Origin: Dokdonella koreensis DS-123
GTDB lineage: Bacteria; Pseudomonadota; Gammaproteobacteria; Xanthomonadales; Rhodanobacteraceae
Direction: 5' to 3'
Assembly (NCBI RefSeq): GCF_001632775.1
Contig: NZ_CP015249.1
Coordinates: 1,840,686-1,904,685, forward strand
DNA: 64,000 bases
The notes below the pieces were generated by a model. The model made no database searches. It saw nothing but the letters and a program-made list of their open reading frames with translations, and was not told where the DNA came from. Numbering within the stretch: the stretch's first letter is position 1; each line of letters begins with the position of its first letter. Below are positions 1-64,000 of this stretch, in pieces. A program made the translations under genes and the position numbers.

Positions 1-581
1 ACGGCGCGCCGACCGCGCCCTATGCGCACCCGTTCGGCGCCAGCCTGTTCCTGTCGGCCAACAGCGAGGACGTCGGCCGCGCGCTCAAGGCCGGCATCGC
101 CGCGGCGACGATCCTGCCTTCCAGGACCTTGCAGGGCCATCCGGAGCAGCTGCGGATCGCCTTCGACGGCGATGCGGTGATCTTCGGCGACGACTCCGAG
201 CGCGTGTCGGTGGAGCAGGGCATCGAGGCCTTCCACCGCAACGAGCGCGAGCGTGTCGGCGAGCTGCTCGCGGTCGGCCCGTTCCGTGCGTTCCTCGATG
301 CGGTCCACCGCATCCAGGCGGCGTTCCCGCCGGAGGCCTCGCCGATCCGCACCGCGCTGGTCACCGCGCGTTCGGCGCCTGCGCACGAGCGGGTGATCCT
401 GACCCTGCGCGCCTGGGGCGTGCGCCTGGACGAGGCGCTGTTCCTCGGCGGCCGCGACAAGGGCCCGTTCCTCGAGGCGTTCGGCGCCGACATCTTCTTC
501 GACGATTCGACCGTCAACGTCGAATCGGCACGCCAGCACGTGGCCACCGGCCACGTGCCTCACGGCGTGCGCAATCCCTGA
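1..581 (+). CDS. 5'-nucleotidase, C-terminal part (5' end outside window)
   Basis: The frame is already open at base 3 and runs to TGA at 579-581, giving about 192 C-terminal residues. The protein matches the bacterial cytosolic 5'-nucleotidase family (Pfam 5-nucleotidase), which dephosphorylates nucleoside monophosphates. Recognisable blocks are GAPTAPYAHPFGASLFLSAN near the start, AFDGDAVIFGDDSERV, TALVTARSAPAHERV, and the acidic HAD-like FFDDS near the C-terminus. The start codon lies upstream of the window. It is followed after 44 nt by rlmI on the same strand, so co-transcription is possible. The family call is firm; the exact substrate is not shown. Confidence 0.85.
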   Translation, partial: GAPTAPYAHPFGASLFLSANSEDVGRALKAGIAAATILPSRTLQGHPEQLRIAFDGDAVIFGDDSERVSVEQGIEAFHRNERERVGELLAVGPFRAFLDAVHRIQAAFPPEASPIRTALVTARSAPAHERVILTLRAWGVRLDEALFLGGRDKGPFLEAFGADIFFDDSTVNVESARQHVATGHVPHGVRNP

Positions 582-625
582 CCGCACCGCGGCCCCTGTC
601 CCCTGATTCCCGAGAGCACGATCGC

Positions 626-1831
626 ATGAGCGAAACCGTCGACTACCCGGCCCTCGTGCTCAAGCGCGGCGAGGATACCCGCCTGCGCGCCGGCCACCTG
701 TGGGTCTTTTCCAACGAGGTGGACGTGCAGCGCACGCCGCTGACCGGCTTCGAGCCGGGCCAGGCCTGCGCGATCCTCGACAGCCGCGACAAGCCGATCG
801 GCGTCGGCTACGTGAACCCGCATTCGCTGATCTGTGCCCGCCTGGTCTCGCGCGGGCTGGAGCACGCGCTGGACCGCTCGCTGTTCGTGCACCGCCTGAA
901 CATCGCCTTGTCGCTGCGCGAGCGGCTGTACGAGGCGCCGTACTACCGGCTGGTGTTCGGCGAGGCCGACGGCCTGCCCGGGCTGACGATCGACCGCTTC
1001 GGCGATGTCCTGGTCGCGCAGACCACCACGGCCGGCATGGAGCGGCTCAAGGAACCGATCACCGAGGCGGCGATCAAGGTGCTCAAGCCCGCTGCCTTGT
1101 GGTGGAAGAACGATGCGTCGATCCGCGAGCTCGAAGGGCTGCCGGCCTATGCCGACCTCGGCTACGGCGAGGCCTCGCTGCCGCTGCGGGTGCGCGAGGG
1201 CGGGCTGGAGTTCGCGGTCGACCCGATCGGTGGCCAGAAGACCGGCTGGTTCTACGACCAGCAGGCCAATCGCGACCAGCTGGCGCGTTTCGTCAAGGGC
1301 AAGCGCGTGCTCGACGTCTGCAGCTACCTGGGTGCCTGGGGACTGCGCGCGGCCGCCCTCGGAGCGTCGGAGGTGGTGTGCGTGGATGCCTCGGCCAGCG
1401 CGGTCGAGGCGATCGAGGCCAATACCGAGCGCAACGGACTGGCCGACAAGGTGAAGGCCGTGCGTGCCGACGCTTTCGACCACCTGCGCGCGTTGCGCGA
1501 GGCGCGCGAACGCTTCGACGTGGTGATCCTCGATCCGCCGGCCTTCGTCAAGCGCCGCAAGGACCTGGCCGAAGGCCGGCAGGCCTATCGCCGCCTCAAC
1601 GAGCTGGGCATGCAGGTGCTCGCGAAGGACGGCATCCTCGTGACCTGCTCGTGCTCGTATCATATGCCGCGCAGCCTGTTGCTCGAAGGCGTCCAGCACG
1701 GTGCCCGCCACCTGGAGCGGCAGGCGCAGGTGCTGGTGCAGCTGCAGCAGGCGCCGGATCATCCGATCCATCCCGCGATCCCGGAGACCGACTACCTCAA
1801 GGGTTTCCTGTTGCGGGTGGTGCCCGCCTAG
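626..1831 (+). CDS. rlmI: 23S rRNA m5C methyltransferase, RlmI type
   Basis: This 401-aa class I SAM-dependent methyltransferase should methylate a 23S rRNA cytosine (C1962 in E. coli) during large-subunit assembly. An N-terminal PUA-like RNA-binding domain covers about residues 1-75 ([12 protein letters not shown]). The Rossmann SAM site begins near residue 228 ([12 protein letters not shown]). Motif IV DPPAF lies near 302, and the catalytic-cysteine region TCSCSYH near 340. Length and domain order match RlmI (E. coli about 396 aa). It starts at an ATG and lies 94 nt upstream of lgt on the same strand. Confidence 0.9.
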
Positions 1832-1925
1832 CGCGGGATGCGCCGCATGCCGGATGCAGGTCCGGCGGAGCCGGCCGGGTCGCACAGCGTCCCGGGCGGT
1901 ACCTCGAAGACGCCAACGGAACGCC

Positions 1926-2815
1926 ATGCGCTATTTCCACGACATCGACCCGATCGCCTTCTCCATCGGTCCGCTGGGCATCCACTGGTACGGCATCATG
2001 TACCTGCTGGGCCTTGCCGCGGCTTGGTACCTGGGCCAGCGCCGGCGCCGCGCCGGGCGCCTGCCGGTCAGCGAGGCGGCGTTCTCCGATCTCCTGTTCT
2101 ACGGCATGCTCGGCGTGATCCTGGGGGGACGGATCGGCTACATGCTGTTCTACGGCACCGCGGACCTGATCGCCGATCCGCTCAGCCTGTTCAAGATCTG
2201 GCAGGGCGGCATGTCGTTCCACGGCGGCCTGCTCGGCGTGCTGCTCGGCAGCTGGCTGTGGTCGCGCCGCAACGGCCTGCATTTCTTCGACACGATGGAC
2301 TTCGTCGCACCGCTGGTGCCGATCGGTCTGGGCCTGGGGCGCCTGGGCAACTTCATCGGTGGCGAGCTGTGGGGGCGGCACACCGACGTCGCCTGGGGCG
2401 TGATCTTCCCGCAGGCGCTCGAAGCGGGCGGCCGCACGCTCGACCAGCTCAAGCAGATGGCGCTCGCCGGCCAGCTCGATGCCGAGGCCCGGCATCCCTC
2501 CCAGCTCTACCAGTTCTTCCTGGAAGGCGTGGTGCTGTTCGTGGTGTTGTGGCTGTTCTCGGCCAAGCCGCGACGGCGCTATGCGGTCTCGGGCCTGTTC
2601 GCGCTGCTCTACGGCGTGTTCCGCTTCGCGGTGGAGTTCGTGCGCGAGCCGGACGTGCAGCTGGGCTTCGTCGCGCTGGGCTGGCTGACGATGGGACAGC
2701 TGCTGTCGCTGCCGTTGATCGCGGTCGGCGTCGCGCTCCTGGTCGCGTCGCGCAAGGCGCCGGTCCTGCCGCTCGCATCCGTGCCGCCGCCGGCCGTCGC
2801 CGGGGAGCGCGGCTG

Positions 2816-2816
<1 letters not shown>
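1926..2816 (+). CDS. lgt: Prolipoprotein diacylglyceryl transferase
   Basis: Lgt (296 aa) moves diacylglycerol from phosphatidylglycerol onto the lipobox cysteine of prolipoproteins, in the inner membrane. About seven hydrophobic segments are visible. Family landmarks include MSFHGG (His99, matching the essential His103 of E. coli) and the Lgt signature [12 protein letters not shown] at 135-147, which carries the essential Arg139. The ATG start was chosen because the protein then opens like other Lgt proteins ([20 protein letters not shown]). The stop overlaps the thyA start by 1 nt (TGATG). An lgt-thyA pair, here followed by folA, is a common arrangement in Proteobacteria. Confidence 0.95.
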
Positions 2817-3610
<794 letters not shown>

Positions 3611-3612
3611 CG

Positions 3613-4101
3613 ATGACCGTCGCACTGGTTGCCGCCCTGGATCGTCGCCGCGCCATCGGCCGTCAAGGCGGCCTGCCGTGGCACCTGCCGGACGACCTGA
3701 AGCGATTCAAGGCGTTGACGCTCGGCAAGACCGTGCTGATGGGACGCCAGACCGCCGTGTCGATCGGCCGCAGCCTGCCGGGACGCCGCAACCTGGTGCT
3801 GACGCGCGGCGGCACGGCGCCGTATCCGGGGCAGGAACCGGTCACCTCGCTCGCCGCGGCGCAGGCGCTGGCCGCCGGCGGTGACCTCATGGTCATCGGC
3901 GGCGGCGAGGTCTACGCGTTGGCCCTGCCGCAGGCGGACCAGCTGTACCTGACCTGGGTCGACACCGTGGTGGACGGCGCCGATACGTGGTTTCCGGACT
4001 TCGACAAGGCGCTCTGGCACGAGGTCGCGCGGCAGTCGCGCCGGCGCGATGCGACACATCCGTACGACCTCGCGTTCGTCGATTATCGCCGCCGGGAATG
4101 A
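3613..4101 (+). CDS. folA: Dihydrofolate reductase
   Basis: This 162-aa protein reduces dihydrofolate to tetrahydrofolate with NADPH. Typical features are the N-terminal strand VALVAALDRRRAIG, the LPWHLPDDLKRFK block with the catalytic acid at Asp27 (same number as in E. coli), LMGRQT, and the nucleotide-binding VIGGGEVYALALP. It starts at an ATG 2 nt after the thyA stop. It is last in the lgt-thyA-folA unit, since a strong intrinsic terminator begins directly after its stop codon. Confidence 0.96.
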   Translation: MTVALVAALDRRRAIGRQGGLPWHLPDDLKRFKALTLGKTVLMGRQTAVSIGRSLPGRRNLVLTRGGTAPYPGQEPVTSLAAAQALAAGGDLMVIGGGEVYALALPQADQLYLTWVDTVVDGADTWFPDFDKALWHEVARQSRRRDATHPYDLAFVDYRRRE

Positions 4102-4145
4102 GCGCACACATGGCGTTACGCCATGTGTGCGCATGCCTCTTTTTT
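4102..4145 (+). terminator. Rho-independent terminator of lgt-thyA-folA
   Basis: A perfect 14-bp stem (GCGCACACATGGCG at 4102-4115, complement at 4119-4132) closes on a TTA loop and is followed by a run of six T at 4140-4145. It starts at the first base after the folA stop. Confidence 0.88.
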
Positions 4146-4221
4146 GCCCGCCAATTTTTACCTTTCCCTAACCGGCGGCATGGTCTGATCCGGGCTTGTT
4201 CTCGAAACGCAGGTTCAGGCC

Positions 4222-4830
4222 ATGGGTGATGCCACCGATACGCTTCGAATCGACGAGCGATGGACGCGTACCGTCTGCGAGATCGTCGAGAGCCACCTCA
4301 CCGGCCCGTCGGAATCGGCCATCGAAGCGATGCGGCTGCGCCTGCTGGAGCTGGCCTTCCGGCCCGAGTGCCCGCAGGCCGAAGGCCTCTATGCGGCGAC
4401 CGACGTCACCCACTATCGCCGGCATCTGCTGGCGGGGACGGAGGCGTCGCCGTACTCGTGCCTGCTGATCCAGTGGCCGGCCGGGCATGCCACGCCGCTG
4501 CACGACCACGACGGGCTCTGGGGCATCGAGCTGGTCCTGGACGGTGCCCTGCAGGTGGAGGAGTTCCGCAAGGACGAGAGCCCCGGCACCGACGGCCTCG
4601 TGCATGCGCGCACCCTGGTCCTGGGCGTCGGCGACGCGGCGGCCTTCACCGACCCGCGCTACGTGCACCGCTGCCGCAACCTGTCGGCGCGCAAGCCGGC
4701 GCTGTCGCTGCACATCTACGGCGGGATGCTCGAGCGGTTCAACACCTTCGAGCCCGATGTGGCCGGCCGCTACCAGCCGTCGCGCTACGTGACGCGGGTG
4801 GACTCGGTCGGCGGCCTGGCGGGCATCTGA
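4222..4830 (+). CDS. Cysteine dioxygenase-family thiol dioxygenase
   Basis: This 202-aa cupin protein belongs to the type I cysteine dioxygenase family, non-heme iron enzymes that convert a thiol to a sulfinate with O2. The iron ligands are visible as His94 and His96 in LHDHDG and His164 in SLHIYGG; Tyr166 is the conserved tyrosine of the family. The position that holds the cross-linking Cys93 in mammalian CDO is Gly101 here, as in many bacterial members. Because 3-mercaptopropionate dioxygenases share the family, I do not assign cysteine as the substrate. It stands alone after the folA terminator, and its stop directly abuts the apaH stop on the other strand. Confidence 0.82.
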   Translation: MGDATDTLRIDERWTRTVCEIVESHLTGPSESAIEAMRLRLLELAFRPECPQAEGLYAATDVTHYRRHLLAGTEASPYSCLLIQWPAGHATPLHDHDGLWGIELVLDGALQVEEFRKDESPGTDGLVHARTLVLGVGDAAAFTDPRYVHRCRNLSARKPALSLHIYGGMLERFNTFEPDVAGRYQPSRYVTRVDSVGGLAGI

Positions 4831-5679
4831 CTAGTCGATCGCCTTTCCCGCCGGGGCAGGGCGGTTCGACTTGAGCGCGACCAGCTCCTGGTGCTCGCCG
4901 TCCAGACGCAGCGCGGTCAGCGCGCCGCCCCAGACGCAACCGGTATCGATCGCGTAGATGCCCAGCCCTGCGAACAGGCCGAGCGTCGACCAGTGGCCAC
5001 AGACGATCCGCAGCTCGCGCGGGGCGTGGCCGGGAACCTCGAACCAGGGATACAGGCCGGGCTTCTGCGTGCCGGGCGCGCCTTTTTCGTTGAAGGCGAT
5101 GCGGCCGCGGATATCGCAAAAGCGCATCCGCGTGAACACGTTGATGCTCGCGCGCAGGCGCTCGATACCCTGCAGCTTCGGCGACCACATGTCCGGCTTG
5201 TTGCCGAACATCTGGCGCATCAGCACCTTGTAGCTGGGGCTGCGCAGCCGCTGCTCGACCTCGCGGGCGGCGCGCTCGGCGCGCTCGATCGTCCAGCGCG
5301 GAGCCAGGCCGGCGTGGACCAGCGCGAAGCCGAGGCCACGGTCGACGTGCAGCAGCGGACGCGTACGCAGCCAGCCGAGCAGTTCGTCGCGATCGGGGGC
5401 GAACAGGACCGCGCGCAGTTCGGGATTGACCTTGGCCTGTTCTTCTTCGCGGCGCTCGGCGACCGCCAGCAGCGACAGGTCGTGGTTGCCCAGCACGCTG
5501 ATGGTGCGCTCGCCGAGGGACATCACCAGGCGCAGCACTTCCAGCGACTGGCCGCCGCGATTGACCAGGTCGCCGCAGAACCACAGCGTGTCGCGCGCCG
5601 GGTCGTAGCTGATCTTGTCGAGCAGACCGACCAGTTCGTCGTGGCAGCCCTGGACGTCGCCGATAGCCCAGGTGGCCAT
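4831..5679 (-). CDS. apaH: Symmetrical bis(5'-nucleosyl)-tetraphosphatase
   Basis: ApaH (282 aa; E. coli 280) splits diadenosine tetraphosphate into two ADP and also acts on Np4-capped RNA. The metallophosphatase motifs are present: GDVQGCHDE at residues 7-15, GDLVNRG near 37, GNHDLSLL near 68, and a C-terminal GHW followed by the AIDTGCVWGG block. I chose the ATG at 5679 over upstream in-frame codons because [12 protein letters not shown] is the usual N-terminus. That start overlaps the apaG stop by 1 nt (TGATG). It is the last gene of the minus-strand unit. Confidence 0.95.
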   Translation of the reverse strand: MATWAIGDVQGCHDELVGLLDKISYDPARDTLWFCGDLVNRGGQSLEVLRLVMSLGERTISVLGNHDLSLLAVAERREEEQAKVNPELRAVLFAPDRDELLGWLRTRPLLHVDRGLGFALVHAGLAPRWTIERAERAAREVEQRLRSPSYKVLMRQMFGNKPDMWSPKLQGIERLRASINVFTRMRFCDIRGRIAFNEKGAPGTQKPGLYPWFEVPGHAPRELRIVCGHWSTLGLFAGLGIYAIDTGCVWGGALTALRLDGEHQELVALKSNRPAPAGKAID

Positions 5680-6062
5680 CAGTGGACGGTCCGCGGGATC
5701 GACAGGACGAAGGCGGGAATGGCTGCGTCGAACTGCGTGCCGTCGTCGGCCAGCATCTGGTAGCTGCCTTCCATGGTGCCGAGCGCGGTTTCGATCACCG
5801 CGCCGGAGGTGTAGCTGTAGTCGTCGCCCGGGCGCATCCACGGCTGTTCGCCGACGACGCCCTCGCCGCGGACCTCGCTGACCTTGCCGTTACCGTCGGT
5901 GATGATCCAGTGGCGGCTGATCAGCCGCGCCGGAACACTGCCGTTGTTGGCGATCGTGATCGTGTAGGCGAAGACGTAGCGGTTTTCGGCGGGCACCGAT
6001 TGCTCGTCGAGAAAGCGGGCGGCAACCGTCACGTCGATCTGGTAGGGCTTGTTGGTTCTCAT
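5679..6062 (-). CDS. apaG: ApaG (Co2+/Mg2+ efflux-associated protein)
   Basis: The 127-aa product is a single ApaG (DUF525) fibronectin-III-like domain. It has the family core [12 protein letters not shown], the block beginning [15 protein letters not shown], the segment [16 protein letters not shown], and the C-terminal [14 protein letters not shown] nine bases upstream is possible, but the ATG at 6062 gives the normal family length. Its biochemical role is not settled; it is named for its position beside apaH, to which it is translationally coupled. About 100 nt separate it from rsmA upstream. Confidence 0.93.
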
Positions 6063-6164
6063 TCTGTTCAATTGTCGGGGAGCGGGCAGCCGGGGGCAAG
6101 GTTGGCGAGCGCAACGGAGAGTCCCGATCGGTGCCCGCGGGACCGGCAGGCGTGCCGGCGTGGC

Positions 6165-6974
6165 TCAGAGCTGACCGGCGAGCGCGACGTACGCGCCCGG
6201 CGGGAGCTGTTCAGCCCGCGATCGCGGATCGATGCCGGCGGCTTCGATGCGCGCGGCCGGCAACAGCGTTCCCAGGGCATTGGCCACGGTCTTGCGGCGC
6301 TGGCCGAAGGCGGCACGCACGACGCGATCGATCGCGGTGTGCAGGTCGGGTGCCGGCCGTTCCGGCGCGGGCAGCGGCGTCACCCGCACGACCTGCGAAT
6401 CGACCTTCGGTGGCGGCCGGAACGCGCCGGGCGGCACGTCGAGCAGCGGTTCCACCTGGCAGACCAGCTGCAGCATGACGCTGAGCCTGCCGTAGGTCTT
6501 GCTGCCGGGGGGCGCCGCCATCCGCTCGACGACCTCCTTCTGCAGCATGAAGTGCATGTCGGCGATCGCGTCGGCGTGCTCCAGGCAATGGAACAGGATC
6601 GGCGTGGAGATGTTGTAGGGGAGGTTGCCGATCACGCGCAGCGGCCGTCCGGCCGCGAGGCCGGTCAGGTCGACGGTCAGGACGTCGGCGTTGATGACCT
6701 CGATGCGGCCGATGCCTTCCGCCAGCGCGGCCAGGCGCGGCGCCAGGTCGCGATCGAGCTCGATGACGGTCAGGTGCCGCGCCTCGCGCAGCACCGGCAG
6801 CGTCAGAGCGCCCTCGCCGGGGCCGATCTCGACGATGGCCTGGTCCTCCCGCGGTCCGATCGCCTGGACGATGCGGCGGATGATCCCGGCGTCGTGCAGG
6901 AAGTGCTGCCCGAAGCGCTTGCGGGGAATGTGGGTACGCGGGAAGTCGGTCTGCATCGGCGAGAGTTTGGCCAT
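6165..6974 (-). CDS. rsmA: 16S rRNA dimethyladenosine transferase (RsmA/KsgA)
   Basis: This 269-aa enzyme dimethylates two adjacent adenines in the 3'-terminal hairpin of 16S rRNA (A1518/A1519 in E. coli), a late step in small-subunit assembly. It has the KRFGQHFLHD opening, the SAM-binding EIGPGEGALT, the catalytic NLPYNIS motif, and the FGQRRKT C-terminal block. The first ATG is used; a later Met at residue 7 is also possible. It heads rsmA-apaG-apaH. Its usual partner pdxA is separated from it here by a transporter gene on the opposite strand. Confidence 0.95.
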   Translation of the reverse strand: MAKLSPMQTDFPRTHIPRKRFGQHFLHDAGIIRRIVQAIGPREDQAIVEIGPGEGALTLPVLREARHLTVIELDRDLAPRLAALAEGIGRIEVINADVLTVDLTGLAAGRPLRVIGNLPYNISTPILFHCLEHADAIADMHFMLQKEVVERMAAPPGSKTYGRLSVMLQLVCQVEPLLDVPPGAFRPPPKVDSQVVRVTPLPAPERPAPDLHTAIDRVVRAAFGQRRKTVANALGTLLPAARIEAAGIDPRSRAEQLPPGAYVALAGQL

Positions 6975-7047
6975 TCTTTCGCCCGCTTTCCATGCCTATG
7001 ATGCGATGCGCCGCCACGGCGCGCGTTGTTCGACGGACCGTACGCTG

Positions 7048-7923
7048 ATGAGCCTGGCTTCATTCGCCCGCCTGATCCTGCTCGGGATGATCTGGGGGGC
7101 CTCGTTCCTGTTCCAGCGCATCACCGTGCCCGCGCTGGGCGCCAGCTTCACGGCGGCGGGCCGGCTGGCGCTGGCGGCCGCGCTGCTGCTGGTGATGCTG
7201 CGCATGCTCGGCCGGCCGCTCGACCTGCGCCGCCAGTGGCGCGGCTACCTGGTGCTGGGCACGTTCAGCGCCGCGCTGCCGTTCCTGTTCTTCGCGCTGG
7301 CGGCGCGCCAGCTGCCGGCCGGCTACCTGGCCGTGGTCAATGCCACCGTTCCGCTGTTCACGGTGCTCCTGCTGTGGGGATGGCTGCGTCAGCGGCCGTC
7401 CGCCTCGAAGCTCGCGGGTGTCGTCGTCGGCCTGTTCGGCGTCGCCGTGCTGGCGCGCTACGGCAGCGTCCAGTTCGGCTGGACGTCCTTGCTGGCGTTC
7501 GCGCTCGGCCTGGGCGCTTCCCTGATGTATGCCGGCAGCGCGTTGTACATCCGCGCCCGCTACGCCCAGACCGATCCCCTGGTGCTGGCCGGCTGCAGCC
7601 AGCTCGGCGCCGCGGTGGTGTTGTTGCCGCTCGGCCTGGCGCATTTCCCGACGGCGCCGCCGGCGCTCGATGCAGTCGTTTCGCTGGTCGTGCTCGGCGT
7701 GGTCTGCACCGGCCTGGCGTATGTGCTGTATTTCCGCCTGCTGCACGACATCGGCACCGAGAAGGCCGTCACCAACACGTTCCTGGTGCCGATCTTCGCC
7801 CAGATCTGGGGCGCGCTGTTCCTCGGGGAACATCCGACCTGGGCCAGCATCGGCGGCTGCGCGCTGGTGCTCGTGGCGGTGGCGCTGGTGTTCGAGCTGC
7901 TGCCCGGGCGGCGGTCCCGCTGA
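7048..7923 (+). CDS. DMT/EamA-family transporter
   Basis: This 291-aa inner-membrane protein has about ten predicted helices and the internal duplication of EamA (drug/metabolite transporter) proteins. It opens with LILLGMIWGASFLFQRI, the usual first helix. The second half repeats the pattern, ending with TFLVPIFAQIWGALFLGE, the classic EamA helix 9 signature. The substrate cannot be read from sequence. It lies on the plus strand between rsmA and pdxA, breaking a normally contiguous minus-strand operon, and its stop is 4 nt from the pdxA stop. Confidence 0.88.
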   Translation: MSLASFARLILLGMIWGASFLFQRITVPALGASFTAAGRLALAAALLLVMLRMLGRPLDLRRQWRGYLVLGTFSAALPFLFFALAARQLPAGYLAVVNATVPLFTVLLLWGWLRQRPSASKLAGVVVGLFGVAVLARYGSVQFGWTSLLAFALGLGASLMYAGSALYIRARYAQTDPLVLAGCSQLGAAVVLLPLGLAHFPTAPPALDAVVSLVVLGVVCTGLAYVLYFRLLHDIGTEKAVTNTFLVPIFAQIWGALFLGEHPTWASIGGCALVLVAVALVFELLPGRRSR

Positions 7924-7927
7924 CGGC

Positions 7928-8917
7928 TCAGCCGGGCGGACGCGCCAGCCGGCACGCCAGCCGGGCGGCGGCGATCATGCTGCCGGCATCGGCGCGGCCG
8001 CTGCCGGCGAGGTCGAGCGCGGTGCCGTGGTCGACCGAGGTGCGGACATAGGGCAGGCCCAGCGTGACGTTGACGGCGTGGCCGAATCCGGCGTGCTTGA
8101 GCACCGGCAGGCCCTGGTCGTGGTACATCGCCAGGACCGCATCGCAGTCGGCCAGCCGGTGCGGCACGAAGGCGGTATCGGCCGGGAGCGGGCCGGTCAG
8201 CTGCAGGCCCTTCGCGCGCAGCCGCTCCAGCGTCGGGATGATGACGTCGATCTCCTCGCGCCCGAGGTGGCCGCCTTCGCCGGCGTGCGGATTGAGGCCC
8301 AGCACGGCGATCCGCGGTTGCGCGAGCCCGAAGCGCAGGCGCAGGTCCCGCGCGAGGATCTCGATCACCGTGGCCAGCGCCGCCGGCGTGATCGCTGCCG
8401 GCACGGCCGCCAGCGGCAGGTGCGTCGTCGCCAGCGCCACCCGCAGCGAGTCCGCGACCAGCATCATCGCGACCTTGCAGCCGGCGCGGTCGGCGAAGAA
8501 CTCGGTATGGCCGGTGAAGGCGACGCCGGCGTCGTTGATGACGCCCTTGTGGACCGGTGCCGTGACGATCGCGTCGAACTCGCCGTCGCGGGCGCCGTCG
8601 GCGGCGCGCGCCAGCATGGCCAGCACGTGCGGGGCGTTCGCCGGATCGAGAACCCCGGGCCGTACCGGGTGGCGCAGCGGGACCGGCAGGACGCGCAGCT
8701 CGCCCGGCCGGCGGCTGCCGGCCGGCGAACCGGCGGTGTACGGCAGCAGCCGCGGCGCAAGCCCGAGCGTCGCCGCCGTGGCCTGCAGCTGGTCGGGGTC
8801 GGCGATCGCGACGAGATCGGCGTCGAGGTCGCTCGCGGCCAGCCTCAGTACCAGCTCGGGCCCGATGCCGGCCGGCTCCCCGGCCGTGACGGCGATGCGA
8901 GGCAGGGGCGGGGACAT
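7928..8917 (-). CDS. pdxA: 4-hydroxythreonine-4-phosphate dehydrogenase
   Basis: PdxA (329 aa) oxidises 4-phosphohydroxy-L-threonine in the DXP-dependent branch of pyridoxal 5'-phosphate synthesis. The protein opens with the family's [15 protein letters not shown] and contains [31 protein letters not shown] and the metal/substrate region [11 protein letters not shown] followed by VNVTLGLP. The histidines expected to bind divalent metal lie in these blocks. It lies 35 nt downstream of surA on the same strand, the usual order surA-pdxA, so the two are probably co-transcribed. Confidence 0.96.
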
Positions 8918-8952
8918 CGGCGCGTCGTAGCCGCCGGCGTGGCGCGCGGGCG

Positions 8953-10269
8953 TCAGCCGGCGGAGCCGCCGGTATCCGCGCTGCCGCCCGGCAGACGGAC
9001 CTCGACGTGGCTCTCCGAGCGCAGCTGGCGCAGGAAGCTCTGGTACTCGTCCTCGGCCTTGCGGCTGATCAGCATCTGGCGGGCCTGGCTGCGCTCCATG
9101 TCCTCGGTCTTGTCGGAGGTGCGCGTGCCGAGCAGCTGCAACACGTGCCAGCCCAGCTCGGTCTCGAACGGCTGGCTGATCTGGTTCTCCTTCAGGGCGT
9201 CCAGCGCCTGGCTGACCTGGGAGCCGTAGCCTTCCTTCGGGTACCAGCCCATGTCGCCTTCGAGGTTGCCGGTATTGGTGTCTTCCGAGTACTGCTTGGC
9301 CAGCTTGCCGAAGTCCTCGCCGGCCTCGATACGGGCGCGCAGGCTCTCGATCGTGCTGCGTGCCTGCTCGTTGCTGGTCAGCTCGCTGGTCTTGATGAGG
9401 ATGTGGCGCGTGTGGTACTCGGTGACCAGCTGGGTGTTCTGGTCGCGCCGCTCGATCAGCTTGATGATGTGGAAGCCGTTGGGGCCGCGCATCGGCACCG
9501 AGACCTGGCCCGGCTGCATCTGCTCGGCGACGTCGGCGAAGGCACCGGGCACCTGGTCGTACGGGCGCCAGCCGAGGTCGCCGCCGTCGAGCGCGTTCTG
9601 CGCGTCGGAGTAGCGGATCGCCGCGGCTGCGAAATCCATGCCGCCGTCGACCTGGGTCTTGACGTCCTCGGCCTTCTTGCGGGCTTCCTCGATCTGGTCG
9701 GGCGTCGCACCGTCGGCCAGGCCGACCAGGATGTAGGCCAGGTGGATCTGGCCGCGCCGCAGCTTGCCGTTCTTCAGGACGCTTTCGATCTCGGCGTCGC
9801 TGATCTGCACGCGACGCTGCACCATGCGCTGCTGCAGCGCCTGCACGATCAACTGGTCGCGCACGTTGCGGCGGAACTGCTCGTAGGACTGTCCCTGCGC
9901 CTGCAAGGCCTGGCGCATCTGGGCGACGCTCATGTTGTTCTGCTCGGCGATCCGCCCCAGCGTCTGGTCGACCTCGCTGTCGGGGATCTTGATGCCGTTG
10001 CTGTTGGCGTTGGCGACCTGCAGCTTCAGCAGGATCAGGCGGTCGAGCACCTGGCGCTCGAGCACGTCCATCGGCGGCAGCTGCTGCGGGTTGCTCGCGT
10101 ACTGCTGGCGGATCATCTGCACGTCGCGGTCCAGTTCGCTGCGCAGCACGATGTCGTCGTCGATGACTGCAACGATGCTGTCGAGCGGCTCGGCCGGGAG
10201 CGATTGCGCCTGGACCGCGGGCAGGGCGCAGGCGAAGGCGGAGATCAGCGCAAGCAACAGGTTCTTCAT
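8953..10269 (-). CDS. surA: Periplasmic chaperone/peptidyl-prolyl isomerase SurA
   Basis: SurA (438 aa) escorts unfolded outer-membrane proteins through the periplasm to the BAM complex. A Sec signal peptide is clear, with likely cleavage after VQA near residue 21. The N-terminal chaperone region ([18 protein letters not shown]) is followed by two parvulin-type domains, at about residues 170-275 and 280-385; the second contains HTRHILIK and [10 protein letters not shown]. In many Gammaproteobacteria lptD lies just upstream, but here the upstream neighbour is an unrelated SDR gene, so surA probably has its own promoter in the 97-nt gap. Confidence 0.96.
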
Positions 10270-10366
10270 GGGCGGCGATACCTCGGCAAGGCGATAATGG
10301 TACCCGATCCGGTCGCCGCGCCAGCGGCAGCGGCCGCGCGTTCCGGGCGGCGCGGTCGGGCTGCGT

Positions 10367-11155
10367 TCAGAGCGAGAGCGTGCGGCCCCCGTCGACCGGC
10401 ACGTTGATGCCGTTGACGTAGCCGGCGGCCGGCGAGGCCAGGAAGGCGATCACGGCGGCGATCTCGGACGGTTCGGCGAAACGGCCGGCCGGCACGCTGG
10501 CCAGCATGCCGCGAGCGATGTCCTCCTCGCTGCGGCCGGTCGCCTGGACGCGGTCGGCGAGGATCTGGTCGAGCCGTCCGGTACGCGTGTAGCCCGGCAG
10601 CACGTTGTTGACGGTGATCCCGAACGGTCCCAGCTCGCTCGCCAGGGTCTTGGCCCAGCTGGCCACGGCGCCGCGGATCGTGTTGGAGACGCCCAGGTTG
10701 CGGATCGGCTCCTTCACCGAGGTCGAGATCACGTTGACGATGCGCCCGTAGCCGGCGCCCCGCATGCCCGGCACGACGGCCTGCATCACGATGTGGGCGG
10801 CCATCAGGTGCTGGTCGAACGCGCTGCGGAAATCCTCGAGCGCTGCCGTGCTGGCAGGACCGCCGGGCGGGCCGCCGGTGTTGTTGACGAGGATCTGGAC
10901 CGGAGTGCCGCTGGCGACGGCTTCGATCCGCGCCCGCAGCGATGCATGGTCGCTCATGTCGGCGGCGATGCTGCCGTGGTTCTGCGCGGCGTGCGTGCGC
11001 GGCAGCTCGGCGGCCAGCGCCAGCAGGCGCGCTTCGGAGCGCGCCAGCACGGTGACGTCGGCGCCCAGGCGCGCCAGCTCGATCGCGGCGGCCCGACCGA
11101 TGCCCTGCGAGGCACCGCACACCAGGGCGTGGCGGCCGGTGAGGTCCAGGTCCAT
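10367..11155 (-). CDS. Short-chain dehydrogenase/reductase with altered active site
   Basis: This 262-aa SDR-fold protein has a dinucleotide-binding GASQGIG at residues 14-20, LVNNTGG near 89-95, and a C-terminal PVDGG block. The classical catalytic tetrad is not intact: Ser144 is present, but the positions for Tyr (S+13) and Lys (S+17) hold Ser157 and Arg161 (SNTIR). A divergent SDR group with this replacement exists, so it is probably a genuine variant rather than damage. Substrate and activity are unknown. Its ATG overlaps the preceding acidic-protein stop by 1 nt, making it the last gene of the asnS unit. Confidence 0.85.
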   Translation of the reverse strand: MDLDLTGRHALVCGASQGIGRAAAIELARLGADVTVLARSEARLLALAAELPRTHAAQNHGSIAADMSDHASLRARIEAVASGTPVQILVNNTGGPPGGPASTAALEDFRSAFDQHLMAAHIVMQAVVPGMRGAGYGRIVNVISTSVKEPIRNLGVSNTIRGAVASWAKTLASELGPFGITVNNVLPGYTRTGRLDQILADRVQATGRSEEDIARGMLASVPAGRFAEPSEIAAVIAFLASPAAGYVNGINVPVDGGRTLSL

Positions 11156-11487
11156 CAGGCGTGTCCCACCCGTTTCACGATCATCTGCGGGACCAGGTCC
11201 TCGTCGTGCTCGGCCTGCGGGGGCTCGGTCGCGTCCAGGTCCACGCCGAGCAGGGCGGCGTCATCCTCGTCCACGCCGTCGAACGCGCGGAACTCGGCGT
11301 CGAGCAGGGCCATGCGTGCCGACGGTTCGTCGTCATAGCGCAGGATGCGGCCGTCGCAGTCGAAGACTTCGGCGATGCCCGAATCGAGTACCGACAAGCG
11401 CGCCCAGATCAGCGTGTCGCCGTGGACGGCGAGCCACCACTGGACCTCGACGGGCGGATCCTCGACGGTTGCGGGGAGATCAGACAT
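11155..11487 (-). CDS. Conserved-looking small acidic protein, unknown function
   Basis: This 110-aa protein is rich in Asp and Glu, with no signal peptide or membrane segment. The N-terminal half reads like a compact beta-rich domain (VQWWLAVHGDTLIWARLSV, then VFDCDGRILRYDDEPSARM); the C-terminal third is acidic and probably flexible. I do not recognise a family. Its start overlaps the membrane-protein stop by 8 nt and its stop overlaps the SDR start by 1 nt. This tight packing and codon use like the neighbours argue that it is real and co-translated with the asnS unit. Confidence 0.7.
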   Translation of the reverse strand: MSDLPATVEDPPVEVQWWLAVHGDTLIWARLSVLDSGIAEVFDCDGRILRYDDEPSARMALLDAEFRAFDGVDEDDAALLGVDLDATEPPQAEHDEDLVPQMIVKRVGHA

Positions 11488-11791
11488 AGCCCATTCCGGT
11501 GGAAGCGATGATGCAGGCGACGCCGGCGAGGATCGCCCAGACGCCGATGGAGCCGGGCAGCGCGATCGCGTTGAGACCGGCGTCGCCGGCCGCGCGGTAG
11601 CGGGCCCGCAGGAACCAGTCGATCATGCGTGGCGCGGCGATGTTGGCGCCGAGCCGCGCGCGCAGCGCCGGGTGCTTGTCGCGCACGTGCACGACCGAGA
11701 GGATGCCGATGATGACGTAGGTGGTCAGTCCGGCGACGATCAGGCCGAGGCCCATGATCAGCAGGAACTGGCGTGCGGCGCCCAGCAGCAT
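11480..11791 (-). CDS. Small inner-membrane protein, two predicted helices
   Basis: This 103-aa protein has two hydrophobic segments, at about residues 9-35 (FLLIMGLGLIVAGLTTYVII) and 79-99. A basic, probably cytoplasmic stretch (HVRDKHPALRARLG) lies between them. I recognise no named family. The start is the ATG overlapping the asnS stop by 1 nt (TGATG), and the stop overlaps the next gene by 8 nt, so it is almost certainly translated by coupling to asnS. Function unknown. Confidence 0.72.
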   Translation of the reverse strand: MLLGAARQFLLIMGLGLIVAGLTTYVIIGILSVVHVRDKHPALRARLGANIAAPRMIDWFLRARYRAAGDAGLNAIALPGSIGVWAILAGVACIIASTGMGYV

Positions 11792-13200
11792 CAGTATTCC
11801 GCCTGGCCGGGCGCGCGCGGGTAGGGGATCGCGTCGCGGATGTTCGACAGCCCGCACACGTAGACCACCAGCCGCTCGAAGCCGAGGCCGAAACCGGCGT
11901 GCGGCACGCTGCCGTAGCGGCGCAGGTCGCGGTACCACTGGTAGTGCGCCGGGTCGAGGCCGAACTGGGCCATGCGCGCGTCGAGCAGGTCCAGCCGTTC
12001 CTCGCGCTGCGCGCCGCCGACGATCTCGCCGATGCCCGGGGCGAGGACGTCCATCGCCGCGACGGTGCGGCCGTCGTCGTTGAGGCGCATGTAGAACGCC
12101 TTGATCTTTTCCGGGTAGTTCATGACGACCACCGGCCGGCCGACGTGCTCCTCGGCCAGGTAGCGTTCGTGCTCGGTCTGCAGGTCCGCGCCCCAGGCGA
12201 CCGGGTACTCGAAGGCCTTGCCGGACCGGGCGAGGATGTCGATGGCCTCGCTGTAGTCGATGCGTGCGAACGGCGCCGCAAGGAAGCCTTCCAGGCGCGA
12301 GACGGCGGTCTTCTCGATGCGCTCGGCGAAGAAGGCCATGTCGTCGGGGCGCTCGTCGAGCACCGCCTTGAAGACGTACTTGAGCAGGGCCTCGGCCAGG
12401 CTGGCGTCCTGGTCCAGGTCGGCGAAGGCGATTTCCGGCTCGATCATCCAGAACTCGGCCAGGTGGCGCGCGGTATTGGAATTCTCGGCGCGGAACGTGG
12501 GGCCGAACGTGTAGACCTTGCTGAGCGCCAGGCAGTACGCCTCCGCGTTGAGCTGGCCCGACACGGTCAGGAACGCCTCGCGGCCGAAGAAGTCGCGATG
12601 AAAGTCGATCGCGCCGCGCTCGGTGCGCGGCAGGTTCATCAGGTCGAGGGTGGACACCCGGAACATCTGGCCGGCGCCCTCGGCGTCCGAGGTCGTGATG
12701 ATCGGCGTATTGACCCAGAAGAAGCCGTTCTCGTGGAAGAAGCGATGGATCGCGTTGGCGATCGTGTGCCGCACGCGCGTCACCGCGCCGAACAGGTTGG
12801 TCCGCGGTCGCAGGTGGGCCACCTCGCGCAGGAACTCCAGCGAGTGCGGCTTGGGCTGGATCGGGTAGGTCTCCGGATCGTCGACCCAGCCGGTCACCTC
12901 GATCGCGCTGGCCTGGATCTCGAAGCCTTGCCCCTTGCCCTGCGAGGCGACGAGGGTGCCGCTGGCGATCACCGAGCAGCCGCTGCCGAGGCGGCTGATC
13001 TCGTCGGCATAGTTGGCCAGCGTATTGGCGGCGACGATCTGGATCGGATCGAAGCACGAGCCGTCGCTGAGCGCGACGAACGAAAGCCCGGCCTTCGAAT
13101 CGCGCCGCGTGCGTACCCAGCCGCGGACGGTGACCGGCGTGCCGGCAGGGATCGCGCCGGACAGCGCCTTCTTGACCTCGACGACGGTACCCTCTGACAT
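11791..13200 (-). CDS. asnS: Asparaginyl-tRNA synthetase
   Basis: AsnRS (469 aa; E. coli 466) charges tRNA-Asn. An OB-fold anticodon-binding domain occupies about residues 1-110 ([20 protein letters not shown]). The class II catalytic core follows, with motif 2 in [21 protein letters not shown]'s first part and motif 3 in [20 protein letters not shown]. The ATG at 13200 was chosen because it is preceded by AGAGGA at good spacing and gives the family length, although the frame stays open upstream. It is the first gene of a four-gene overlapping unit and is divergent from the IscA-family gene. Confidence 0.96.
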
Positions 13201-13345
13201 TGTTTCCTCTGGCCTGAACGGGGCTCCAGGCGGGTCGCCGGCCTGGGCTGGGATCTTGTAAGCGGGCGCGCCGGCACCATGTCCGGGAACGCGCACGGAT
13301 AGACCGCTCATGATAGCCCAATCCAATGGCCCGGACGCCCTCCGG

Positions 13346-13354
13346 TGCTACACT
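13346..13354 (+). promoter_or_regulatory. Candidate extended -10 promoter element
   Basis: TGCTACACT is an extended -10 element (TGn plus a 4/6 match to TATAAT), 33 nt before the IscA-family start. No good -35 is visible. Confidence 0.4.
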
Positions 13355-13386
13355 GGACGGCGCCGCATCCCGAGACGTTCCGGACC

Positions 13387-13722
13387 ATGACCATCCAGCT
13401 CACCACCGCCGCCCGTGACCGCATGCGCGACTTCCTCGCGCGCAGCGGGGCAGCCGCGGGCGTCCGGTTCGGCATCCGGCGCACCGGTTGTTCCGGGTTC
13501 GGCTACACGGTTGACCTGGCCGAATCGGTCGGCGAGAACGATCACGTGTTCGACGACGACGGCGTGCGCCTGGTCGTCGACGCCAAGTGGCTGCCGTTCA
13601 TCGACGGCACCGAGATCGACTACCAGCGCCAGGGCCTGAACGCCAATTTCGTCTTCCGCAACCCCAACGCCACCGGCGAATGCGGCTGCGGCGAGAGCTT
13701 CACGGTCGATCCGGCGGCCTGA
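13387..13722 (+). CDS. HesB/IscA-family iron-sulfur cluster assembly protein
   Basis: This 111-aa A-type carrier should accept nascent Fe-S clusters and pass them to apoproteins. The three conserved cysteines are present: one in RRTGCSGFGY and two in the C-terminal GECGCGESF. The segments IDGTEIDY and FRNPNA are also characteristic. The ATG at 13387 gives the standard family length and follows the promoter-like element. I cannot separate ErpA, IscA and SufA from sequence alone; no other isc or suf gene is in the window, so it looks like a stand-alone copy. Confidence 0.86.
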   Translation: MTIQLTTAARDRMRDFLARSGAAAGVRFGIRRTGCSGFGYTVDLAESVGENDHVFDDDGVRLVVDAKWLPFIDGTEIDYQRQGLNANFVFRNPNATGECGCGESFTVDPAA

Positions 13723-13743
13723 AATCCCTTTGATGGCGGATGC

Positions 13744-13772
13744 TTGCGCGCAGCATCGCGTTCCACTACCAT
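13744..13772 (+). promoter_or_regulatory. Candidate promoter of rpsF-rpsR-rplI
   Basis: TTGCGC at 13744-13749 and TACCAT at 13767-13772 are separated by 17 nt; each matches the sigma-70 consensus at 4 of 6 positions. It lies just upstream of the structured rpsF leader. Confidence 0.4.
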
Positions 13773-13810
13773 GCGCGCCCCCTCATCCGGGCAGCCCGGA
13801 CGAGGTCCTT

Positions 13811-13842
13811 GCCTCACCGATCCCGCACGCCGGGCGGGAGGC
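13811..13842 (+). promoter_or_regulatory. Candidate S6:S18 autoregulatory leader (rpsF motif)
   Basis: In the rpsF 5' leader, GCCT (13811-13814) pairs with AGGC (13839-13842) and CCCGC (13822-13826) with GCGGG (13834-13838). This leaves a one-sided bulge CACCGAT at 13815-13821. An asymmetric bulge carrying CCG is the recognition feature, as I recall it, of the S6:S18 protein complex on its own mRNA. A second hairpin lies just upstream at 13781-13805. The fit is seen in sequence; repression is inferred from the family. Confidence 0.6.
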
Positions 13843-13880
13843 TGCCCCCGCGTCCCGCGGACATCCACAAGGTACGTACG

Positions 13881-14345
13881 ATGCGTCAATATGAAATCGT
13901 GTTTCTGGTCCACCCTGACCAGAGCGAGCAGGTCCCCGGCATGATCGAGCGCTACAAGGCGCTGATCGAGAGCGACGGCGGCAAGGTCCACCGCCTCGAG
14001 GACTGGGGACGGCGCCAGCTGGCCTATCCGATCCAGAACCTCGCCAAGGCGCACTACGTGCTGCTGAACGTCGAGTGCGGCCAGGGCGCGCTGAACGACC
14101 TGGAGACCGGCTTCCGCTTCAACGACGCCGTGCTGCGTCACCTGATCATGAAGCGCGAGGACATCGTCACCGAGATGTCGGCGATCATGAAGAACAAGGA
14201 CGACAAGGGCGGCGAGCGCCGCCGTCGCGACGACGAGGGCTTCGGCGGCGACAGCTTCGACGACGAGCCGCGCAGCCGCCGTGCGCCGCGCAATGCCGAG
14301 GCCAGCGCCGAGAGCGCTCCGTCCGAAGCCCCGGCTGCCGAGTAA
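13881..14345 (+). CDS. rpsF: 30S ribosomal protein S6
   Basis: S6 (154 aa) binds the central domain of 16S rRNA as a heterodimer with S18, whose gene is next. The domain runs over about residues 1-100, from [17 protein letters not shown] to [11 protein letters not shown]. It is followed by a long charged C-terminal tail of about 50 residues (rich in Arg/Asp, then Ala/Glu/Ser), a common low-complexity extension in this protein. The ATG at 13881 gives the canonical N-terminus. It is first in rpsF-rpsR-rplI and preceded by a likely S6:S18 regulatory hairpin. Confidence 0.96.
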
Positions 14346-14378
14346 GTCGGCCGTCCCCGCTCACCAGGAATCCAAGCC

Positions 14379-14606
14379 ATGTCCAAGATGTTCTTCCGCC
14401 GCAAGAAGTTCTGCCGCTTCACCGCCGAAGGCGTGACCGAGATCGACTACAAGGATCTCAACACCCTGCGTCAGTACGTCACCGAAACCGGCAAGATCGT
14501 GCCGAGCCGGATCACCGGTACGAAGGCGCGCTACCAGCGCCAGCTGACCACGGCGATCCAGCGCGCGCGCTTCCTCGCGCTGCTGCCGTACAGCGACAGC
14601 CATTGA
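14379..14606 (+). CDS. rpsR: 30S ribosomal protein S18
   Basis: S18 (75 aa, the usual length) pairs with S6 on the 30S platform. The sequence is diagnostic: [53 protein letters not shown] and [11 protein letters not shown] at the end. It begins 33 nt after rpsF. A 120-nt gap without a clear terminator separates it from rplI. Confidence 0.98.
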
Positions 14607-14726
14607 TGTCCCTGGCGCGCCGGGCCCGCCTGCGGGCGGCCGGTGCGCCTCTTCACGCCTCGTCCACATTCGGACAGCCCCCGCTGCGCCGGCAGGTCCG
14701 GCGCTAACGAATTCGGAGCCCGTTTC

Positions 14727-15173
14727 ATGGAACTCATCCTGCTTCAGAAAGTGAAGAACCTCGGCAACCTCGGCGACAAGGTCAACGTCAAGCCGGGCTA
14801 TGGCCGCAACTATCTCGTGCCGCAGGGCAAGGCGGCACCGGCCACGGCCACGAACCTGGCCGAGTTCGAGCAGCGCCGCGCCGACTACGAGGCCAAGGCC
14901 AACCAGCAGCTGGCCGGCGCCGAGGCGCGCAAGGCCGCGCTGGAAAGCGCGAGCGTGACGCTGACCGCGCACGCCAGCCCGGAAGGCAAGCTGTTCGGCT
15001 CGGTCGGTCCCCGCGACATCGCCGAGGCGTTCACCGAGGCCGGTTTCGCGCTCGGCAAGAGCGAGGTCATCCTGGCCGACGGCCCGATCCGCAACATCGG
15101 CGAGTACGAGGTGCCGGTGCACCTGCACGCCGACGTGCACACGGCGATCAAGGTCATCGTCGTCGCCGGCTGA
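14727..15173 (+). CDS. rplI: 50S ribosomal protein L9
   Basis: L9 (148 aa) binds 23S rRNA near the L1 stalk. The N-terminal domain has the signature [20 protein letters not shown] followed by [13 protein letters not shown] long connecting helix at about residues 40-75 leads to the C-terminal domain ([16 protein letters not shown]). The ATG at 14727 gives the canonical MELILLQ start, although the frame is open upstream. It is the last gene of the ribosomal unit and is followed by a hairpin terminator. Confidence 0.97.
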
Positions 15174-15194
15174 TCACGCGCGTTCCGGGTTACC

Positions 15195-15226
15195 CACGAC
15201 GGGCGCTTCGGCGCCCGTCGTGTTTT
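15195..15226 (+). terminator. Intrinsic terminator after rplI
   Basis: A 12-bp perfect stem (CACGACGGGCGC at 15195-15206 with its complement at 15211-15222) is capped by a UUCG tetraloop and followed by TTTT. The T-run is short, so termination may be partial. Confidence 0.72.
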
Positions 15227-15242
15227 ACGGGTGCGGCAGGCG

Positions 15243-15284
15243 GCATCCACAGGCTTGTCCACAGCTTTTCGCCGCTTGTCCACA
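15243..15284 (+). promoter_or_regulatory. Cluster of DnaA-box-like repeats upstream of dnaB
   Basis: TTGTCCACA occurs at 15255-15263 and again at 15276-15284, start-to-start 21 bp, each inside the 13-mer GCTTGTCCACAGC. A weaker relative, GCATCCACA, lies at 15243-15251. The repeat differs from the E. coli DnaA box TTATCCACA at one base and is the form typical of some high-GC bacteria. All three face the same way, between the rplI terminator and the dnaB start. Confidence 0.55.
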
Positions 15285-15372
15285 GCCTGTCCAGCCTTTT
15301 TCACCAAGGTTATTGTCTCGACAGATGAGACGCCCTTGCCGATGATGGCATCGCCACCTCCGACCGAACGCC

Positions 15373-16761
15373 ATGCCCGTCTTTTCCGAACGCAAGACCG
15401 TCGCCAGCGTCGAGGCGCTGCGCGTGCCGCCGCACTCGATCGAGGCCGAGCAGGCCGTGCTCGGCGGGCTGATGCTCGCGCCCGAGTCGTGGGATCGTGT
15501 CGCCGACCGCATCGGCGAGGCGGACTTCTACCGCAAGGATCATCGCCTGATCTTCCGCGCCATCGGCGAGCTCTCCGCCAAGAACATGCCTTACGACGCG
15601 GTGACGCTCGGCGAGTGGTTCCAGTCGCAGAATCTGGCCGAGATGGTGGGCGGCGTGGGCTACGTCGTCGAGCTGGCCAACACGACGCCGAGCGCGGCCA
15701 ACATCGTCGCCTACGCCGACATCGTCCGCGAGAAGTCGGTGCTGCGGCAGCTGATCGACACCGGTACCGACATCGCCGGCGCGGCCTTCCAGCCGGAAGG
15801 CCGGTCGAGCCAGGAACTGCTCGAGGCGGCCGAACAGCAGGTGTTCCAGATCGCCGAGGCCGGTGCGCGCGGCCGCAAGGGCTTCGTGCCGATGCGCCAG
15901 GCGGTCAAGGACGCCTTCCAGATCCTGCACCATCGCTACGAGAACCGCGGCACCATCACCGGGCTCACCACCGGGTTCACCGACCTCGACGAGAAGACCA
16001 CGGGCCTGCAGCCCTCTGACCTGATCATCCTCGCCGCGCGTCCCTCGATGGGCAAGACCGCGCTGGCGCTGAATCTGGCCGAAGCCGCCGCGATCCGCGG
16101 CAAGAAGGCGGTGGCGGTGTTCTCGATGGAAATGTCGGCCTCGCAGCTGGCGTTCCGCCTGATTTCCTCGCTCGGCCGCATCAACCAGCAGCACCTGCGC
16201 ACGGGCGACCTGGCCGAGGAGGAATGGCCGCGCGTGACCAGCGCGATCACGATGCTCTCGGAAGTGAAGATCTTCATCGACGACACGCCGGCACTGTCGC
16301 CGGGCGAGCTGCGCGCGCGTTCGCGCCGCCTCAAGCGCGAGCACGATCTGGGCCTGATCGTGATCGACTACCTGCAGCTGATGCAGGTGCCCGGAAACAC
16401 GGAGAACCGCGCCACCGAAATTTCAGAAATATCGCGTGGACTGAAGGCCCTCGCCAAGGAGCTCGACGTCCCCGTGATCGCGCTGTCGCAGCTCAACCGC
16501 TCGCTCGAGCAGCGTGCCGACAAGCGGCCGATGATGAGCGACCTGCGCGAATCCGGCGCGATCGAGCAGGATGCCGACCTGATCATGTTCATCTACCGCG
16601 ACGAGTACTACAACCCCGATTCGCCGGACAAGGGCCTGGCCGAGGTCATCATCGGCAAGCAGCGTAACGGCCCGACCGGCACGATCAAGCTGACCTTCCT
16701 GGGCCAGTACACGAAGTTCGAGAACTTCGCTTCGGATACCTACGCCGGCAGCTTCGAGTGA
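15373..16761 (+). CDS. dnaB: Replicative DNA helicase DnaB
   Basis: DnaB (462 aa) is the hexameric 5'-3' helicase that leads the replication fork. The N-terminal primase-interacting domain covers about residues 15-120 (PPHSIEAEQAVLGGLML). The RecA-like motor follows, with Walker A ARPSMGKTAL near residues 221-230, FSMEMSASQLAFR, the Walker B region LIVIDYLQLM, SQLNRSLEQR and DLRESGAIEQDADLI. No intein interrupts it. It is flanked by DnaA-box-like repeats upstream and alr downstream; dnaB-alr is a common gammaproteobacterial pair. Confidence 0.97.
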   Translation: MPVFSERKTVASVEALRVPPHSIEAEQAVLGGLMLAPESWDRVADRIGEADFYRKDHRLIFRAIGELSAKNMPYDAVTLGEWFQSQNLAEMVGGVGYVVELANTTPSAANIVAYADIVREKSVLRQLIDTGTDIAGAAFQPEGRSSQELLEAAEQQVFQIAEAGARGRKGFVPMRQAVKDAFQILHHRYENRGTITGLTTGFTDLDEKTTGLQPSDLIILAARPSMGKTALALNLAEAAAIRGKKAVAVFSMEMSASQLAFRLISSLGRINQQHLRTGDLAEEEWPRVTSAITMLSEVKIFIDDTPALSPGELRARSRRLKREHDLGLIVIDYLQLMQVPGNTENRATEISEISRGLKALAKELDVPVIALSQLNRSLEQRADKRPMMSDLRESGAIEQDADLIMFIYRDEYYNPDSPDKGLAEVIIGKQRNGPTGTIKLTFLGQYTKFENFASDTYAGSFE

Positions 16762-16884
16762 CAGCGGGAGCGATGAAGGCACGACCGCCGTTTCCACCGT
16801 CGACGCCCGGACCGCTGCGAACCGGCCGGGCCGCACCGGCGCCGGCCAGCGGCCGGTCCGGCACCTTCCTTGGAGCCGGCCGCC

Positions 16885-17964
16885 GTGCGCGCTAGCTGCG
16901 CGACGATCCATCTCGGCGCGCTGCGCGAGAACCTGCGCCGCGTTCGCGAACTCGCACCCGGTCGCAAGGTCATGGCGATCGTCAAGGCCGACGGCTACGG
17001 GCACGGCCTCGAACGCGTCGCCCGGGCGCTCGAGGGGGCCGACGGGTTCGGCGTCGCCTGCATCGCCGACGGCCAGCGCCTGCGGGCCGCCGGCGTCTCG
17101 CAGCGGATCGTGGTCCTGTCGGGCATCGACGAGCCGGCGGACCTGTCCGAGATGCGGCGGCTCAACCTCGAATCGGTGATTCACCACCCGACCCAGCTCG
17201 AGTGGCTCGCCGCCGACCACGACCCGCGGCCGCTGCGCGTCTGGCTGAAGGTCGACAGCGGCATGCACCGCCTCGGTTTTGCGCAGGCGCGCGTGCGCGA
17301 GGTGCATGCGCGCCTGCGCGAGCTTCCCAGCGTGCACCGGGACATCGGCCTGATGACGCACTTCGCCAATTCGGACGTCTTCGACGACCCGCTGACGATG
17401 CACCAGATCGACGGCTTCGAGGCGGCGACCTCGGGCCTGGCCGGCGAGCGCGCGCTGGCCAATTCGGCCGGCGTGCTGGGCTGGCCCGAGGCGCACGGCG
17501 ACTGGGTGCGCGCCGGCGGTGCCCTGTACGGCATCTCGGTGGTCGAGGGCCGGGTCGGCGCCGACTTCGGTTTCCGGCCGGCGATGACCTTGTCGAGCCG
17601 CCTGGTCGCGATCAACCAGCTCGCACGCGGCGACCGCATCGGGTATGCGGCCACCTGGGAGTGCCCCGAGGACATGGCGGTCGGTGTCGTGGCGATCGGC
17701 TACGGCGACGGCTATCCGCGCTCGGCTGCCAGCGGCACGCCGGTCCTGCTCGACGGCCGGCCGGCGCCGGTGGTCGGCCGCGTCTCGATGGACCTGGTCA
17801 CGATCGACCTGCGCGCGCACCCGCAGGCACGCATCGGCGATACGGTGGTCCTGTGGGGGCGCGGCCTGCCGGTCGAGGAGGTGGCCGCCTGCGCCGGCAC
17901 GATCGGCTACGACCTGACCTGCGGCGTGACGCGCCGGGTCCGGTTCACCGAGGAGGCGGCCTAG
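16885..17964 (+). CDS. alr: Alanine racemase
   Basis: Alr (359 aa) is the PLP enzyme that makes D-alanine for peptidoglycan. The PLP lysine is Lys34 in VMAIVKADGYGHG. The opposing catalytic tyrosine is in the RIGYAATW segment, and MTHFANSD, ANSAGVLG and VSMDLVTID are also characteristic. A TTG 15 nt upstream is in frame, but I chose GTG at 16885 because a GGAG lies nine bases before it and the protein then aligns with other Alr N-termini. Its TAG stop overlaps the radA GTG start by 1 nt. Confidence 0.94.
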   Translation: MRASCATIHLGALRENLRRVRELAPGRKVMAIVKADGYGHGLERVARALEGADGFGVACIADGQRLRAAGVSQRIVVLSGIDEPADLSEMRRLNLESVIHHPTQLEWLAADHDPRPLRVWLKVDSGMHRLGFAQARVREVHARLRELPSVHRDIGLMTHFANSDVFDDPLTMHQIDGFEAATSGLAGERALANSAGVLGWPEAHGDWVRAGGALYGISVVEGRVGADFGFRPAMTLSSRLVAINQLARGDRIGYAATWECPEDMAVGVVAIGYGDGYPRSAASGTPVLLDGRPAPVVGRVSMDLVTIDLRAHPQARIGDTVVLWGRGLPVEEVAACAGTIGYDLTCGVTRRVRFTEEAA

Positions 17965-19340
17965 TGGCCAAGGCGCGCACCGCCTATGTCTGCACCGAAT
18001 GCGGCGCCGCGCATTCCAAATGGCAGGGCCAGTGCACCGAATGCGGCGTCTGGAACACCCTGGCCGAGATCGTCGTCGAGCCGGACAAGGTCGCCGGCGC
18101 CCGCCGCGGCGGCTATGCCGGCGCTGCCGGTCCGGCGAAGGCGACCTCGCTGGCCGTCGTCGCCGGCGAGGCCGAGCAGCGCGCCATCACCGGCATCGGC
18201 GAGCTCGATCGCGTGCTCGGCGGTGGCCTGGTGGCCGGCTCGGTGGTGCTGATCGGTGGCGATCCGGGCATCGGCAAGTCGACCCTGCTGCTGCAGATGC
18301 TCGGCACGATCGGGCAGCGCATGCGCGGCCTCTACGTGACGGGCGAGGAGAGCCTGGCCCAGGTCGCCGCGCGCGGCCAGCGCCTGGGGCTGCGCCTGGA
18401 TGGCCTGGAGGCCCTGGCGGAAACCTCGATCGAGCGCATCCTGGCCGAGGCAGCGACCGTCCGCCCGCAGGTGCTGGTCATCGACTCGATCCAGACGATC
18501 TGGACCGAGCTGCTGACCGCCGCGCCCGGGTCGGTCAGCCAGGTGCGCGAATCCGCGGCCCGGCTCGTGCGTTTCGCGAAGGAGACCGGCACCAGCGTCT
18601 TCCTGGTCGGTCACGTGACCAAGGAGGGTGGCATCGCCGGACCGCGCGTGCTCGAGCACATGGTCGATGCGGTGCTGTACTTCGAGGGCGAATCGGGGAG
18701 CCGCTTCCGGATCCTGCGGGCGTTCAAGAACCGCTTCGGCGCGGTCAACGAGCTGGGCGTGTTCGCGATGGCCGAGAAGGGGCTCAAGGAAGTGCCCAAT
18801 CCGTCGGCGATCTTCCTGTCCGCGCACGCGCAGCCGACGCCCGGCAGTGCGGTCATGGTCACGCGCGAGGGGACACGGCCGCTGCTGGTCGAAGTGCAGG
18901 CGCTGGTCGATGCCTCGCCGCTGGCCAATCCGCGCCGCGTCGCGCTGGGCCTGGAACAGAACCGGCTGGCGATGCTGCTGGCGGTGCTGCACCGCCACGG
19001 TGGCGCCGCGGTCTACGACCAGGACGTGTTCGTGAACATCGTCGGCGGCATCCGCGTGCAGGAAACCGCGGCCGACCTGCCGGTCGTGCTGGCGGTGCTG
19101 TCGAGCTTCCGCGACCGGGCGCTGCCGGACAAGCTGGTCGCGTTCGGCGAGATCGGGTTGTCCGGTGAGATCCGGCCGGTGCCCAACGGCGAGGAGCGCC
19201 TGCGCGAGGCGGCGACGCACGGCTTCCGCCTGGCGATCGTCCCGAAGGCCAATGCGCCGCGGCGCGAGACGATCGGCGATCTGAAGATCATCGGGGTCGA
19301 CCGGCTCGGTGATGCGCTCGACGCCGCCAGGGATCTGTGA
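17964..19340 (+). CDS. radA: DNA repair protein RadA
   Basis: RadA (458 aa) is a RecA-like ATPase that drives branch migration during homologous recombination. The N-terminal zinc finger has Cys10, Cys13, Cys24 and Cys27 (VCTECG, QCTECG). Walker A GGDPGIGKST lies near residues 98-107 and the RadA-specific KNRFG motif at 255-259. The C-terminal third is the Lon-protease-like domain (GEIGLSGEIRPV). The start is a GTG overlapping the alr stop by 1 nt, and the MAKARTAYVCTECG opening supports it. Confidence 0.96.
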   Translation: MAKARTAYVCTECGAAHSKWQGQCTECGVWNTLAEIVVEPDKVAGARRGGYAGAAGPAKATSLAVVAGEAEQRAITGIGELDRVLGGGLVAGSVVLIGGDPGIGKSTLLLQMLGTIGQRMRGLYVTGEESLAQVAARGQRLGLRLDGLEALAETSIERILAEAATVRPQVLVIDSIQTIWTELLTAAPGSVSQVRESAARLVRFAKETGTSVFLVGHVTKEGGIAGPRVLEHMVDAVLYFEGESGSRFRILRAFKNRFGAVNELGVFAMAEKGLKEVPNPSAIFLSAHAQPTPGSAVMVTREGTRPLLVEVQALVDASPLANPRRVALGLEQNRLAMLLAVLHRHGGAAVYDQDVFVNIVGGIRVQETAADLPVVLAVLSSFRDRALPDKLVAFGEIGLSGEIRPVPNGEERLREAATHGFRLAIVPKANAPRRETIGDLKIIGVDRLGDALDAARDL

Positions 19341-19397
19341 GCTCGCGCGTGTACCGGTATCGGTCGCAAGGCGGCCCCGCGATCGCTCGGCCGGCGC

Positions 19398-20198
19398 TCA
19401 GCCGGTTCGCTTGAGCACCAGCTCCAGCACGAACTTGCTGCCGAAGAACGCCAGCAGCAGCACCACCATGCCGATCAGCGTCAGGCGCACCGCGCGGCGG
19501 CCGCGCCAGCCCCAGCGCCAGCGGCCGAACAGCAGCAGGCCGAAGACCAGCCAGGACGCGATCGAGAGCACCGTCTTGTGCACGAGGTGCTGCGCGAACA
19601 GGTCGTCGACGAACAGCACGCCGCTGACCAGGGTGAGGGTCAGGAACGCGAAGCCGGCCGCGATCAGCCGGAACATCAGCGATTCGGTCAGCGTCAGCGG
19701 CGGCAAGGCGCGGATCAGGCCCGAATCGAGCAGGCGCCGGCGCAGGGCGCGTTCCTGCAGCGCGAGCAGGATCGCAAGCAGGGCGGCGATGCTGAGCAGG
19801 CTGTAGGCCAGCAGCGCGAAGCCCGCGTGCAGGGTGATCTGCCACTCCAGCGGCTGCGGCCGGGTCTCCGGTGCCAGGAAGACGTCGATCGCGAGCAGGG
19901 CGGCCGCCAGCGGGAACACGATGACGCCGAGTCCGGCCACCGGGCGGAACAGGTTGACCAGGAGCGTCAGCGCCGCCACGCCGAAGCCGGCCAGCGACAG
20001 CGCGGCGAAGAAGTGCAGGTCCAGGCCGCCGCGGTGCATGCCGAAGATCAGCGTCGCGTGCACGACCGCCGCCAGCGTCGCCAGCAGCAGCCCGATGCCG
20101 CGCGCCGGCGCCGGCAGCCGCGCGATCGGCAGCGCGATCAGGACCGCCGCAATCACGTAGTCGGCGATCGCGAACGCGCTGAGCAGGGATGTGGGCAT
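19398..20198 (-). CDS. CcsA/HemX-type inner-membrane protein (YpjD-like)
   Basis: This 266-aa polytopic protein has about eight hydrophobic helices and belongs to the CcsA/CcmC-type cytochrome c assembly superfamily. Conserved histidine-bearing segments (ATLIFGMHRGGLDLHFF; WQITLHAGFALLAY; AQHLVHKTVLS) are the likely heme-contacting positions. The tryptophan-rich WWD loop of true CcsA is not evident, so I place it with the YpjD-like group seen opposite ffh in many Proteobacteria. Its role is not established. It is divergent from ffh and converges on radA. Confidence 0.78.
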   Translation of the reverse strand: MPTSLLSAFAIADYVIAAVLIALPIARLPAPARGIGLLLATLAAVVHATLIFGMHRGGLDLHFFAALSLAGFGVAALTLLVNLFRPVAGLGVIVFPLAAALLAIDVFLAPETRPQPLEWQITLHAGFALLAYSLLSIAALLAILLALQERALRRRLLDSGLIRALPPLTLTESLMFRLIAAGFAFLTLTLVSGVLFVDDLFAQHLVHKTVLSIASWLVFGLLLFGRWRWGWRGRRAVRLTLIGMVVLLLAFFGSKFVLELVLKRTG

Positions 20199-20264
20199 GC
20201 GGCGAGTGTCGCACAGCGCTGCTTCGGCCGGAATGCGGACGCCGAAGCGGTGCCGGTGCTGGGA

Positions 20265-20270
20265 TATACT
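20265..20270 (+). promoter_or_regulatory. Candidate -10 element for ffh
   Basis: TATACT (5/6 to consensus) lies 35 nt before the ffh start. No convincing -35 is visible at 16-18 nt. Confidence 0.4.
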
Positions 20271-20305
20271 GCCGGGCCGTTTTTCCCGCCGTCCTGCCCC
20301 TTGCC

Positions 20306-21682
20306 ATGTTCGAATCCCTCAGCCAGCGCCTTTCCTCCACGGTCGAGCGCCTGCGTGGCCGCGGTCGCCTGACCGAAGCCAATATCCGCGAGTCCCTGCG
20401 CGAGGTGCGGGTGGCCCTGCTGGAGGCCGACGTCGCCCTGCCGGTCGTCCAGGCGCTGGTCCAGCGCGTGCAGGTGCGCGCGATCGGGCAGGAAGTCCTC
20501 AAGAGCCTGACGCCGGGGCAGGCGCTGATCAAGGTGGTCCGCGACGAGCTGACCGCGCTGATGGGCACCGCCAACGCGGATCTCAACCTGGCGGCCGCAC
20601 CGCCGGCGATCGTGCTGATGGCCGGCCTGCAGGGCGCCGGCAAGACGACCACGGTGGCCAAGCTGGCGCGCTTCCTGCGCGAGCGGCGCAAGAAGAAGGT
20701 CATGGTGGTCAGCTGCGACGTCTATCGCCCGGCGGCGATCGAGCAGCTGCGGACCCTCGCCGAGCAGGTCGAGGTGCTGTTCCACCCGTCCAGCGGGACC
20801 GACGATCCGGTCGCGATCGCGCGTTCGGCCGTGGACGCGGCCCGCAGGAACTTCGCCGATGTGCTGATCGTCGATACCGCCGGCCGCCTGCACATCGATG
20901 CGGCGATGATGGACGAGATCAAGGCCCTGCACGCCGTGCTCGACCCGGTCGAGACGCTGTTCGTCGTCGACGCGATGACCGGCCAGGATGCAGCCAACAC
21001 GGCCAAGGCCTTCTCCGAGGCGCTGCCGCTGACCGGTGTCGTGCTGACCAAGACCGACGGCGACGCCCGCGGTGGCGCGGCGCTGTCGGTCCGCTACATC
21101 ACCGGCCGGCCGATCAAGTTCATGGGGGCCGGCGAGAAGCCCGACGCGCTCGAGCCGTTCCACCCCGATCGCGTCGCGCAGCGCATCCTCGGCATGGGCG
21201 ACGTGCTGTCGCTGGTCGAGGAGGTCGAGCGCAAGGTCGACCAGGAGAAGGCGCAGAAGCTCGCCGAGAAGGTCATCAAGGGCAAGCGCTTCGACCTCAA
21301 CGACATGAAGGACCAGCTCGAGCAGATGGTCAACATGGGCGGCATGGCGTCGCTGATCGACAAGCTGCCGGGCATGGGCTCGCTGCCCGACCAGGTCAAG
21401 TCCAAGGTCAACGACAAGGAAGTGCACCGGATGATCGCGATCATCAACTCGATGACGAAGAAGGAGCGGCGCCACCCGGACCTGCTGAACGGGTCCCGGC
21501 GCGCCCGCATCGCGCGGGGTTCCGGCCAGCAGCCGGCTGACGTCAACCGCCTGCTCAAGCAGTACCAGCAGATGGAAAAGATGATGGCCAAGCTCGGCAG
21601 CGGCGGTATCAAGGGGTTGATGCGCCAGATGAAGGGCGCGATGCGCGGCATGGGCGGCAACGGGCTGATGCCGCCGCGGTAG
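20306..21682 (+). CDS. ffh: Signal recognition particle protein Ffh
   Basis: Ffh (458 aa) with 4.5S RNA delivers inner-membrane proteins to FtsY and the translocon. The N domain leads into the G domain, with G1 GLQGAGKTTT near residue 107, DVYRPAAIEQL, DTAGR and TKTDGDARGG. The C-terminal M domain is rich in methionine (NMGGMASLIDKLPGMG; MRQMKGAMRGMGG). The ATG at 20306 gives the usual MFESLSQRLS start. No 4.5S RNA gene was found nearby. A GC-rich hairpin follows the stop. Confidence 0.97.
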   Translation: MFESLSQRLSSTVERLRGRGRLTEANIRESLREVRVALLEADVALPVVQALVQRVQVRAIGQEVLKSLTPGQALIKVVRDELTALMGTANADLNLAAAPPAIVLMAGLQGAGKTTTVAKLARFLRERRKKKVMVVSCDVYRPAAIEQLRTLAEQVEVLFHPSSGTDDPVAIARSAVDAARRNFADVLIVDTAGRLHIDAAMMDEIKALHAVLDPVETLFVVDAMTGQDAANTAKAFSEALPLTGVVLTKTDGDARGGAALSVRYITGRPIKFMGAGEKPDALEPFHPDRVAQRILGMGDVLSLVEEVERKVDQEKAQKLAEKVIKGKRFDLNDMKDQLEQMVNMGGMASLIDKLPGMGSLPDQVKSKVNDKEVHRMIAIINSMTKKERRHPDLLNGSRRARIARGSGQQPADVNRLLKQYQQMEKMMAKLGSGGIKGLMRQMKGAMRGMGGNGLMPPR

Positions 21683-21695
21683 GACGCCGTACCGG

Positions 21696-21716
21696 GCGGC
21701 CGGTTTGCCCGGCCGC
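21696..21716 (+). terminator. GC-rich hairpin after ffh, possible weak terminator
   Basis: GCGGCCGG (21696-21703) pairs perfectly with 21709-21716 around a 5-nt loop. No T-run follows directly, so it may only be a pause or mRNA-protecting structure. Confidence 0.35.
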
Positions 21717-21744
21717 GTCGCGGGCCGCCTAACTCCGCGGCGGG

Positions 21745-21773
21745 CTTTCATTTTTTCCGGTTTCGGCTAGAAT
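21745..21773 (+). promoter_or_regulatory. Candidate promoter of rpsP-rimM-trmD-rplS
   Basis: TAGAAT at 21768-21773 (5/6 to the -10 consensus) follows CTTTCA at 21745-21750 (3/6 to the -35) with 17 nt between. It lies about 90 nt before rpsP. Confidence 0.42.
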
Positions 21774-21861
21774 ATGCGGCTCGCTTGGTCGCCCCGCGGT
21801 CCGGCGCGGGCCAGCCGTTCCGGTCCGAAACTTTTATTTCTCAAGAATTCAGAGACTTACG

Positions 21862-22125
21862 ATGGTCAAGATTCGCCTGTCCCGTGGCGGCGCCAAGAAG
21901 CGGCCGTTCTATCACATCGTCGTGACCGACGAGCGCAATGCGCGCGACGGCCGCAACATCGAGCGCGTCGGCTTTTTCAACCCGATCGCCGCAGGCAAGG
22001 ACGTCCGCCTGCAGATCGATACCGACCGCGTCAAGCAGTGGGTCGAGAAGGGCGCGCAGCTCACCGAGCGGGTCAAGGTGCTGTACAAGGAAGCTGCCAA
22101 GTCGGCGGCGCAGCCGGCGGCCTGA
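21862..22125 (+). CDS. rpsP: 30S ribosomal protein S16
   Basis: S16 (87 aa) is an early-assembly protein of the 30S body. The signature [20 protein letters not shown] is followed by [19 protein letters not shown] and a C-terminal helix. It begins the conserved rpsP-rimM-trmD-rplS operon; rimM starts 5 nt after its stop. Confidence 0.98.
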
Positions 22126-22130
22126 GCAGC

Positions 22131-22640
22131 GTGACGGAAGACCGGCAGATCCTGCTCGGCAGGATCGTCGGGCTCTACGGAGTGCAGGGCTGGGTCCGCC
22201 TGGAGTCGTGGACCGAGCCGAGGATGCAGATCTTCCGTTATCAGCCGTGGCTGCTGAAGACGGCGTCTGCCGAGAAGGAATTCCACGGCAGTCGCGGGCG
22301 CGAACAGGGCAAGGGCCTCGTGGCCGAATTGCCCGGGATCGCCGACCGCGACGAGGCGGCCTCCTGGATCGGGGCGGAAATCCGGGTCTTGCGCTCGGTC
22401 CTGCCACGGCCCAGGAAGGACGAGTACTACTGGGTCGATCTGGAAGGACTCGCCGTCGTCACGGTGGATGGGACGGTTCTGGGCACGGTGTCGCATCTGA
22501 TCGCGACCGGCGCGAACGACGTCCTGTTCGTCAGGGACGGTGAGAAGGAACGGCTGATTCCGTTCGTGACGGGGCCATTCGTCAAGGATGTCGATTTCGA
22601 TGCACGACGCATCGTGGTCGATTGGGATCCGGATTTTTGA
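22131..22640 (+). CDS. rimM: 16S rRNA processing protein RimM
   Basis: RimM (169 aa; E. coli 182) aids maturation of the 30S head and binds S19. The N-terminal RimM beta-barrel ([20 protein letters not shown]) and the PRC-barrel C-terminal half ([38 protein letters not shown]) are both clear. The start is GTG at 22131, 5 nt after rpsP; no ATG gives a sensible N-terminus. trmD begins 19 nt after the stop. Confidence 0.94.
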
Positions 22641-22659
22641 GGGTGTGGGCAAGGGCGCG

Positions 22660-23433
22660 ATGCGCATCGACGTCGTCACGCTTTTTCCCGAACTGATCGA
22701 AAACTGCCTCCGTTCCGGTGTCGTCGGGCGGGCGCAGGAGCGGGGCTTGCTGGCGGTCCGTACGTGGAATCCGCGTGATTTCGCCACGGACAGCCATCGC
22801 ACGGTCGACGACCGTCCGTGCGGCGGAGGCCCGGGCATGGTCATGATGATCGGGCCTTTGCAGGCCGCGCTCGAAAGGGCGCAGGACGGCGACGGACCGG
22901 TCAGGACGGTATACCTGAGTCCGCAGGGAGTGCGGCTCACGCAGGCCAAGGTGGCGCAGTTCGCACGCGGTCCGCGTCTGGTCCTGCTGTGCGGGCGCTA
23001 CGAGGGCGTGGACGAGCGCCTGCTGGCTCATGCGGTGGATGAAGAGGTTTCGATCGGCGACTACGTGCTGTCGGGCGGAGAATTGGCCGCGGCGGTACTG
23101 ATCGATGCGATCGGGAGGTTGCAGGACGGTGCGTTGAACGACGCGCAGTCGGCGGAGCAGGACTCGTTCTCGGACGGCCTGCTCGATTGTCCCCACTACA
23201 CGCGGCCGGTTCGCGGCGCGCTGGGGGACGTCCCGCCGGTGCTGCTGTCGGGCGACCACGCGGCGATCCGGCGCTGGCGCCGCAAGCAGGCGCTGGGAAG
23301 GACCTGGCTGCGTCGTCCGGACCTGCTGGCGCGGACGGAGCTGGACGCCGAGTCGCGACGATTGCTGGACGAGTTTCGCCGGGAACACGAGGCGGCAAGG
23401 GATCAGACAGAAGCGGGCACGAGGCCTGACTGA
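22660..23433 (+). CDS. trmD: tRNA (guanine-37-N1) methyltransferase
   Basis: TrmD (257 aa) makes m1G37 in tRNAs reading CNN codons, which prevents +1 frameshifting. The trefoil-knot SAM site is visible as [12 protein letters not shown] and [14 protein letters not shown]; the substrate-contacting [14 protein letters not shown] segment is intact. The ATG at 22660 gives the normal [12 protein letters not shown] start; upstream in-frame codons overlap rimM and were not used. It is third in the rpsP operon, 38 nt before rplS. Confidence 0.96.
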
Positions 23434-23471
23434 CTGAAACAATCTACAACGATCATACTTTGGTGAGTGTC

Positions 23472-23840
23472 ATGAGCAACATCATTCAGCAGTTCGAAGC
23501 CGCCCAGATGACCCGCACGCTGCCGGCGTTCTCGCCGGGCGATACGGTCGTCGTCAACGTCAAGGTCAAGGAAGGCAACCGCGAGCGCGTCCAGGCCTAC
23601 GAGGGCGTCGTCATCGCCAAGAAGAATGCCGGCCTCAATTCGGCGTTCACGGTTCGCAAGATTTCGCATGGCACCGGTGTCGAGCGCGTGTTCCAGTCGC
23701 ACAGCCCGACGATCGACTCGGTGGTCGTGAAGCGCCACGGCAAGGTCCGCGGCGCGAAGCTGTACTACCTGCGTGGCCTGGAAGGCAAGGCGGCGCGCAT
23801 CAAGGAAGACCTGAGCGCGCACAGCAAGAAGCAGGCCTGA
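23472..23840 (+). CDS. rplS: 50S ribosomal protein L19
   Basis: L19 (122 aa) sits at the 30S-50S interface. The protein shows [49 protein letters not shown] and [18 protein letters not shown] used the ATG at 23472 rather than an in-frame GTG-type start 12 nt upstream. A strong terminator ends the operon 43 nt after its stop. Confidence 0.98.
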
Positions 23841-23882
23841 TCCACGTCTTGGAGCATCGAGTCGCGTCTGTGCTCCTCGTCG

Positions 23883-23920
23883 CAAACCGGCCGCCGTATG
23901 GCGGCCGGTTTGTTCTTTTA
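23883..23920 (+). terminator. Rho-independent terminator of rpsP-rimM-trmD-rplS
   Basis: A 13-bp perfect stem (23883-23895 with 23900-23912) closes on a GTAT loop and is followed by TTCTTTT. Confidence 0.87.
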
Positions 23921-23928
23921 GAGACCGA

Positions 23929-23956
23929 TTGAAAGCCGGCTTTCCCGCCCTCATAC
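23929..23956 (+). promoter_or_regulatory. Candidate heat-shock (sigma-32) promoter of htpG
   Basis: TTGAAA at 23929-23934 and CCTCATAC at 23949-23956 are 14 nt apart. They resemble the E. coli sigma-32 elements (TTGAAA, 13-15 nt, CCCCATNT), with two mismatches in the -10. A GGGAGGAG ribosome site follows at 23976-23983. Confidence 0.5.
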
Positions 23957-23993
23957 GCGCGGCAGATTCCGTAACGGGAGGAGACCGCCCATC

Positions 23994-25877
23994 ATGAGCG
24001 CCACCGCCGAAACCCGGCGTTTCGAAGCCGAAGTAGCCCAGGTTCTGCACCTGGTCACGCACTCGCTCTACTCGCACAAGGAAATCTTCCTGCGCGAGCT
24101 GATTTCCAATGCCTCCGACGCGCTGGACAAGCTGCGCTTCGATGCGCTGGCCAGCCCCGGGCTTCTCGCAGGCGATGCGGACCTGCACATCGACCTGTCC
24201 TGGGACCCCGATGCGGGGACGCTGACGCTGACCGACAACGGCATCGGCATGAGCCGCGAGGAGGTCATCGAGAACATCGGGACGATCGCCCGCTCGGGCA
24301 CCCGCAAGTTCCTCGATGCGCTTTCCGGCGACGCGCGCAGCGACAGCCGCCTGATCGGGCAGTTCGGCGTCGGCTTCTACTCCGCGTTCATCGTGGCCGA
24401 CAAGGTCACGTTGACGACGCGCCGCGCCGGCGCACCGGACGACCAGGGCGTGCGCTGGGAGTCGGCCGGTACCGGCGAGTATGCCGTGCAGACGCTGCCC
24501 GTCCCGCAACGCGGGACGCAGATCGTCCTCCACCTCAAGGAGGAGGAGAAGGCGTTCCTCGACGGCTGGAAGCTGCGCGACCTGATCGCGCGCTACTCGG
24601 ACCACATCGCGTTCCCGATCCGCATGCCGGCGTCCAAGGACGGCAAGCCCGACGGCGCGCCCGAGGCGGTCAACCAGGCCTCGGCGCTGTGGATGCGGCC
24701 CAAGGCCGAGCTTTCCGACGCCGACTACCAGGGTTTCTACACGTCGCTCGGGCACGACTTCAACGCCCCGCTGGCCTGGACGCACAACCGGGTCGAAGGC
24801 AACCAGAGCTACACGCTCCTGCTGTACCTGCCCGAGCGCCAGCCCTACGACGCGATGCTCGGTGGGCGCGACGAACGCAAGGGGCTGAAGCTCTACGTCC
24901 GCCGCGTCTTCATCATGGATGCCGGCGAACAGCTGTTGCCGGGCTGGCTGCGTTTCGTCCGCGGCGTGATCGACTCGGACGACCTGCCGCTCAACGTCAG
25001 TCGTGAGCTGTTGCAGGACAACCGCCTCGTGTCGCAGATACGGGCCGCCTGCGTCAAGCGGGTGCTCGATCTGATCGAGAAGCTGGCCAAGGACGAGCCG
25101 GCGAAGTTCGCGCAGTTCACGCGCGAGTTCGGCAACGTGCTCAAGGAAGGCATCGTCGAGGACGCGGCCAGCCGCGACCGCATCGCCAAGCTGCTGCGCT
25201 TCGCCTCGACCCGGAGCGAGGGAGCGGACAAGAGCGTATCGCTCGAGGACTACGTGGGACGCATGCAGGCGGACCAGGACGTCATCTGGTACGTGACGGC
25301 CGATTCCTATGCGGCGGCCAAGGGCAGCCCCCAGATCGAGGCGCTCAAGGCCCGTGGCGTCGAAGTGCTGCTGATGTTCGAGCGGATCGACGAATGGATG
25401 GTCGGCTACCTGCCGGAATTCGGCGGCAAGAAGCTGCGCCATGTCGCCAAGGGCGAGTTCGGCCAGGCCGGCGGTGCCGATGCCGAGGAGCGCAAGCAGC
25501 TCGAGGAGCAATCGGCCGGTCTGGTCGAGCGGCTGCGGCAGCTGCTGGGCGAGCAGGTCCACGCCGTGCGCGTCAGTCATCGCCTGACCGATTCGCCGGC
25601 CTGCCTGGTGCTCGACGAGCACGACATGGCGCTGCACATGCAGCGCTTGCTGCGCGAGGCCGGCCACGAGCTGCCGGCGAGCCAGCCGGTGCTCGAGATC
25701 AATCCCGCACACGCGCTGCTGCAGCGTTTCGAGAACGAAGCGGATCCGGTGCGAGCCGCCGATCTGGCGCAGGTGCTGCTCGATCAGGCACAGCTGGCCG
25801 GCGGTGCGACGCTGGCCGATCCGGCGGCCTTCGTCCAGCGCGTCAATCGCCTCATTCTGGGCGCGTCACAGGCCTGA
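23994..25877 (+). CDS. htpG: Chaperone HtpG (bacterial Hsp90)
   Basis: HtpG (627 aa; E. coli 624) is the dimeric Hsp90 ATPase that remodels client proteins with DnaK. The N-terminal GHKL ATPase domain has ELISNASDALDKLRF, LTDNGIGM, GTIARSGT and GQFGVGFYSAF. The middle domain carries the catalytic-arginine region VNVSRELLQDNRL, and the C-terminal dimerisation region includes MERI-type segments ahead of LILGASQA. A strong GGGAGGAG site precedes the ATG. A sigma-32-like promoter upstream fits heat-inducible control. Confidence 0.97.
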   Translation: MSATAETRRFEAEVAQVLHLVTHSLYSHKEIFLRELISNASDALDKLRFDALASPGLLAGDADLHIDLSWDPDAGTLTLTDNGIGMSREEVIENIGTIARSGTRKFLDALSGDARSDSRLIGQFGVGFYSAFIVADKVTLTTRRAGAPDDQGVRWESAGTGEYAVQTLPVPQRGTQIVLHLKEEEKAFLDGWKLRDLIARYSDHIAFPIRMPASKDGKPDGAPEAVNQASALWMRPKAELSDADYQGFYTSLGHDFNAPLAWTHNRVEGNQSYTLLLYLPERQPYDAMLGGRDERKGLKLYVRRVFIMDAGEQLLPGWLRFVRGVIDSDDLPLNVSRELLQDNRLVSQIRAACVKRVLDLIEKLAKDEPAKFAQFTREFGNVLKEGIVEDAASRDRIAKLLRFASTRSEGADKSVSLEDYVGRMQADQDVIWYVTADSYAAAKGSPQIEALKARGVEVLLMFERIDEWMVGYLPEFGGKKLRHVAKGEFGQAGGADAEERKQLEEQSAGLVERLRQLLGEQVHAVRVSHRLTDSPACLVLDEHDMALHMQRLLREAGHELPASQPVLEINPAHALLQRFENEADPVRAADLAQVLLDQAQLAGGATLADPAAFVQRVNRLILGASQA

Positions 25878-25915
25878 AAACGACGCAGGCCCCGGCGATG
25901 ACGCCGGGGCCTGCG
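25876..25915 (-). terminator. Terminator hairpin between convergent htpG and anti-sigma genes
   Basis: A 14-bp perfect stem (25884-25897 with 25902-25915, loop ATGA) has a TTTT run only on its minus-strand downstream side (25877-25880 read in reverse). It therefore best serves the minus-strand sigma/anti-sigma unit, though the hairpin may also affect htpG mRNA. Confidence 0.7.
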
Positions 25916-25954
25916 AGTACGTGCATGTCTCGGGGCGGCTCGCCCCTGACCGGG

Positions 25955-26488
25955 TCAGCTGCCGTTGAAGGCGGAATTGAAGAGCTGGTCCGAGCGCTCG
26001 GTCTGCGCGACGCCTTCGCCGTTGGACCAGGCGAAGATGCTGTCCTTGGTCGTGAAGATCCGGTCGGCCTTGTACCCGGCCTGCGCGGACGTGCCGGAAC
26101 CGACGCCCGGTCCCATGTGCTGCGCGGACCACAGGCCGAACACCGCCATCAGGCAGGCGGCCATGCCGGCCCAGCGCAGCGGGGCGGCCAACGGCCGGGC
26201 CGGAGCGGCCTGGTGGCGCTCGCGGCGTCCCTGGCGGCGACCGTGCGTGCGCGCCAGCCGTGCGAGATCGCAGGCCAGGGCTTCGGAGTCGTCTTCGAGC
26301 ACGGCCAGCATGCGTACCAGCTCCGCCTCGCTCGGCGAGACGGCCAGGCGGCTCGCGACGGCCTCGCGCCGATCGGCAGGCAGGGTGCCGGTGGCGGCAG
26401 CGGCCAGCGTATCGGCATCGAGGCTGGCCGGGCCCGCGGTACGGGCGGTCAGTTCGCGGTAGAGGACTGACAGGCGGTTGTCATTCAT
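25955..26488 (-). CDS. Putative membrane-anchored anti-sigma factor
   Basis: The 177-aa protein has a cytoplasmic N-terminal helical region (residues 1-80), a basic linker, one transmembrane helix at about 104-122 (LRWAGMAACLMAVFGLWSA) and a short periplasmic tail of about 55 residues. This topology, plus an overlap with the upstream sigma factor gene, is what identifies it; there is no HxxxCxxC zinc motif. The ATG at 26488 overlaps the sigma stop by 8 nt; an in-frame ATG at 26500 is also possible. No protease gene is adjacent. Anti-sigma function is inferred from context and topology. Confidence 0.65.
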   Translation of the reverse strand: MNDNRLSVLYRELTARTAGPASLDADTLAAAATGTLPADRREAVASRLAVSPSEAELVRMLAVLEDDSEALACDLARLARTHGRRQGRRERHQAAPARPLAAPLRWAGMAACLMAVFGLWSAQHMGPGVGSGTSAQAGYKADRIFTTKDSIFAWSNGEGVAQTERSDQLFNSAFNGS

Positions 26489-27032
26489 CGAATTCACCAT
26501 GTCCACAATCGCGCAGGCGGGTCTTGAGTTCGTCCATGCCGCGCGAAACCAGTTTCCGTGCCGCTTCGGCCGAGACTCCGACCGCATCGGCGATTTCCTG
26601 CAACGAAAAGCCTTGCAGGTGCAATGTGATCGGCAGGCGCCGGCGTTCGGGAATCTCCGCCAGGCATCGCGCCAATCCGTCCATGCGTTCACTGTCGCTG
26701 GCCTGACGGTCAGGACCCGCTGCGGCATCCGGCAGCGGGCTGGCTTCGCTGTCTTCGTCCGGTAGCGGCTCGGCCGCTCGGACCTCGGCCCGCCTCAGGG
26801 CGTCGACGACAGCACTCGCCACGACTCTCTGGATGTAAGACGCATGAAAGGCCGCGGACCGGTCACGCTCGATGGCACGCCAGAGACGGATGCGGACTTC
26901 CTGTTCGACGTCGGCCGGATCGATGCCGCGCTGGTCGAGGCCATGCGACTGGAGGAGCCGACGGACGCGGGCACCGTAGTCGCGAAGCAGTTGCTCCAGG
27001 CGTATCTGGATGGGGTCGGACGTCGGCGGCAT
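26481..27032 (-). CDS. ECF-type sigma-70 family factor
   Basis: The 183-aa protein has the two-domain layout of extracytoplasmic-function sigma factors. Region 2 contains DPADVEQEVRIRLWRAI at about residues 37-55 and continues to VVASAVVDALRR. A variable acidic linker of about 35 residues follows. Region 4 has LPITLHLQGFSLQEIADAVG leading into a helix-turn-helix and SRGMDELK. Overlap with the next gene suggests co-production with its inhibitor. A perfect 12-bp palindrome (CCCACCGGTGGG, 27090-27101) lies 57 nt upstream of the start. Which genes it controls is unknown. Confidence 0.8.
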   Translation of the reverse strand: MPPTSDPIQIRLEQLLRDYGARVRRLLQSHGLDQRGIDPADVEQEVRIRLWRAIERDRSAAFHASYIQRVVASAVVDALRRAEVRAAEPLPDEDSEASPLPDAAAGPDRQASDSERMDGLARCLAEIPERRRLPITLHLQGFSLQEIADAVGVSAEAARKLVSRGMDELKTRLRDCGHGEFDE

Positions 27033-27200
27033 TGCAACGGCGGTCGTGAAAAGAGCGTTATGCTCACCGACTGCGCGAATTGTGGCAATCCCACCGGTGG
27101 GGCCGGGGCGGCGACTCGCCCGGGACGCAGGTCAGCAATGCGGGATGCCAGACGGTGTGCCGCGGATCAGCCGACCGCGGCCAGGTACTGCACCGCCGGA

Positions 27201-28241
27201 TCAAAGGTCCTGGCGGTACTGCACGTAGGGGACGCGGTTCTGGGCCGCGTCCGGATCGCGTCCGTTCGGATCGATGACCGGTGTCAGCTGGCTCTGGGTG
27301 CCCAGGATCAGCTCGCCTTGCCACGGCGTGCGCCACGACAGGCCGATGTCGAACGTCGTCCAGCGCTTGCCGGTCAACAGCGGATCGGGCGATACCGCGG
27401 TCCGGCCGATGATGCTCCCGCGCAGGTTGCCGCTGCTGATGGCCAGGGACAGGCTGGTCTCCTGCAGGTCGAGACCGGGCAGGCTGAGATTGGACGGCGC
27501 GCCGCCGAACGGCACGAGCCGGCTGCGGCCGAGGCTCGCGCCGAGGTCCAGCAAGGCGCCCTGGCCGATCTGGACGCGGGCATTGGCGACCAGGCCGTTC
27601 ATCGAATCGAGCTGGTAGGGGCCCGATTCGGCACGAAGCAGTGCCGACAGGCCGGATCCGTACGTGAACGGCTGATTGGCATTCCAGAGCGCGGGGGACT
27701 CGCTCGAACGCAGCCACGAAAGCCCGTAGGACAGGTCCAGCCCGCCGCCGTCGGAGGTCCAGCCGAGGCCGAGCACGCCCTGCGTCCAGCCGGCGGACGG
27801 CGACGTGGTTTCCGCGGAAAGCAGGCAGTCCGTACCGCTGCTGACGCAGGGGCTCTGGCTCCAGGACTGCTGGCTCAGCAGGGCGTCGATGTGAAAGCCC
27901 TGGTTTCCCTGCCAGCGCGCGCCACCCGAGAACAGGTTGGAAACATCGATGATCCGCCAGTCCGCCGCGATGCCCGAAGCGGCCGGGGACGACCAGCTCG
28001 GGGTGGAGGCAGCGGTCGGCGACAGGTTGACCAGTGCGAGCAGCCGGCCGTCAGGCCCGGACCAGACCGGTACGACCTGGGTGTCCGGCGTCATCAGCAC
28101 CGACGGAAGGTCCGGCACCAGCCGCGAATCCACGATCAGCTCGCCGGCCGGCGGCATGCTCGCCGGCACGTCGGCCGACTGCGCGATTCCCAGCGAAGGG
28201 AGCGACAGGGCAACGAGCAGGCTGGCGGAGCGCAGGTTCAT
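27201..28241 (-). CDS. Exported protein of unknown function, possible outer-membrane beta-barrel
   Basis: The 346-aa product has a clear Sec signal peptide (MNLRSASLLVALSLPSLGIA, cleavage near residue 20-21). The rest is rich in Ser, Gly, Leu and Trp with repeated amphipathic strand patterns (WTQGVLGLGWTSDGGGLDLS; TTFDIGLSWRTPWQGELILG). This resembles an outer-membrane barrel or a secreted beta protein. Two cysteines (SPCVSSGTDC) could form a disulfide. The C-terminus (VQYRQDL) lacks the terminal aromatic residue of classical porins. I recognise no family. It lies upstream of the sigma/anti-sigma pair on the same strand, 168 nt away. Confidence 0.62.
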   Translation of the reverse strand: MNLRSASLLVALSLPSLGIAQSADVPASMPPAGELIVDSRLVPDLPSVLMTPDTQVVPVWSGPDGRLLALVNLSPTAASTPSWSSPAASGIAADWRIIDVSNLFSGGARWQGNQGFHIDALLSQQSWSQSPCVSSGTDCLLSAETTSPSAGWTQGVLGLGWTSDGGGLDLSYGLSWLRSSESPALWNANQPFTYGSGLSALLRAESGPYQLDSMNGLVANARVQIGQGALLDLGASLGRSRLVPFGGAPSNLSLPGLDLQETSLSLAISSGNLRGSIIGRTAVSPDPLLTGKRWTTFDIGLSWRTPWQGELILGTQSQLTPVIDPNGRDPDAAQNRVPYVQYRQDL

Positions 28242-28410
28242 CGATCGGATGTGGGGGCGGATGCGAAGAAATCGATCAGACCCGCGCGCCCGGTACGAGT
28301 TCCCCGCGATGCGCGAATCGACCGGTCAAAGAACGGTGTTCCAGTCTCGCGCAGGATACCGCATTTTACGAAAGTCTAACAGCGGAAAATATGCCAACGA
28401 TTCGACGGAT

Positions 28411-29127
28411 TCAGCGTGGATGGGCGGCATTTCGATCGCGTTCAGCGCCGAATCGGCGATCCAGCTTGCCCAGCAGCCGCTTCAGCAGGCGCGAGAAGCG
28501 GCCCCGCTGGGTCTTGCGTGTCTTTTCCTTCTCGCTGGTCAGCCAGGCGACCTGGATGACGCGGCGTTCTCCCTCGTGCGGCAGGTGGCCATGGAACGAG
28601 TTGTCGGCACGCCGGAACACGACGAAATTGCCGTAGACGGGACGCACCTCCGGCAGAACCAGGTCGTCGATGTCGTCGATGCCGTTCAGGAAGCGCAGGC
28701 AGCCCTCGCTGGTGTCGGGCCAGTCCGGGTTGAGGTAGAGCAGGGCGGTGGCGATCTTCGACCGGCTGTCGGTGTGGATGGTCCCGTGCCGGCGATTGAG
28801 GTAGCGGCAGATCGTCACGAGGCTGGGGCGCGTGCCGAGGTCCGCGATGCCGAGCCGGGCACCGACGTGGTCGGCGAACGCCGGTGCCGTCAGTTCGCCG
28901 ATCAGCTGGTTGATCGCCGGCCCGCATTCGTCCGGCTCCCAGGGGAAGAAGCCGGCCGAGCCATACCGCGGAAAATCCCGCTCCAGCGCGTCGGCGGCGC
29001 CGGCCGGCAATTGCGCGCCGGCGATCAGGAATGCGAAGGGTTCCTGGCGTACGACCACGTCGGGCCGGTCGAGCCGGGCCGGATCGAGCAGGTGGGCAGC
29101 TGCCGGGGAATCGATCGTGGTGACCAT
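28411..29127 (-). CDS. 2-oxoglutarate/Fe(II)-dependent oxygenase-like protein
   Basis: The 238-aa protein has the HxD...H metal triad of the 2OG-Fe(II) dioxygenase superfamily. His118 and Asp120 lie in [10 protein letters not shown], and the distal His179 in NSFHGH; Arg188/189 is placed to bind 2-oxoglutarate. The strand pattern around [11 protein letters not shown] and [11 protein letters not shown] fits the double-stranded beta-helix, closest to prolyl-hydroxylase-type members. The C-terminal 40 residues are basic and likely disordered. The substrate is unknown; a protein or small-molecule hydroxylase are both possible. It stands alone, divergent from carA. Confidence 0.72.
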
Positions 29128-29272
29128 GGCGCCATTGTAGCTTCACGGCGCGGTGGCTTCGATGGACAGCGGCCCGGCTCGACCCTAGAATTGTCGTTCG
29201 CCTCGATCCCCTTTTCTTGTCCGCCCACGGACTGGTTGGCACCAGCCCGGGGACGATGCCGCACCTGATGCT

Positions 29273-29300
29273 TTTTCAGGGTGCAGACACCTTGTACATT
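29273..29300 (+). promoter_or_regulatory. Candidate carA promoter
   Basis: TTTTCA at 29273-29278 and TACATT at 29295-29300 are 16 nt apart, each 4/6 to consensus, 18 nt before the carA start. Confidence 0.35.
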
Positions 29301-29318
29301 TTCTCGACAGGCGAACGC

Positions 29319-30458
29319 ATGACTATCCCTGCCATCCTCGCGCTAGCCGACGGCAGCCTCTTCCGCGGGCTCTCGGTCGGCGCTGCCGGCGAAACCGTCG
29401 GCGAGGTCGTGTTCAATACGGCGATGACCGGCTATCAGGAAATCCTGACCGACCCGTCCTATGCCCGCCAGATCGTCACGCTGACCTATCCGCACATCGG
29501 CAACACCGGCTGCAACGCGGTCGATGCCGAATCGGACCGCGCCCACGCAGCCGGCCTGGTGATCCGCGATCTTCCGCTGATGGCGAGCAACTGGCGGTCG
29601 GAGGAGAACCTCTCCGACTACCTGGCCCGCAACGGCATCGTGGCGATCGCCGACATCGACACCCGGCGGCTGACGCGCATCCTGCGCGACAAGGGCGCCC
29701 AGAACGGCTGCATCATGACCGGTGCGGAGGCCGACCCGCAGGCGGCCATCGCCGCCGCCCAGGCGTTCGGCGGCCTGGATGGTGCCGACCTGGCACGCGA
29801 GGTCAGCGTCAGCAGCACCCGGACCTGGGACGAAGGCAGCTTCGACCTGGACCAGGTCGAGTTCCGGCGTCCGCCGGCACGCTGGCGCGTGGTGGCCTAC
29901 GACTTCGGCGCCAAGCGCAACATCCTGCGCATGCTGGTCGATCGCGGCTGCGAGGTCGTCCTCGTGCCTGCCACCGCGCCGGCCCCGGACGTGCTGGCGC
30001 TCAAGCCCCAGGGCGTCTTCCTGTCCAACGGTCCCGGTGATCCGGCGGCCTGCACCTACGCGATCGCCGCGGTCCGCGACCTGCTGCGCACCGGGATTCC
30101 GCTGTTCGGCATCTGCCTGGGCCACCAGTTGCTCGGCCTGGCGGCCGGGGCGGCCACCGTCAAGATGAAGTTCGGCCACCACGGCGCGAACCATCCGGTG
30201 ATCGATCTCGACAGCGGGCAGGTCATGATTTCCAGCCAGAACCACGGCTTCGCCGTGGACGAAGCCAGCCTGCCGCCGAACGTGAAGGCGACCCACCGCT
30301 CGCTTTTCGACGGTTCGCTGCAAGGCCTGGCCTTTTCCGACGCGCCGGCATTCGGTTTCCAGGGGCATCCGGAAGCCAGCCCCGGTCCGCACGATGTCGG
30401 CGGCCTGTTCGATCGTTTCATCCACCAGATGGAGGCGCACGCGGCGCTCGCGGCGTAG
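29319..30458 (+). CDS. carA: Carbamoyl-phosphate synthase small subunit
   Basis: CarA (379 aa) is the glutaminase subunit that feeds ammonia to CarB for arginine and pyrimidine synthesis. The N-terminal CarA domain ([29 protein letters not shown]) is followed by a class I glutamine amidotransferase domain. That domain has the nucleophile Cys in [22 protein letters not shown], and the His/Glu pair in [12 protein letters not shown]. The ATG at 29319 gives the standard length. A small exported-protein gene separates it from carB. Confidence 0.97.
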
Positions 30459-30464
30459 AGCATC

Positions 30465-30801
30465 ATGATGACTATCGCACTGCGGGGGGCGGCCTCCCTG
30501 ATGGCCGTGATCGCATTGTCCGTATTCGCGCCGGTGCTGCACGCGGCACCGCCGGCGAAGACGACACCGGCGCTGCAGGCGGTCGAGTACACCGCGCTGG
30601 AGGACCGGGTCGGCGAGCGGGTGGTGATCGAGACGACGTTCAACACCACGCGCAGCGGGATCCTGCGCAAGTACACCTCGGTCGTGCTGACCATCGAACT
30701 CGACGGCGGCGTCGAGCTGACCGTGCCGCGCGAAGGCATCCGCAGGATCAGCCTCGCCGGTGCCGCCGCTTCCCTGGAAACCTCTGCTGCAGGCGACGCC
30801 G

Positions 30802-30818
<17 letters not shown>
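30465..30818 (+). CDS. Small exported protein between carA and carB, unknown function
   Basis: The 117-aa product has a Sec signal peptide (hydrophobic to about residue 22, then VLHAAPPA; cleavage near 27). The mature part is a compact beta-rich domain of about 60 residues ([21 protein letters not shown]..., [14 protein letters not shown]) that looks like a small barrel of Sm or SH3 type; this is pattern judgement only. It starts 6 nt after the carA stop and overlaps the carB start by 17 nt, so it is coupled to both. An exported protein inside a cytosolic biosynthetic operon is unexpected. Confidence 0.72.
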
Positions 30819-34022
<3,204 letters not shown>

Positions 34023-34026
<4 letters not shown>

Positions 34027-34502
34027 TGAAGCGGGCACCGATGACCTCCAAGGGCGCCGAACGCCTGCGTGCGGAGCTCGAGCGCCTCAAGTCGGTCGAG
34101 CGGCCGGCGATCATCCAGGCGATCGCCGAGGCACGTGCGCACGGCGATCTCAAGGAGAATGCCGAGTATCACGCCGCGCGTGAGCAGCAGGGCTTCGTCG
34201 AGGGGCGCATCCAGGAGCTGGAAGCGGCCTTGTCGACCGCCGAGATCATCGACCTGTCGCGCCTCAAGGGGCCGCGGATCGTGTTCGGCGCCACCGTCGG
34301 CCTCGCCGACGAGGACAGCGGCGAGGAGATCAGCTACCAGATCGTCGGCGACCTCGAGGCGGACATCAAGCAGCGGATGCTCTCGGTCAGCTCGCCGTTC
34401 GCGCGTGCGTTGATCGGCAAGAGCGCCGGCGAGAGCTTCGAGTTCCAGGCGCCGAACGGCACCCGGCGGTACGAGATCGTATCGGTCGACTACGGCGACT
34501 GA
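34023..34502 (+). CDS. greA: Transcription elongation factor GreA
   Basis: GreA (159 aa; E. coli 158) enters the RNA polymerase secondary channel and stimulates cleavage of backtracked RNA. The N-terminal coiled coil holds the functional tip [15 protein letters not shown], and the C-terminal FKBP-like domain ends with GRR-like [14 protein letters not shown]. It starts inside the carB stop (ATGA, 4-nt overlap), the usual carAB-greA arrangement. A second ATG immediately follows the first, so either may be used. Confidence 0.96.
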
Positions 34503-34520
34503 CCGTCCCGGCGCCGCCGC

Positions 34521-35477
34521 ATGCCCACGGTCAGGCTGCTGCTTCCCGAGCTGCGCCACTGCGCGGCCTCGCCCGAGGTCGCCGCTGGCGTACTCGCGCG
34601 CTGGCTGGCGCGCGCAGACAGGCTCCCGCCCGCCGAGGCCGGCACGCTTCCGGCGCTGCGGACCCTCGTGCAGTGGCCGGGCACCCGGATGCCGGTAGCG
34701 GCGCTGACGCGCCGGCTGGACGCCGACGATGCCGGGCAGGGCGCCTGGCTGCGCGCCGACCCGGCGCACGTGCGGCCGGACCTGACCACGGTCCGCATGC
34801 TGGCCTGCGGTGACCTGGGCCTCACCGCGGACGAAACCGAAGCGTTGTTGCACGCGCTGAAGCCCGTGTTCGGCGACAGCGGTGTCCCGATCGACGCGCC
34901 GTCGCCATCGCGCTGGTACCTGCAGGCGGCCTCCGCGGCCGAGCTTCCCGATTGCCCGGCGCCGGACGAGATCCTCGGCGACGACCTCAAGCTGCACCTG
35001 CCGCCCGGTCCGGCCGGCAAGCGCTGGCGCCTGCTGCTCAACGAGGCCCAGGTGATCCTGCACAACCATCCGGTCAATGCCGCGCGTGCGGCGCGCGGCG
35101 CGGTCGCGGTCAACAGTCTCTGGTTCTGGGGCGCAGGAGCACTGCCGGCGTGGGCCCGCAGTGCCTGCGGCCACGTGCTCACGCCCGATCCGGCGCTGGC
35201 ATCGCTCGCCGCACTGGCCGATGCCACGCCTGCGCCGCTGGACCGCGGGCAGATGGCGCGGCTCTGCGAATCGGCCGGTACACCGGACATCGGCATCGAC
35301 CTGCGTACGGCCCGGGCGGCGGTACTCGAGCGCGAATGGTTGATGCCGCTCGATGCCCGCCTGCGCCGGCGAGGCCTGTCCGCGATCGAGCTGGCCTTCC
35401 TCTCCGGCGAGCGCGCCGTGGTCCGGCCGGGCCACCGATGGCGCCTGTGGCGCCGCGTGCGCCCGCTGCAGCGGTGA
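34521..35477 (+). CDS. rpfE: RpfE-type regulatory protein
   Basis: The 318-aa protein matches the RpfE family, named for its place in the Xanthomonas rpf cluster between greA and recJ, the position it has here. It resembles no characterised enzyme strongly; some database entries liken it to cofactor-independent phosphoglycerate mutase. Visible features are an N-terminal LLLPELRHCAASPE and a conserved central block around LLLNEAQVILHNHPVN and NSLWFWGAGALP. There is no signal peptide or membrane helix. Its stop overlaps the recJ GTG start by 4 nt. Function is not established; the name rests on synteny and family resemblance. Confidence 0.75.
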   Translation: MPTVRLLLPELRHCAASPEVAAGVLARWLARADRLPPAEAGTLPALRTLVQWPGTRMPVAALTRRLDADDAGQGAWLRADPAHVRPDLTTVRMLACGDLGLTADETEALLHALKPVFGDSGVPIDAPSPSRWYLQAASAAELPDCPAPDEILGDDLKLHLPPGPAGKRWRLLLNEAQVILHNHPVNAARAARGAVAVNSLWFWGAGALPAWARSACGHVLTPDPALASLAALADATPAPLDRGQMARLCESAGTPDIGIDLRTARAAVLEREWLMPLDARLRRRGLSAIELAFLSGERAVVRPGHRWRLWRRVRPLQR

Positions 35478-37210
35478 GCCCGCTCACGATCCGCCGCCGG
35501 CCGGCTGGCGCGGCCTCCTGGGGCTCGGCGGCCGGCGTGCATCCGGTACTGGAGCGCGTCTACGCCGCGCGCGGCATCGACGATCCGGAACAGGTCCGCT
35601 ATCGGCTGGGCGCGATGGCGTCGCCGCAGGCCTTGGGCGGCATCGAGACGGCGTGCCGCTTGCTGGCCGAGGCGATGGCCCAGGACCGGCACATCTGCGT
35701 GGTCGGCGACTTCGATTGCGACGGGGCGACCGGCACCGCCGTCGCGATCCGCGGACTGCGCCTGCTCGGTGCCGGTCGCGTGGACTACCGCGTCCCGAAC
35801 CGCTTCGTCCACGGCTACGGCCTGACGCCGGCGCTGGTCGACACATTGGCCGAGCCGATGCCGGACCTGGTCGTGACCGTCGACAGCGGCATCGCCTGCC
35901 TGGCGGGCGTCGCGGCGGCGAAGGCGCGCGGCATGCGCGTGCTGGTCACCGATCATCACCTGCCGGGCCCGGAGCTGCCGGTCGCCGACGCGATCGTCAA
36001 TCCCAATGCCCCCGGCGACGGCTTTCCGAGCAAGGCGCTGGCGGGCGTCGGCGTGATGTTCTACCTGCTGGTCGCCCTGCGCGGCCACCTGCGCGCCGCC
36101 GGCTGGTTCGAGCGCACCGGGCGGGCGGAGCCCGACCTGGCCTGCCTGCTCGATCTGGTGGCGCTGGGAACGGTGGCCGACCTGGTGCCGCTCGACTACA
36201 ACAACCGCCTGCTGGTCGATGCCGGACTGCGGCGGATCCGCGCGCGCCGCGCCTGCGCCGGCATCCTGGCGCTGCTGGAATCGGCCGGCCGTGAAGCGGC
36301 CACCACCGCACCCGCCGACCTCGGCTTCGCGGTCGCGCCGCGCGTCAACGCCGCCGGGCGGCTGGAGGACATGGCGCTCGGGATCGAATGCCTGCTGACC
36401 GACGATTCCGGTGCGGCGCGTTCGATGGCCGAACGCCTCGCCGCGATCAACGCCGAGCGTCGCGAGCTGCAGGCCAACATGCTCGAGCAGGGCGAGGCCT
36501 TCGTCGAGCGCTGGACCGCCGAGCGCGGGCCCGAAGGACTGCCGCTGGGGCTGACCTTGTTCGAGGACGACTGGCATGCGGGCGTGGTGGGCCTGGTCGC
36601 CTCCAAGCTCAAGGACCGCCTGAACCGGCCGGTCGTCGCCTGCGCGCCGGTGCTGGACGGCGGCGAGGAGGTGCGCGGTTCGGCCCGTTCGATTCGCGGC
36701 GTGCACGTGCGCGATGTGCTGGCGGAGGTCGACGCGCGCCATCCGGGCCTGATCGGGCGTTTCGGTGGCCACGCGATGGCCGCCGGACTCACCCTGCAGC
36801 GTGCCGCCGTGCCGCGCTTCGCCGCCGCCTTCGATGCCGTCATCCGCGAGCGCGCGGCACCGGAGCTGTTCGAGCCGGTCCTGCTCAGCGACGGGGAACT
36901 GGCGCCCGGAGACTTCACCGGCGAGCTGGCCGGCCAGTTGCGCTACGCAGGGCCTTGGGGGCAGGGCTTCGCCGAGCCGCTGTTCGACGGCGAGTTCGCG
37001 GTGGCCAGCTGGCGCGTCGTCGCCGAGCGGCATCTGGGGCTGAGCCTGCGGCTGCCGGGACGCGAGGACCCTCTCAATGCGATCCAGTTCCACGGCTGGA
37101 GCGGCGAGCCGCCGCCCGCGCGCCTCCGGCTCGCCTATCGGCTGGTGCCGGACGACTACCGCGGGAAAGGGGCCGTGCAGCTGATCGTGGAGCACCGCCA
37201 GTCCGTGTGA
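35474..37210 (+). CDS. recJ: Single-stranded-DNA-specific exonuclease RecJ
   Basis: RecJ (578 aa; E. coli 577) is a 5'-3' ssDNA exonuclease in recombination and mismatch repair. The DHH phosphoesterase motifs are intact: VVGDFDCDGATG at about residues 76-87, TVDSGI at 135-140, the DHH itself at 160-162, then LVALGTVADLVPL. The DHHA1 domain follows with GRFGGHAMAAGLTL, and an OB fold ends the protein. The start is GTG within the rpfE stop (GTGA), so the two are translationally coupled. It converges on the diguanylate cyclase gene. Confidence 0.95.
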   Translation: MSPLTIRRRPAGAASWGSAAGVHPVLERVYAARGIDDPEQVRYRLGAMASPQALGGIETACRLLAEAMAQDRHICVVGDFDCDGATGTAVAIRGLRLLGAGRVDYRVPNRFVHGYGLTPALVDTLAEPMPDLVVTVDSGIACLAGVAAAKARGMRVLVTDHHLPGPELPVADAIVNPNAPGDGFPSKALAGVGVMFYLLVALRGHLRAAGWFERTGRAEPDLACLLDLVALGTVADLVPLDYNNRLLVDAGLRRIRARRACAGILALLESAGREAATTAPADLGFAVAPRVNAAGRLEDMALGIECLLTDDSGAARSMAERLAAINAERRELQANMLEQGEAFVERWTAERGPEGLPLGLTLFEDDWHAGVVGLVASKLKDRLNRPVVACAPVLDGGEEVRGSARSIRGVHVRDVLAEVDARHPGLIGRFGGHAMAAGLTLQRAAVPRFAAAFDAVIRERAAPELFEPVLLSDGELAPGDFTGELAGQLRYAGPWGQGFAEPLFDGEFAVASWRVVAERHLGLSLRLPGREDPLNAIQFHGWSGEPPPARLRLAYRLVPDDYRGKGAVQLIVEHRQSV

Positions 37211-37320
37211 TGCCGTTGCCGGCTGCCGGGGGCAGGTCCGATGCCGCGGTGACGGACGATTCGAGGCTCGACGACCGGGGCGCCTGACGCCGCGGCAAAC
37301 GGTCGCGCAATGCCGTGGCC

Positions 37321-39207
37321 TCAGGGGCCGGCCAGGCCGGTGATGGTCCCGGCCAGCACCGCCGCCCCGGGCGCGTCCAGCACGTCTTCGGCCGTGACCT
37401 GACCGGGGTCGTGGGCCCCCCAGAATCCGGCCCAGGCGTTGCGGCGGATCTTGGCGGCGTACAGGGCCCGGTCGGCCAGCCGGATCGCATAGGCCCAGCC
37501 GGCCGCCTCCCCGCCGCGGACGCCGGAAAAGAACGGAAACGGCGCAAAGCCGACCGAAACCGTCAACATCCGCGACTGGCCCGATACCAGCTCGACGTCA
37601 CCGGCCAGGGCCAGGCGCAGGCGCTCGGCGACGGCAGCCGCCTGGTCGCAGCCGAGATCGGCACAGGCCACCAGGAATTCCTCGCCACCCCAGCGCGCGA
37701 CGATGTCGCTCGGGCGGCAGGCGGCCTTGAGCCGGTTGGACAGGTCGATCAGCACGCCGTCGCCGGCATGGTGGCCGTAGTTGTCGTTGATCTTCTTGAA
37801 ATGGTCGATGTCGATCAGGAACAGCACGTGGCGCGTGTCGACCGGGCCGCGCGCCGCCGGTGCCGCCAGCGCATTGAGCTGCCCGGTCGCGGTGCGGCGG
37901 TTCGGCAGGCCGGTGAGCGGATCGATGGCGCTCAGTTCGCGCAGCAGCCGGTGGCGTCGGTACTGCATCAGCCCGAAGGCGATGGCCGCCAGCGCGAGCA
38001 GGCCCAGGAGCGCCACGGTGAAGTTGCGCGCCAGCCGGGTCTTGTCGAGGCTGAGCGACTGGACCTCGCTCTGGTGGCGCAGGCGTTCCAGCTCACGGCC
38101 GGCCGCCGCATCCTGCAGGCGTGCCTGCAGGTCGGCCAGTATCTCCAGCCGCTGCTCCTTCAGCGCCGTCATCTGCAGCGCATGCAGCCGGCGTGTCGTC
38201 GCGACGACCGCCTCGGTGCGGCCCAGGGCGGCCTCGGCGGCGACCTTCGCTTCCAGGGCCTGGACCTGCTCCTTCTGGAACGAGGTGCGTTCGACGCGCT
38301 GCAAGGCTTCCTCGGCGGTGCGCAGGGCGAGCAGCTTCTCGCCGGCCAGTCGCTGCACCGTCGACAGCACCGACAGGCTGGCCGCCTCGCCGGCGGGGTC
38401 GGGCAGTTCTTTCTGTACGGCGATCGATTCCTGCAGCAGCGCGCGCGCGCGCTGGGTGTCGCCGGCAGCAGCGAGCAGGCCCGCCCGGGCGGAGCGCACG
38501 CGGGCCCGGACCAGCACGTTGCCGGTCTCGTCGGCCGAGCGCTCGGCGCGTTCGAGCGCATCGAGCGCTTCGGCGTCGCGTCCCATCCTCACCCGGTTGA
38601 CGGCGAGGTTGTACAGCAAGGTGGCGTCCCTGCGCCCGAGCCCTTCGGTCAGTGCCAGCGCCTGGCGATAGTTCTCCTCGGCCACTTCCGGCGAGTCGAG
38701 GTAGTCGGCATGGATCAGCCCGATGTTGGTCAGCATCACGATCTGGGTGACGATCGCGTCCTCGCCCCCGGTCCGGCGGGCGATGTCGCTGACGCGTGCG
38801 TAGAGGGTTTCGGCCTGGTAGGTACGCCCCGCGCTGTGGAAGATCGCCCCGGCATGGGACAGCGCGCGCAGCACGAACGGCGCCGGGAGGTCGGGATGGT
38901 CGTCGACGAGGGTCTGGATCTGCGTCGCGACTTCGGCCGCGCGACTGCCGTCGCCGCTGATGCCGGCGGCGCCGCCCAGGCAGGTGAGGGTCTTGATGCG
39001 CGCTTCGACCGGCAGCGCATCGCTGGCCAGTATCGAGTCGGCCAGGTCCACCGCCGCCTGCGGCGCGCTGCGACGGAGTTCCAGGCAGCGGTCGATCGCC
39101 GCGTCGACGGTCCCGGATTCCGGGGCGGCGGCAACCGGCGACGCCAGGGCCGGCACCAGCAGTGCGAGCAGGGCGAGCGGCAGTGACGGACGGGCGTATC
39201 GCAGCAT
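37321..39207 (-). CDS. TPR-containing membrane diguanylate cyclase (GGDEF)
   Basis: This 628-aa protein has a signal peptide (about residues 1-29), a periplasmic sensor-like region of tetratricopeptide-type helical repeats (about 30-390), one transmembrane helix (about 396-418) and a cytoplasmic GGDEF domain. The active-site motif is GGEEF at 507-511, a form known to be catalytic. RPSD precedes it at the correct five-residue spacing, an intact inhibitory site for c-di-GMP feedback. It should therefore make c-di-GMP under control of a periplasmic input. It lies between recJ (convergent) and prfB (divergent), about 3.3 kb from the RpfG phosphodiesterase gene. The ligand is unknown. Confidence 0.88.
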   Translation of the reverse strand: MLRYARPSLPLALLALLVPALASPVAAAPESGTVDAAIDRCLELRRSAPQAAVDLADSILASDALPVEARIKTLTCLGGAAGISGDGSRAAEVATQIQTLVDDHPDLPAPFVLRALSHAGAIFHSAGRTYQAETLYARVSDIARRTGGEDAIVTQIVMLTNIGLIHADYLDSPEVAEENYRQALALTEGLGRRDATLLYNLAVNRVRMGRDAEALDALERAERSADETGNVLVRARVRSARAGLLAAAGDTQRARALLQESIAVQKELPDPAGEAASLSVLSTVQRLAGEKLLALRTAEEALQRVERTSFQKEQVQALEAKVAAEAALGRTEAVVATTRRLHALQMTALKEQRLEILADLQARLQDAAAGRELERLRHQSEVQSLSLDKTRLARNFTVALLGLLALAAIAFGLMQYRRHRLLRELSAIDPLTGLPNRRTATGQLNALAAPAARGPVDTRHVLFLIDIDHFKKINDNYGHHAGDGVLIDLSNRLKAACRPSDIVARWGGEEFLVACADLGCDQAAAVAERLRLALAGDVELVSGQSRMLTVSVGFAPFPFFSGVRGGEAAGWAYAIRLADRALYAAKIRRNAWAGFWGAHDPGQVTAEDVLDAPGAAVLAGTITGLAGP

Positions 39208-39364
39208 GTCGATCTTTTTGTTCGGCAACCTCGAAAACCTGCCACCGGGCGGTGGACCCGGTGGCCCGGGCCGCCGGTCGGGCAGGCCTTGCACGTTGCA
39301 TGCCGGCCGTCGGCCAATGCACGCCCGCCACCGGTCCGGGACCCCGCGTGAGGCCGGGCCGCTC

Positions 39365-39373
39365 TGCTATGCT
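39365..39373 (+). promoter_or_regulatory. Candidate extended -10 element for prfB
   Basis: TGCTATGCT (extended -10, 4/6 core) lies 33 nt before the prfB start; no clear -35. Confidence 0.33.
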
Positions 39374-39406
39374 AGCGGGTCTTTCGCCATCGTTTTCAGC
39401 GCTCCC

Positions 39407-40532
<1,126 letters not shown>

Positions 40533-40562
40533 GGTGCGTGAGTTCTTTTTGGCGGGGAAGCG

Positions 40563-42128
40563 ATGAACAACAGCAATGAGAAGCCGCCCGTGCAGGCGGA
40601 CGGTGGCGCAGGCGAGCCGGCCGGCGCTCCGGATGTTTCCGAGAACCGGCTGGTCGCCGAGCGCCGCGAGAAGCTGCGCGCGCTGCGCGAGCGAGGGCCG
40701 GCCTTCCCGAACGATTTCCACGTCGGCGACGCAGCCGGCGACCTGCAGTCCGAGTACGCCGACGGTACGGCATGGACCGCCGAGGCGCTCGATACGGCGG
40801 CACGGCGCGTGCGTGTCGCCGGCCGCATCATCCTGCGCCGCATCCAGGGCAAGGTCAGTTTCGTGCAGCTGCAGGACGGCAGCGGCCGCATCCAGCTGTT
40901 CATCCATCAGGGCACCCTCGGCGAGGACGCGTACGAGGCGTTCAAGGGCTGGGATGCCGGCGACATCGTGGGCGCCGCCGGCGTCCTCATGCGGACCAAG
41001 ACCGGCGAGCTGTCGGTCAAGGTCGACGAGCTCCGGCTGCTGACCAAGTCGCTGCGACCGCTGCCGGACAAGTGGCACGGCCTGGCCGACATCGAGCAGC
41101 GCTACCGCCAGCGCTACGTCGACCTCATCGTCACGCCGGAGGCGCGCGAGGTGTTCCGCGTCCGGGCGCGCCTGATCCGCTTCATCCGCGACTACCTGGA
41201 GGCGCCCGCGCGCTGCTTCGTCGAGGTGGAGACGCCGATGATGCACGCGATCCCGGGCGGGGCGACCGCGCGGCCGTTCGTGACGCACCACAATGCGCTC
41301 GACCTGGACATGTACCTGCGCGTGGCGCCGGAGCTGTACCTCAAGCGCCTGGTCGTCGGCGGTTTCGACCGCGTCTACGAGATCAACCGCAATTTCCGCA
41401 ACGAGGGCGTCTCGACCCGGCACAACCCCGAGTTCACGATGCTCGAGCTGTACCAGGCCTACGCCACCTACCTCGACGTCATGGACCTCACCGAGGACCT
41501 GATCCGGGAGGGTGCACGCGCGGTGCTCGGCCGGACCGAACTGGCCTGGGAGGGGCGCACGATCGACGTCGGTGCACCGTTCCGGCGCTGGCGCATGGAG
41601 GATGCGGTCCGCGAGCTCAACCCCGGCATCGCCGCGGAGGACCTGCGGGACCGCGAGGCCCTGGCCGGCCACTCCCGCCGGCTCGGCATCCCGGTGAAGC
41701 CGGATTTCGGCTGGGGGCGCCTGCTGCTGGAGATCTTCGAGAAGACCGTCGAGCACACGCTGATCCAGCCGACCTTCATCACCGCCTACCCGACCGAGGT
41801 CTCGCCGCTGGCACGCCAGAGCGACGCCGATCCGGGCATCACCGACCGTTTCGAGCTGTTCGTCAACGCCAAGGAGCTGGCCAACGGCTTCTCCGAGCTG
41901 AACGACCCGGAAGACCAGGCGGCGCGCTTCATGGCGCAGGTCCAGGCCAAGGACGCCGGTGACGACGAGGCCATGCATTTCGATGCCGACTACATCCGCG
42001 CGCTCGAGTACGGCCTGCCGCCGACGGGTGGGCTCGGCGTCGGCATCGACCGCCTGGTGATGCTGTTCACCGACTCGGCCTCGATTCGCGACGTGCTGCT
42101 GTTCCCGTACATGCGGCCGGAGGCCTAG
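40563..42128 (+). CDS. lysS: Lysyl-tRNA synthetase (class II)
   Basis: LysRS (521 aa) charges tRNA-Lys. The OB-fold anticodon-binding domain lies at about residues 75-160 ([23 protein letters not shown] in two parts). The catalytic core has motif 2 in [18 protein letters not shown] and motif 3 in [21 protein letters not shown]. About 20 extra residues at the N-terminus are Glu/Pro-rich and probably disordered. It follows prfB by 30 nt and is the last gene before the rpfG leader. Confidence 0.97.
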
Positions 42129-42494
42129 GTACGGCGGTGAGCCGTCCCGTACCGATGTTGCGACAGGCCCCGGCGGTCCCGGGGCCGGCTCCGGCGGCGC
42201 GCCGTCGGTGCCGCGCGCCCGGTGTTGCTGCGAATCCCGGCTGTCCGGCCCGTCCGGTCGGCGCGGGATCGCCCATCGAGTCGTCGCCTGCGCGTTCTCC
42301 CCGGGAACCGGGCTGCGTGCCGGCGTACGTGAAAGTACGGCATGTGAATTTCTTGCACGGGCCGAGCTATGTTAGCCTCGGCCCGCTTATGCTATGCGGC
42401 GTCGGGCCGGGCTCCGCCAGCAGCGTGATCAACGACGTCCATCGGGGGTTGGCGTCCGACGGCCTGGAATCGCTAGAGGTCGCGGAGAGCTCGA
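42129..42494 (+). other. 366-nt non-coding region between lysS and rpfG
   Basis: I find no convincing gene here. In the Xanthomonas cluster, as I recall it, rpfD lies between lysS and rpfG; no remnant is recognisable. The region holds a GGTACGG...CCGTACC dyad right after the lysS stop, a CGTAC-GTGAAA-GTACG dyad at 42324-42339, and a longer hairpin at 42359-42384. The last 150 bases are less GC-rich than the surroundings, as expected of a control region. Confidence 0.6.
42359..42384 (+). promoter_or_regulatory. Inverted repeat in the rpfG leader
   Basis: GGGCCGAG (42359-42366) is perfectly complementary to CTCGGCCC (42377-42384). Pairing continues inward as CTA/TAG past a single bulged base, leaving a TGT loop. 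A TATGTT hexamer (4/6 to -10) overlaps it at 42368-42373. It could be an operator, an RNA hairpin, or the end of the lysS transcript. Confidence 0.45.
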
Positions 42495-43547
42495 GTGAAT
42501 GTACTGATAGTGGATGACCAGCCGTCGGCTCGTACGATGCTCCGGCACGTGGTGGAGGCGATCGGCCCCGGCATCCGGGTTTCGGATTTCGGCAGCCCCG
42601 TCGACGCCCTGCGCTGGTCCGACGCCAATCCGGCCGACCTGCTCCTGCTGGACTACCGCATGCCGGAAATGGACGGGCTGGAGTTCGCTCGCCGCTTCCG
42701 GCGCCCGATGGCGCGCCGGGACGTGCCGATCGTCCTGATCAGCGTCGTCGGCGACGAGCCGATCCGGCAGGCGGCGCTGGATGCCGGCGTGATCGATTTC
42801 ATGGTCAAGCCGATCCGGCCGCGCGAACTGCGCTCGCGTTGCAAGAACCTGCTGCAGCTGCGGCGCCAGGGCGAGTCGGTCAAGGAGCGCGCGCGCTCGC
42901 TGGAACAGCGCGTGCTGCAGAGCATCAGCGAGGTCGAGCAGCGCGAGCGCGAGACGCTGTTCCGCCTGGCCAAGGCGATCGAGTACCGCGATTTCGGCAC
43001 CGGCATCCACCTGCTGCGCATGGCGCACTACTCGGAGCTGCTGGCCGAGGAGCTGGGGATGCCGGAGGAGGACGCCCGCATCCTGACGCTGGCGGCTCCG
43101 CTCCACGACATCGGCAAGATCGGTGTGCCCGACTCGATCCTGCTCAAGCGCGGCAGCCTCCTGGAGGAGGAAATGGCGGTCATGCGCAAGCATCCGCTGA
43201 TCGGCTACGAGATCCTCAAGGACAGCCAGAGCCGGTTCGTGCAGATGGGGGCGCTGATCGCGCTGCGGCACCATGAGCGCTGGGACGGCAGCGGCTACCC
43301 GGACGGGTTGCGCGGCGAGGCGATTCCGCTGCCGGCCCGCATCGTCGCGCTGGCCGACGTCTACGACGCGCTGACTTCGGAGCGTCCGTACAAGGCGGCC
43401 TGGAGTTCCGAGGACGCATTCGACTATATCCAGGCCCATCGTGGCACGCTTTTTGATCCTTCCTGTGTAGACGTGCTGCTGGCGCATCGCTCACGGATCG
43501 TCGATATCCAGCAGTCGAAGCTGGCGCCGCACGGCCTGGGGCTTTGA
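42495..43547 (+). CDS. rpfG: RpfG: two-component response regulator with HD-GYP phosphodiesterase domain
   Basis: RpfG (350 aa) couples DSF sensing to c-di-GMP breakdown. The receiver domain (1-120) has Asp7/Asp8, the phosphoacceptor Asp53 in LLLLDYRMPEMDG and Lys105 in FMVKPI. A linker helix leads to the HD-GYP domain, with LHDIGK (His204, Asp205), KHPLIGYEIL, RHHERWDGSGYPDGL (GYP at 267-269) and DVYDALTSERPYK. These are the residues of an active phosphodiesterase. The start is GTG at 42495 with a GGAGAG site just upstream. rpfC follows after 107 nt; rpfH is absent. Confidence 0.93.
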   Translation: MNVLIVDDQPSARTMLRHVVEAIGPGIRVSDFGSPVDALRWSDANPADLLLLDYRMPEMDGLEFARRFRRPMARRDVPIVLISVVGDEPIRQAALDAGVIDFMVKPIRPRELRSRCKNLLQLRRQGESVKERARSLEQRVLQSISEVEQRERETLFRLAKAIEYRDFGTGIHLLRMAHYSELLAEELGMPEEDARILTLAAPLHDIGKIGVPDSILLKRGSLLEEEMAVMRKHPLIGYEILKDSQSRFVQMGALIALRHHERWDGSGYPDGLRGEAIPLPARIVALADVYDALTSERPYKAAWSSEDAFDYIQAHRGTLFDPSCVDVLLAHRSRIVDIQQSKLAPHGLGL

Positions 43548-43654
43548 CCGCGCCAGGTCGGCCCGTCCGGGCCGGGGCGCCTGTGCCGGGTCGGTAGGCG
43601 GCCACCGCAGGAGAGGGGCATGACGCCCCGCCAGGATCTGTCAGAGCGAAGCTA

Positions 43655-45808
43655 ATGCACTCAGTGCTGGAAATCGTCAAGCAGCGTCTGTCGAACCGTC
43701 CGGACAGCGAGCACGGGCAGGCCGTGGTGCGCGTGTCGATCGTCGCGCTGTGCATGATGTACCTGTTCGGTGTCGGCGCGGTCTCCGGCTACGGCGACCC
43801 GGCACTGAAGGCGGTCATGCTGATCGGCGTGCTCGACGTGCTGGCGTCGATCCTGATCCTCGCCCACATCGTCTTCCGCCCGGGCCGCTCCAACGTCCGG
43901 CGCGTGGTCGGCATGCTGGTGGACTACAGCGTGATCGGCGCCAACATGCACATCATGGGCACGCAGCTTTCGCTGCTGTACGTGCTCAACATGTGGGTGA
44001 CGATCGGCAACGGCTTGCGCTACGGCCCGTGGTTCCTGCTGATCTCGGTCGCGATGGGCGCGCTGTCGTTCCTGGCGGTCATCCTGACCACGCCGTTCTG
44101 GCAGAGCAACGACATCCTGGCCTGGGGCCTGCTGATCGGCCTGATCGCGATTCCGGCCTACCTGACCTCGCTGCTGCGCGCGCTGACGCGGGCCACCGAG
44201 GAGGCGCGGCGCGCGAACGAGGCCAAGAGCAGCTTCCTCGCCAACATGAGCCACGAGTTCCGCACGCCGCTCAACGGCATCGTCGGCATGTCCGACCTGC
44301 TGCTGACGACGCGCCTTACCGGCGAGCAGCGCGAGTACGCGGACGTGCTGCAGGCTTCCGCGCGCTCGCTGCTGACCCTGGTCGAGGACGTGCTCGACAT
44401 TTCGGCCATCGAGGCCGGAAAACTCAAGTACAACGCGGCCGACTTCCAGATCGACGACGTCCTGCACAGCGTGCAGCTGATGATGCAGCCGCTGGCGGCG
44501 AACAAGGGACTGCAGTTCGACCTGGCCGTCGCCGACGACGTGCCGTCGGCGGTGCACGGCGATCCGGGACACCTGCGCCAGGTGCTGATCAACCTGGTCT
44601 CCAACGCCGTCAAGTTCACCGAGAACGGACGGGTGGACCTCGGCGTCACGCGCCTGCGCGACCATGCCGGCGGCAGCGTCGTGCGCTTCGAGGTGCGCGA
44701 TACCGGCATCGGTATCGAGGAGGAGGCCCAGGCGCGGATCTTCCAGGCCTTCGAGCAGGCCGAGAGCGGGCATGCCCGCCGCTTCGGCGGCACCGGCCTG
44801 GGGACGACGATCGCCAAGGCGATGACCGAGCAGATGGGCGGCACGATCGGTTTCGAGAGCCAGACCGGCCGGGGCTCGGTCTTCTGGGTCGAGATCCCGT
44901 TCCGGGTCCCGGCGCCGCAGGGCGGCGCGGAGCCGTCCGCGGTGGCGACGGCCACCAACGTCATCTCGTTCGACGATCCGTTCGTGCGGCATCGCGCGCG
45001 TGCGCGCTCGATGCGCCTCCTGATCGCCGACGACCAGCCGGCCAACGTGTCGGTGCTGCGCAAGCTGCTGGAGAAGGCCGGTCATCAGATCCACGCGGTG
45101 GACAACGGCGAGGCGGTGCTCGACGCGATCGAGACGACGACCTACGACGCCGTCATCATCGACCTGCACATGCCCGGGGTCAGCGGCATCGACGTCATCC
45201 GCCAGTCGCGCGTGATGCAGGCCGGACGGCAGCTGACCCCGTTCATCGTGCTCAGCGCCGACGTGACGGCGCGCACGATCGCCGAGACCGAAAGCGCCGG
45301 TGCCCATGTCTTCCTGGCCAAGCCGGTGGTCGTGTCCCGGCTGCTCGACGTACTCGCCGACATCGCTTCCGGCGTCAAGAACGAAGACGGCCAGAAGGCG
45401 GCCGGGTCACCGCTTCCGCTCACGGATGAAACCGTCTCGCGCGAAGTGCTGAACGACCTGGAGGAGCTGCATCTGGGATCGGGCTTCGTCAGCCTGTTCG
45501 TCGACGAATGCATGCAGGACGCGCTCAAGTGCATCGGCCAGCTCGACGCGCTGGCCGAGGAAGCGCAATGGGACGAGTACCGCGACGTCTGCCATGCGCT
45601 GAAGGGCGTGGCCGGCAACGTCGGCGCGATGCGCCTGGCGCAGGCGGCCTCGGAAAGCATGCGGCTGGCCAACTGGCAGCTGGCGCGCGAATGGAAGATG
45701 CGCAACCAGGGCGTGAGGAAGCAGCTCGAGCAGGCGCAGGCTGCGTTCCGGACGATCCTGCAGGATCGCAATGCCGGCGGCTCGGCGCGCGCCAATCCGG
45801 ACCCCTAG
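43655..45808 (+). CDS. rpfC: RpfC: hybrid sensor kinase for DSF signal
   Basis: RpfC (717 aa) perceives DSF at the inner membrane, phosphorylates RpfG and, in Xanthomonas, holds RpfF inactive. The N-terminal 20 residues ([10 protein letters not shown] at 11-20) closely resemble the recalled DSF-binding segment of Xanthomonas RpfC. Five hydrophobic helices follow (about 23-175). Next come HisKA (His200 in [12 protein letters not shown]), HATPase ([29 protein letters not shown]), a receiver domain (Asp503 in VIIDLHMPG) and a C-terminal HPt domain (His647 in [12 protein letters not shown]). All phosphorelay residues are present. It is convergent with rpfF, as in Xanthomonas. Confidence 0.94.
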
Positions 45809-45809
45809 C

Positions 45810-45841
45810 GCCGGCACCCCGGATCGCCCCGGAGTGCCGGC
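45810..45841. terminator. Hairpin between convergent rpfC and rpfF
   Basis: GCCGGCAC (45810-45817) pairs with GTGCCGGC (45834-45841). Inside it, CCGG pairs with CCGG around a 6-nt loop with one mismatch. Symmetric and in a 47-nt convergent gap, it could act for both genes, but no T-run flanks it. Confidence 0.5.
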
Positions 45842-45855
45842 CATCGCGAAGCGGA

Positions 45856-46779
45856 CTAGACGGCCTGCAGCGCCGGCCGGGCCAGATCCGCGCGCTCGGC
45901 GGCCGCTTGCGGCTTGCGCTGCTGGACGCGGACCAGGCGCTCCATCGTCCGCAGGGACTTGTCGCCGAGCTCCATCGCCGTGTCGACCCAGATCTCGGTG
46001 ACCCGCATCAGCTCGTCCAGCGTCACCGGATTGCAGGCCTGGCGTACGCGGTTCATCGCGACGCGGGCGTGGGGAATGCGCTGATTGCGGCGGATCAGGT
46101 CATTGACCGCCTGCACGCCTTCGCCGCGCGGCACCAGGACGTCGACCACGCCCATCGCGTGCAGCTCGTCGCTGGAGTACACGTTGCCGCTCAGGATCAT
46201 TTCCTCGGCGAGCTTGGCGCTGATGCGCTGGCGCAGGAACGAGTAGGCGCCCATGCCCGGGAACAGGTCGAACAGGACTTCCGGGAAGCCCATGCCGACG
46301 CCGCTTTCGGCGACGATCGTCTGGCAGGCCAGGGCCAGTTCCAGGCCGCCACCGAGCGCGTCGCCCTGGACCAGCGCGATCGAATGGACCTTGTGGGTCG
46401 CCGCTGCCGCGTACACGCCGTGCACGCCTTCGACGCAGAGGCGGGCATAGGACAGCAGGTGCTCGCGATTGCGTTCGCGGATGAGGCGGCCGAACAGTTC
46501 CAGGTCGCCGCCGAGGTTGAACACGTCCGCATCCGAGCCGAGCACCAGATGGGCCAGCTTGCCGTCCTGGCCGGTGCCGACCGGCATCGCCTGCTCGACG
46601 CTGCTGCGAAGGTACAGGTGCAGTTCCTTGAGCAGTTGCACCGAGAAGCACGCCCGGTAACCGAGGTCGTGCTGGGGCTGGTGCTTGTGCATGAAGAACC
46701 ACGAAGCATGGGTGCCTTCGTCTTCGTGAGTGCGGAGCAGCTGGTAGTCGTTGGTGTCGCGCATTTCTTTCGTATTCAT
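45856..46779 (-). CDS. rpfF: RpfF: DSF synthase (crotonase fold)
   Basis: RpfF (307 aa) makes diffusible signal factors, cis-2-unsaturated fatty acids, from 3-hydroxyacyl-ACP by dehydration and thioester hydrolysis. The crotonase core shows GDALGGGLELALACQTIVAE's first half and GFPEVLFDLFPGMGAYSFL. The two catalytic glutamates are Glu147 (GGGLE) and Glu167 (GFPE), with the same 20-residue spacing as Glu141/Glu161 of Xanthomonas RpfF. The N-terminal extension (WFFMHKHQPQHDLGYRACFS) is also RpfF-like rather than enoyl-CoA hydratase-like. A 218-nt leader with dyads separates it from the upstream FabZ-like gene. Confidence 0.93.
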   Translation of the reverse strand: MNTKEMRDTNDYQLLRTHEDEGTHASWFFMHKHQPQHDLGYRACFSVQLLKELHLYLRSSVEQAMPVGTGQDGKLAHLVLGSDADVFNLGGDLELFGRLIRERNREHLLSYARLCVEGVHGVYAAAATHKVHSIALVQGDALGGGLELALACQTIVAESGVGMGFPEVLFDLFPGMGAYSFLRQRISAKLAEEMILSGNVYSSDELHAMGVVDVLVPRGEGVQAVNDLIRRNQRIPHARVAMNRVRQACNPVTLDELMRVTEIWVDTAMELGDKSLRTMERLVRVQQRKPQAAAERADLARPALQAV

Positions 46780-46802
46780 GGCTATATACCCTCGGGGTAG
46801 AG

Positions 46803-46888
46803 CGCTTGTCGGATCGCGGATTCAAGCGTTGGCAGGCGTTTGCGCTGGTTTGCACAAGCGATCGACAGGCAGTTTAGCCCGCTGTCAA
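46803..46888 (-). promoter_or_regulatory. rpfF leader with CGCTTG repeats and a -35-like hexamer
   Basis: CGCTTG at 46803-46808 faces its complement CAAGCG at 46823-46828 across 14 nt, and another CAAGCG lies 32 nt further at 46855-46860. A perfect TTGACA (minus strand, 46888-46883) sits upstream, but I see no good -10 at standard spacing. The promoter itself is therefore not located. Confidence 0.33.
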
Positions 46889-46997
46889 GTCATTGAATAC
46901 TGACGGACCGCGCAAAATATACGCGCGCCATTGCACCCGATTCGGCCGTCAAAAGCGGTGAAAAGGACGGCTCCGGACGTTATTTCCGGGGCGGGCT

Positions 46998-47441
46998 TCA
47001 GTGCGTCGGGGTATGGGGAAGCACCGCCAGCACGGTGTCGATCGTGGCGACGCGGCGGCCGCCGGCATATACCAGGACGTGGGCGAAGTTGATATTGCGC
47101 TTGCGCTGGACCGAGGCTTCCAGCCGGATCGACGGATTTTCCGGAACGACGGGATGTTGGAAGTCCGCGTTCGCGCGCACCAGGCGGGGGCGCCCGCGCT
47201 GGCCTTGCGACCAGGCCCACAGGGCGGTGAGCTGGCCGGCCGCCTCGATGATCAGGGTGCCCGGAAAGATCGGGTCGCTGGGAAAGTGCTGGCGATAGAC
47301 CCAGTGCGCTTCGCCGAGATCGACCTCGCCGTCGATGTGCGCGCCGTCGACCCGGGTGATGCGGGAGATCTGACGCATCTGGTCGATGGGGAGGAACGTG
47401 GCATCGATGTCGATCAGGGACGTCGGCAAAGGATCGGGCAT
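46998..47441 (-). CDS. FabZ-like hotdog-fold 3-hydroxyacyl dehydratase in the rpf cluster
   Basis: The 147-aa single-domain protein has the FabZ active-site signature HFPSDPIFPGTLIIEAAGQL. The catalytic pair would be His52 and Glu66, with the same 14-residue spacing as His54/Glu68 of E. coli FabZ. This predicts dehydration of a 3-hydroxyacyl thioester. It is divergent from housekeeping FabZ in the N-terminus and lacks the usual lpxD/lpxA neighbours. It lies between rpfB and rpfF on their strand, 110 nt after rpfB and 218 nt before rpfF. In Xanthomonas, as I recall, rpfB and rpfF have no such gene between them. A role in DSF metabolism is inference. Confidence 0.78.
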   Translation of the reverse strand: MPDPLPTSLIDIDATFLPIDQMRQISRITRVDGAHIDGEVDLGEAHWVYRQHFPSDPIFPGTLIIEAAGQLTALWAWSQGQRGRPRLVRANADFQHPVVPENPSIRLEASVQRKRNINFAHVLVYAGGRRVATIDTVLAVLPHTPTH

Positions 47442-47551
47442 GGACGAAGCGGGCGTGACCGGACAGACGGGAAGGGTGAGCCCGGTCGTCGCCGCCGGGT
47501 CGGGCGATCGAACCGATGCGCCCGAACCGGAAAGACTAGCAGATGCCGCGA

Positions 47552-49237
47552 TCAGGATGCTGCGCTGTCGCGCAGTTCGCGGCGCAAAATCTTGCCGACG
47601 TTGGACTTGGGCAGCGACGAGCGGAACTCGATGCTGCGCGGACGTTTGTAGCCGGTCAGGTTCGCGTGGCAGAAGTCACGCAGCTGTTCCTCGGTCAACG
47701 AAGGATCCTTCCGGACGACGACCAGTTTGACCGCCTCGCCGGATTTCTCGTCCGGGATGCCGACCGCGGCGACCTCGAGCACGCCGGGGTGCTGCGCGAC
47801 GACGTCCTCGACCTCGTTCGGATATACGTTGAAACCCGAAACGAGAATCATGTCCTTCTTGCGATCGACGATATAGAAAAACCCCTTGTCGTCCATCCGC
47901 GCGATGTCGCCGGTGCGCAGCCAGCGATCGGCCGACAACACCTTGTCGGTTTCGTCCTGGCGGTTCCAGTAGCCCTTCATGACCTGCGGGCCGCGGATGC
48001 ACAGTTCGCCGGTTTCGCCGACGCCCAGGTGCCGGCCCTCGTCGTCCTGGATCGAGGCATCGGTCGACGGCACCGGCAGGCCGATCGATCCGTTGTAGTC
48101 CTTGAGGTCGATCGGGTTCATGCACGCGGCGGGCGAGGTTTCGGTGAGACCGTAGGCTTCCACCAGGGTGACGCCGGTGACCTTCTTCCAGCGCTCGGCG
48201 ACCGCCTTCTGCACGGCCATGCCGCCGCCCAGTGTCATGCGCAGGTTCGAGAAATCGACCTGATCGAATCCCGGCGTGTTGAGCAGGCCGTTGAACAGCG
48301 TATTGACGCCGGTGAAGGCGGTGAAGCGCAGCTTGCGGATCTCGCGCACGAAGCCGGGCATGTCGCGCGGATTGGTGATGAGATAGTTGGTGCCGCCCAT
48401 CTTCACGAAGACCAGGTAGTTCGCCGTCAGCGCGAAGATGTGGTACAGCGGCAGCGCCGTGATGATGACTTCCTCGCCCTCGCGCAACCGGGTGCTGATC
48501 CAGCTGTAGGCCTGGAGCATGTTGGCGACGATGTTGCGATGGGTCAGCATCGCGCCCTTGGCGACGCCGGTCGTGCCGCCGGTGTACTGCAGGAACGCGA
48601 TGTCGCCCGAGGCGATCTCCACCGGCGCCAGCGTCCCGGCGGCGCCACGGCGCAGCGCGTCCTTGAAGCGGACCATGCCCGGTATCGCATAGGCCGGCAC
48701 CAGCTTCTTGACGTACTTGACGACGAAGTTCGTCAGGACCGACTTCGGGAAGCTGAGCAGGTCGCCGAGGCCGGTCGTGATGACCTGCCGGCAGGCCGGC
48801 GCGTCGCGCAGCACTTCGGCCACGGTATGGGCGAAGTTGTCGAGCACGATGATCGCGCTGGCGCCGGAATCGACCAACTGGTGCCTGAGTTCGCGGGGCG
48901 TGTAGAGCGGATTGACGTTGACCACCGTCAGGCCGGCGCGCAGCACGCCGAAGATCGCGATCGCGTACTGCAGCGTGTTGGGCATCATGATCGCGACGCG
49001 ATCGCCTTGCGCGAGTCCCAGGTCGTTGCGCAGGTACGTCGCCAGATCGCGGCTCAGCCGGTCCAGGTCCCCATACGTCAGCGTACTTCCCATGCTGCGG
49101 AACGCCGGGTTGGCGGCGTAGCGTCGACAGCTGTCCTCGAGCAGGTCGGTGACCGAGCGGTACTGGTCCGGGTCGATCTCGGCCGGAACCCCTTCGGGGT
49201 AATGGGCTAGCCAGGGCTTCTCGGGGGAGCTGACCAT
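47552..49237 (-). CDS. rpfB: RpfB: long-chain fatty acyl-CoA ligase (FadD type)
   Basis: RpfB (561 aa, the length of E. coli FadD) activates fatty acids with ATP and CoA; in Xanthomonas it contributes to DSF turnover. Adenylate-forming motifs are intact: [18 protein letters not shown], the YGLTETSP block, [27 protein letters not shown], and the catalytic Lys near the C-terminus in [12 protein letters not shown]. The ATG at 49237 was preferred to an in-frame start 123 nt upstream because it has a GAGGTG site and gives the family length. The gene order rpfB - dehydratase - rpfF suggests joint expression. Confidence 0.9.
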
Positions 49238-49434
49238 CGGTTCGGGCACCTCGGGTGTTGCTTGGAAAGGGGCATCGTCCGGGCACCGCGGGAACGCGGC
49301 ACGGGGACCATACGCGATCGCATCGTCCCGATTGCAGCATACCGCCCGAACAACCGGCAAGCCGCAGCGCAGCGATCGCTGGCCCGATCGGCGCGGATCG
49401 CCTATCGTCTTCGATCCCGACAGGAACGATCGCG

Positions 49435-49878
49435 ATGACCCGCTTGCGCACGCTTGGCCGCCTTCTGCTCCTCGGTCTGCTGGTGGCCGTGTCGGCCTGT
49501 ACGCGGGGCGGTGACGAGCAGCGGCTGCGGGCGGCGCTGGAGGACATGCACACGGCGATCGAGCAGCGGCGTCCCGGCGACTTCATCGATTTCGTCGCCG
49601 AGGACTTCACCGGCGCCGAAGGCACGTTGGACCGCGCGGCGCTGCACAACCTGCTGCGTGGCCAGGTGCTGCGCAACGAACGCATCGACGTCGTGCTCGG
49701 TCCGGCGGACATCCAGATCCAGGGCGACCGGGCGACCGTCAGCGTGACCGCGACCCTGGCCGGCGGCAGCGGCGGCTGGCTGCCCGAACGCGGCGCGGTC
49801 TACGCGATCACCAGTGGCTGGCGCCGGGACGGCGGCGACTGGCGCTGCGTCAACGCGCAGTGGCGCCAGTCGCTGTAG
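49435..49878 (+). CDS. Putative lipoprotein with NTF2-like fold
   Basis: The 147-aa product has a lipoprotein signal peptide with lipobox VSAC (Cys22); the +2 residue is Thr, consistent with outer-membrane sorting. The mature part resembles the NTF2/SnoaL-like alpha+beta fold ([39 protein letters not shown]). No catalytic residues are obvious. It is divergent from rpfB (197-nt gap) and converges on acnA. Function unknown. Confidence 0.72.
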
Positions 49879-49945
49879 GCAGCCGTCGGCCGATCGCCGG
49901 CGACGCGCCCGGGTTGCATACCGGACGCGCCGCGTCGATGCGCCC

Positions 49946-52702
<2,757 letters not shown>

Positions 52703-52868
52703 CGGAACGTTCCTTTGGCTGGTGACGAAAGATCGGCTGAGGACGGAGCGGCACCGCTGCGTCCGCCCAGGCCTGCGAGGCGCCCCGTGTCCGGGATTAT
52801 CCGCCTTGCCGCATGGGGACGGGATGAATCCGGCATGCACAATGGGGCATGCCGGGCAGTATGCGGGC

Positions 52869-52909
52869 TTGAGTATGAATTATAAAGTACGTATCATCGA
52901 TGCATACTT
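52869..52909 (+). promoter_or_regulatory. vapBC promoter with overlapping inverted-repeat operator
   Basis: TTGAGT (52869-52874) and TATCAT (52892-52897) are 17 nt apart, 4/6 and 5/6 to the sigma-70 consensus. An imperfect inverted repeat with 11-bp arms (9 of 11 matching) around a 3-nt centre spans 52885-52909 and covers the -10. This is the position expected of an autoregulatory antitoxin operator. Confidence 0.62.
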
Positions 52910-52923
52910 CGAGGAGCGGGACG

Positions 52924-53178
52924 ATGGAGGCGACAGTCGCCGAGCGCGGCCAGATCACCCTGCCCAAGGCAGTGCGCGATGCGCTCGGCCTGACCAAGGG
53001 CACCACGCTCAAGGTCGAGCTCGACGGCAGCCGCATCATCCTGCGCAAGAGCGTGGACGATGCGATCTCGCGCGCGCGCGGCCGCTTCAAGCTCGACGGC
53101 TTCGCCTCCACCGACGAGGCGATGCGCACGATCCGCGGCCGCGCACCCGGCGATCCTGTCGATCCTGTCGATCCTTGA
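52924..53178 (+). CDS. vapB: AbrB/MazE-type antitoxin (VapB)
   Basis: The 84-aa protein has an N-terminal swapped-hairpin AbrB domain (VAERGQITLPKAVRDALGL, then GTTLKVELDGSRIIL) that should bind DNA. A C-terminal region (SRARGRFKLDGF) would neutralise the toxin. The ATG at 52924 was chosen because GAGGAG precedes it by seven bases; an ATG 24 nt upstream lies inside the operator. The C-terminus ends in a DPV repeat coded by a 9-bp tandem repeat. The toxin gene starts 10 nt after its stop. Confidence 0.87.
   Translation: MEATVAERGQITLPKAVRDALGLTKGTTLKVELDGSRIILRKSVDDAISRARGRFKLDGFASTDEAMRTIRGRAPGDPVDPVDP
53152..53176 (+). repeat. 9-bp tandem repeat at the end of vapB
   Basis: GATCCTGTC is repeated twice, followed by a partial copy (GATCCTT). 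It codes for the C-terminal DPVDPVDP and ends at the stop codon. Confidence 0.8.
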
Positions 53179-53188
53179 TGACGGTTCG

Positions 53189-53590
53189 ATGATCGCCATC
53201 GATTCCTCGGTGCTGGTCGACCTGCTCGCCGACGGCCCCCAGGCCGACGCCGCCGAGGCCTGCCTGCGCCAGTGCCTGAGTGCCGGCCCAGTAGTGGTCT
53301 GCGACATCGTGCTGGCCGAGGTCTGCGGCGCGCTGCGCGACGGCGCCGAGGCACTGGCGGTGCTGGAGGACATGAGCATCCGCTATCACCCGCTGGAGGC
53401 CAAGTCGGCCCTGCGCGCGGGCGAGATGCAGCGGCGCTACCGCCAGCGCGGCGGCGTTCGCAACCGGGCCGTTCCCGATTTCCTGATCGGCGCCCACGCG
53501 CTGCTCCAGTGCAACGGCCTGATCACGCGCGACCAGGCCTTCTACCGCGACTACTTCAAGGGGCTCAAGCTGATCGTGCCGTCGGCCTGA
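53189..53590 (+). CDS. vapC: PIN-domain toxin ribonuclease (VapC)
   Basis: The 133-aa PIN-domain protein should be an Mg2+-dependent RNase; VapC toxins usually cut tRNA or rRNA. The acidic quartet is complete: Asp5 ([11 protein letters not shown]), Glu44 (VLAEVCG), Asp97 ([10 protein letters not shown]) and Asp115 (LITRDQAFY). The ATG at 53189 gives the standard N-terminus; an earlier overlapping ATG is in another frame and closes at once. It is co-transcribed with vapB and lies just before acnB, a typical accessory insertion between housekeeping genes. Confidence 0.9.
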
Positions 53591-53636
53591 GCCCGCGTCT
53601 TTTCCCCTTTTTCCCATCGCCCCATCCGGAGTCACC

Positions 53637-56222
53637 ATGCTGGACGCCTATCGCCAACACGTTGCCGAGCGCGCTGCCCTCGGCATCCCGCCGCTGCCGC
53701 TTTCCGCCCGCCAGACCGCCGATGTGATCGAGTTGCTCAAGGCGCCTCCAGCCGGCGAAGAAGCCTTCCTGGTCGACCTCATCACCTACCGCGTGCCGGC
53801 CGGCGTCGACGACGCGGCCAAGGTCAAGGCGTCCTATCTGGCGGCCCTGGCGTTCGGCAGCGAGCGCTGCGCGCTGATCCCGCGCGAGCGGGCGACCGAA
53901 CTGCTCGGCACGATGCTCGGCGGCTACAACATCCATCCGCTGGTCGAGCTGCTCGACGACGCGCAGGTCGGCGGCATCGCCAGTGACGCGCTGAAGAAGA
54001 CGTTGCTGATGTTCGACGCCTTCCACGACGTCAAGGAAAAGGCCGATGCCGGCAATGCCAACGCGCGCTCGGTCCTGGAGAGCTGGGCCGCGGCCGAGTG
54101 GTTCACGAGCCGGCCGGCGGTTCCCGAAACCCTCACCGTCACCGTCTTCAAGGTGAGCGGCGAGACCAACACCGACGACCTGTCGCCGGCGCCGGACGCG
54201 ACCACGCGCCCGGACATCCCGCTGCACGCGCTGGCGATGCTCAAGAACCGGCGCGAGGGCATCGAGCCGGAGGAAGACGGCAAGCGCGGCCCGGTGAAGT
54301 TCATCGAATCGCTGAAGGAGAAGGGACACCTGGTCGCCTATGTCGGCGACGTGGTCGGCACCGGCTCCAGCCGCAAGTCGGCCACCAACTCGGTGCTCTG
54401 GTTCACCGGCGAGGACATCCCGTTCATTCCGAACAAGCGCTTCGGGGGTGTGTGCCTCGGCAGCAAGATCGCGCCGATCTTCTACAACACGATGGAGGAC
54501 GCCGGTGCCTTGCCGATCGAGCTGGACGTCTCGCAGATGCACATGGGCGACGTCGTCGAGCTGCGCCCGTACGAAGGCAAGGCACTGAAGAACGGCGAGG
54601 TGATCGCCACCTTCCAGGTCAAGTCGGACGTGCTGTTCGACGAGGTGCGCGCCGGCGGCCGCATCCCGCTGATCATCGGCCGCGGCCTCACGACCAAGGC
54701 GCGCGAGGCGCTGGGCCTGCCGCCCTCGGCGCTGTTCCGCCTGCCGCAGAACCCCGCCGACAGCGGCCGCGGCTACACGCTGGCGCAGAAGATGGTGGGA
54801 CGCGCCTGCGGCCTGCCGGAAGGCGAGGGCGTGCGCCCGGGCACCTACTGCGAGCCGAAGATGACCAGTGTCGGTTCGCAGGACACGACCGGCCCGATGA
54901 CCCGCGACGAGCTCAAGGACCTGGCTTGCCTGGGCTTCTCGGCGGACCTGGTGATGCAGTCGTTCTGCCATACCGCGGCCTACCCGAAGCCGGTGGACGT
55001 CAAGACCCATCACGAGCTGCCGGCCTTCATCAGCAACCGCGGCGGCATCTCGCTGCGGCCCGGCGACGGCGTGATCCATTCCTGGCTCAACCGGATGCTG
55101 CTGCCCGACACCGTCGGCACCGGCGGCGATTCCCATACCCGTTTCCCGATCGGCATCTCGTTCCCGGCCGGTTCCGGCCTGGTCGCCTTCGCTGCGGCCA
55201 CCGGCGTCATGCCGCTGGACATGCCCGAATCGGTGCTGGTCCGCTTCAAGGGCACGCTGCAGCCGGGCGTGACGCTGCGCGACCTGGTCAACGCGATTCC
55301 GCTGTACGCGATCAAGCAGGGCCTGCTGACCGTCGCCAAGCAGGGCAAGAAGAACATCTTCTCCGGCCGCATCCTGGAGATCGAGGGCCTGCCGGACCTC
55401 AAGGTCGAGCAGGCATTCGAGCTGTCCGACGCCTCGGCCGAGCGCTCGGCGGCCGGCTGCACGGTGCACCTGGGCAAGGCGCCGATCATCGAGTACATCA
55501 CCAGCAACATCACGCTGCTGAAGTGGATGATCGCCAACGGCTACCAGGATCCGCGCTCGATCGCGCGCCGCATCAAGGCGATGGAGGCATGGCTGGCCGA
55601 TCCGCGGCTGCTCGAGCCGGATGCCGACGCCGAGTACGCGGCGGTCATCGAGATCGACCTGGCCGACATCCACGAGCCGATCGTCGCCTGCCCGAACGAT
55701 CCGGACGACGTCAAGACCTTGTCCGAGGTCTCCGGTGCCGCCATCGACGAGGTCTTCATCGGCTCGTGCATGACCAACATCGGGCATTTTCGCGCGGCCT
55801 CCAAGCTGCTCGAGGGAAAGCGCGACATTCCGGCCAAGCTGTGGGTCGCACCGCCGACGAAGATGGATGCCGCCGAGCTCACCAAGGAGGGCCACTACGG
55901 CACCTTCGGGACCGCCGGCGCGCGCATGGAGATGCCGGGCTGCTCGCTGTGCATGGGCAACCAGGCGCAGGTGCGGGAAGGCGCGACCGTGTTCTCGACC
56001 AGCACGCGCAACTTCCCGAACCGGCTCGGCCGCAACACCAATGTCTATCTCGGCTCGGCGGAACTGGCGGCGATCTGCTCGCGCCTGGGACGCATCCCGA
56101 CGCGCGAGGAGTACATGGCCGATATCGGTGTCATCAACGCCAATGGCGACACGATCTATCGCTACATGAACTTCGACCAGATCGAGGACTTCAAGGACGT
56201 GGCCGACACGGTTGCGGCGTGA
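53637..56222 (+). CDS. acnB: Bifunctional aconitate hydratase 2 / 2-methylisocitrate dehydratase
   Basis: AcnB (861 aa) is the main TCA-cycle aconitase; the Xanthomonas homologue is known as RpfA. The N-terminal HEAT-like domain ([20 protein letters not shown]) is specific to AcnB. The swivel domain precedes the catalytic core, opposite to AcnA. Fe-S ligands are in [15 protein letters not shown] and in [32 protein letters not shown] is the substrate loop. It follows vapC by 46 nt. Apo-AcnB can bind mRNA in other bacteria, so a regulatory role is possible but not visible here. Confidence 0.96.
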
Positions 56223-56265
56223 AGGATGCGTCTTCGGAGATGTGGCGCCGGCCGGAGCGGGCCCG

Positions 56266-58506
56266 ATGACCGGCGCCAACCCGGCTGATCGGCGCCTGGC
56301 CATCGAGCAGCTCGGCAAGGGCACGGCGCTGCACCGCGCCGGCCAGCTGGGCCTGGCGCAGAGCCACTACCAGCGCGCGGTCAAGCTGGACCCCGGCAAC
56401 GCCGATGCCTGGCACCTGCTGGGCATCGTCACGCTGCAGGCCGGCAACCTGCCGCTGGCGGTCAAGCACCTTCGCCAGTGCGTGACGCTGCGGCCGGCCT
56501 TCGCCGAGGCGCACAACAACCTGGGCGTCGCACTGCGACGCCTGGGGCGCCATGCCGAGTCGGCACAGGCCTTCGGCGGCGCCCTGGCGGCCCGGGACCG
56601 GTACGCCGAGGCGGCCTACAACCTCGGTCTGGCGCTCGAGGCGACCGGCGAGGTGTCCACTGCGGAACAGGCGTTGCGCCAGTGCCTGCAGTGGCAGCCC
56701 GGCAATGCCGATGCGGCGACCAATCTCGGCAATCTGCTGCGGGGCCAGGGACGCCTGGACGAGGCCCAGCCGCTGCTCGCGCGGGCCTGCGAGCTGGCGC
56801 CGGACCGGGCCCAGAGCCAGGCCAACCTCGCCTTGCTGATGGGAGACCTCGGGCGCCACGGCGAGGCGGTGACACTGGCGCGCAAGGCCGTGGTGCTGGA
56901 GCCGGAACAAGGGCACTGGTGGCGCATCCAGGGCATCGCCGAGCGGCTCCACCAGGATCGCGAGGCGGCCATCGCTTCGCTGCGCCGGGCCTGCGAGCTG
57001 GACCCCACCGACGAAACCGCGCGATTCGAGCTCGCGTTGACGCTGCAGGAGTCCGGCGCCATCGACGAGGCGCGCGTGCTGCTCGCCCGCGTCAAGCCCC
57101 CGCCGGGCACCGCCGAGCGCCTGCGCTGGATGCGTGCGCTGGCGCTGCCGGCGATCTATCGCGACGAGGCCGAGGTCGACGCGGCCCGCCTCGCCTTCGC
57201 ACAGGGCCTGGCCGGGCTGCGCGAGCGGCTGCGGCTGGACGGCCCCTCCCGCATCCGCGAGGCCTACCAGGCAGCGGCCGGCTTCGCGCCGTTCCACCTG
57301 CACTACCAGCCCCGCGACAATACCGGCCTGCAGCGCGCCTTCGGCGACCTCGTCGCCGACGTGATGCGGGCGGCCGCGCCCTCGTTGGCGGAACCCTGCG
57401 ACTGGGCCGCCGGCCCGCAGGGCGGCCGGGTACGCGTCGGCGTGGTCGGCAGCCATTTCATGCGGCACACCGTCTCGCGCTACTTCAACGACCTGCTGGC
57501 GGATCTCGACCCGGAGCGATTCGAGGTCACGATCTGGCACGCCGGCATTCGCGATGCCGAAACCGACGCACTGGCCGGCCGCGTGCATGCGTTCACGTAC
57601 GTGCACGGCGATCCGCTCGACACGGCCGCGGCGATCCGCGCGGCGCGCCTCGACGTGCTGGTCTACCCGGAGCTCGGCCTGGACCCACGCAGCCAGGTGC
57701 TGGCGGCCTTGCGCCTGGCGCCCGTGCAGTGCGTGCTCGGCGGCCATCCGGTCACCAGCGGCCTGCCGACCATCGACTATTTCCTGAGCGGCGCAGCGAT
57801 CGAGCCGCCGGACGCCGACGCGCACTATCGGGAACGCCTGGTACGCCTGCCGGGACTCGGCGCGCGTCCGCGTCCGCCGTCGGCGCCGGGCAATGCGGAT
57901 TGGCTGCCCGGCGGCGCGTGCGAGGGACCGCTGCTGCTGTGCCTGCAGTACCACATCAAGCTGGTGCCGGGTTTCGACGCGGTGCTGGCCCGGATCGCCG
58001 AGCGGACCGGCGCGCGCATCGGCTTCTTCACGCGCGAGCCGGCGCTGACGCGGTTGTTCCGGGCGCGCGTCGACGCCGTGTTCGCGCGGCACGGCCTCGA
58101 CGCGGGACGGCATCTGGTCGACCTGCCGGCGCAGGGCTATGCCGACTACCTGGCCGGCGTCGCGGCGACGCCGCTGGTCCTGGACACGCCGGGATTCTCG
58201 GGCGGCGGAACCAGCCTCGACGCGCTCGGTGTCGCCACGCCGGTGCTGGCGTTCCGGAGCGCCATGGCGCGGGGCCGGCAGACCGCCGGCATGCTGGACC
58301 TGATCGGCGTCGACGACCTCGTCGCCACGGACGAGGCGGACTACGTCGACAAGGCCGTCGCCCTGTGCCGGGACGGCGAACTGCGGCGCGACCTGTCCGG
58401 GCGCATCGCCGAACGCAGGCAGCGGCTGTTCGAGGACCGGGCACCGCAGGCGGCGTTCGCCGCCTTCCTGCAGGATCCGGCGGCCTTCGCCCGCTCCGGC
58501 GCGTGA
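56266..58506 (+). CDS. TPR/O-GlcNAc transferase-like glycosyltransferase (GT41 type)
   Basis: The 746-aa protein starts with about eight tetratricopeptide repeats (residues 1-290; for example AHNNLGVALRRLGRHAESAQ and AAYNLGLALEATGEV). It ends with a region like the catalytic part of O-GlcNAc transferases (VGVVGSHFMRHTVSRYF; VQCVLGGHPVTSGLPTIDYF; DTPGFSGGGTSLDALGVATP). It has no signal peptide, so it should act in the cytoplasm, on proteins or on a sugar acceptor. The ATG at 56266 has a GGAG site; upstream in-frame codons overlap acnB. It lies 43 nt after acnB and converges on hflD. Substrate unknown. Confidence 0.8.
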   Translation: MTGANPADRRLAIEQLGKGTALHRAGQLGLAQSHYQRAVKLDPGNADAWHLLGIVTLQAGNLPLAVKHLRQCVTLRPAFAEAHNNLGVALRRLGRHAESAQAFGGALAARDRYAEAAYNLGLALEATGEVSTAEQALRQCLQWQPGNADAATNLGNLLRGQGRLDEAQPLLARACELAPDRAQSQANLALLMGDLGRHGEAVTLARKAVVLEPEQGHWWRIQGIAERLHQDREAAIASLRRACELDPTDETARFELALTLQESGAIDEARVLLARVKPPPGTAERLRWMRALALPAIYRDEAEVDAARLAFAQGLAGLRERLRLDGPSRIREAYQAAAGFAPFHLHYQPRDNTGLQRAFGDLVADVMRAAAPSLAEPCDWAAGPQGGRVRVGVVGSHFMRHTVSRYFNDLLADLDPERFEVTIWHAGIRDAETDALAGRVHAFTYVHGDPLDTAAAIRAARLDVLVYPELGLDPRSQVLAALRLAPVQCVLGGHPVTSGLPTIDYFLSGAAIEPPDADAHYRERLVRLPGLGARPRPPSAPGNADWLPGGACEGPLLLCLQYHIKLVPGFDAVLARIAERTGARIGFFTREPALTRLFRARVDAVFARHGLDAGRHLVDLPAQGYADYLAGVAATPLVLDTPGFSGGGTSLDALGVATPVLAFRSAMARGRQTAGMLDLIGVDDLVATDEADYVDKAVALCRDGELRRDLSGRIAERRQRLFEDRAPQAAFAAFLQDPAAFARSGA

Positions 58507-58513
58507 GGCCGGG

Positions 58514-59137
58514 TCAGCCGGCGTCGAGCGTCGCCCGCGCCAACAGGCCGCGAGCCAGCATCGCGTACTCGCGGCGCCGGAACAGCAGCCGCCACTGGTT
58601 GCCGCCGACCTGGCGCCACAGCACGGCGGCGCGGATCGCCGCGAGCAGCAGGGCGCGGATCTGTTCGACCTTGGACTCCTGCGTCAGCTGCACCGGATTG
58701 CCGTGCACGACGATGCGGGGCCGCAGCGTGGACAGGGTGTCCACGTAGATCGCGGCGAGCCGGGAATGGATCGACGGGTTGTCGATCCCGAAATGGTCCA
58801 CCTGCCGCTGTGCCGATTCGATCGCACGTCGCAGCGCCTCGAGCATCGCCGGCCTGCGCGAGAGCTTGCGTTCCAGGCGCAGGGTGGCGACCACCAACTG
58901 GGTCAGTTGCGGGTCGCGGTCGCTGGACTCGATCTGGGCGATCAGGGTTTCCAGCCCCGGGCGCAACCGGGAAAGGCCGCCGAAGACGGCCTCGGGGCTG
59001 TCCGCGTCGATCCGGAAGATGCTGGCGATGCTGGCCTGGGCGGCCTGCGTGTCGCAGCGGCCCTCCATCGCCATCTCGCGCACCAGGGCGCAGGCCTGGA
59101 ACACGCCGGCGAGGGCGATGACCCGTGATTCACGCAT
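58514..59137 (-). CDS. hflD: HflD (high-frequency lysogenization protein homologue)
   Basis: The 207-aa helical protein (E. coli 213) belongs to the HflD family, a peripheral membrane protein that in E. coli affects lambda CII. Typical segments are [49 protein letters not shown] and [20 protein letters not shown]. The ATG at 59137 overlaps the mnmA stop by 8 nt. The order nudJ-mnmA-hflD matches E. coli; purB, the next gene there, is not present here. Confidence 0.92.
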
Positions 59138-60251
59138 GGGAAGGTACCTCGTTCCATTGTTCGAGCGGCGCGTCGCTGCGCTCGATGACGGCGCCGCCGA
59201 GACAGGCCTCGCCGTCGTAGAAGACGACCGACTGGCCCGGCGTGACCGCACGCTGCGGCTGGTCGAACCGCACGATGCAGCCATCGCCGGTCAGCTCGAC
59301 GTGGCAGGCCTGATCCGGTTGCCGGTAGCGGGTTTTCGCGGCGCAGTCGAAGCGTCCCGCGGGAGGCGATCCGGCGATCCAATGGACCTCGCCCGCGGCC
59401 AGCCGGTGCGACAGCAGCCAGGCGTTGGCGTTGCCCTGGACGGCATAGACGATATTGGCAGCCACGTCCTTGCCGACCACGTACCACGGCTCCCCGCCGG
59501 CGCCGCGCTGGCCGCCGATGCCCAGCCCGCCGCGCTGGCCGAGCGTGTAGTACATCGCGCCGGCATGCTCGCCGATCAGCCGTCCGTCCGGCGTGTGGAT
59601 CGGGCCGGGCTGCGCCGGCAGGTAGCGCGCGAGGAAGGCGCGGAAGTCGCGTTCGCCGATGAAGCAGATGCCGGTCGAGTCCTTCTTGTCGTGGGTGGCC
59701 AATCCGAGGTCGCGGGCGATCTGCCGCACCTGCGGCTTGGTCAGCTCGCCGACCGGGAACAGCGTCGCCGCCAGCTGCTCCTGGCCCAGCGCATGCAGGA
59801 AGTAGCTCTGGTCCTTGTCGGCATCGCGTCCCCGCAGCAGCTGCCAGCGTCCGTTGGCGTGGCCGATGCGGGCGTAGTGGCCGGTGGCGATTCGCTCGGC
59901 GCCGAGCGCCCGGGCATGGTCCAGGAAGGTCTTGAACTTGATCTCGCGGTTGCAGAGCACGTCCGGGTTGGGCGTCCGGCCGGCACCGTACTCGGCCAGG
60001 AAGTGCGCGAAGACCTGGTCCCAGTACTCGGACGCGAAGTTGCGTGCATGGAACGGGATGCCCAGCCGGGCGCAGAGCGCAACGGCGTCCTTGCGGTCGG
60101 CCTCGGCACGGCACGGCCCGTCCCGGTCGTCCTCCTCCCAGTTCTTCATGAACAGGCCGGCCACCGCATGGCCGGCCGATTGCAGCAGGGCGGCGGCGAC
60201 CGACGAATCGACGCCGCCGGACACGCCGACGATCACCGGCCCCGTAGCCAT
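59130..60251 (-). CDS. mnmA: tRNA-specific 2-thiouridylase MnmA
   Basis: MnmA (373 aa) makes the s2 of mnm5s2U34 in tRNAs for Lys, Glu and Gln. The PP-loop [12 protein letters not shown] lies at about residues 9-20. The two catalytic cysteines are in [11 protein letters not shown] and [11 protein letters not shown], and ATGHYARI and [13 protein letters not shown] complete the family pattern. The ATG at 60251 was chosen over an in-frame start inside nudJ. It begins 4 nt after the nudJ stop and overlaps hflD by 8 nt. Confidence 0.96.
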
Positions 60252-60255
60252 CGCG

Positions 60256-60759
60256 TCAGCCGGCCGCGGCCGTGAGATAGCGGATCGCATCCAGCGGCAG
60301 GCGTGGGCCGGCGAGCCAATCCTCGACGCTGGCCAGGACCATCGGGCTGCGCAGACGGTCGCCGGCGGCGGCGATCTCCTCGCGGCTCAGCCACAGGGTC
60401 TGCACGATGCCCGTGTCCAGCGCCCGGTCGGCATGGTGGCGCAGCGGTTCGGCGGCGAAGACGAAGCGGACGAACTGGCGGTCGTTGCCGCCGCGGGTCC
60501 ATTGCTGAACGCCGAGGAACGCCGTCAGGGCGACGTCCCAGCCGGTTTCCTCCAAGGTCTCGCGGATCGCCGCGTCCAGCAGCGATTCATCCGGATCGAG
60601 ATGACCGGCCGGCTGGTTGAGCACGATTTCGCCGCGGATGTCTTCCTCGACCAGCAGGAAACGCCCGGCGCGCTGGACCACCGTGGCGACCGTCACGTGG
60701 GGGCGCCAGACGTCGATGTCGTCGGCCGATGCGAGGTTTCCGGTCGCGTCGATATTCAT
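60256..60759 (-). CDS. nudJ: Nudix phosphohydrolase NudJ
   Basis: The 167-aa Nudix enzyme has a full Nudix box ([20 protein letters not shown] then TGW, near residues 53-76). It has the flanking NQPAGHL and QYW-like regions of NudJ, which hydrolyses thiamine pyrophosphate-type and nucleoside di/triphosphate substrates in E. coli. The ATG at 60759 avoids an unsupported extension into the clpS promoter. The placement before mnmA supports the NudJ name. It is divergent from clpS. Confidence 0.87.
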
Positions 60760-60806
60760 GGCGCGCAGTGTACTTGAACCGCGTCCGTCACCCCCGATCT
60801 GGGCGC

Positions 60807-60812
60807 TATACT
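60807..60812 (+). promoter_or_regulatory. Candidate -10 element of clpS
   Basis: TATACT (5/6) lies 28 nt before the clpS start in the 80-nt gap to nudJ. A -35 of only 3/6 (CCGTCA) is found 16 nt upstream. Confidence 0.42.
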
Positions 60813-60839
60813 GATTTCCAGTCGATCGTCCCCAGGCCC

Positions 60840-61172
60840 ATGACCCCACCCCAGGATCCCCATACCGAACACGAGCACGACCGCGGATTGGCGGTCGAGG
60901 AAACGCGGCCGGAGGTCGCGCGCCCGCCGCTGTACCAGGTGTTGCTGTTGAATGACGACTACACGCCGATGGAGTTCGTCGTCGTCGTACTGGAGAGCTT
61001 CTTCGGCATGAACCGGGAGCGGGCGACCCAGGTGATGCTCCACGTGCATACGCGCGGCCGGGGCATCTGCGGCGTGTTCACCCGCGAAGTGGCCGAGACC
61101 AAGGTGACCCAGGTCAACGAATTTTCCAGGACCCACCAGCATCCGTTGCTCTGCACTATGGAAAAAGCCTGA
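60840..61172 (+). CDS. clpS: ATP-dependent Clp protease adaptor ClpS
   Basis: ClpS (110 aa; E. coli 106) recognises N-degron substrates and hands them to ClpAP. A charged N-terminal tail (1-28) precedes the core [20 protein letters not shown], in which Asp-Asp and the hydrophobic pocket residues contact the N-terminal residue of substrates. [14 protein letters not shown] and VTREVAETK-type segments follow. The ATG at 60840 gives the standard length. It lies 42 nt before clpA. Confidence 0.96.
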
Positions 61173-61214
61173 CAGGCCCCATTTCGGGGGCTGTTGAAAG
61201 TGGAGACACCGCAT

Positions 61215-63491
61215 ATGTTCAGCAAAGACCTCGAGCTCACCATCGGCCAGTGCTACAAGGAGGCCCGCGAGCAGCGTCACGAGTTCATGACGGTCGAGCA
61301 CCTCCTGCTCGCCCTGCTGGACAACCCGTCCGCCATCGCGGCGCTGCGCGCCTGCGGCGCGGACATGGCCAAGCTGGCACGCGACCTGCGCTCGATCATC
61401 ACCGAGACCGTACCGGTGCTGCCGGCCGGCGACGAGCGCGACACGCAGCCGACGCTCGGCTTCCAGCGGGTGCTGCAGCGGGCGGTCTACCACGCCCAAT
61501 CCTCGGGTCGCAAGGAAGTCACCGGCGCCAATGTCCTGGTCGCCATCTACGGCGAGAAGGACTCCCACGCCGTCTATTTCCTCGGCCAGCAGGACGTCAA
61601 CCGCCTCGACATCGTCAACTACATCGCGCACGGCATCGCCAAGATCGGCAACGAGTCCGGCCAGCAGCCGGGCAGCCCCGAACAGCCCGCCCGTGAAGGC
61701 GAGGGTGGGGAAGAGCCGCGCGGCAATCCGCTGAGCGAGTTCGCCAACAACCTCAACGAGCTGGCCGGCGAAGGGCGGATCGATCCGCTGATCGGGCGCA
61801 GCGAGGAGATCGAGCGCACGATCCAGGTCCTGTGCCGGCGCCGCAAGAACAACCCGCTCTATGTCGGCGAGGCCGGCGTCGGCAAGACCGCACTGGCCGA
61901 AGGGCTGGCCAAGCGCATCGTCGAGGGCGAGGTGCCCGAGGTGCTCAAGGACTGCACGATCTACGCCCTGGACCTGGGCGCGCTGGTCGCCGGCACCAAG
62001 TATCGCGGCGACTTCGAGAAGCGTCTCAAGGCGGTGATCGCCCAGCTCAAGAAGGAGCCCAAGGCGATCCTGTTCATCGACGAGATCCACACGATCATCG
62101 GCGCCGGCTCGGCCTCCGGAGGCACGATGGATGCGTCCAACCTGATCAAGCCGATGCTGGCGTCGGGCGAGATGCGCTGCATCGGCTCGACCACCTACCA
62201 GGAGTTCCGCAGCGTCTTCGAGAAGGACCGCGCGCTGGCGCGCCGCTTCCAGAAGATCGACGTCGTCGAGCCGACCGTGGCCGACAGCGTCGAGATCCTG
62301 AAGGGCCTGAAGTCGCGGTTCGAGGAACACCACAACGTCCAGTACACGGTCGAGGCGCTCAAGGCGGCGGTGGACCTGTCGGTCCGCCACATCGCCGACC
62401 GGCTGCTGCCCGACAAGGCGATCGACGTCATCGACGAGGCCGGCGCGCGCCAGCGGCTGCTGCCCGCCGGCGAGCGCAGCGGCACCGTGGACGTGCCGGA
62501 GATCGAGTTCATCGTCGCCCGGATGGCGCGGATCCCGCCCAAGCAGGTGTCCGCCTCCGATCGCGACGTGCTGCGCAATCTCGACCGCAACCTCAAGATG
62601 GTCGTCTTCGGCCAGGATGCGGCGATCGACGCGCTCGCCAGCGCGATCAAGATGGCGCGCTCGGGGCTGGGCAATCCCGACAAGCCGATCGGAAACTTCC
62701 TGCTGGCCGGGCCGACCGGTGTCGGCAAGACCGAGGTGACGCGCCAGCTGGCGATGCAGCTCGGTGTCGAGCTGATCCGTTTCGACATGTCCGAGTACAT
62801 GGAGGCGCACTCGGTGTCGCGGCTGATCGGCGCCCCCCCGGGCTATGTCGGCTTCGACCAGGGCGGCCTGCTGACCGAGCAGGTGGTCAAGCACCCGCAC
62901 TGCGTGCTGCTGCTCGACGAGATCGAGAAGGCGCACCCGGACGTCTACAACATCCTGTTGCAGATCATGGATCGTGGCACGCTGACCGACACCAACGGCC
63001 GCGAGGCGAACTTCAAGAACGTGATCTTGGTCATGACGACCAATGCGGGGGCGCAGACGGCGGCGCGCCGCACGATCGGCTTCGTCGAGCAGAACCATGC
63101 CACCGATGCGATGGAGGTGATCCGCAAGACCTTCACCCCGGAGTTCCGCAACCGGCTCGACGCGGTCGTGCAGTTCACCTCGCTCGACTTCGAGCACATC
63201 CTGCGCGTGGTCGACAAGTTCCTGATCGAGCTGGAGGCCCAGCTGCAGGACAAGCAGGTGTCGCTGTACGTCGATGCCGACGCGCGCCGCTGGCTGGCCG
63301 AGCACGGCTTCGACCCGCAGATGGGTGCGCGGCCGATGGCCCGCGTGATCCAGGAGCACGTCAAGCGCCCGCTGGCCGACGAACTCCTGTTCGGCAAGCT
63401 GGCAGAGGGCGGCAAGGTGCGCTTGTCGGTCGTCGACGGCAAGCTCTCGGTGGAGACCGAGGCGGCCGAGAAGCTGCCGGCGGTGGTCTGA
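61215..63491 (+). CDS. clpA: ATP-dependent Clp protease ATPase subunit ClpA
   Basis: ClpA (758 aa, same as E. coli) unfolds substrates for ClpP. The double-Clp N domain (residues 1-140) binds ClpS. AAA module 1 has Walker A GEAGVGKTAL and Walker B ILFIDEIHTIIG; module 2 has GPTGVGKTEV and VLLLDEIEKAHPDV. The ClpP-docking loop is IGF in RRTIGFVEQNHATDAMEV. I used the ATG at 61215, with GGAG nine bases upstream, rather than a TTG 21 nt earlier. The clpS-clpA pair is standard in Proteobacteria. Confidence 0.97.
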   Translation: MFSKDLELTIGQCYKEAREQRHEFMTVEHLLLALLDNPSAIAALRACGADMAKLARDLRSIITETVPVLPAGDERDTQPTLGFQRVLQRAVYHAQSSGRKEVTGANVLVAIYGEKDSHAVYFLGQQDVNRLDIVNYIAHGIAKIGNESGQQPGSPEQPAREGEGGEEPRGNPLSEFANNLNELAGEGRIDPLIGRSEEIERTIQVLCRRRKNNPLYVGEAGVGKTALAEGLAKRIVEGEVPEVLKDCTIYALDLGALVAGTKYRGDFEKRLKAVIAQLKKEPKAILFIDEIHTIIGAGSASGGTMDASNLIKPMLASGEMRCIGSTTYQEFRSVFEKDRALARRFQKIDVVEPTVADSVEILKGLKSRFEEHHNVQYTVEALKAAVDLSVRHIADRLLPDKAIDVIDEAGARQRLLPAGERSGTVDVPEIEFIVARMARIPPKQVSASDRDVLRNLDRNLKMVVFGQDAAIDALASAIKMARSGLGNPDKPIGNFLLAGPTGVGKTEVTRQLAMQLGVELIRFDMSEYMEAHSVSRLIGAPPGYVGFDQGGLLTEQVVKHPHCVLLLDEIEKAHPDVYNILLQIMDRGTLTDTNGREANFKNVILVMTTNAGAQTAARRTIGFVEQNHATDAMEVIRKTFTPEFRNRLDAVVQFTSLDFEHILRVVDKFLIELEAQLQDKQVSLYVDADARRWLAEHGFDPQMGARPMARVIQEHVKRPLADELLFGKLAEGGKVRLSVVDGKLSVETEAAEKLPAVV

Positions 63492-63506
63492 GGCAGCGGC
63501 GCGGAA

Positions 63507-63526
63507 CCGGCCGCGAAAGCGGCCGG
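63507..63526 (+). terminator. Hairpin after clpA, possible terminator
   Basis: CCGGCCGC pairs with GCGGCCGG around a GAAA tetraloop, 15 nt after the clpA stop. No T-run follows. Confidence 0.4.
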
Positions 63527-63610
63527 CCCGGGTCCCGGCGGGTGGTCGGGCGGCGATGTTCGCGGCGGCTCGTCCGCCGCGGTTCGTTTTCGGGGAAGAC
63601 CCTTTTTTTC

Positions 63611-63630
63611 GCGCCCGTCTCGACGGGCGC
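63611..63630 (+). promoter_or_regulatory. Hairpin next to the TerB-like ribosome site
   Basis: GCGCCCGT (63611-63618) pairs with ACGGGCGC (63623-63630) around CTCG. It ends 4 nt before the GAGGAG ribosome site and follows a T7 run (63603-63609). Confidence 0.4.
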
Positions 63631-63644
63631 TTCGAGGAGCACGC

Positions 63645-64000
63645 GTGAACGAGACCGAGCAGAAGTCGATCCTGACCCTCAGCCTGATGGCGGCGTTCGC
63701 CGACGGCGAGAAGAGCCCGCAGGAGCGCGAGCAGATCAAGCGCATCGCCGACACGCTGGCGCAGGAAGGCGCATCCGACCTGCCGGCGCTGTACCAGGAC
63801 GTGCTGCTCCGGCGTGTTTCGTTGCAGTCCGCCGCGGGTGCGCTCACCTCCGAAGGCGCCCGGCAGCTGGCGTTCGAGATGGCGGTCTGCGTGTGTGACG
63901 CCGACGGCGTGCAGTCGGACGGCGAGCGCCGGTTTCTCGAAGAATTGCGCTCGGCGCTGGGGCTCGGCGCGGGCCCGAGCCGCGACTACGTCGGGCGGGC
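63645..64000 (+). CDS. TerB-like protein, N-terminal part (3' end outside window)
   Basis: A GTG at 63645 preceded by GAGGAG opens a frame that runs off the window, giving about 118 residues (MNETEQKSILTLSLMAAFAD...). The helical pattern with paired acidic loops (MAAFADGEKSPQEREQIKRI near the start; VCDADGVQSDGERRFLEEL later) is that of the tellurite-resistance TerB family. Some proteins with this start continue into a second domain, which cannot be seen here. Function is not established; a role in tellurite resistance should not be assumed. It follows clpA by 153 nt. Confidence 0.75.
   Translation, partial: MNETEQKSILTLSLMAAFADGEKSPQEREQIKRIADTLAQEGASDLPALYQDVLLRRVSLQSAAGALTSEGARQLAFEMAVCVCDADGVQSDGERRFLEELRSALGLGAGPSRDYVGR

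Follow-up and report, generated by a model that had tools for sequence, protein, structure and literature searches.

A FabA/FabZ-family gene between rpfB and rpfF in Dokdonella koreensis and its possible part in DSF metabolism

The window, a 64,000-nucleotide stretch of contig NZ_CP015249.1 of Dokdonella koreensis DS-123 (family Rhodanobacteraceae), holds an rpf/DSF cluster in which an rpfB-like and an rpfF-like gene share one strand and converge with rpfG- and rpfC-like genes (Table 1). Between rpfB and rpfF, on their strand, lies a FabA/FabZ-family gene that we call FabX, exactly where the first-pass annotation had placed it. FabX is likewise found inside the rpf cluster and on the rpfB/rpfF strand at locus L085 of a second genome of the genus, G086, where the order rpfB-FabX-rpfF is repeated (loci L006 and L085). 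The RpfB-like ligase is 90% identical to its G086 copy and passes the NCBIfam model NF005463 (871.3 against a cut-off of 869), while scoring under the cut-offs of the other models shown. The RpfF-like protein matches the solved RpfF 3m6m at 2.3e-88 and keeps the GGGxE and xPE glutamates of the aligned solved relative, which we take to be the catalytic ones. Its score of 360.8 lies under the NCBIfam RpfF equivalog cut-off of 550, and the name rpfF therefore rests on homology and gene order. An open reading frame beside rpfB (49946-52840) resembles an aconitase by eye; PMC4504480 and PMC9864630 describe the Xanthomonadaceae rpf cluster with rpfG and with an aconitase gene next to rpfB.

Table 1. 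Coordinates of the rpf cluster features in the window.
Feature	Position	Strand	Remarks
rpfG-like response regulator with HD domain	42495..43547	plus	Pfam; convergent with rpfF
rpfC-like hybrid sensor kinase	43655..45808	plus	Convergent with rpfF
rpfF-like DSF synthase (crotonase)	45856..46779	minus	Homology to 3m6m and gene order
Putative conserved leader/promoter region of rpfF	46780..46924	minus	92% identity to G086
FabA/FabZ-family dehydratase, predicted (FabX)	46998..47441	minus	147 aa, ATG start, PF07977, His52/Glu66, purifying selection, hotdog-type model
rpfB-like fatty acyl-CoA ligase	47552..49225	minus	ATG at 49225 assumed; mechanical ORF from TTG 49360

The only Pfam family found for FabX at E ≤ 0.001 is PF07977 (FabA), at 69.4 bits against a cut-off of 23, and the same search gave no MaoC domain (PF01575). 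His52 and Glu66 lie 14 residues apart inside HFPSDPIFPGTLIIEA, a spacing shared by the His/Glu pair of the genome's own FabZ and the His/Asp pair of its own FabA, and the catalytic pair that had been read from the sequence is thus correctly spaced. In the alignment, Glu66 occupies the position of the catalytic Asp of FabA and sits in a FabZ-like context, GTLIIEA. Arg113 is invariant across 23 aligned FabA, FabZ and FabX rows and Arg115 is nearly so; this stretch presumably corresponds to the ACP-binding one of FabA and FabZ. The window and G086 copies agree in the His/Glu pair and in almost the whole motif around it; they are 79% identical over 144 codons, with a dN of 0.141, a dS of 0.76 and a ratio of 0.185. 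This ratio, the GC content by codon position (0.69/0.46/0.85) and the same gene order in G086 mark FabX as more than a chance frame. FabX accordingly reads as an intact gene under purifying selection, with neighbours whose dN/dS between the same two genomes is 0.163 (rpfF), 0.156 (rpfB), 0.148 (rpfC) and 0.050 (rpfG). Its dS is about twice that of these four genes (0.35-0.42), so that its history is not exactly theirs.

The earlier description of the gene as a FabZ-like dehydratase holds for the family and not for FabZ itself, since FabX falls outside the FabZ clade and scores 35.5 and 33.1 against NCBIfam FabZ equivalog cut-offs of 113 and 155.15. It is also below the FabA equivalog cut-offs, at 46.8 against 124 and 40.6 against 238.15. 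FabX is not the sole gene of its kind: a PF07977 search of its own genome returns four places, namely FabA (161 bits), FabZ (125 bits), FabX (69 bits) and a weak match of 21.5 bits inside a longer frame that resembles an acyl-CoA-synthetase-type protein. The canonical fabZ lies at G000:C1:1084263 and encodes a product of 160 aa; FabX is 31% identical to the genome's FabA and 22% to its FabZ. The phylogeny against the housekeeping genes, one of the checks proposed in the first-pass annotation, sets it apart from both. In a tree of 29 rows, the 18 FabA sequences form one clade, the nine FabZ sequences form another (98/94), and FabX with its G086 ortholog (100/98) branches outside the two, on FabZ's side when the tree is midpoint-rooted, a placing to be read with the long branches (about 3 changes per column) and a program warning in mind. 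We conclude that FabX belongs to the FabA/FabZ family and, as judged by these comparisons, stands outside both named groups. Two other readings are rejected: canonical fabA and fabZ are both present, so the first-pass refuting condition, that FabX be the only fabZ of the genome, does not apply, and the long separate branch and the 31% and 22% identities exclude a recent duplicate of either.

The predicted structure has a mean pLDDT of 84.1 and a pTM of 0.78, with low confidence over most of the first 13 residues. The top Foldseek match is Pseudomonas aeruginosa FabA (1.4e-9, TM 0.77, 25% identity), E. coli FabZ-AcpP stands at rank 13 (6.7e-9), and the ACP complexes 4keh and 6n3p are among the matches. 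As the model was built from a 23-row alignment holding both FabA and FabZ rows, this agreement supports a hotdog fold and does not choose between FabA and FabZ. Searching solved chains by sequence places 2cf2_C first (1.1e-14, named as a fatty acid synthase DH domain), followed by P. aeruginosa FabA (1.7e-8). FabX is thus far from any characterised enzyme, with about 25% identity to solved FabA, and its substrate and product are therefore only predicted; it is probably an active, lineage-specific dehydratase of the FabA/FabZ family.

Close relatives of FabX are confined to its own genome and G086, two of the ten genomes of the genus, in a search of 147 family genomes at a threshold of 1e-3. 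The look at related genomes suggested at the outset therefore yielded the same place in G086 and close relatives in that one other genome only. FabX is matched in its own genome alone among 348 order genomes (1e-12), with four additional weak matches among 369 class genomes and two among 398 phylum genomes (both at 1e-10), all reading as FabA; these samples overlap, and G086 was matched in the family sample only, as the others may not include it. The query was the protein or a two-sequence alignment, and the best other matches (about 1e-9 to 1e-11) are FabA or FabZ among those whose sequence was read. Plasmids gave no match at 1e-5. Scanning named genomes with two N-terminal FabX patterns returned a single locus, L065, with absence elsewhere being weak evidence in such a scan. 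This locus, from a Dokdonella MAG, carries FabX at 80% identity, with the same identity and profile score as G086 and in a similar place, and the two are probably the same genome. In G086 the fabA match is split between two open frames (G086:C1:1773354-1773742, loci L123 and L128, profile positions 1-78 and 86-137), owing to either a disrupted frame or a sequencing error there.

At E ≤ 1e-40, 37 of 197 family genomes match RpfF (38 places). Of 299 order genomes 85 match; 11 of these 85 belong to the family, the window's genome among them, and the rest contribute 75 places in 74 genomes. The surroundings of rpfF were taken from 113 stretches that represent 112 places (one place twice), the window left out. 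A four-sequence profile, run at E ≤ 0.1 on frames of 70 codons or more, detects a FabA/FabZ-like frame in only one of these stretches, that of G086, and the first-pass statement that Xanthomonas clusters lack the gene thus holds for this sample. With the window included, FabX accompanies two of 113 rpfF places, so no recurrent association with rpf across lineages was found; the remaining 111 rpfF places gave no such gene.

The space between rpfB and rpfF is variably occupied. In 70 of the 113 stretches the two genes lie on one strand with no query gene between them, and the gap between match ends is 164 to 297 bases in 60 of these and 333 to 1425 bases in ten. A PilZ-like gene on the other strand lies between them in 12 stretches; the remainder comprises 13 stretches without rpfB or another query gene (two being the same place), two with PilZ and no rpfB, one with FabX and 15 with a divergent RpfF. 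Within the family, besides the window, rpfB and an rpfF share a strand in 17 of 37 places, where the intervening gene is PilZ-like in 15 (three also with ACP and ketosynthase genes), FabX in one (L085) and neither in one (L088). Outside the family, the long gaps of L132 and L180 hold a DinB-like frame, named by eye, and the gaps above 1 kb in L179 and L201 hold no nameable gene. The rpfB-rpfF slot accepts unrelated genes, which weakens any argument for FabX function from its position. The PilZ-like slot genes (L069:5128-5490, L078-L083, L090-L092 and L100-L102), all opposite in strand to rpfB and rpfF, share 37-65% identity with the query in most relatives; Pfam confirms the family for one of them, and they may link the rpf cluster to c-di-GMP. 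No counterpart of these genes turned up in G000, the window's genome, or in G086 at E ≤ 0.01, in a search that had no positive control and could have missed a diverged copy.

Conservation between the window and G086 divides the region behind rpfB. Identity is 59% in the 110-base gap between rpfB and FabX and 77% in FabX. Behind FabX it first drops to 42% and then climbs to 92% over the 145 bases that precede rpfF, where 135 of 146 columns match. Because these 145 bases are better conserved than FabX itself, rpfF most likely has a promoter and leader of its own, which would leave FabX on the rpfB side; with such a leader before rpfF, FabX need not be expressed together with it. A separate promoter of rpfF is stated for Xanthomonas in PMC4504480. 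The segment is a candidate regulatory element of rpfF. No structured RNA of Rfam matched up to E 0.1 across 42000-50000, the leader included, and no sigma-70-like consensus was found in 45700-49500, a pattern that suits few promoters of such genomes. Among other rpf loci, the leader finds only weak short matches beside G086.

A FabZ-type enzyme forms the trans-2 product from the same 3-hydroxyacyl-ACP substrate that serves RpfF. As PMC4542539 describes, RpfF converts 3-hydroxyacyl-ACP by dehydration into the cis-2 form and cleaves the thioester, which bears out the substrate named for it in the first-pass annotation. With a probability of somewhat under two in five (0.38), we favour FabX as an accessory (3R)-hydroxyacyl-ACP dehydratase that draws on the substrate pool of RpfF. 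On this reading a Dokdonella lineage would have acquired the gene between rpfB and rpfF. Because rpfF has a separate leader that sets it apart from the gene, FabX expression would go with that of rpfB and not with that of rpfF. The enzyme would dehydrate medium-chain (3R)-3-hydroxyacyl-ACP to trans-2-enoyl-ACP and so move the RpfF substrate towards ordinary chain elongation, and its level would affect the amount and chain length of the 3-hydroxyacyl-ACP left for RpfF to convert into the cis-2 signal. The PF07977 match, His52/Glu66, Arg113/Arg115, the model matches, the dN/dS, the separate fabA and fabZ genes and the substrate of RpfF all support this reading; its presence in two genomes only, the permissive slot, the separate rpfF leader, the sub-cut-off score of rpfF, the remote homology and the differing dS weaken it. 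A DSF-modifying step by FabX, as suggested in the first-pass annotation, is conjectural. A more specific role, in which FabX is a dedicated (R)-3-hydroxyacyl dehydratase for the signal itself, either turning the RpfF substrate into the trans-2 isomer or finishing an RpfB-dependent breakdown of DSF, is put forward tentatively and may well not hold.

The permissive gap also allows FabX to be a fatty-acid or lipid dehydratase that landed beside rpfF by chance of position and serves general or specialised lipid synthesis apart from DSF, an explanation that is itself doubtful and nearly as likely as the accessory dehydratase. That other lineages hold a PilZ-like gene, a DinB-like gene or no gene in this gap, and that FabX occupies so few rpfF places, are what such an arrival would lead one to expect. 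However, its enzyme class matches the substrate class of the flanking enzymes, and its identical placement in two genomes is suggestive, yet may represent a single event.

A role in signal turnover beside RpfB is unlikely. Hydration of a cis-2-enoyl-CoA gives an (R)-3-hydroxyacyl-CoA, which ordinary beta-oxidation cannot use without an (R)-specific dehydratase; FabX would convert this intermediate to trans-2-enoyl-CoA and so complete the breakdown of DSF, with RpfB making CoA esters from DSF and from fatty acids released by the RpfF thioesterase. Its start 110 bases behind rpfB on the same strand, across a poorly conserved gap and apart from the rpfF leader, is consistent with such a role. MaoC is the usual (R)-hydratase family, and the window's genome has no PF01575 (MaoC-type) match at E ≤ 0.001. 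This is a weak hint, because G086, which has FabX, also has a MaoC-type match, whereas G073, which lacks FabX, has none (three of five genomes matched). FabA and FabZ enzymes normally act on ACP rather than CoA substrates, and the positively charged stretch is kept in FabX, which speaks against turnover. RpfB is reported in PMC9040794 to make DSF-CoA for beta-oxidation, but the review PMC4504480 reports little activity of it on BDSF. Finally, it is very improbable that FabX has become a binding or regulatory hotdog protein and is no longer an enzyme: its long branch from FabA and FabZ would fit such a change, but the His/Glu pair and almost all of its surrounding motif are kept in both genomes.

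Some relatives of the window present a further combination of RpfF with fatty-acid-synthesis genes. A divergent RpfF, 38-45% identical to that of the window, is preceded on its own strand by a ketosynthase gene in 15 places (L069:6027-8482, and L066-L068, L070-L077, L086, L203 and L204), 13 of them among the family's 37 places outside the window and two among the other 75. An ACP gene accompanies it in 12 of the 15, the contig of L086 ending before that point, and the 13 family places also have a divergent RpfC facing it. In a simple motif search of the 15 sets, the ACP serine is found in six, the ketosynthase Cys in seven, its two His in 14 and 11, and both RpfF glutamates in 14; the misses may be motif variants. 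The arrangement suggests a DSF synthase equipped with a fatty-acid module of its own, perhaps for another signal. A four-sequence profile found no FabA/FabZ-like gene in these sets, and a literature search for them found nothing, going by titles. The two types of RpfF occur together in one genome of the genus, G045 (L068 and L078), where each has an RpfC-like kinase of its own next to it.

DSF signals come out of fatty-acid synthesis, and the way cells fix their amount and chain type is understood only in part. A gene of the right enzyme class inside the cluster offers a single-gene handle on whether DSF is tuned locally, through the 3-hydroxyacyl-ACP pool or through degradation of the signal. 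If it acts on the signal, FabX would add a third enzyme to DSF metabolism, one missing from the other rpf clusters surveyed. Considered together with the ACP-ketosynthase-RpfF sets of relatives, FabX raises the possibility that the family linked components of fatty-acid synthesis to DSF synthases on more than one occasion. Our literature search for a dehydratase gene with rpfB/rpfF or in Dokdonella found no description of one.

Compared with known systems, FabX resembles FabZ in PF07977, in a His/Glu pair 14 residues apart and in its similar length (147 aa against 160 aa), but differs in its sub-cut-off score and its place outside the FabZ clade, with the canonical fabZ elsewhere in the genome. 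It resembles FabA in that FabA gives its best NCBIfam and fold-search scores and in a common W-x4-H-F-x2-D-P motif, but has Glu for Asp, a shorter N-terminus and a score under the cut-off, with the canonical fabA elsewhere in the genome. The cluster as a whole is like the rpf/DSF cluster of Xanthomonadaceae, with rpfB, rpfF and a convergent rpfC in the order-level stretches; it differs in its FabA/FabZ-like frame, none being found around the 75 rpfF places of the order that lie beyond the family, which we assume to be mostly Xanthomonadaceae. A functional parallel is FabG2 (XCC0416) of Xanthomonas campestris, a second fatty-acid-synthesis enzyme that passages of PMC5941067 tie to the supply of DSF precursors without placing it in the rpf cluster; FabG2 is a reductase, whereas FabX is a predicted dehydratase.
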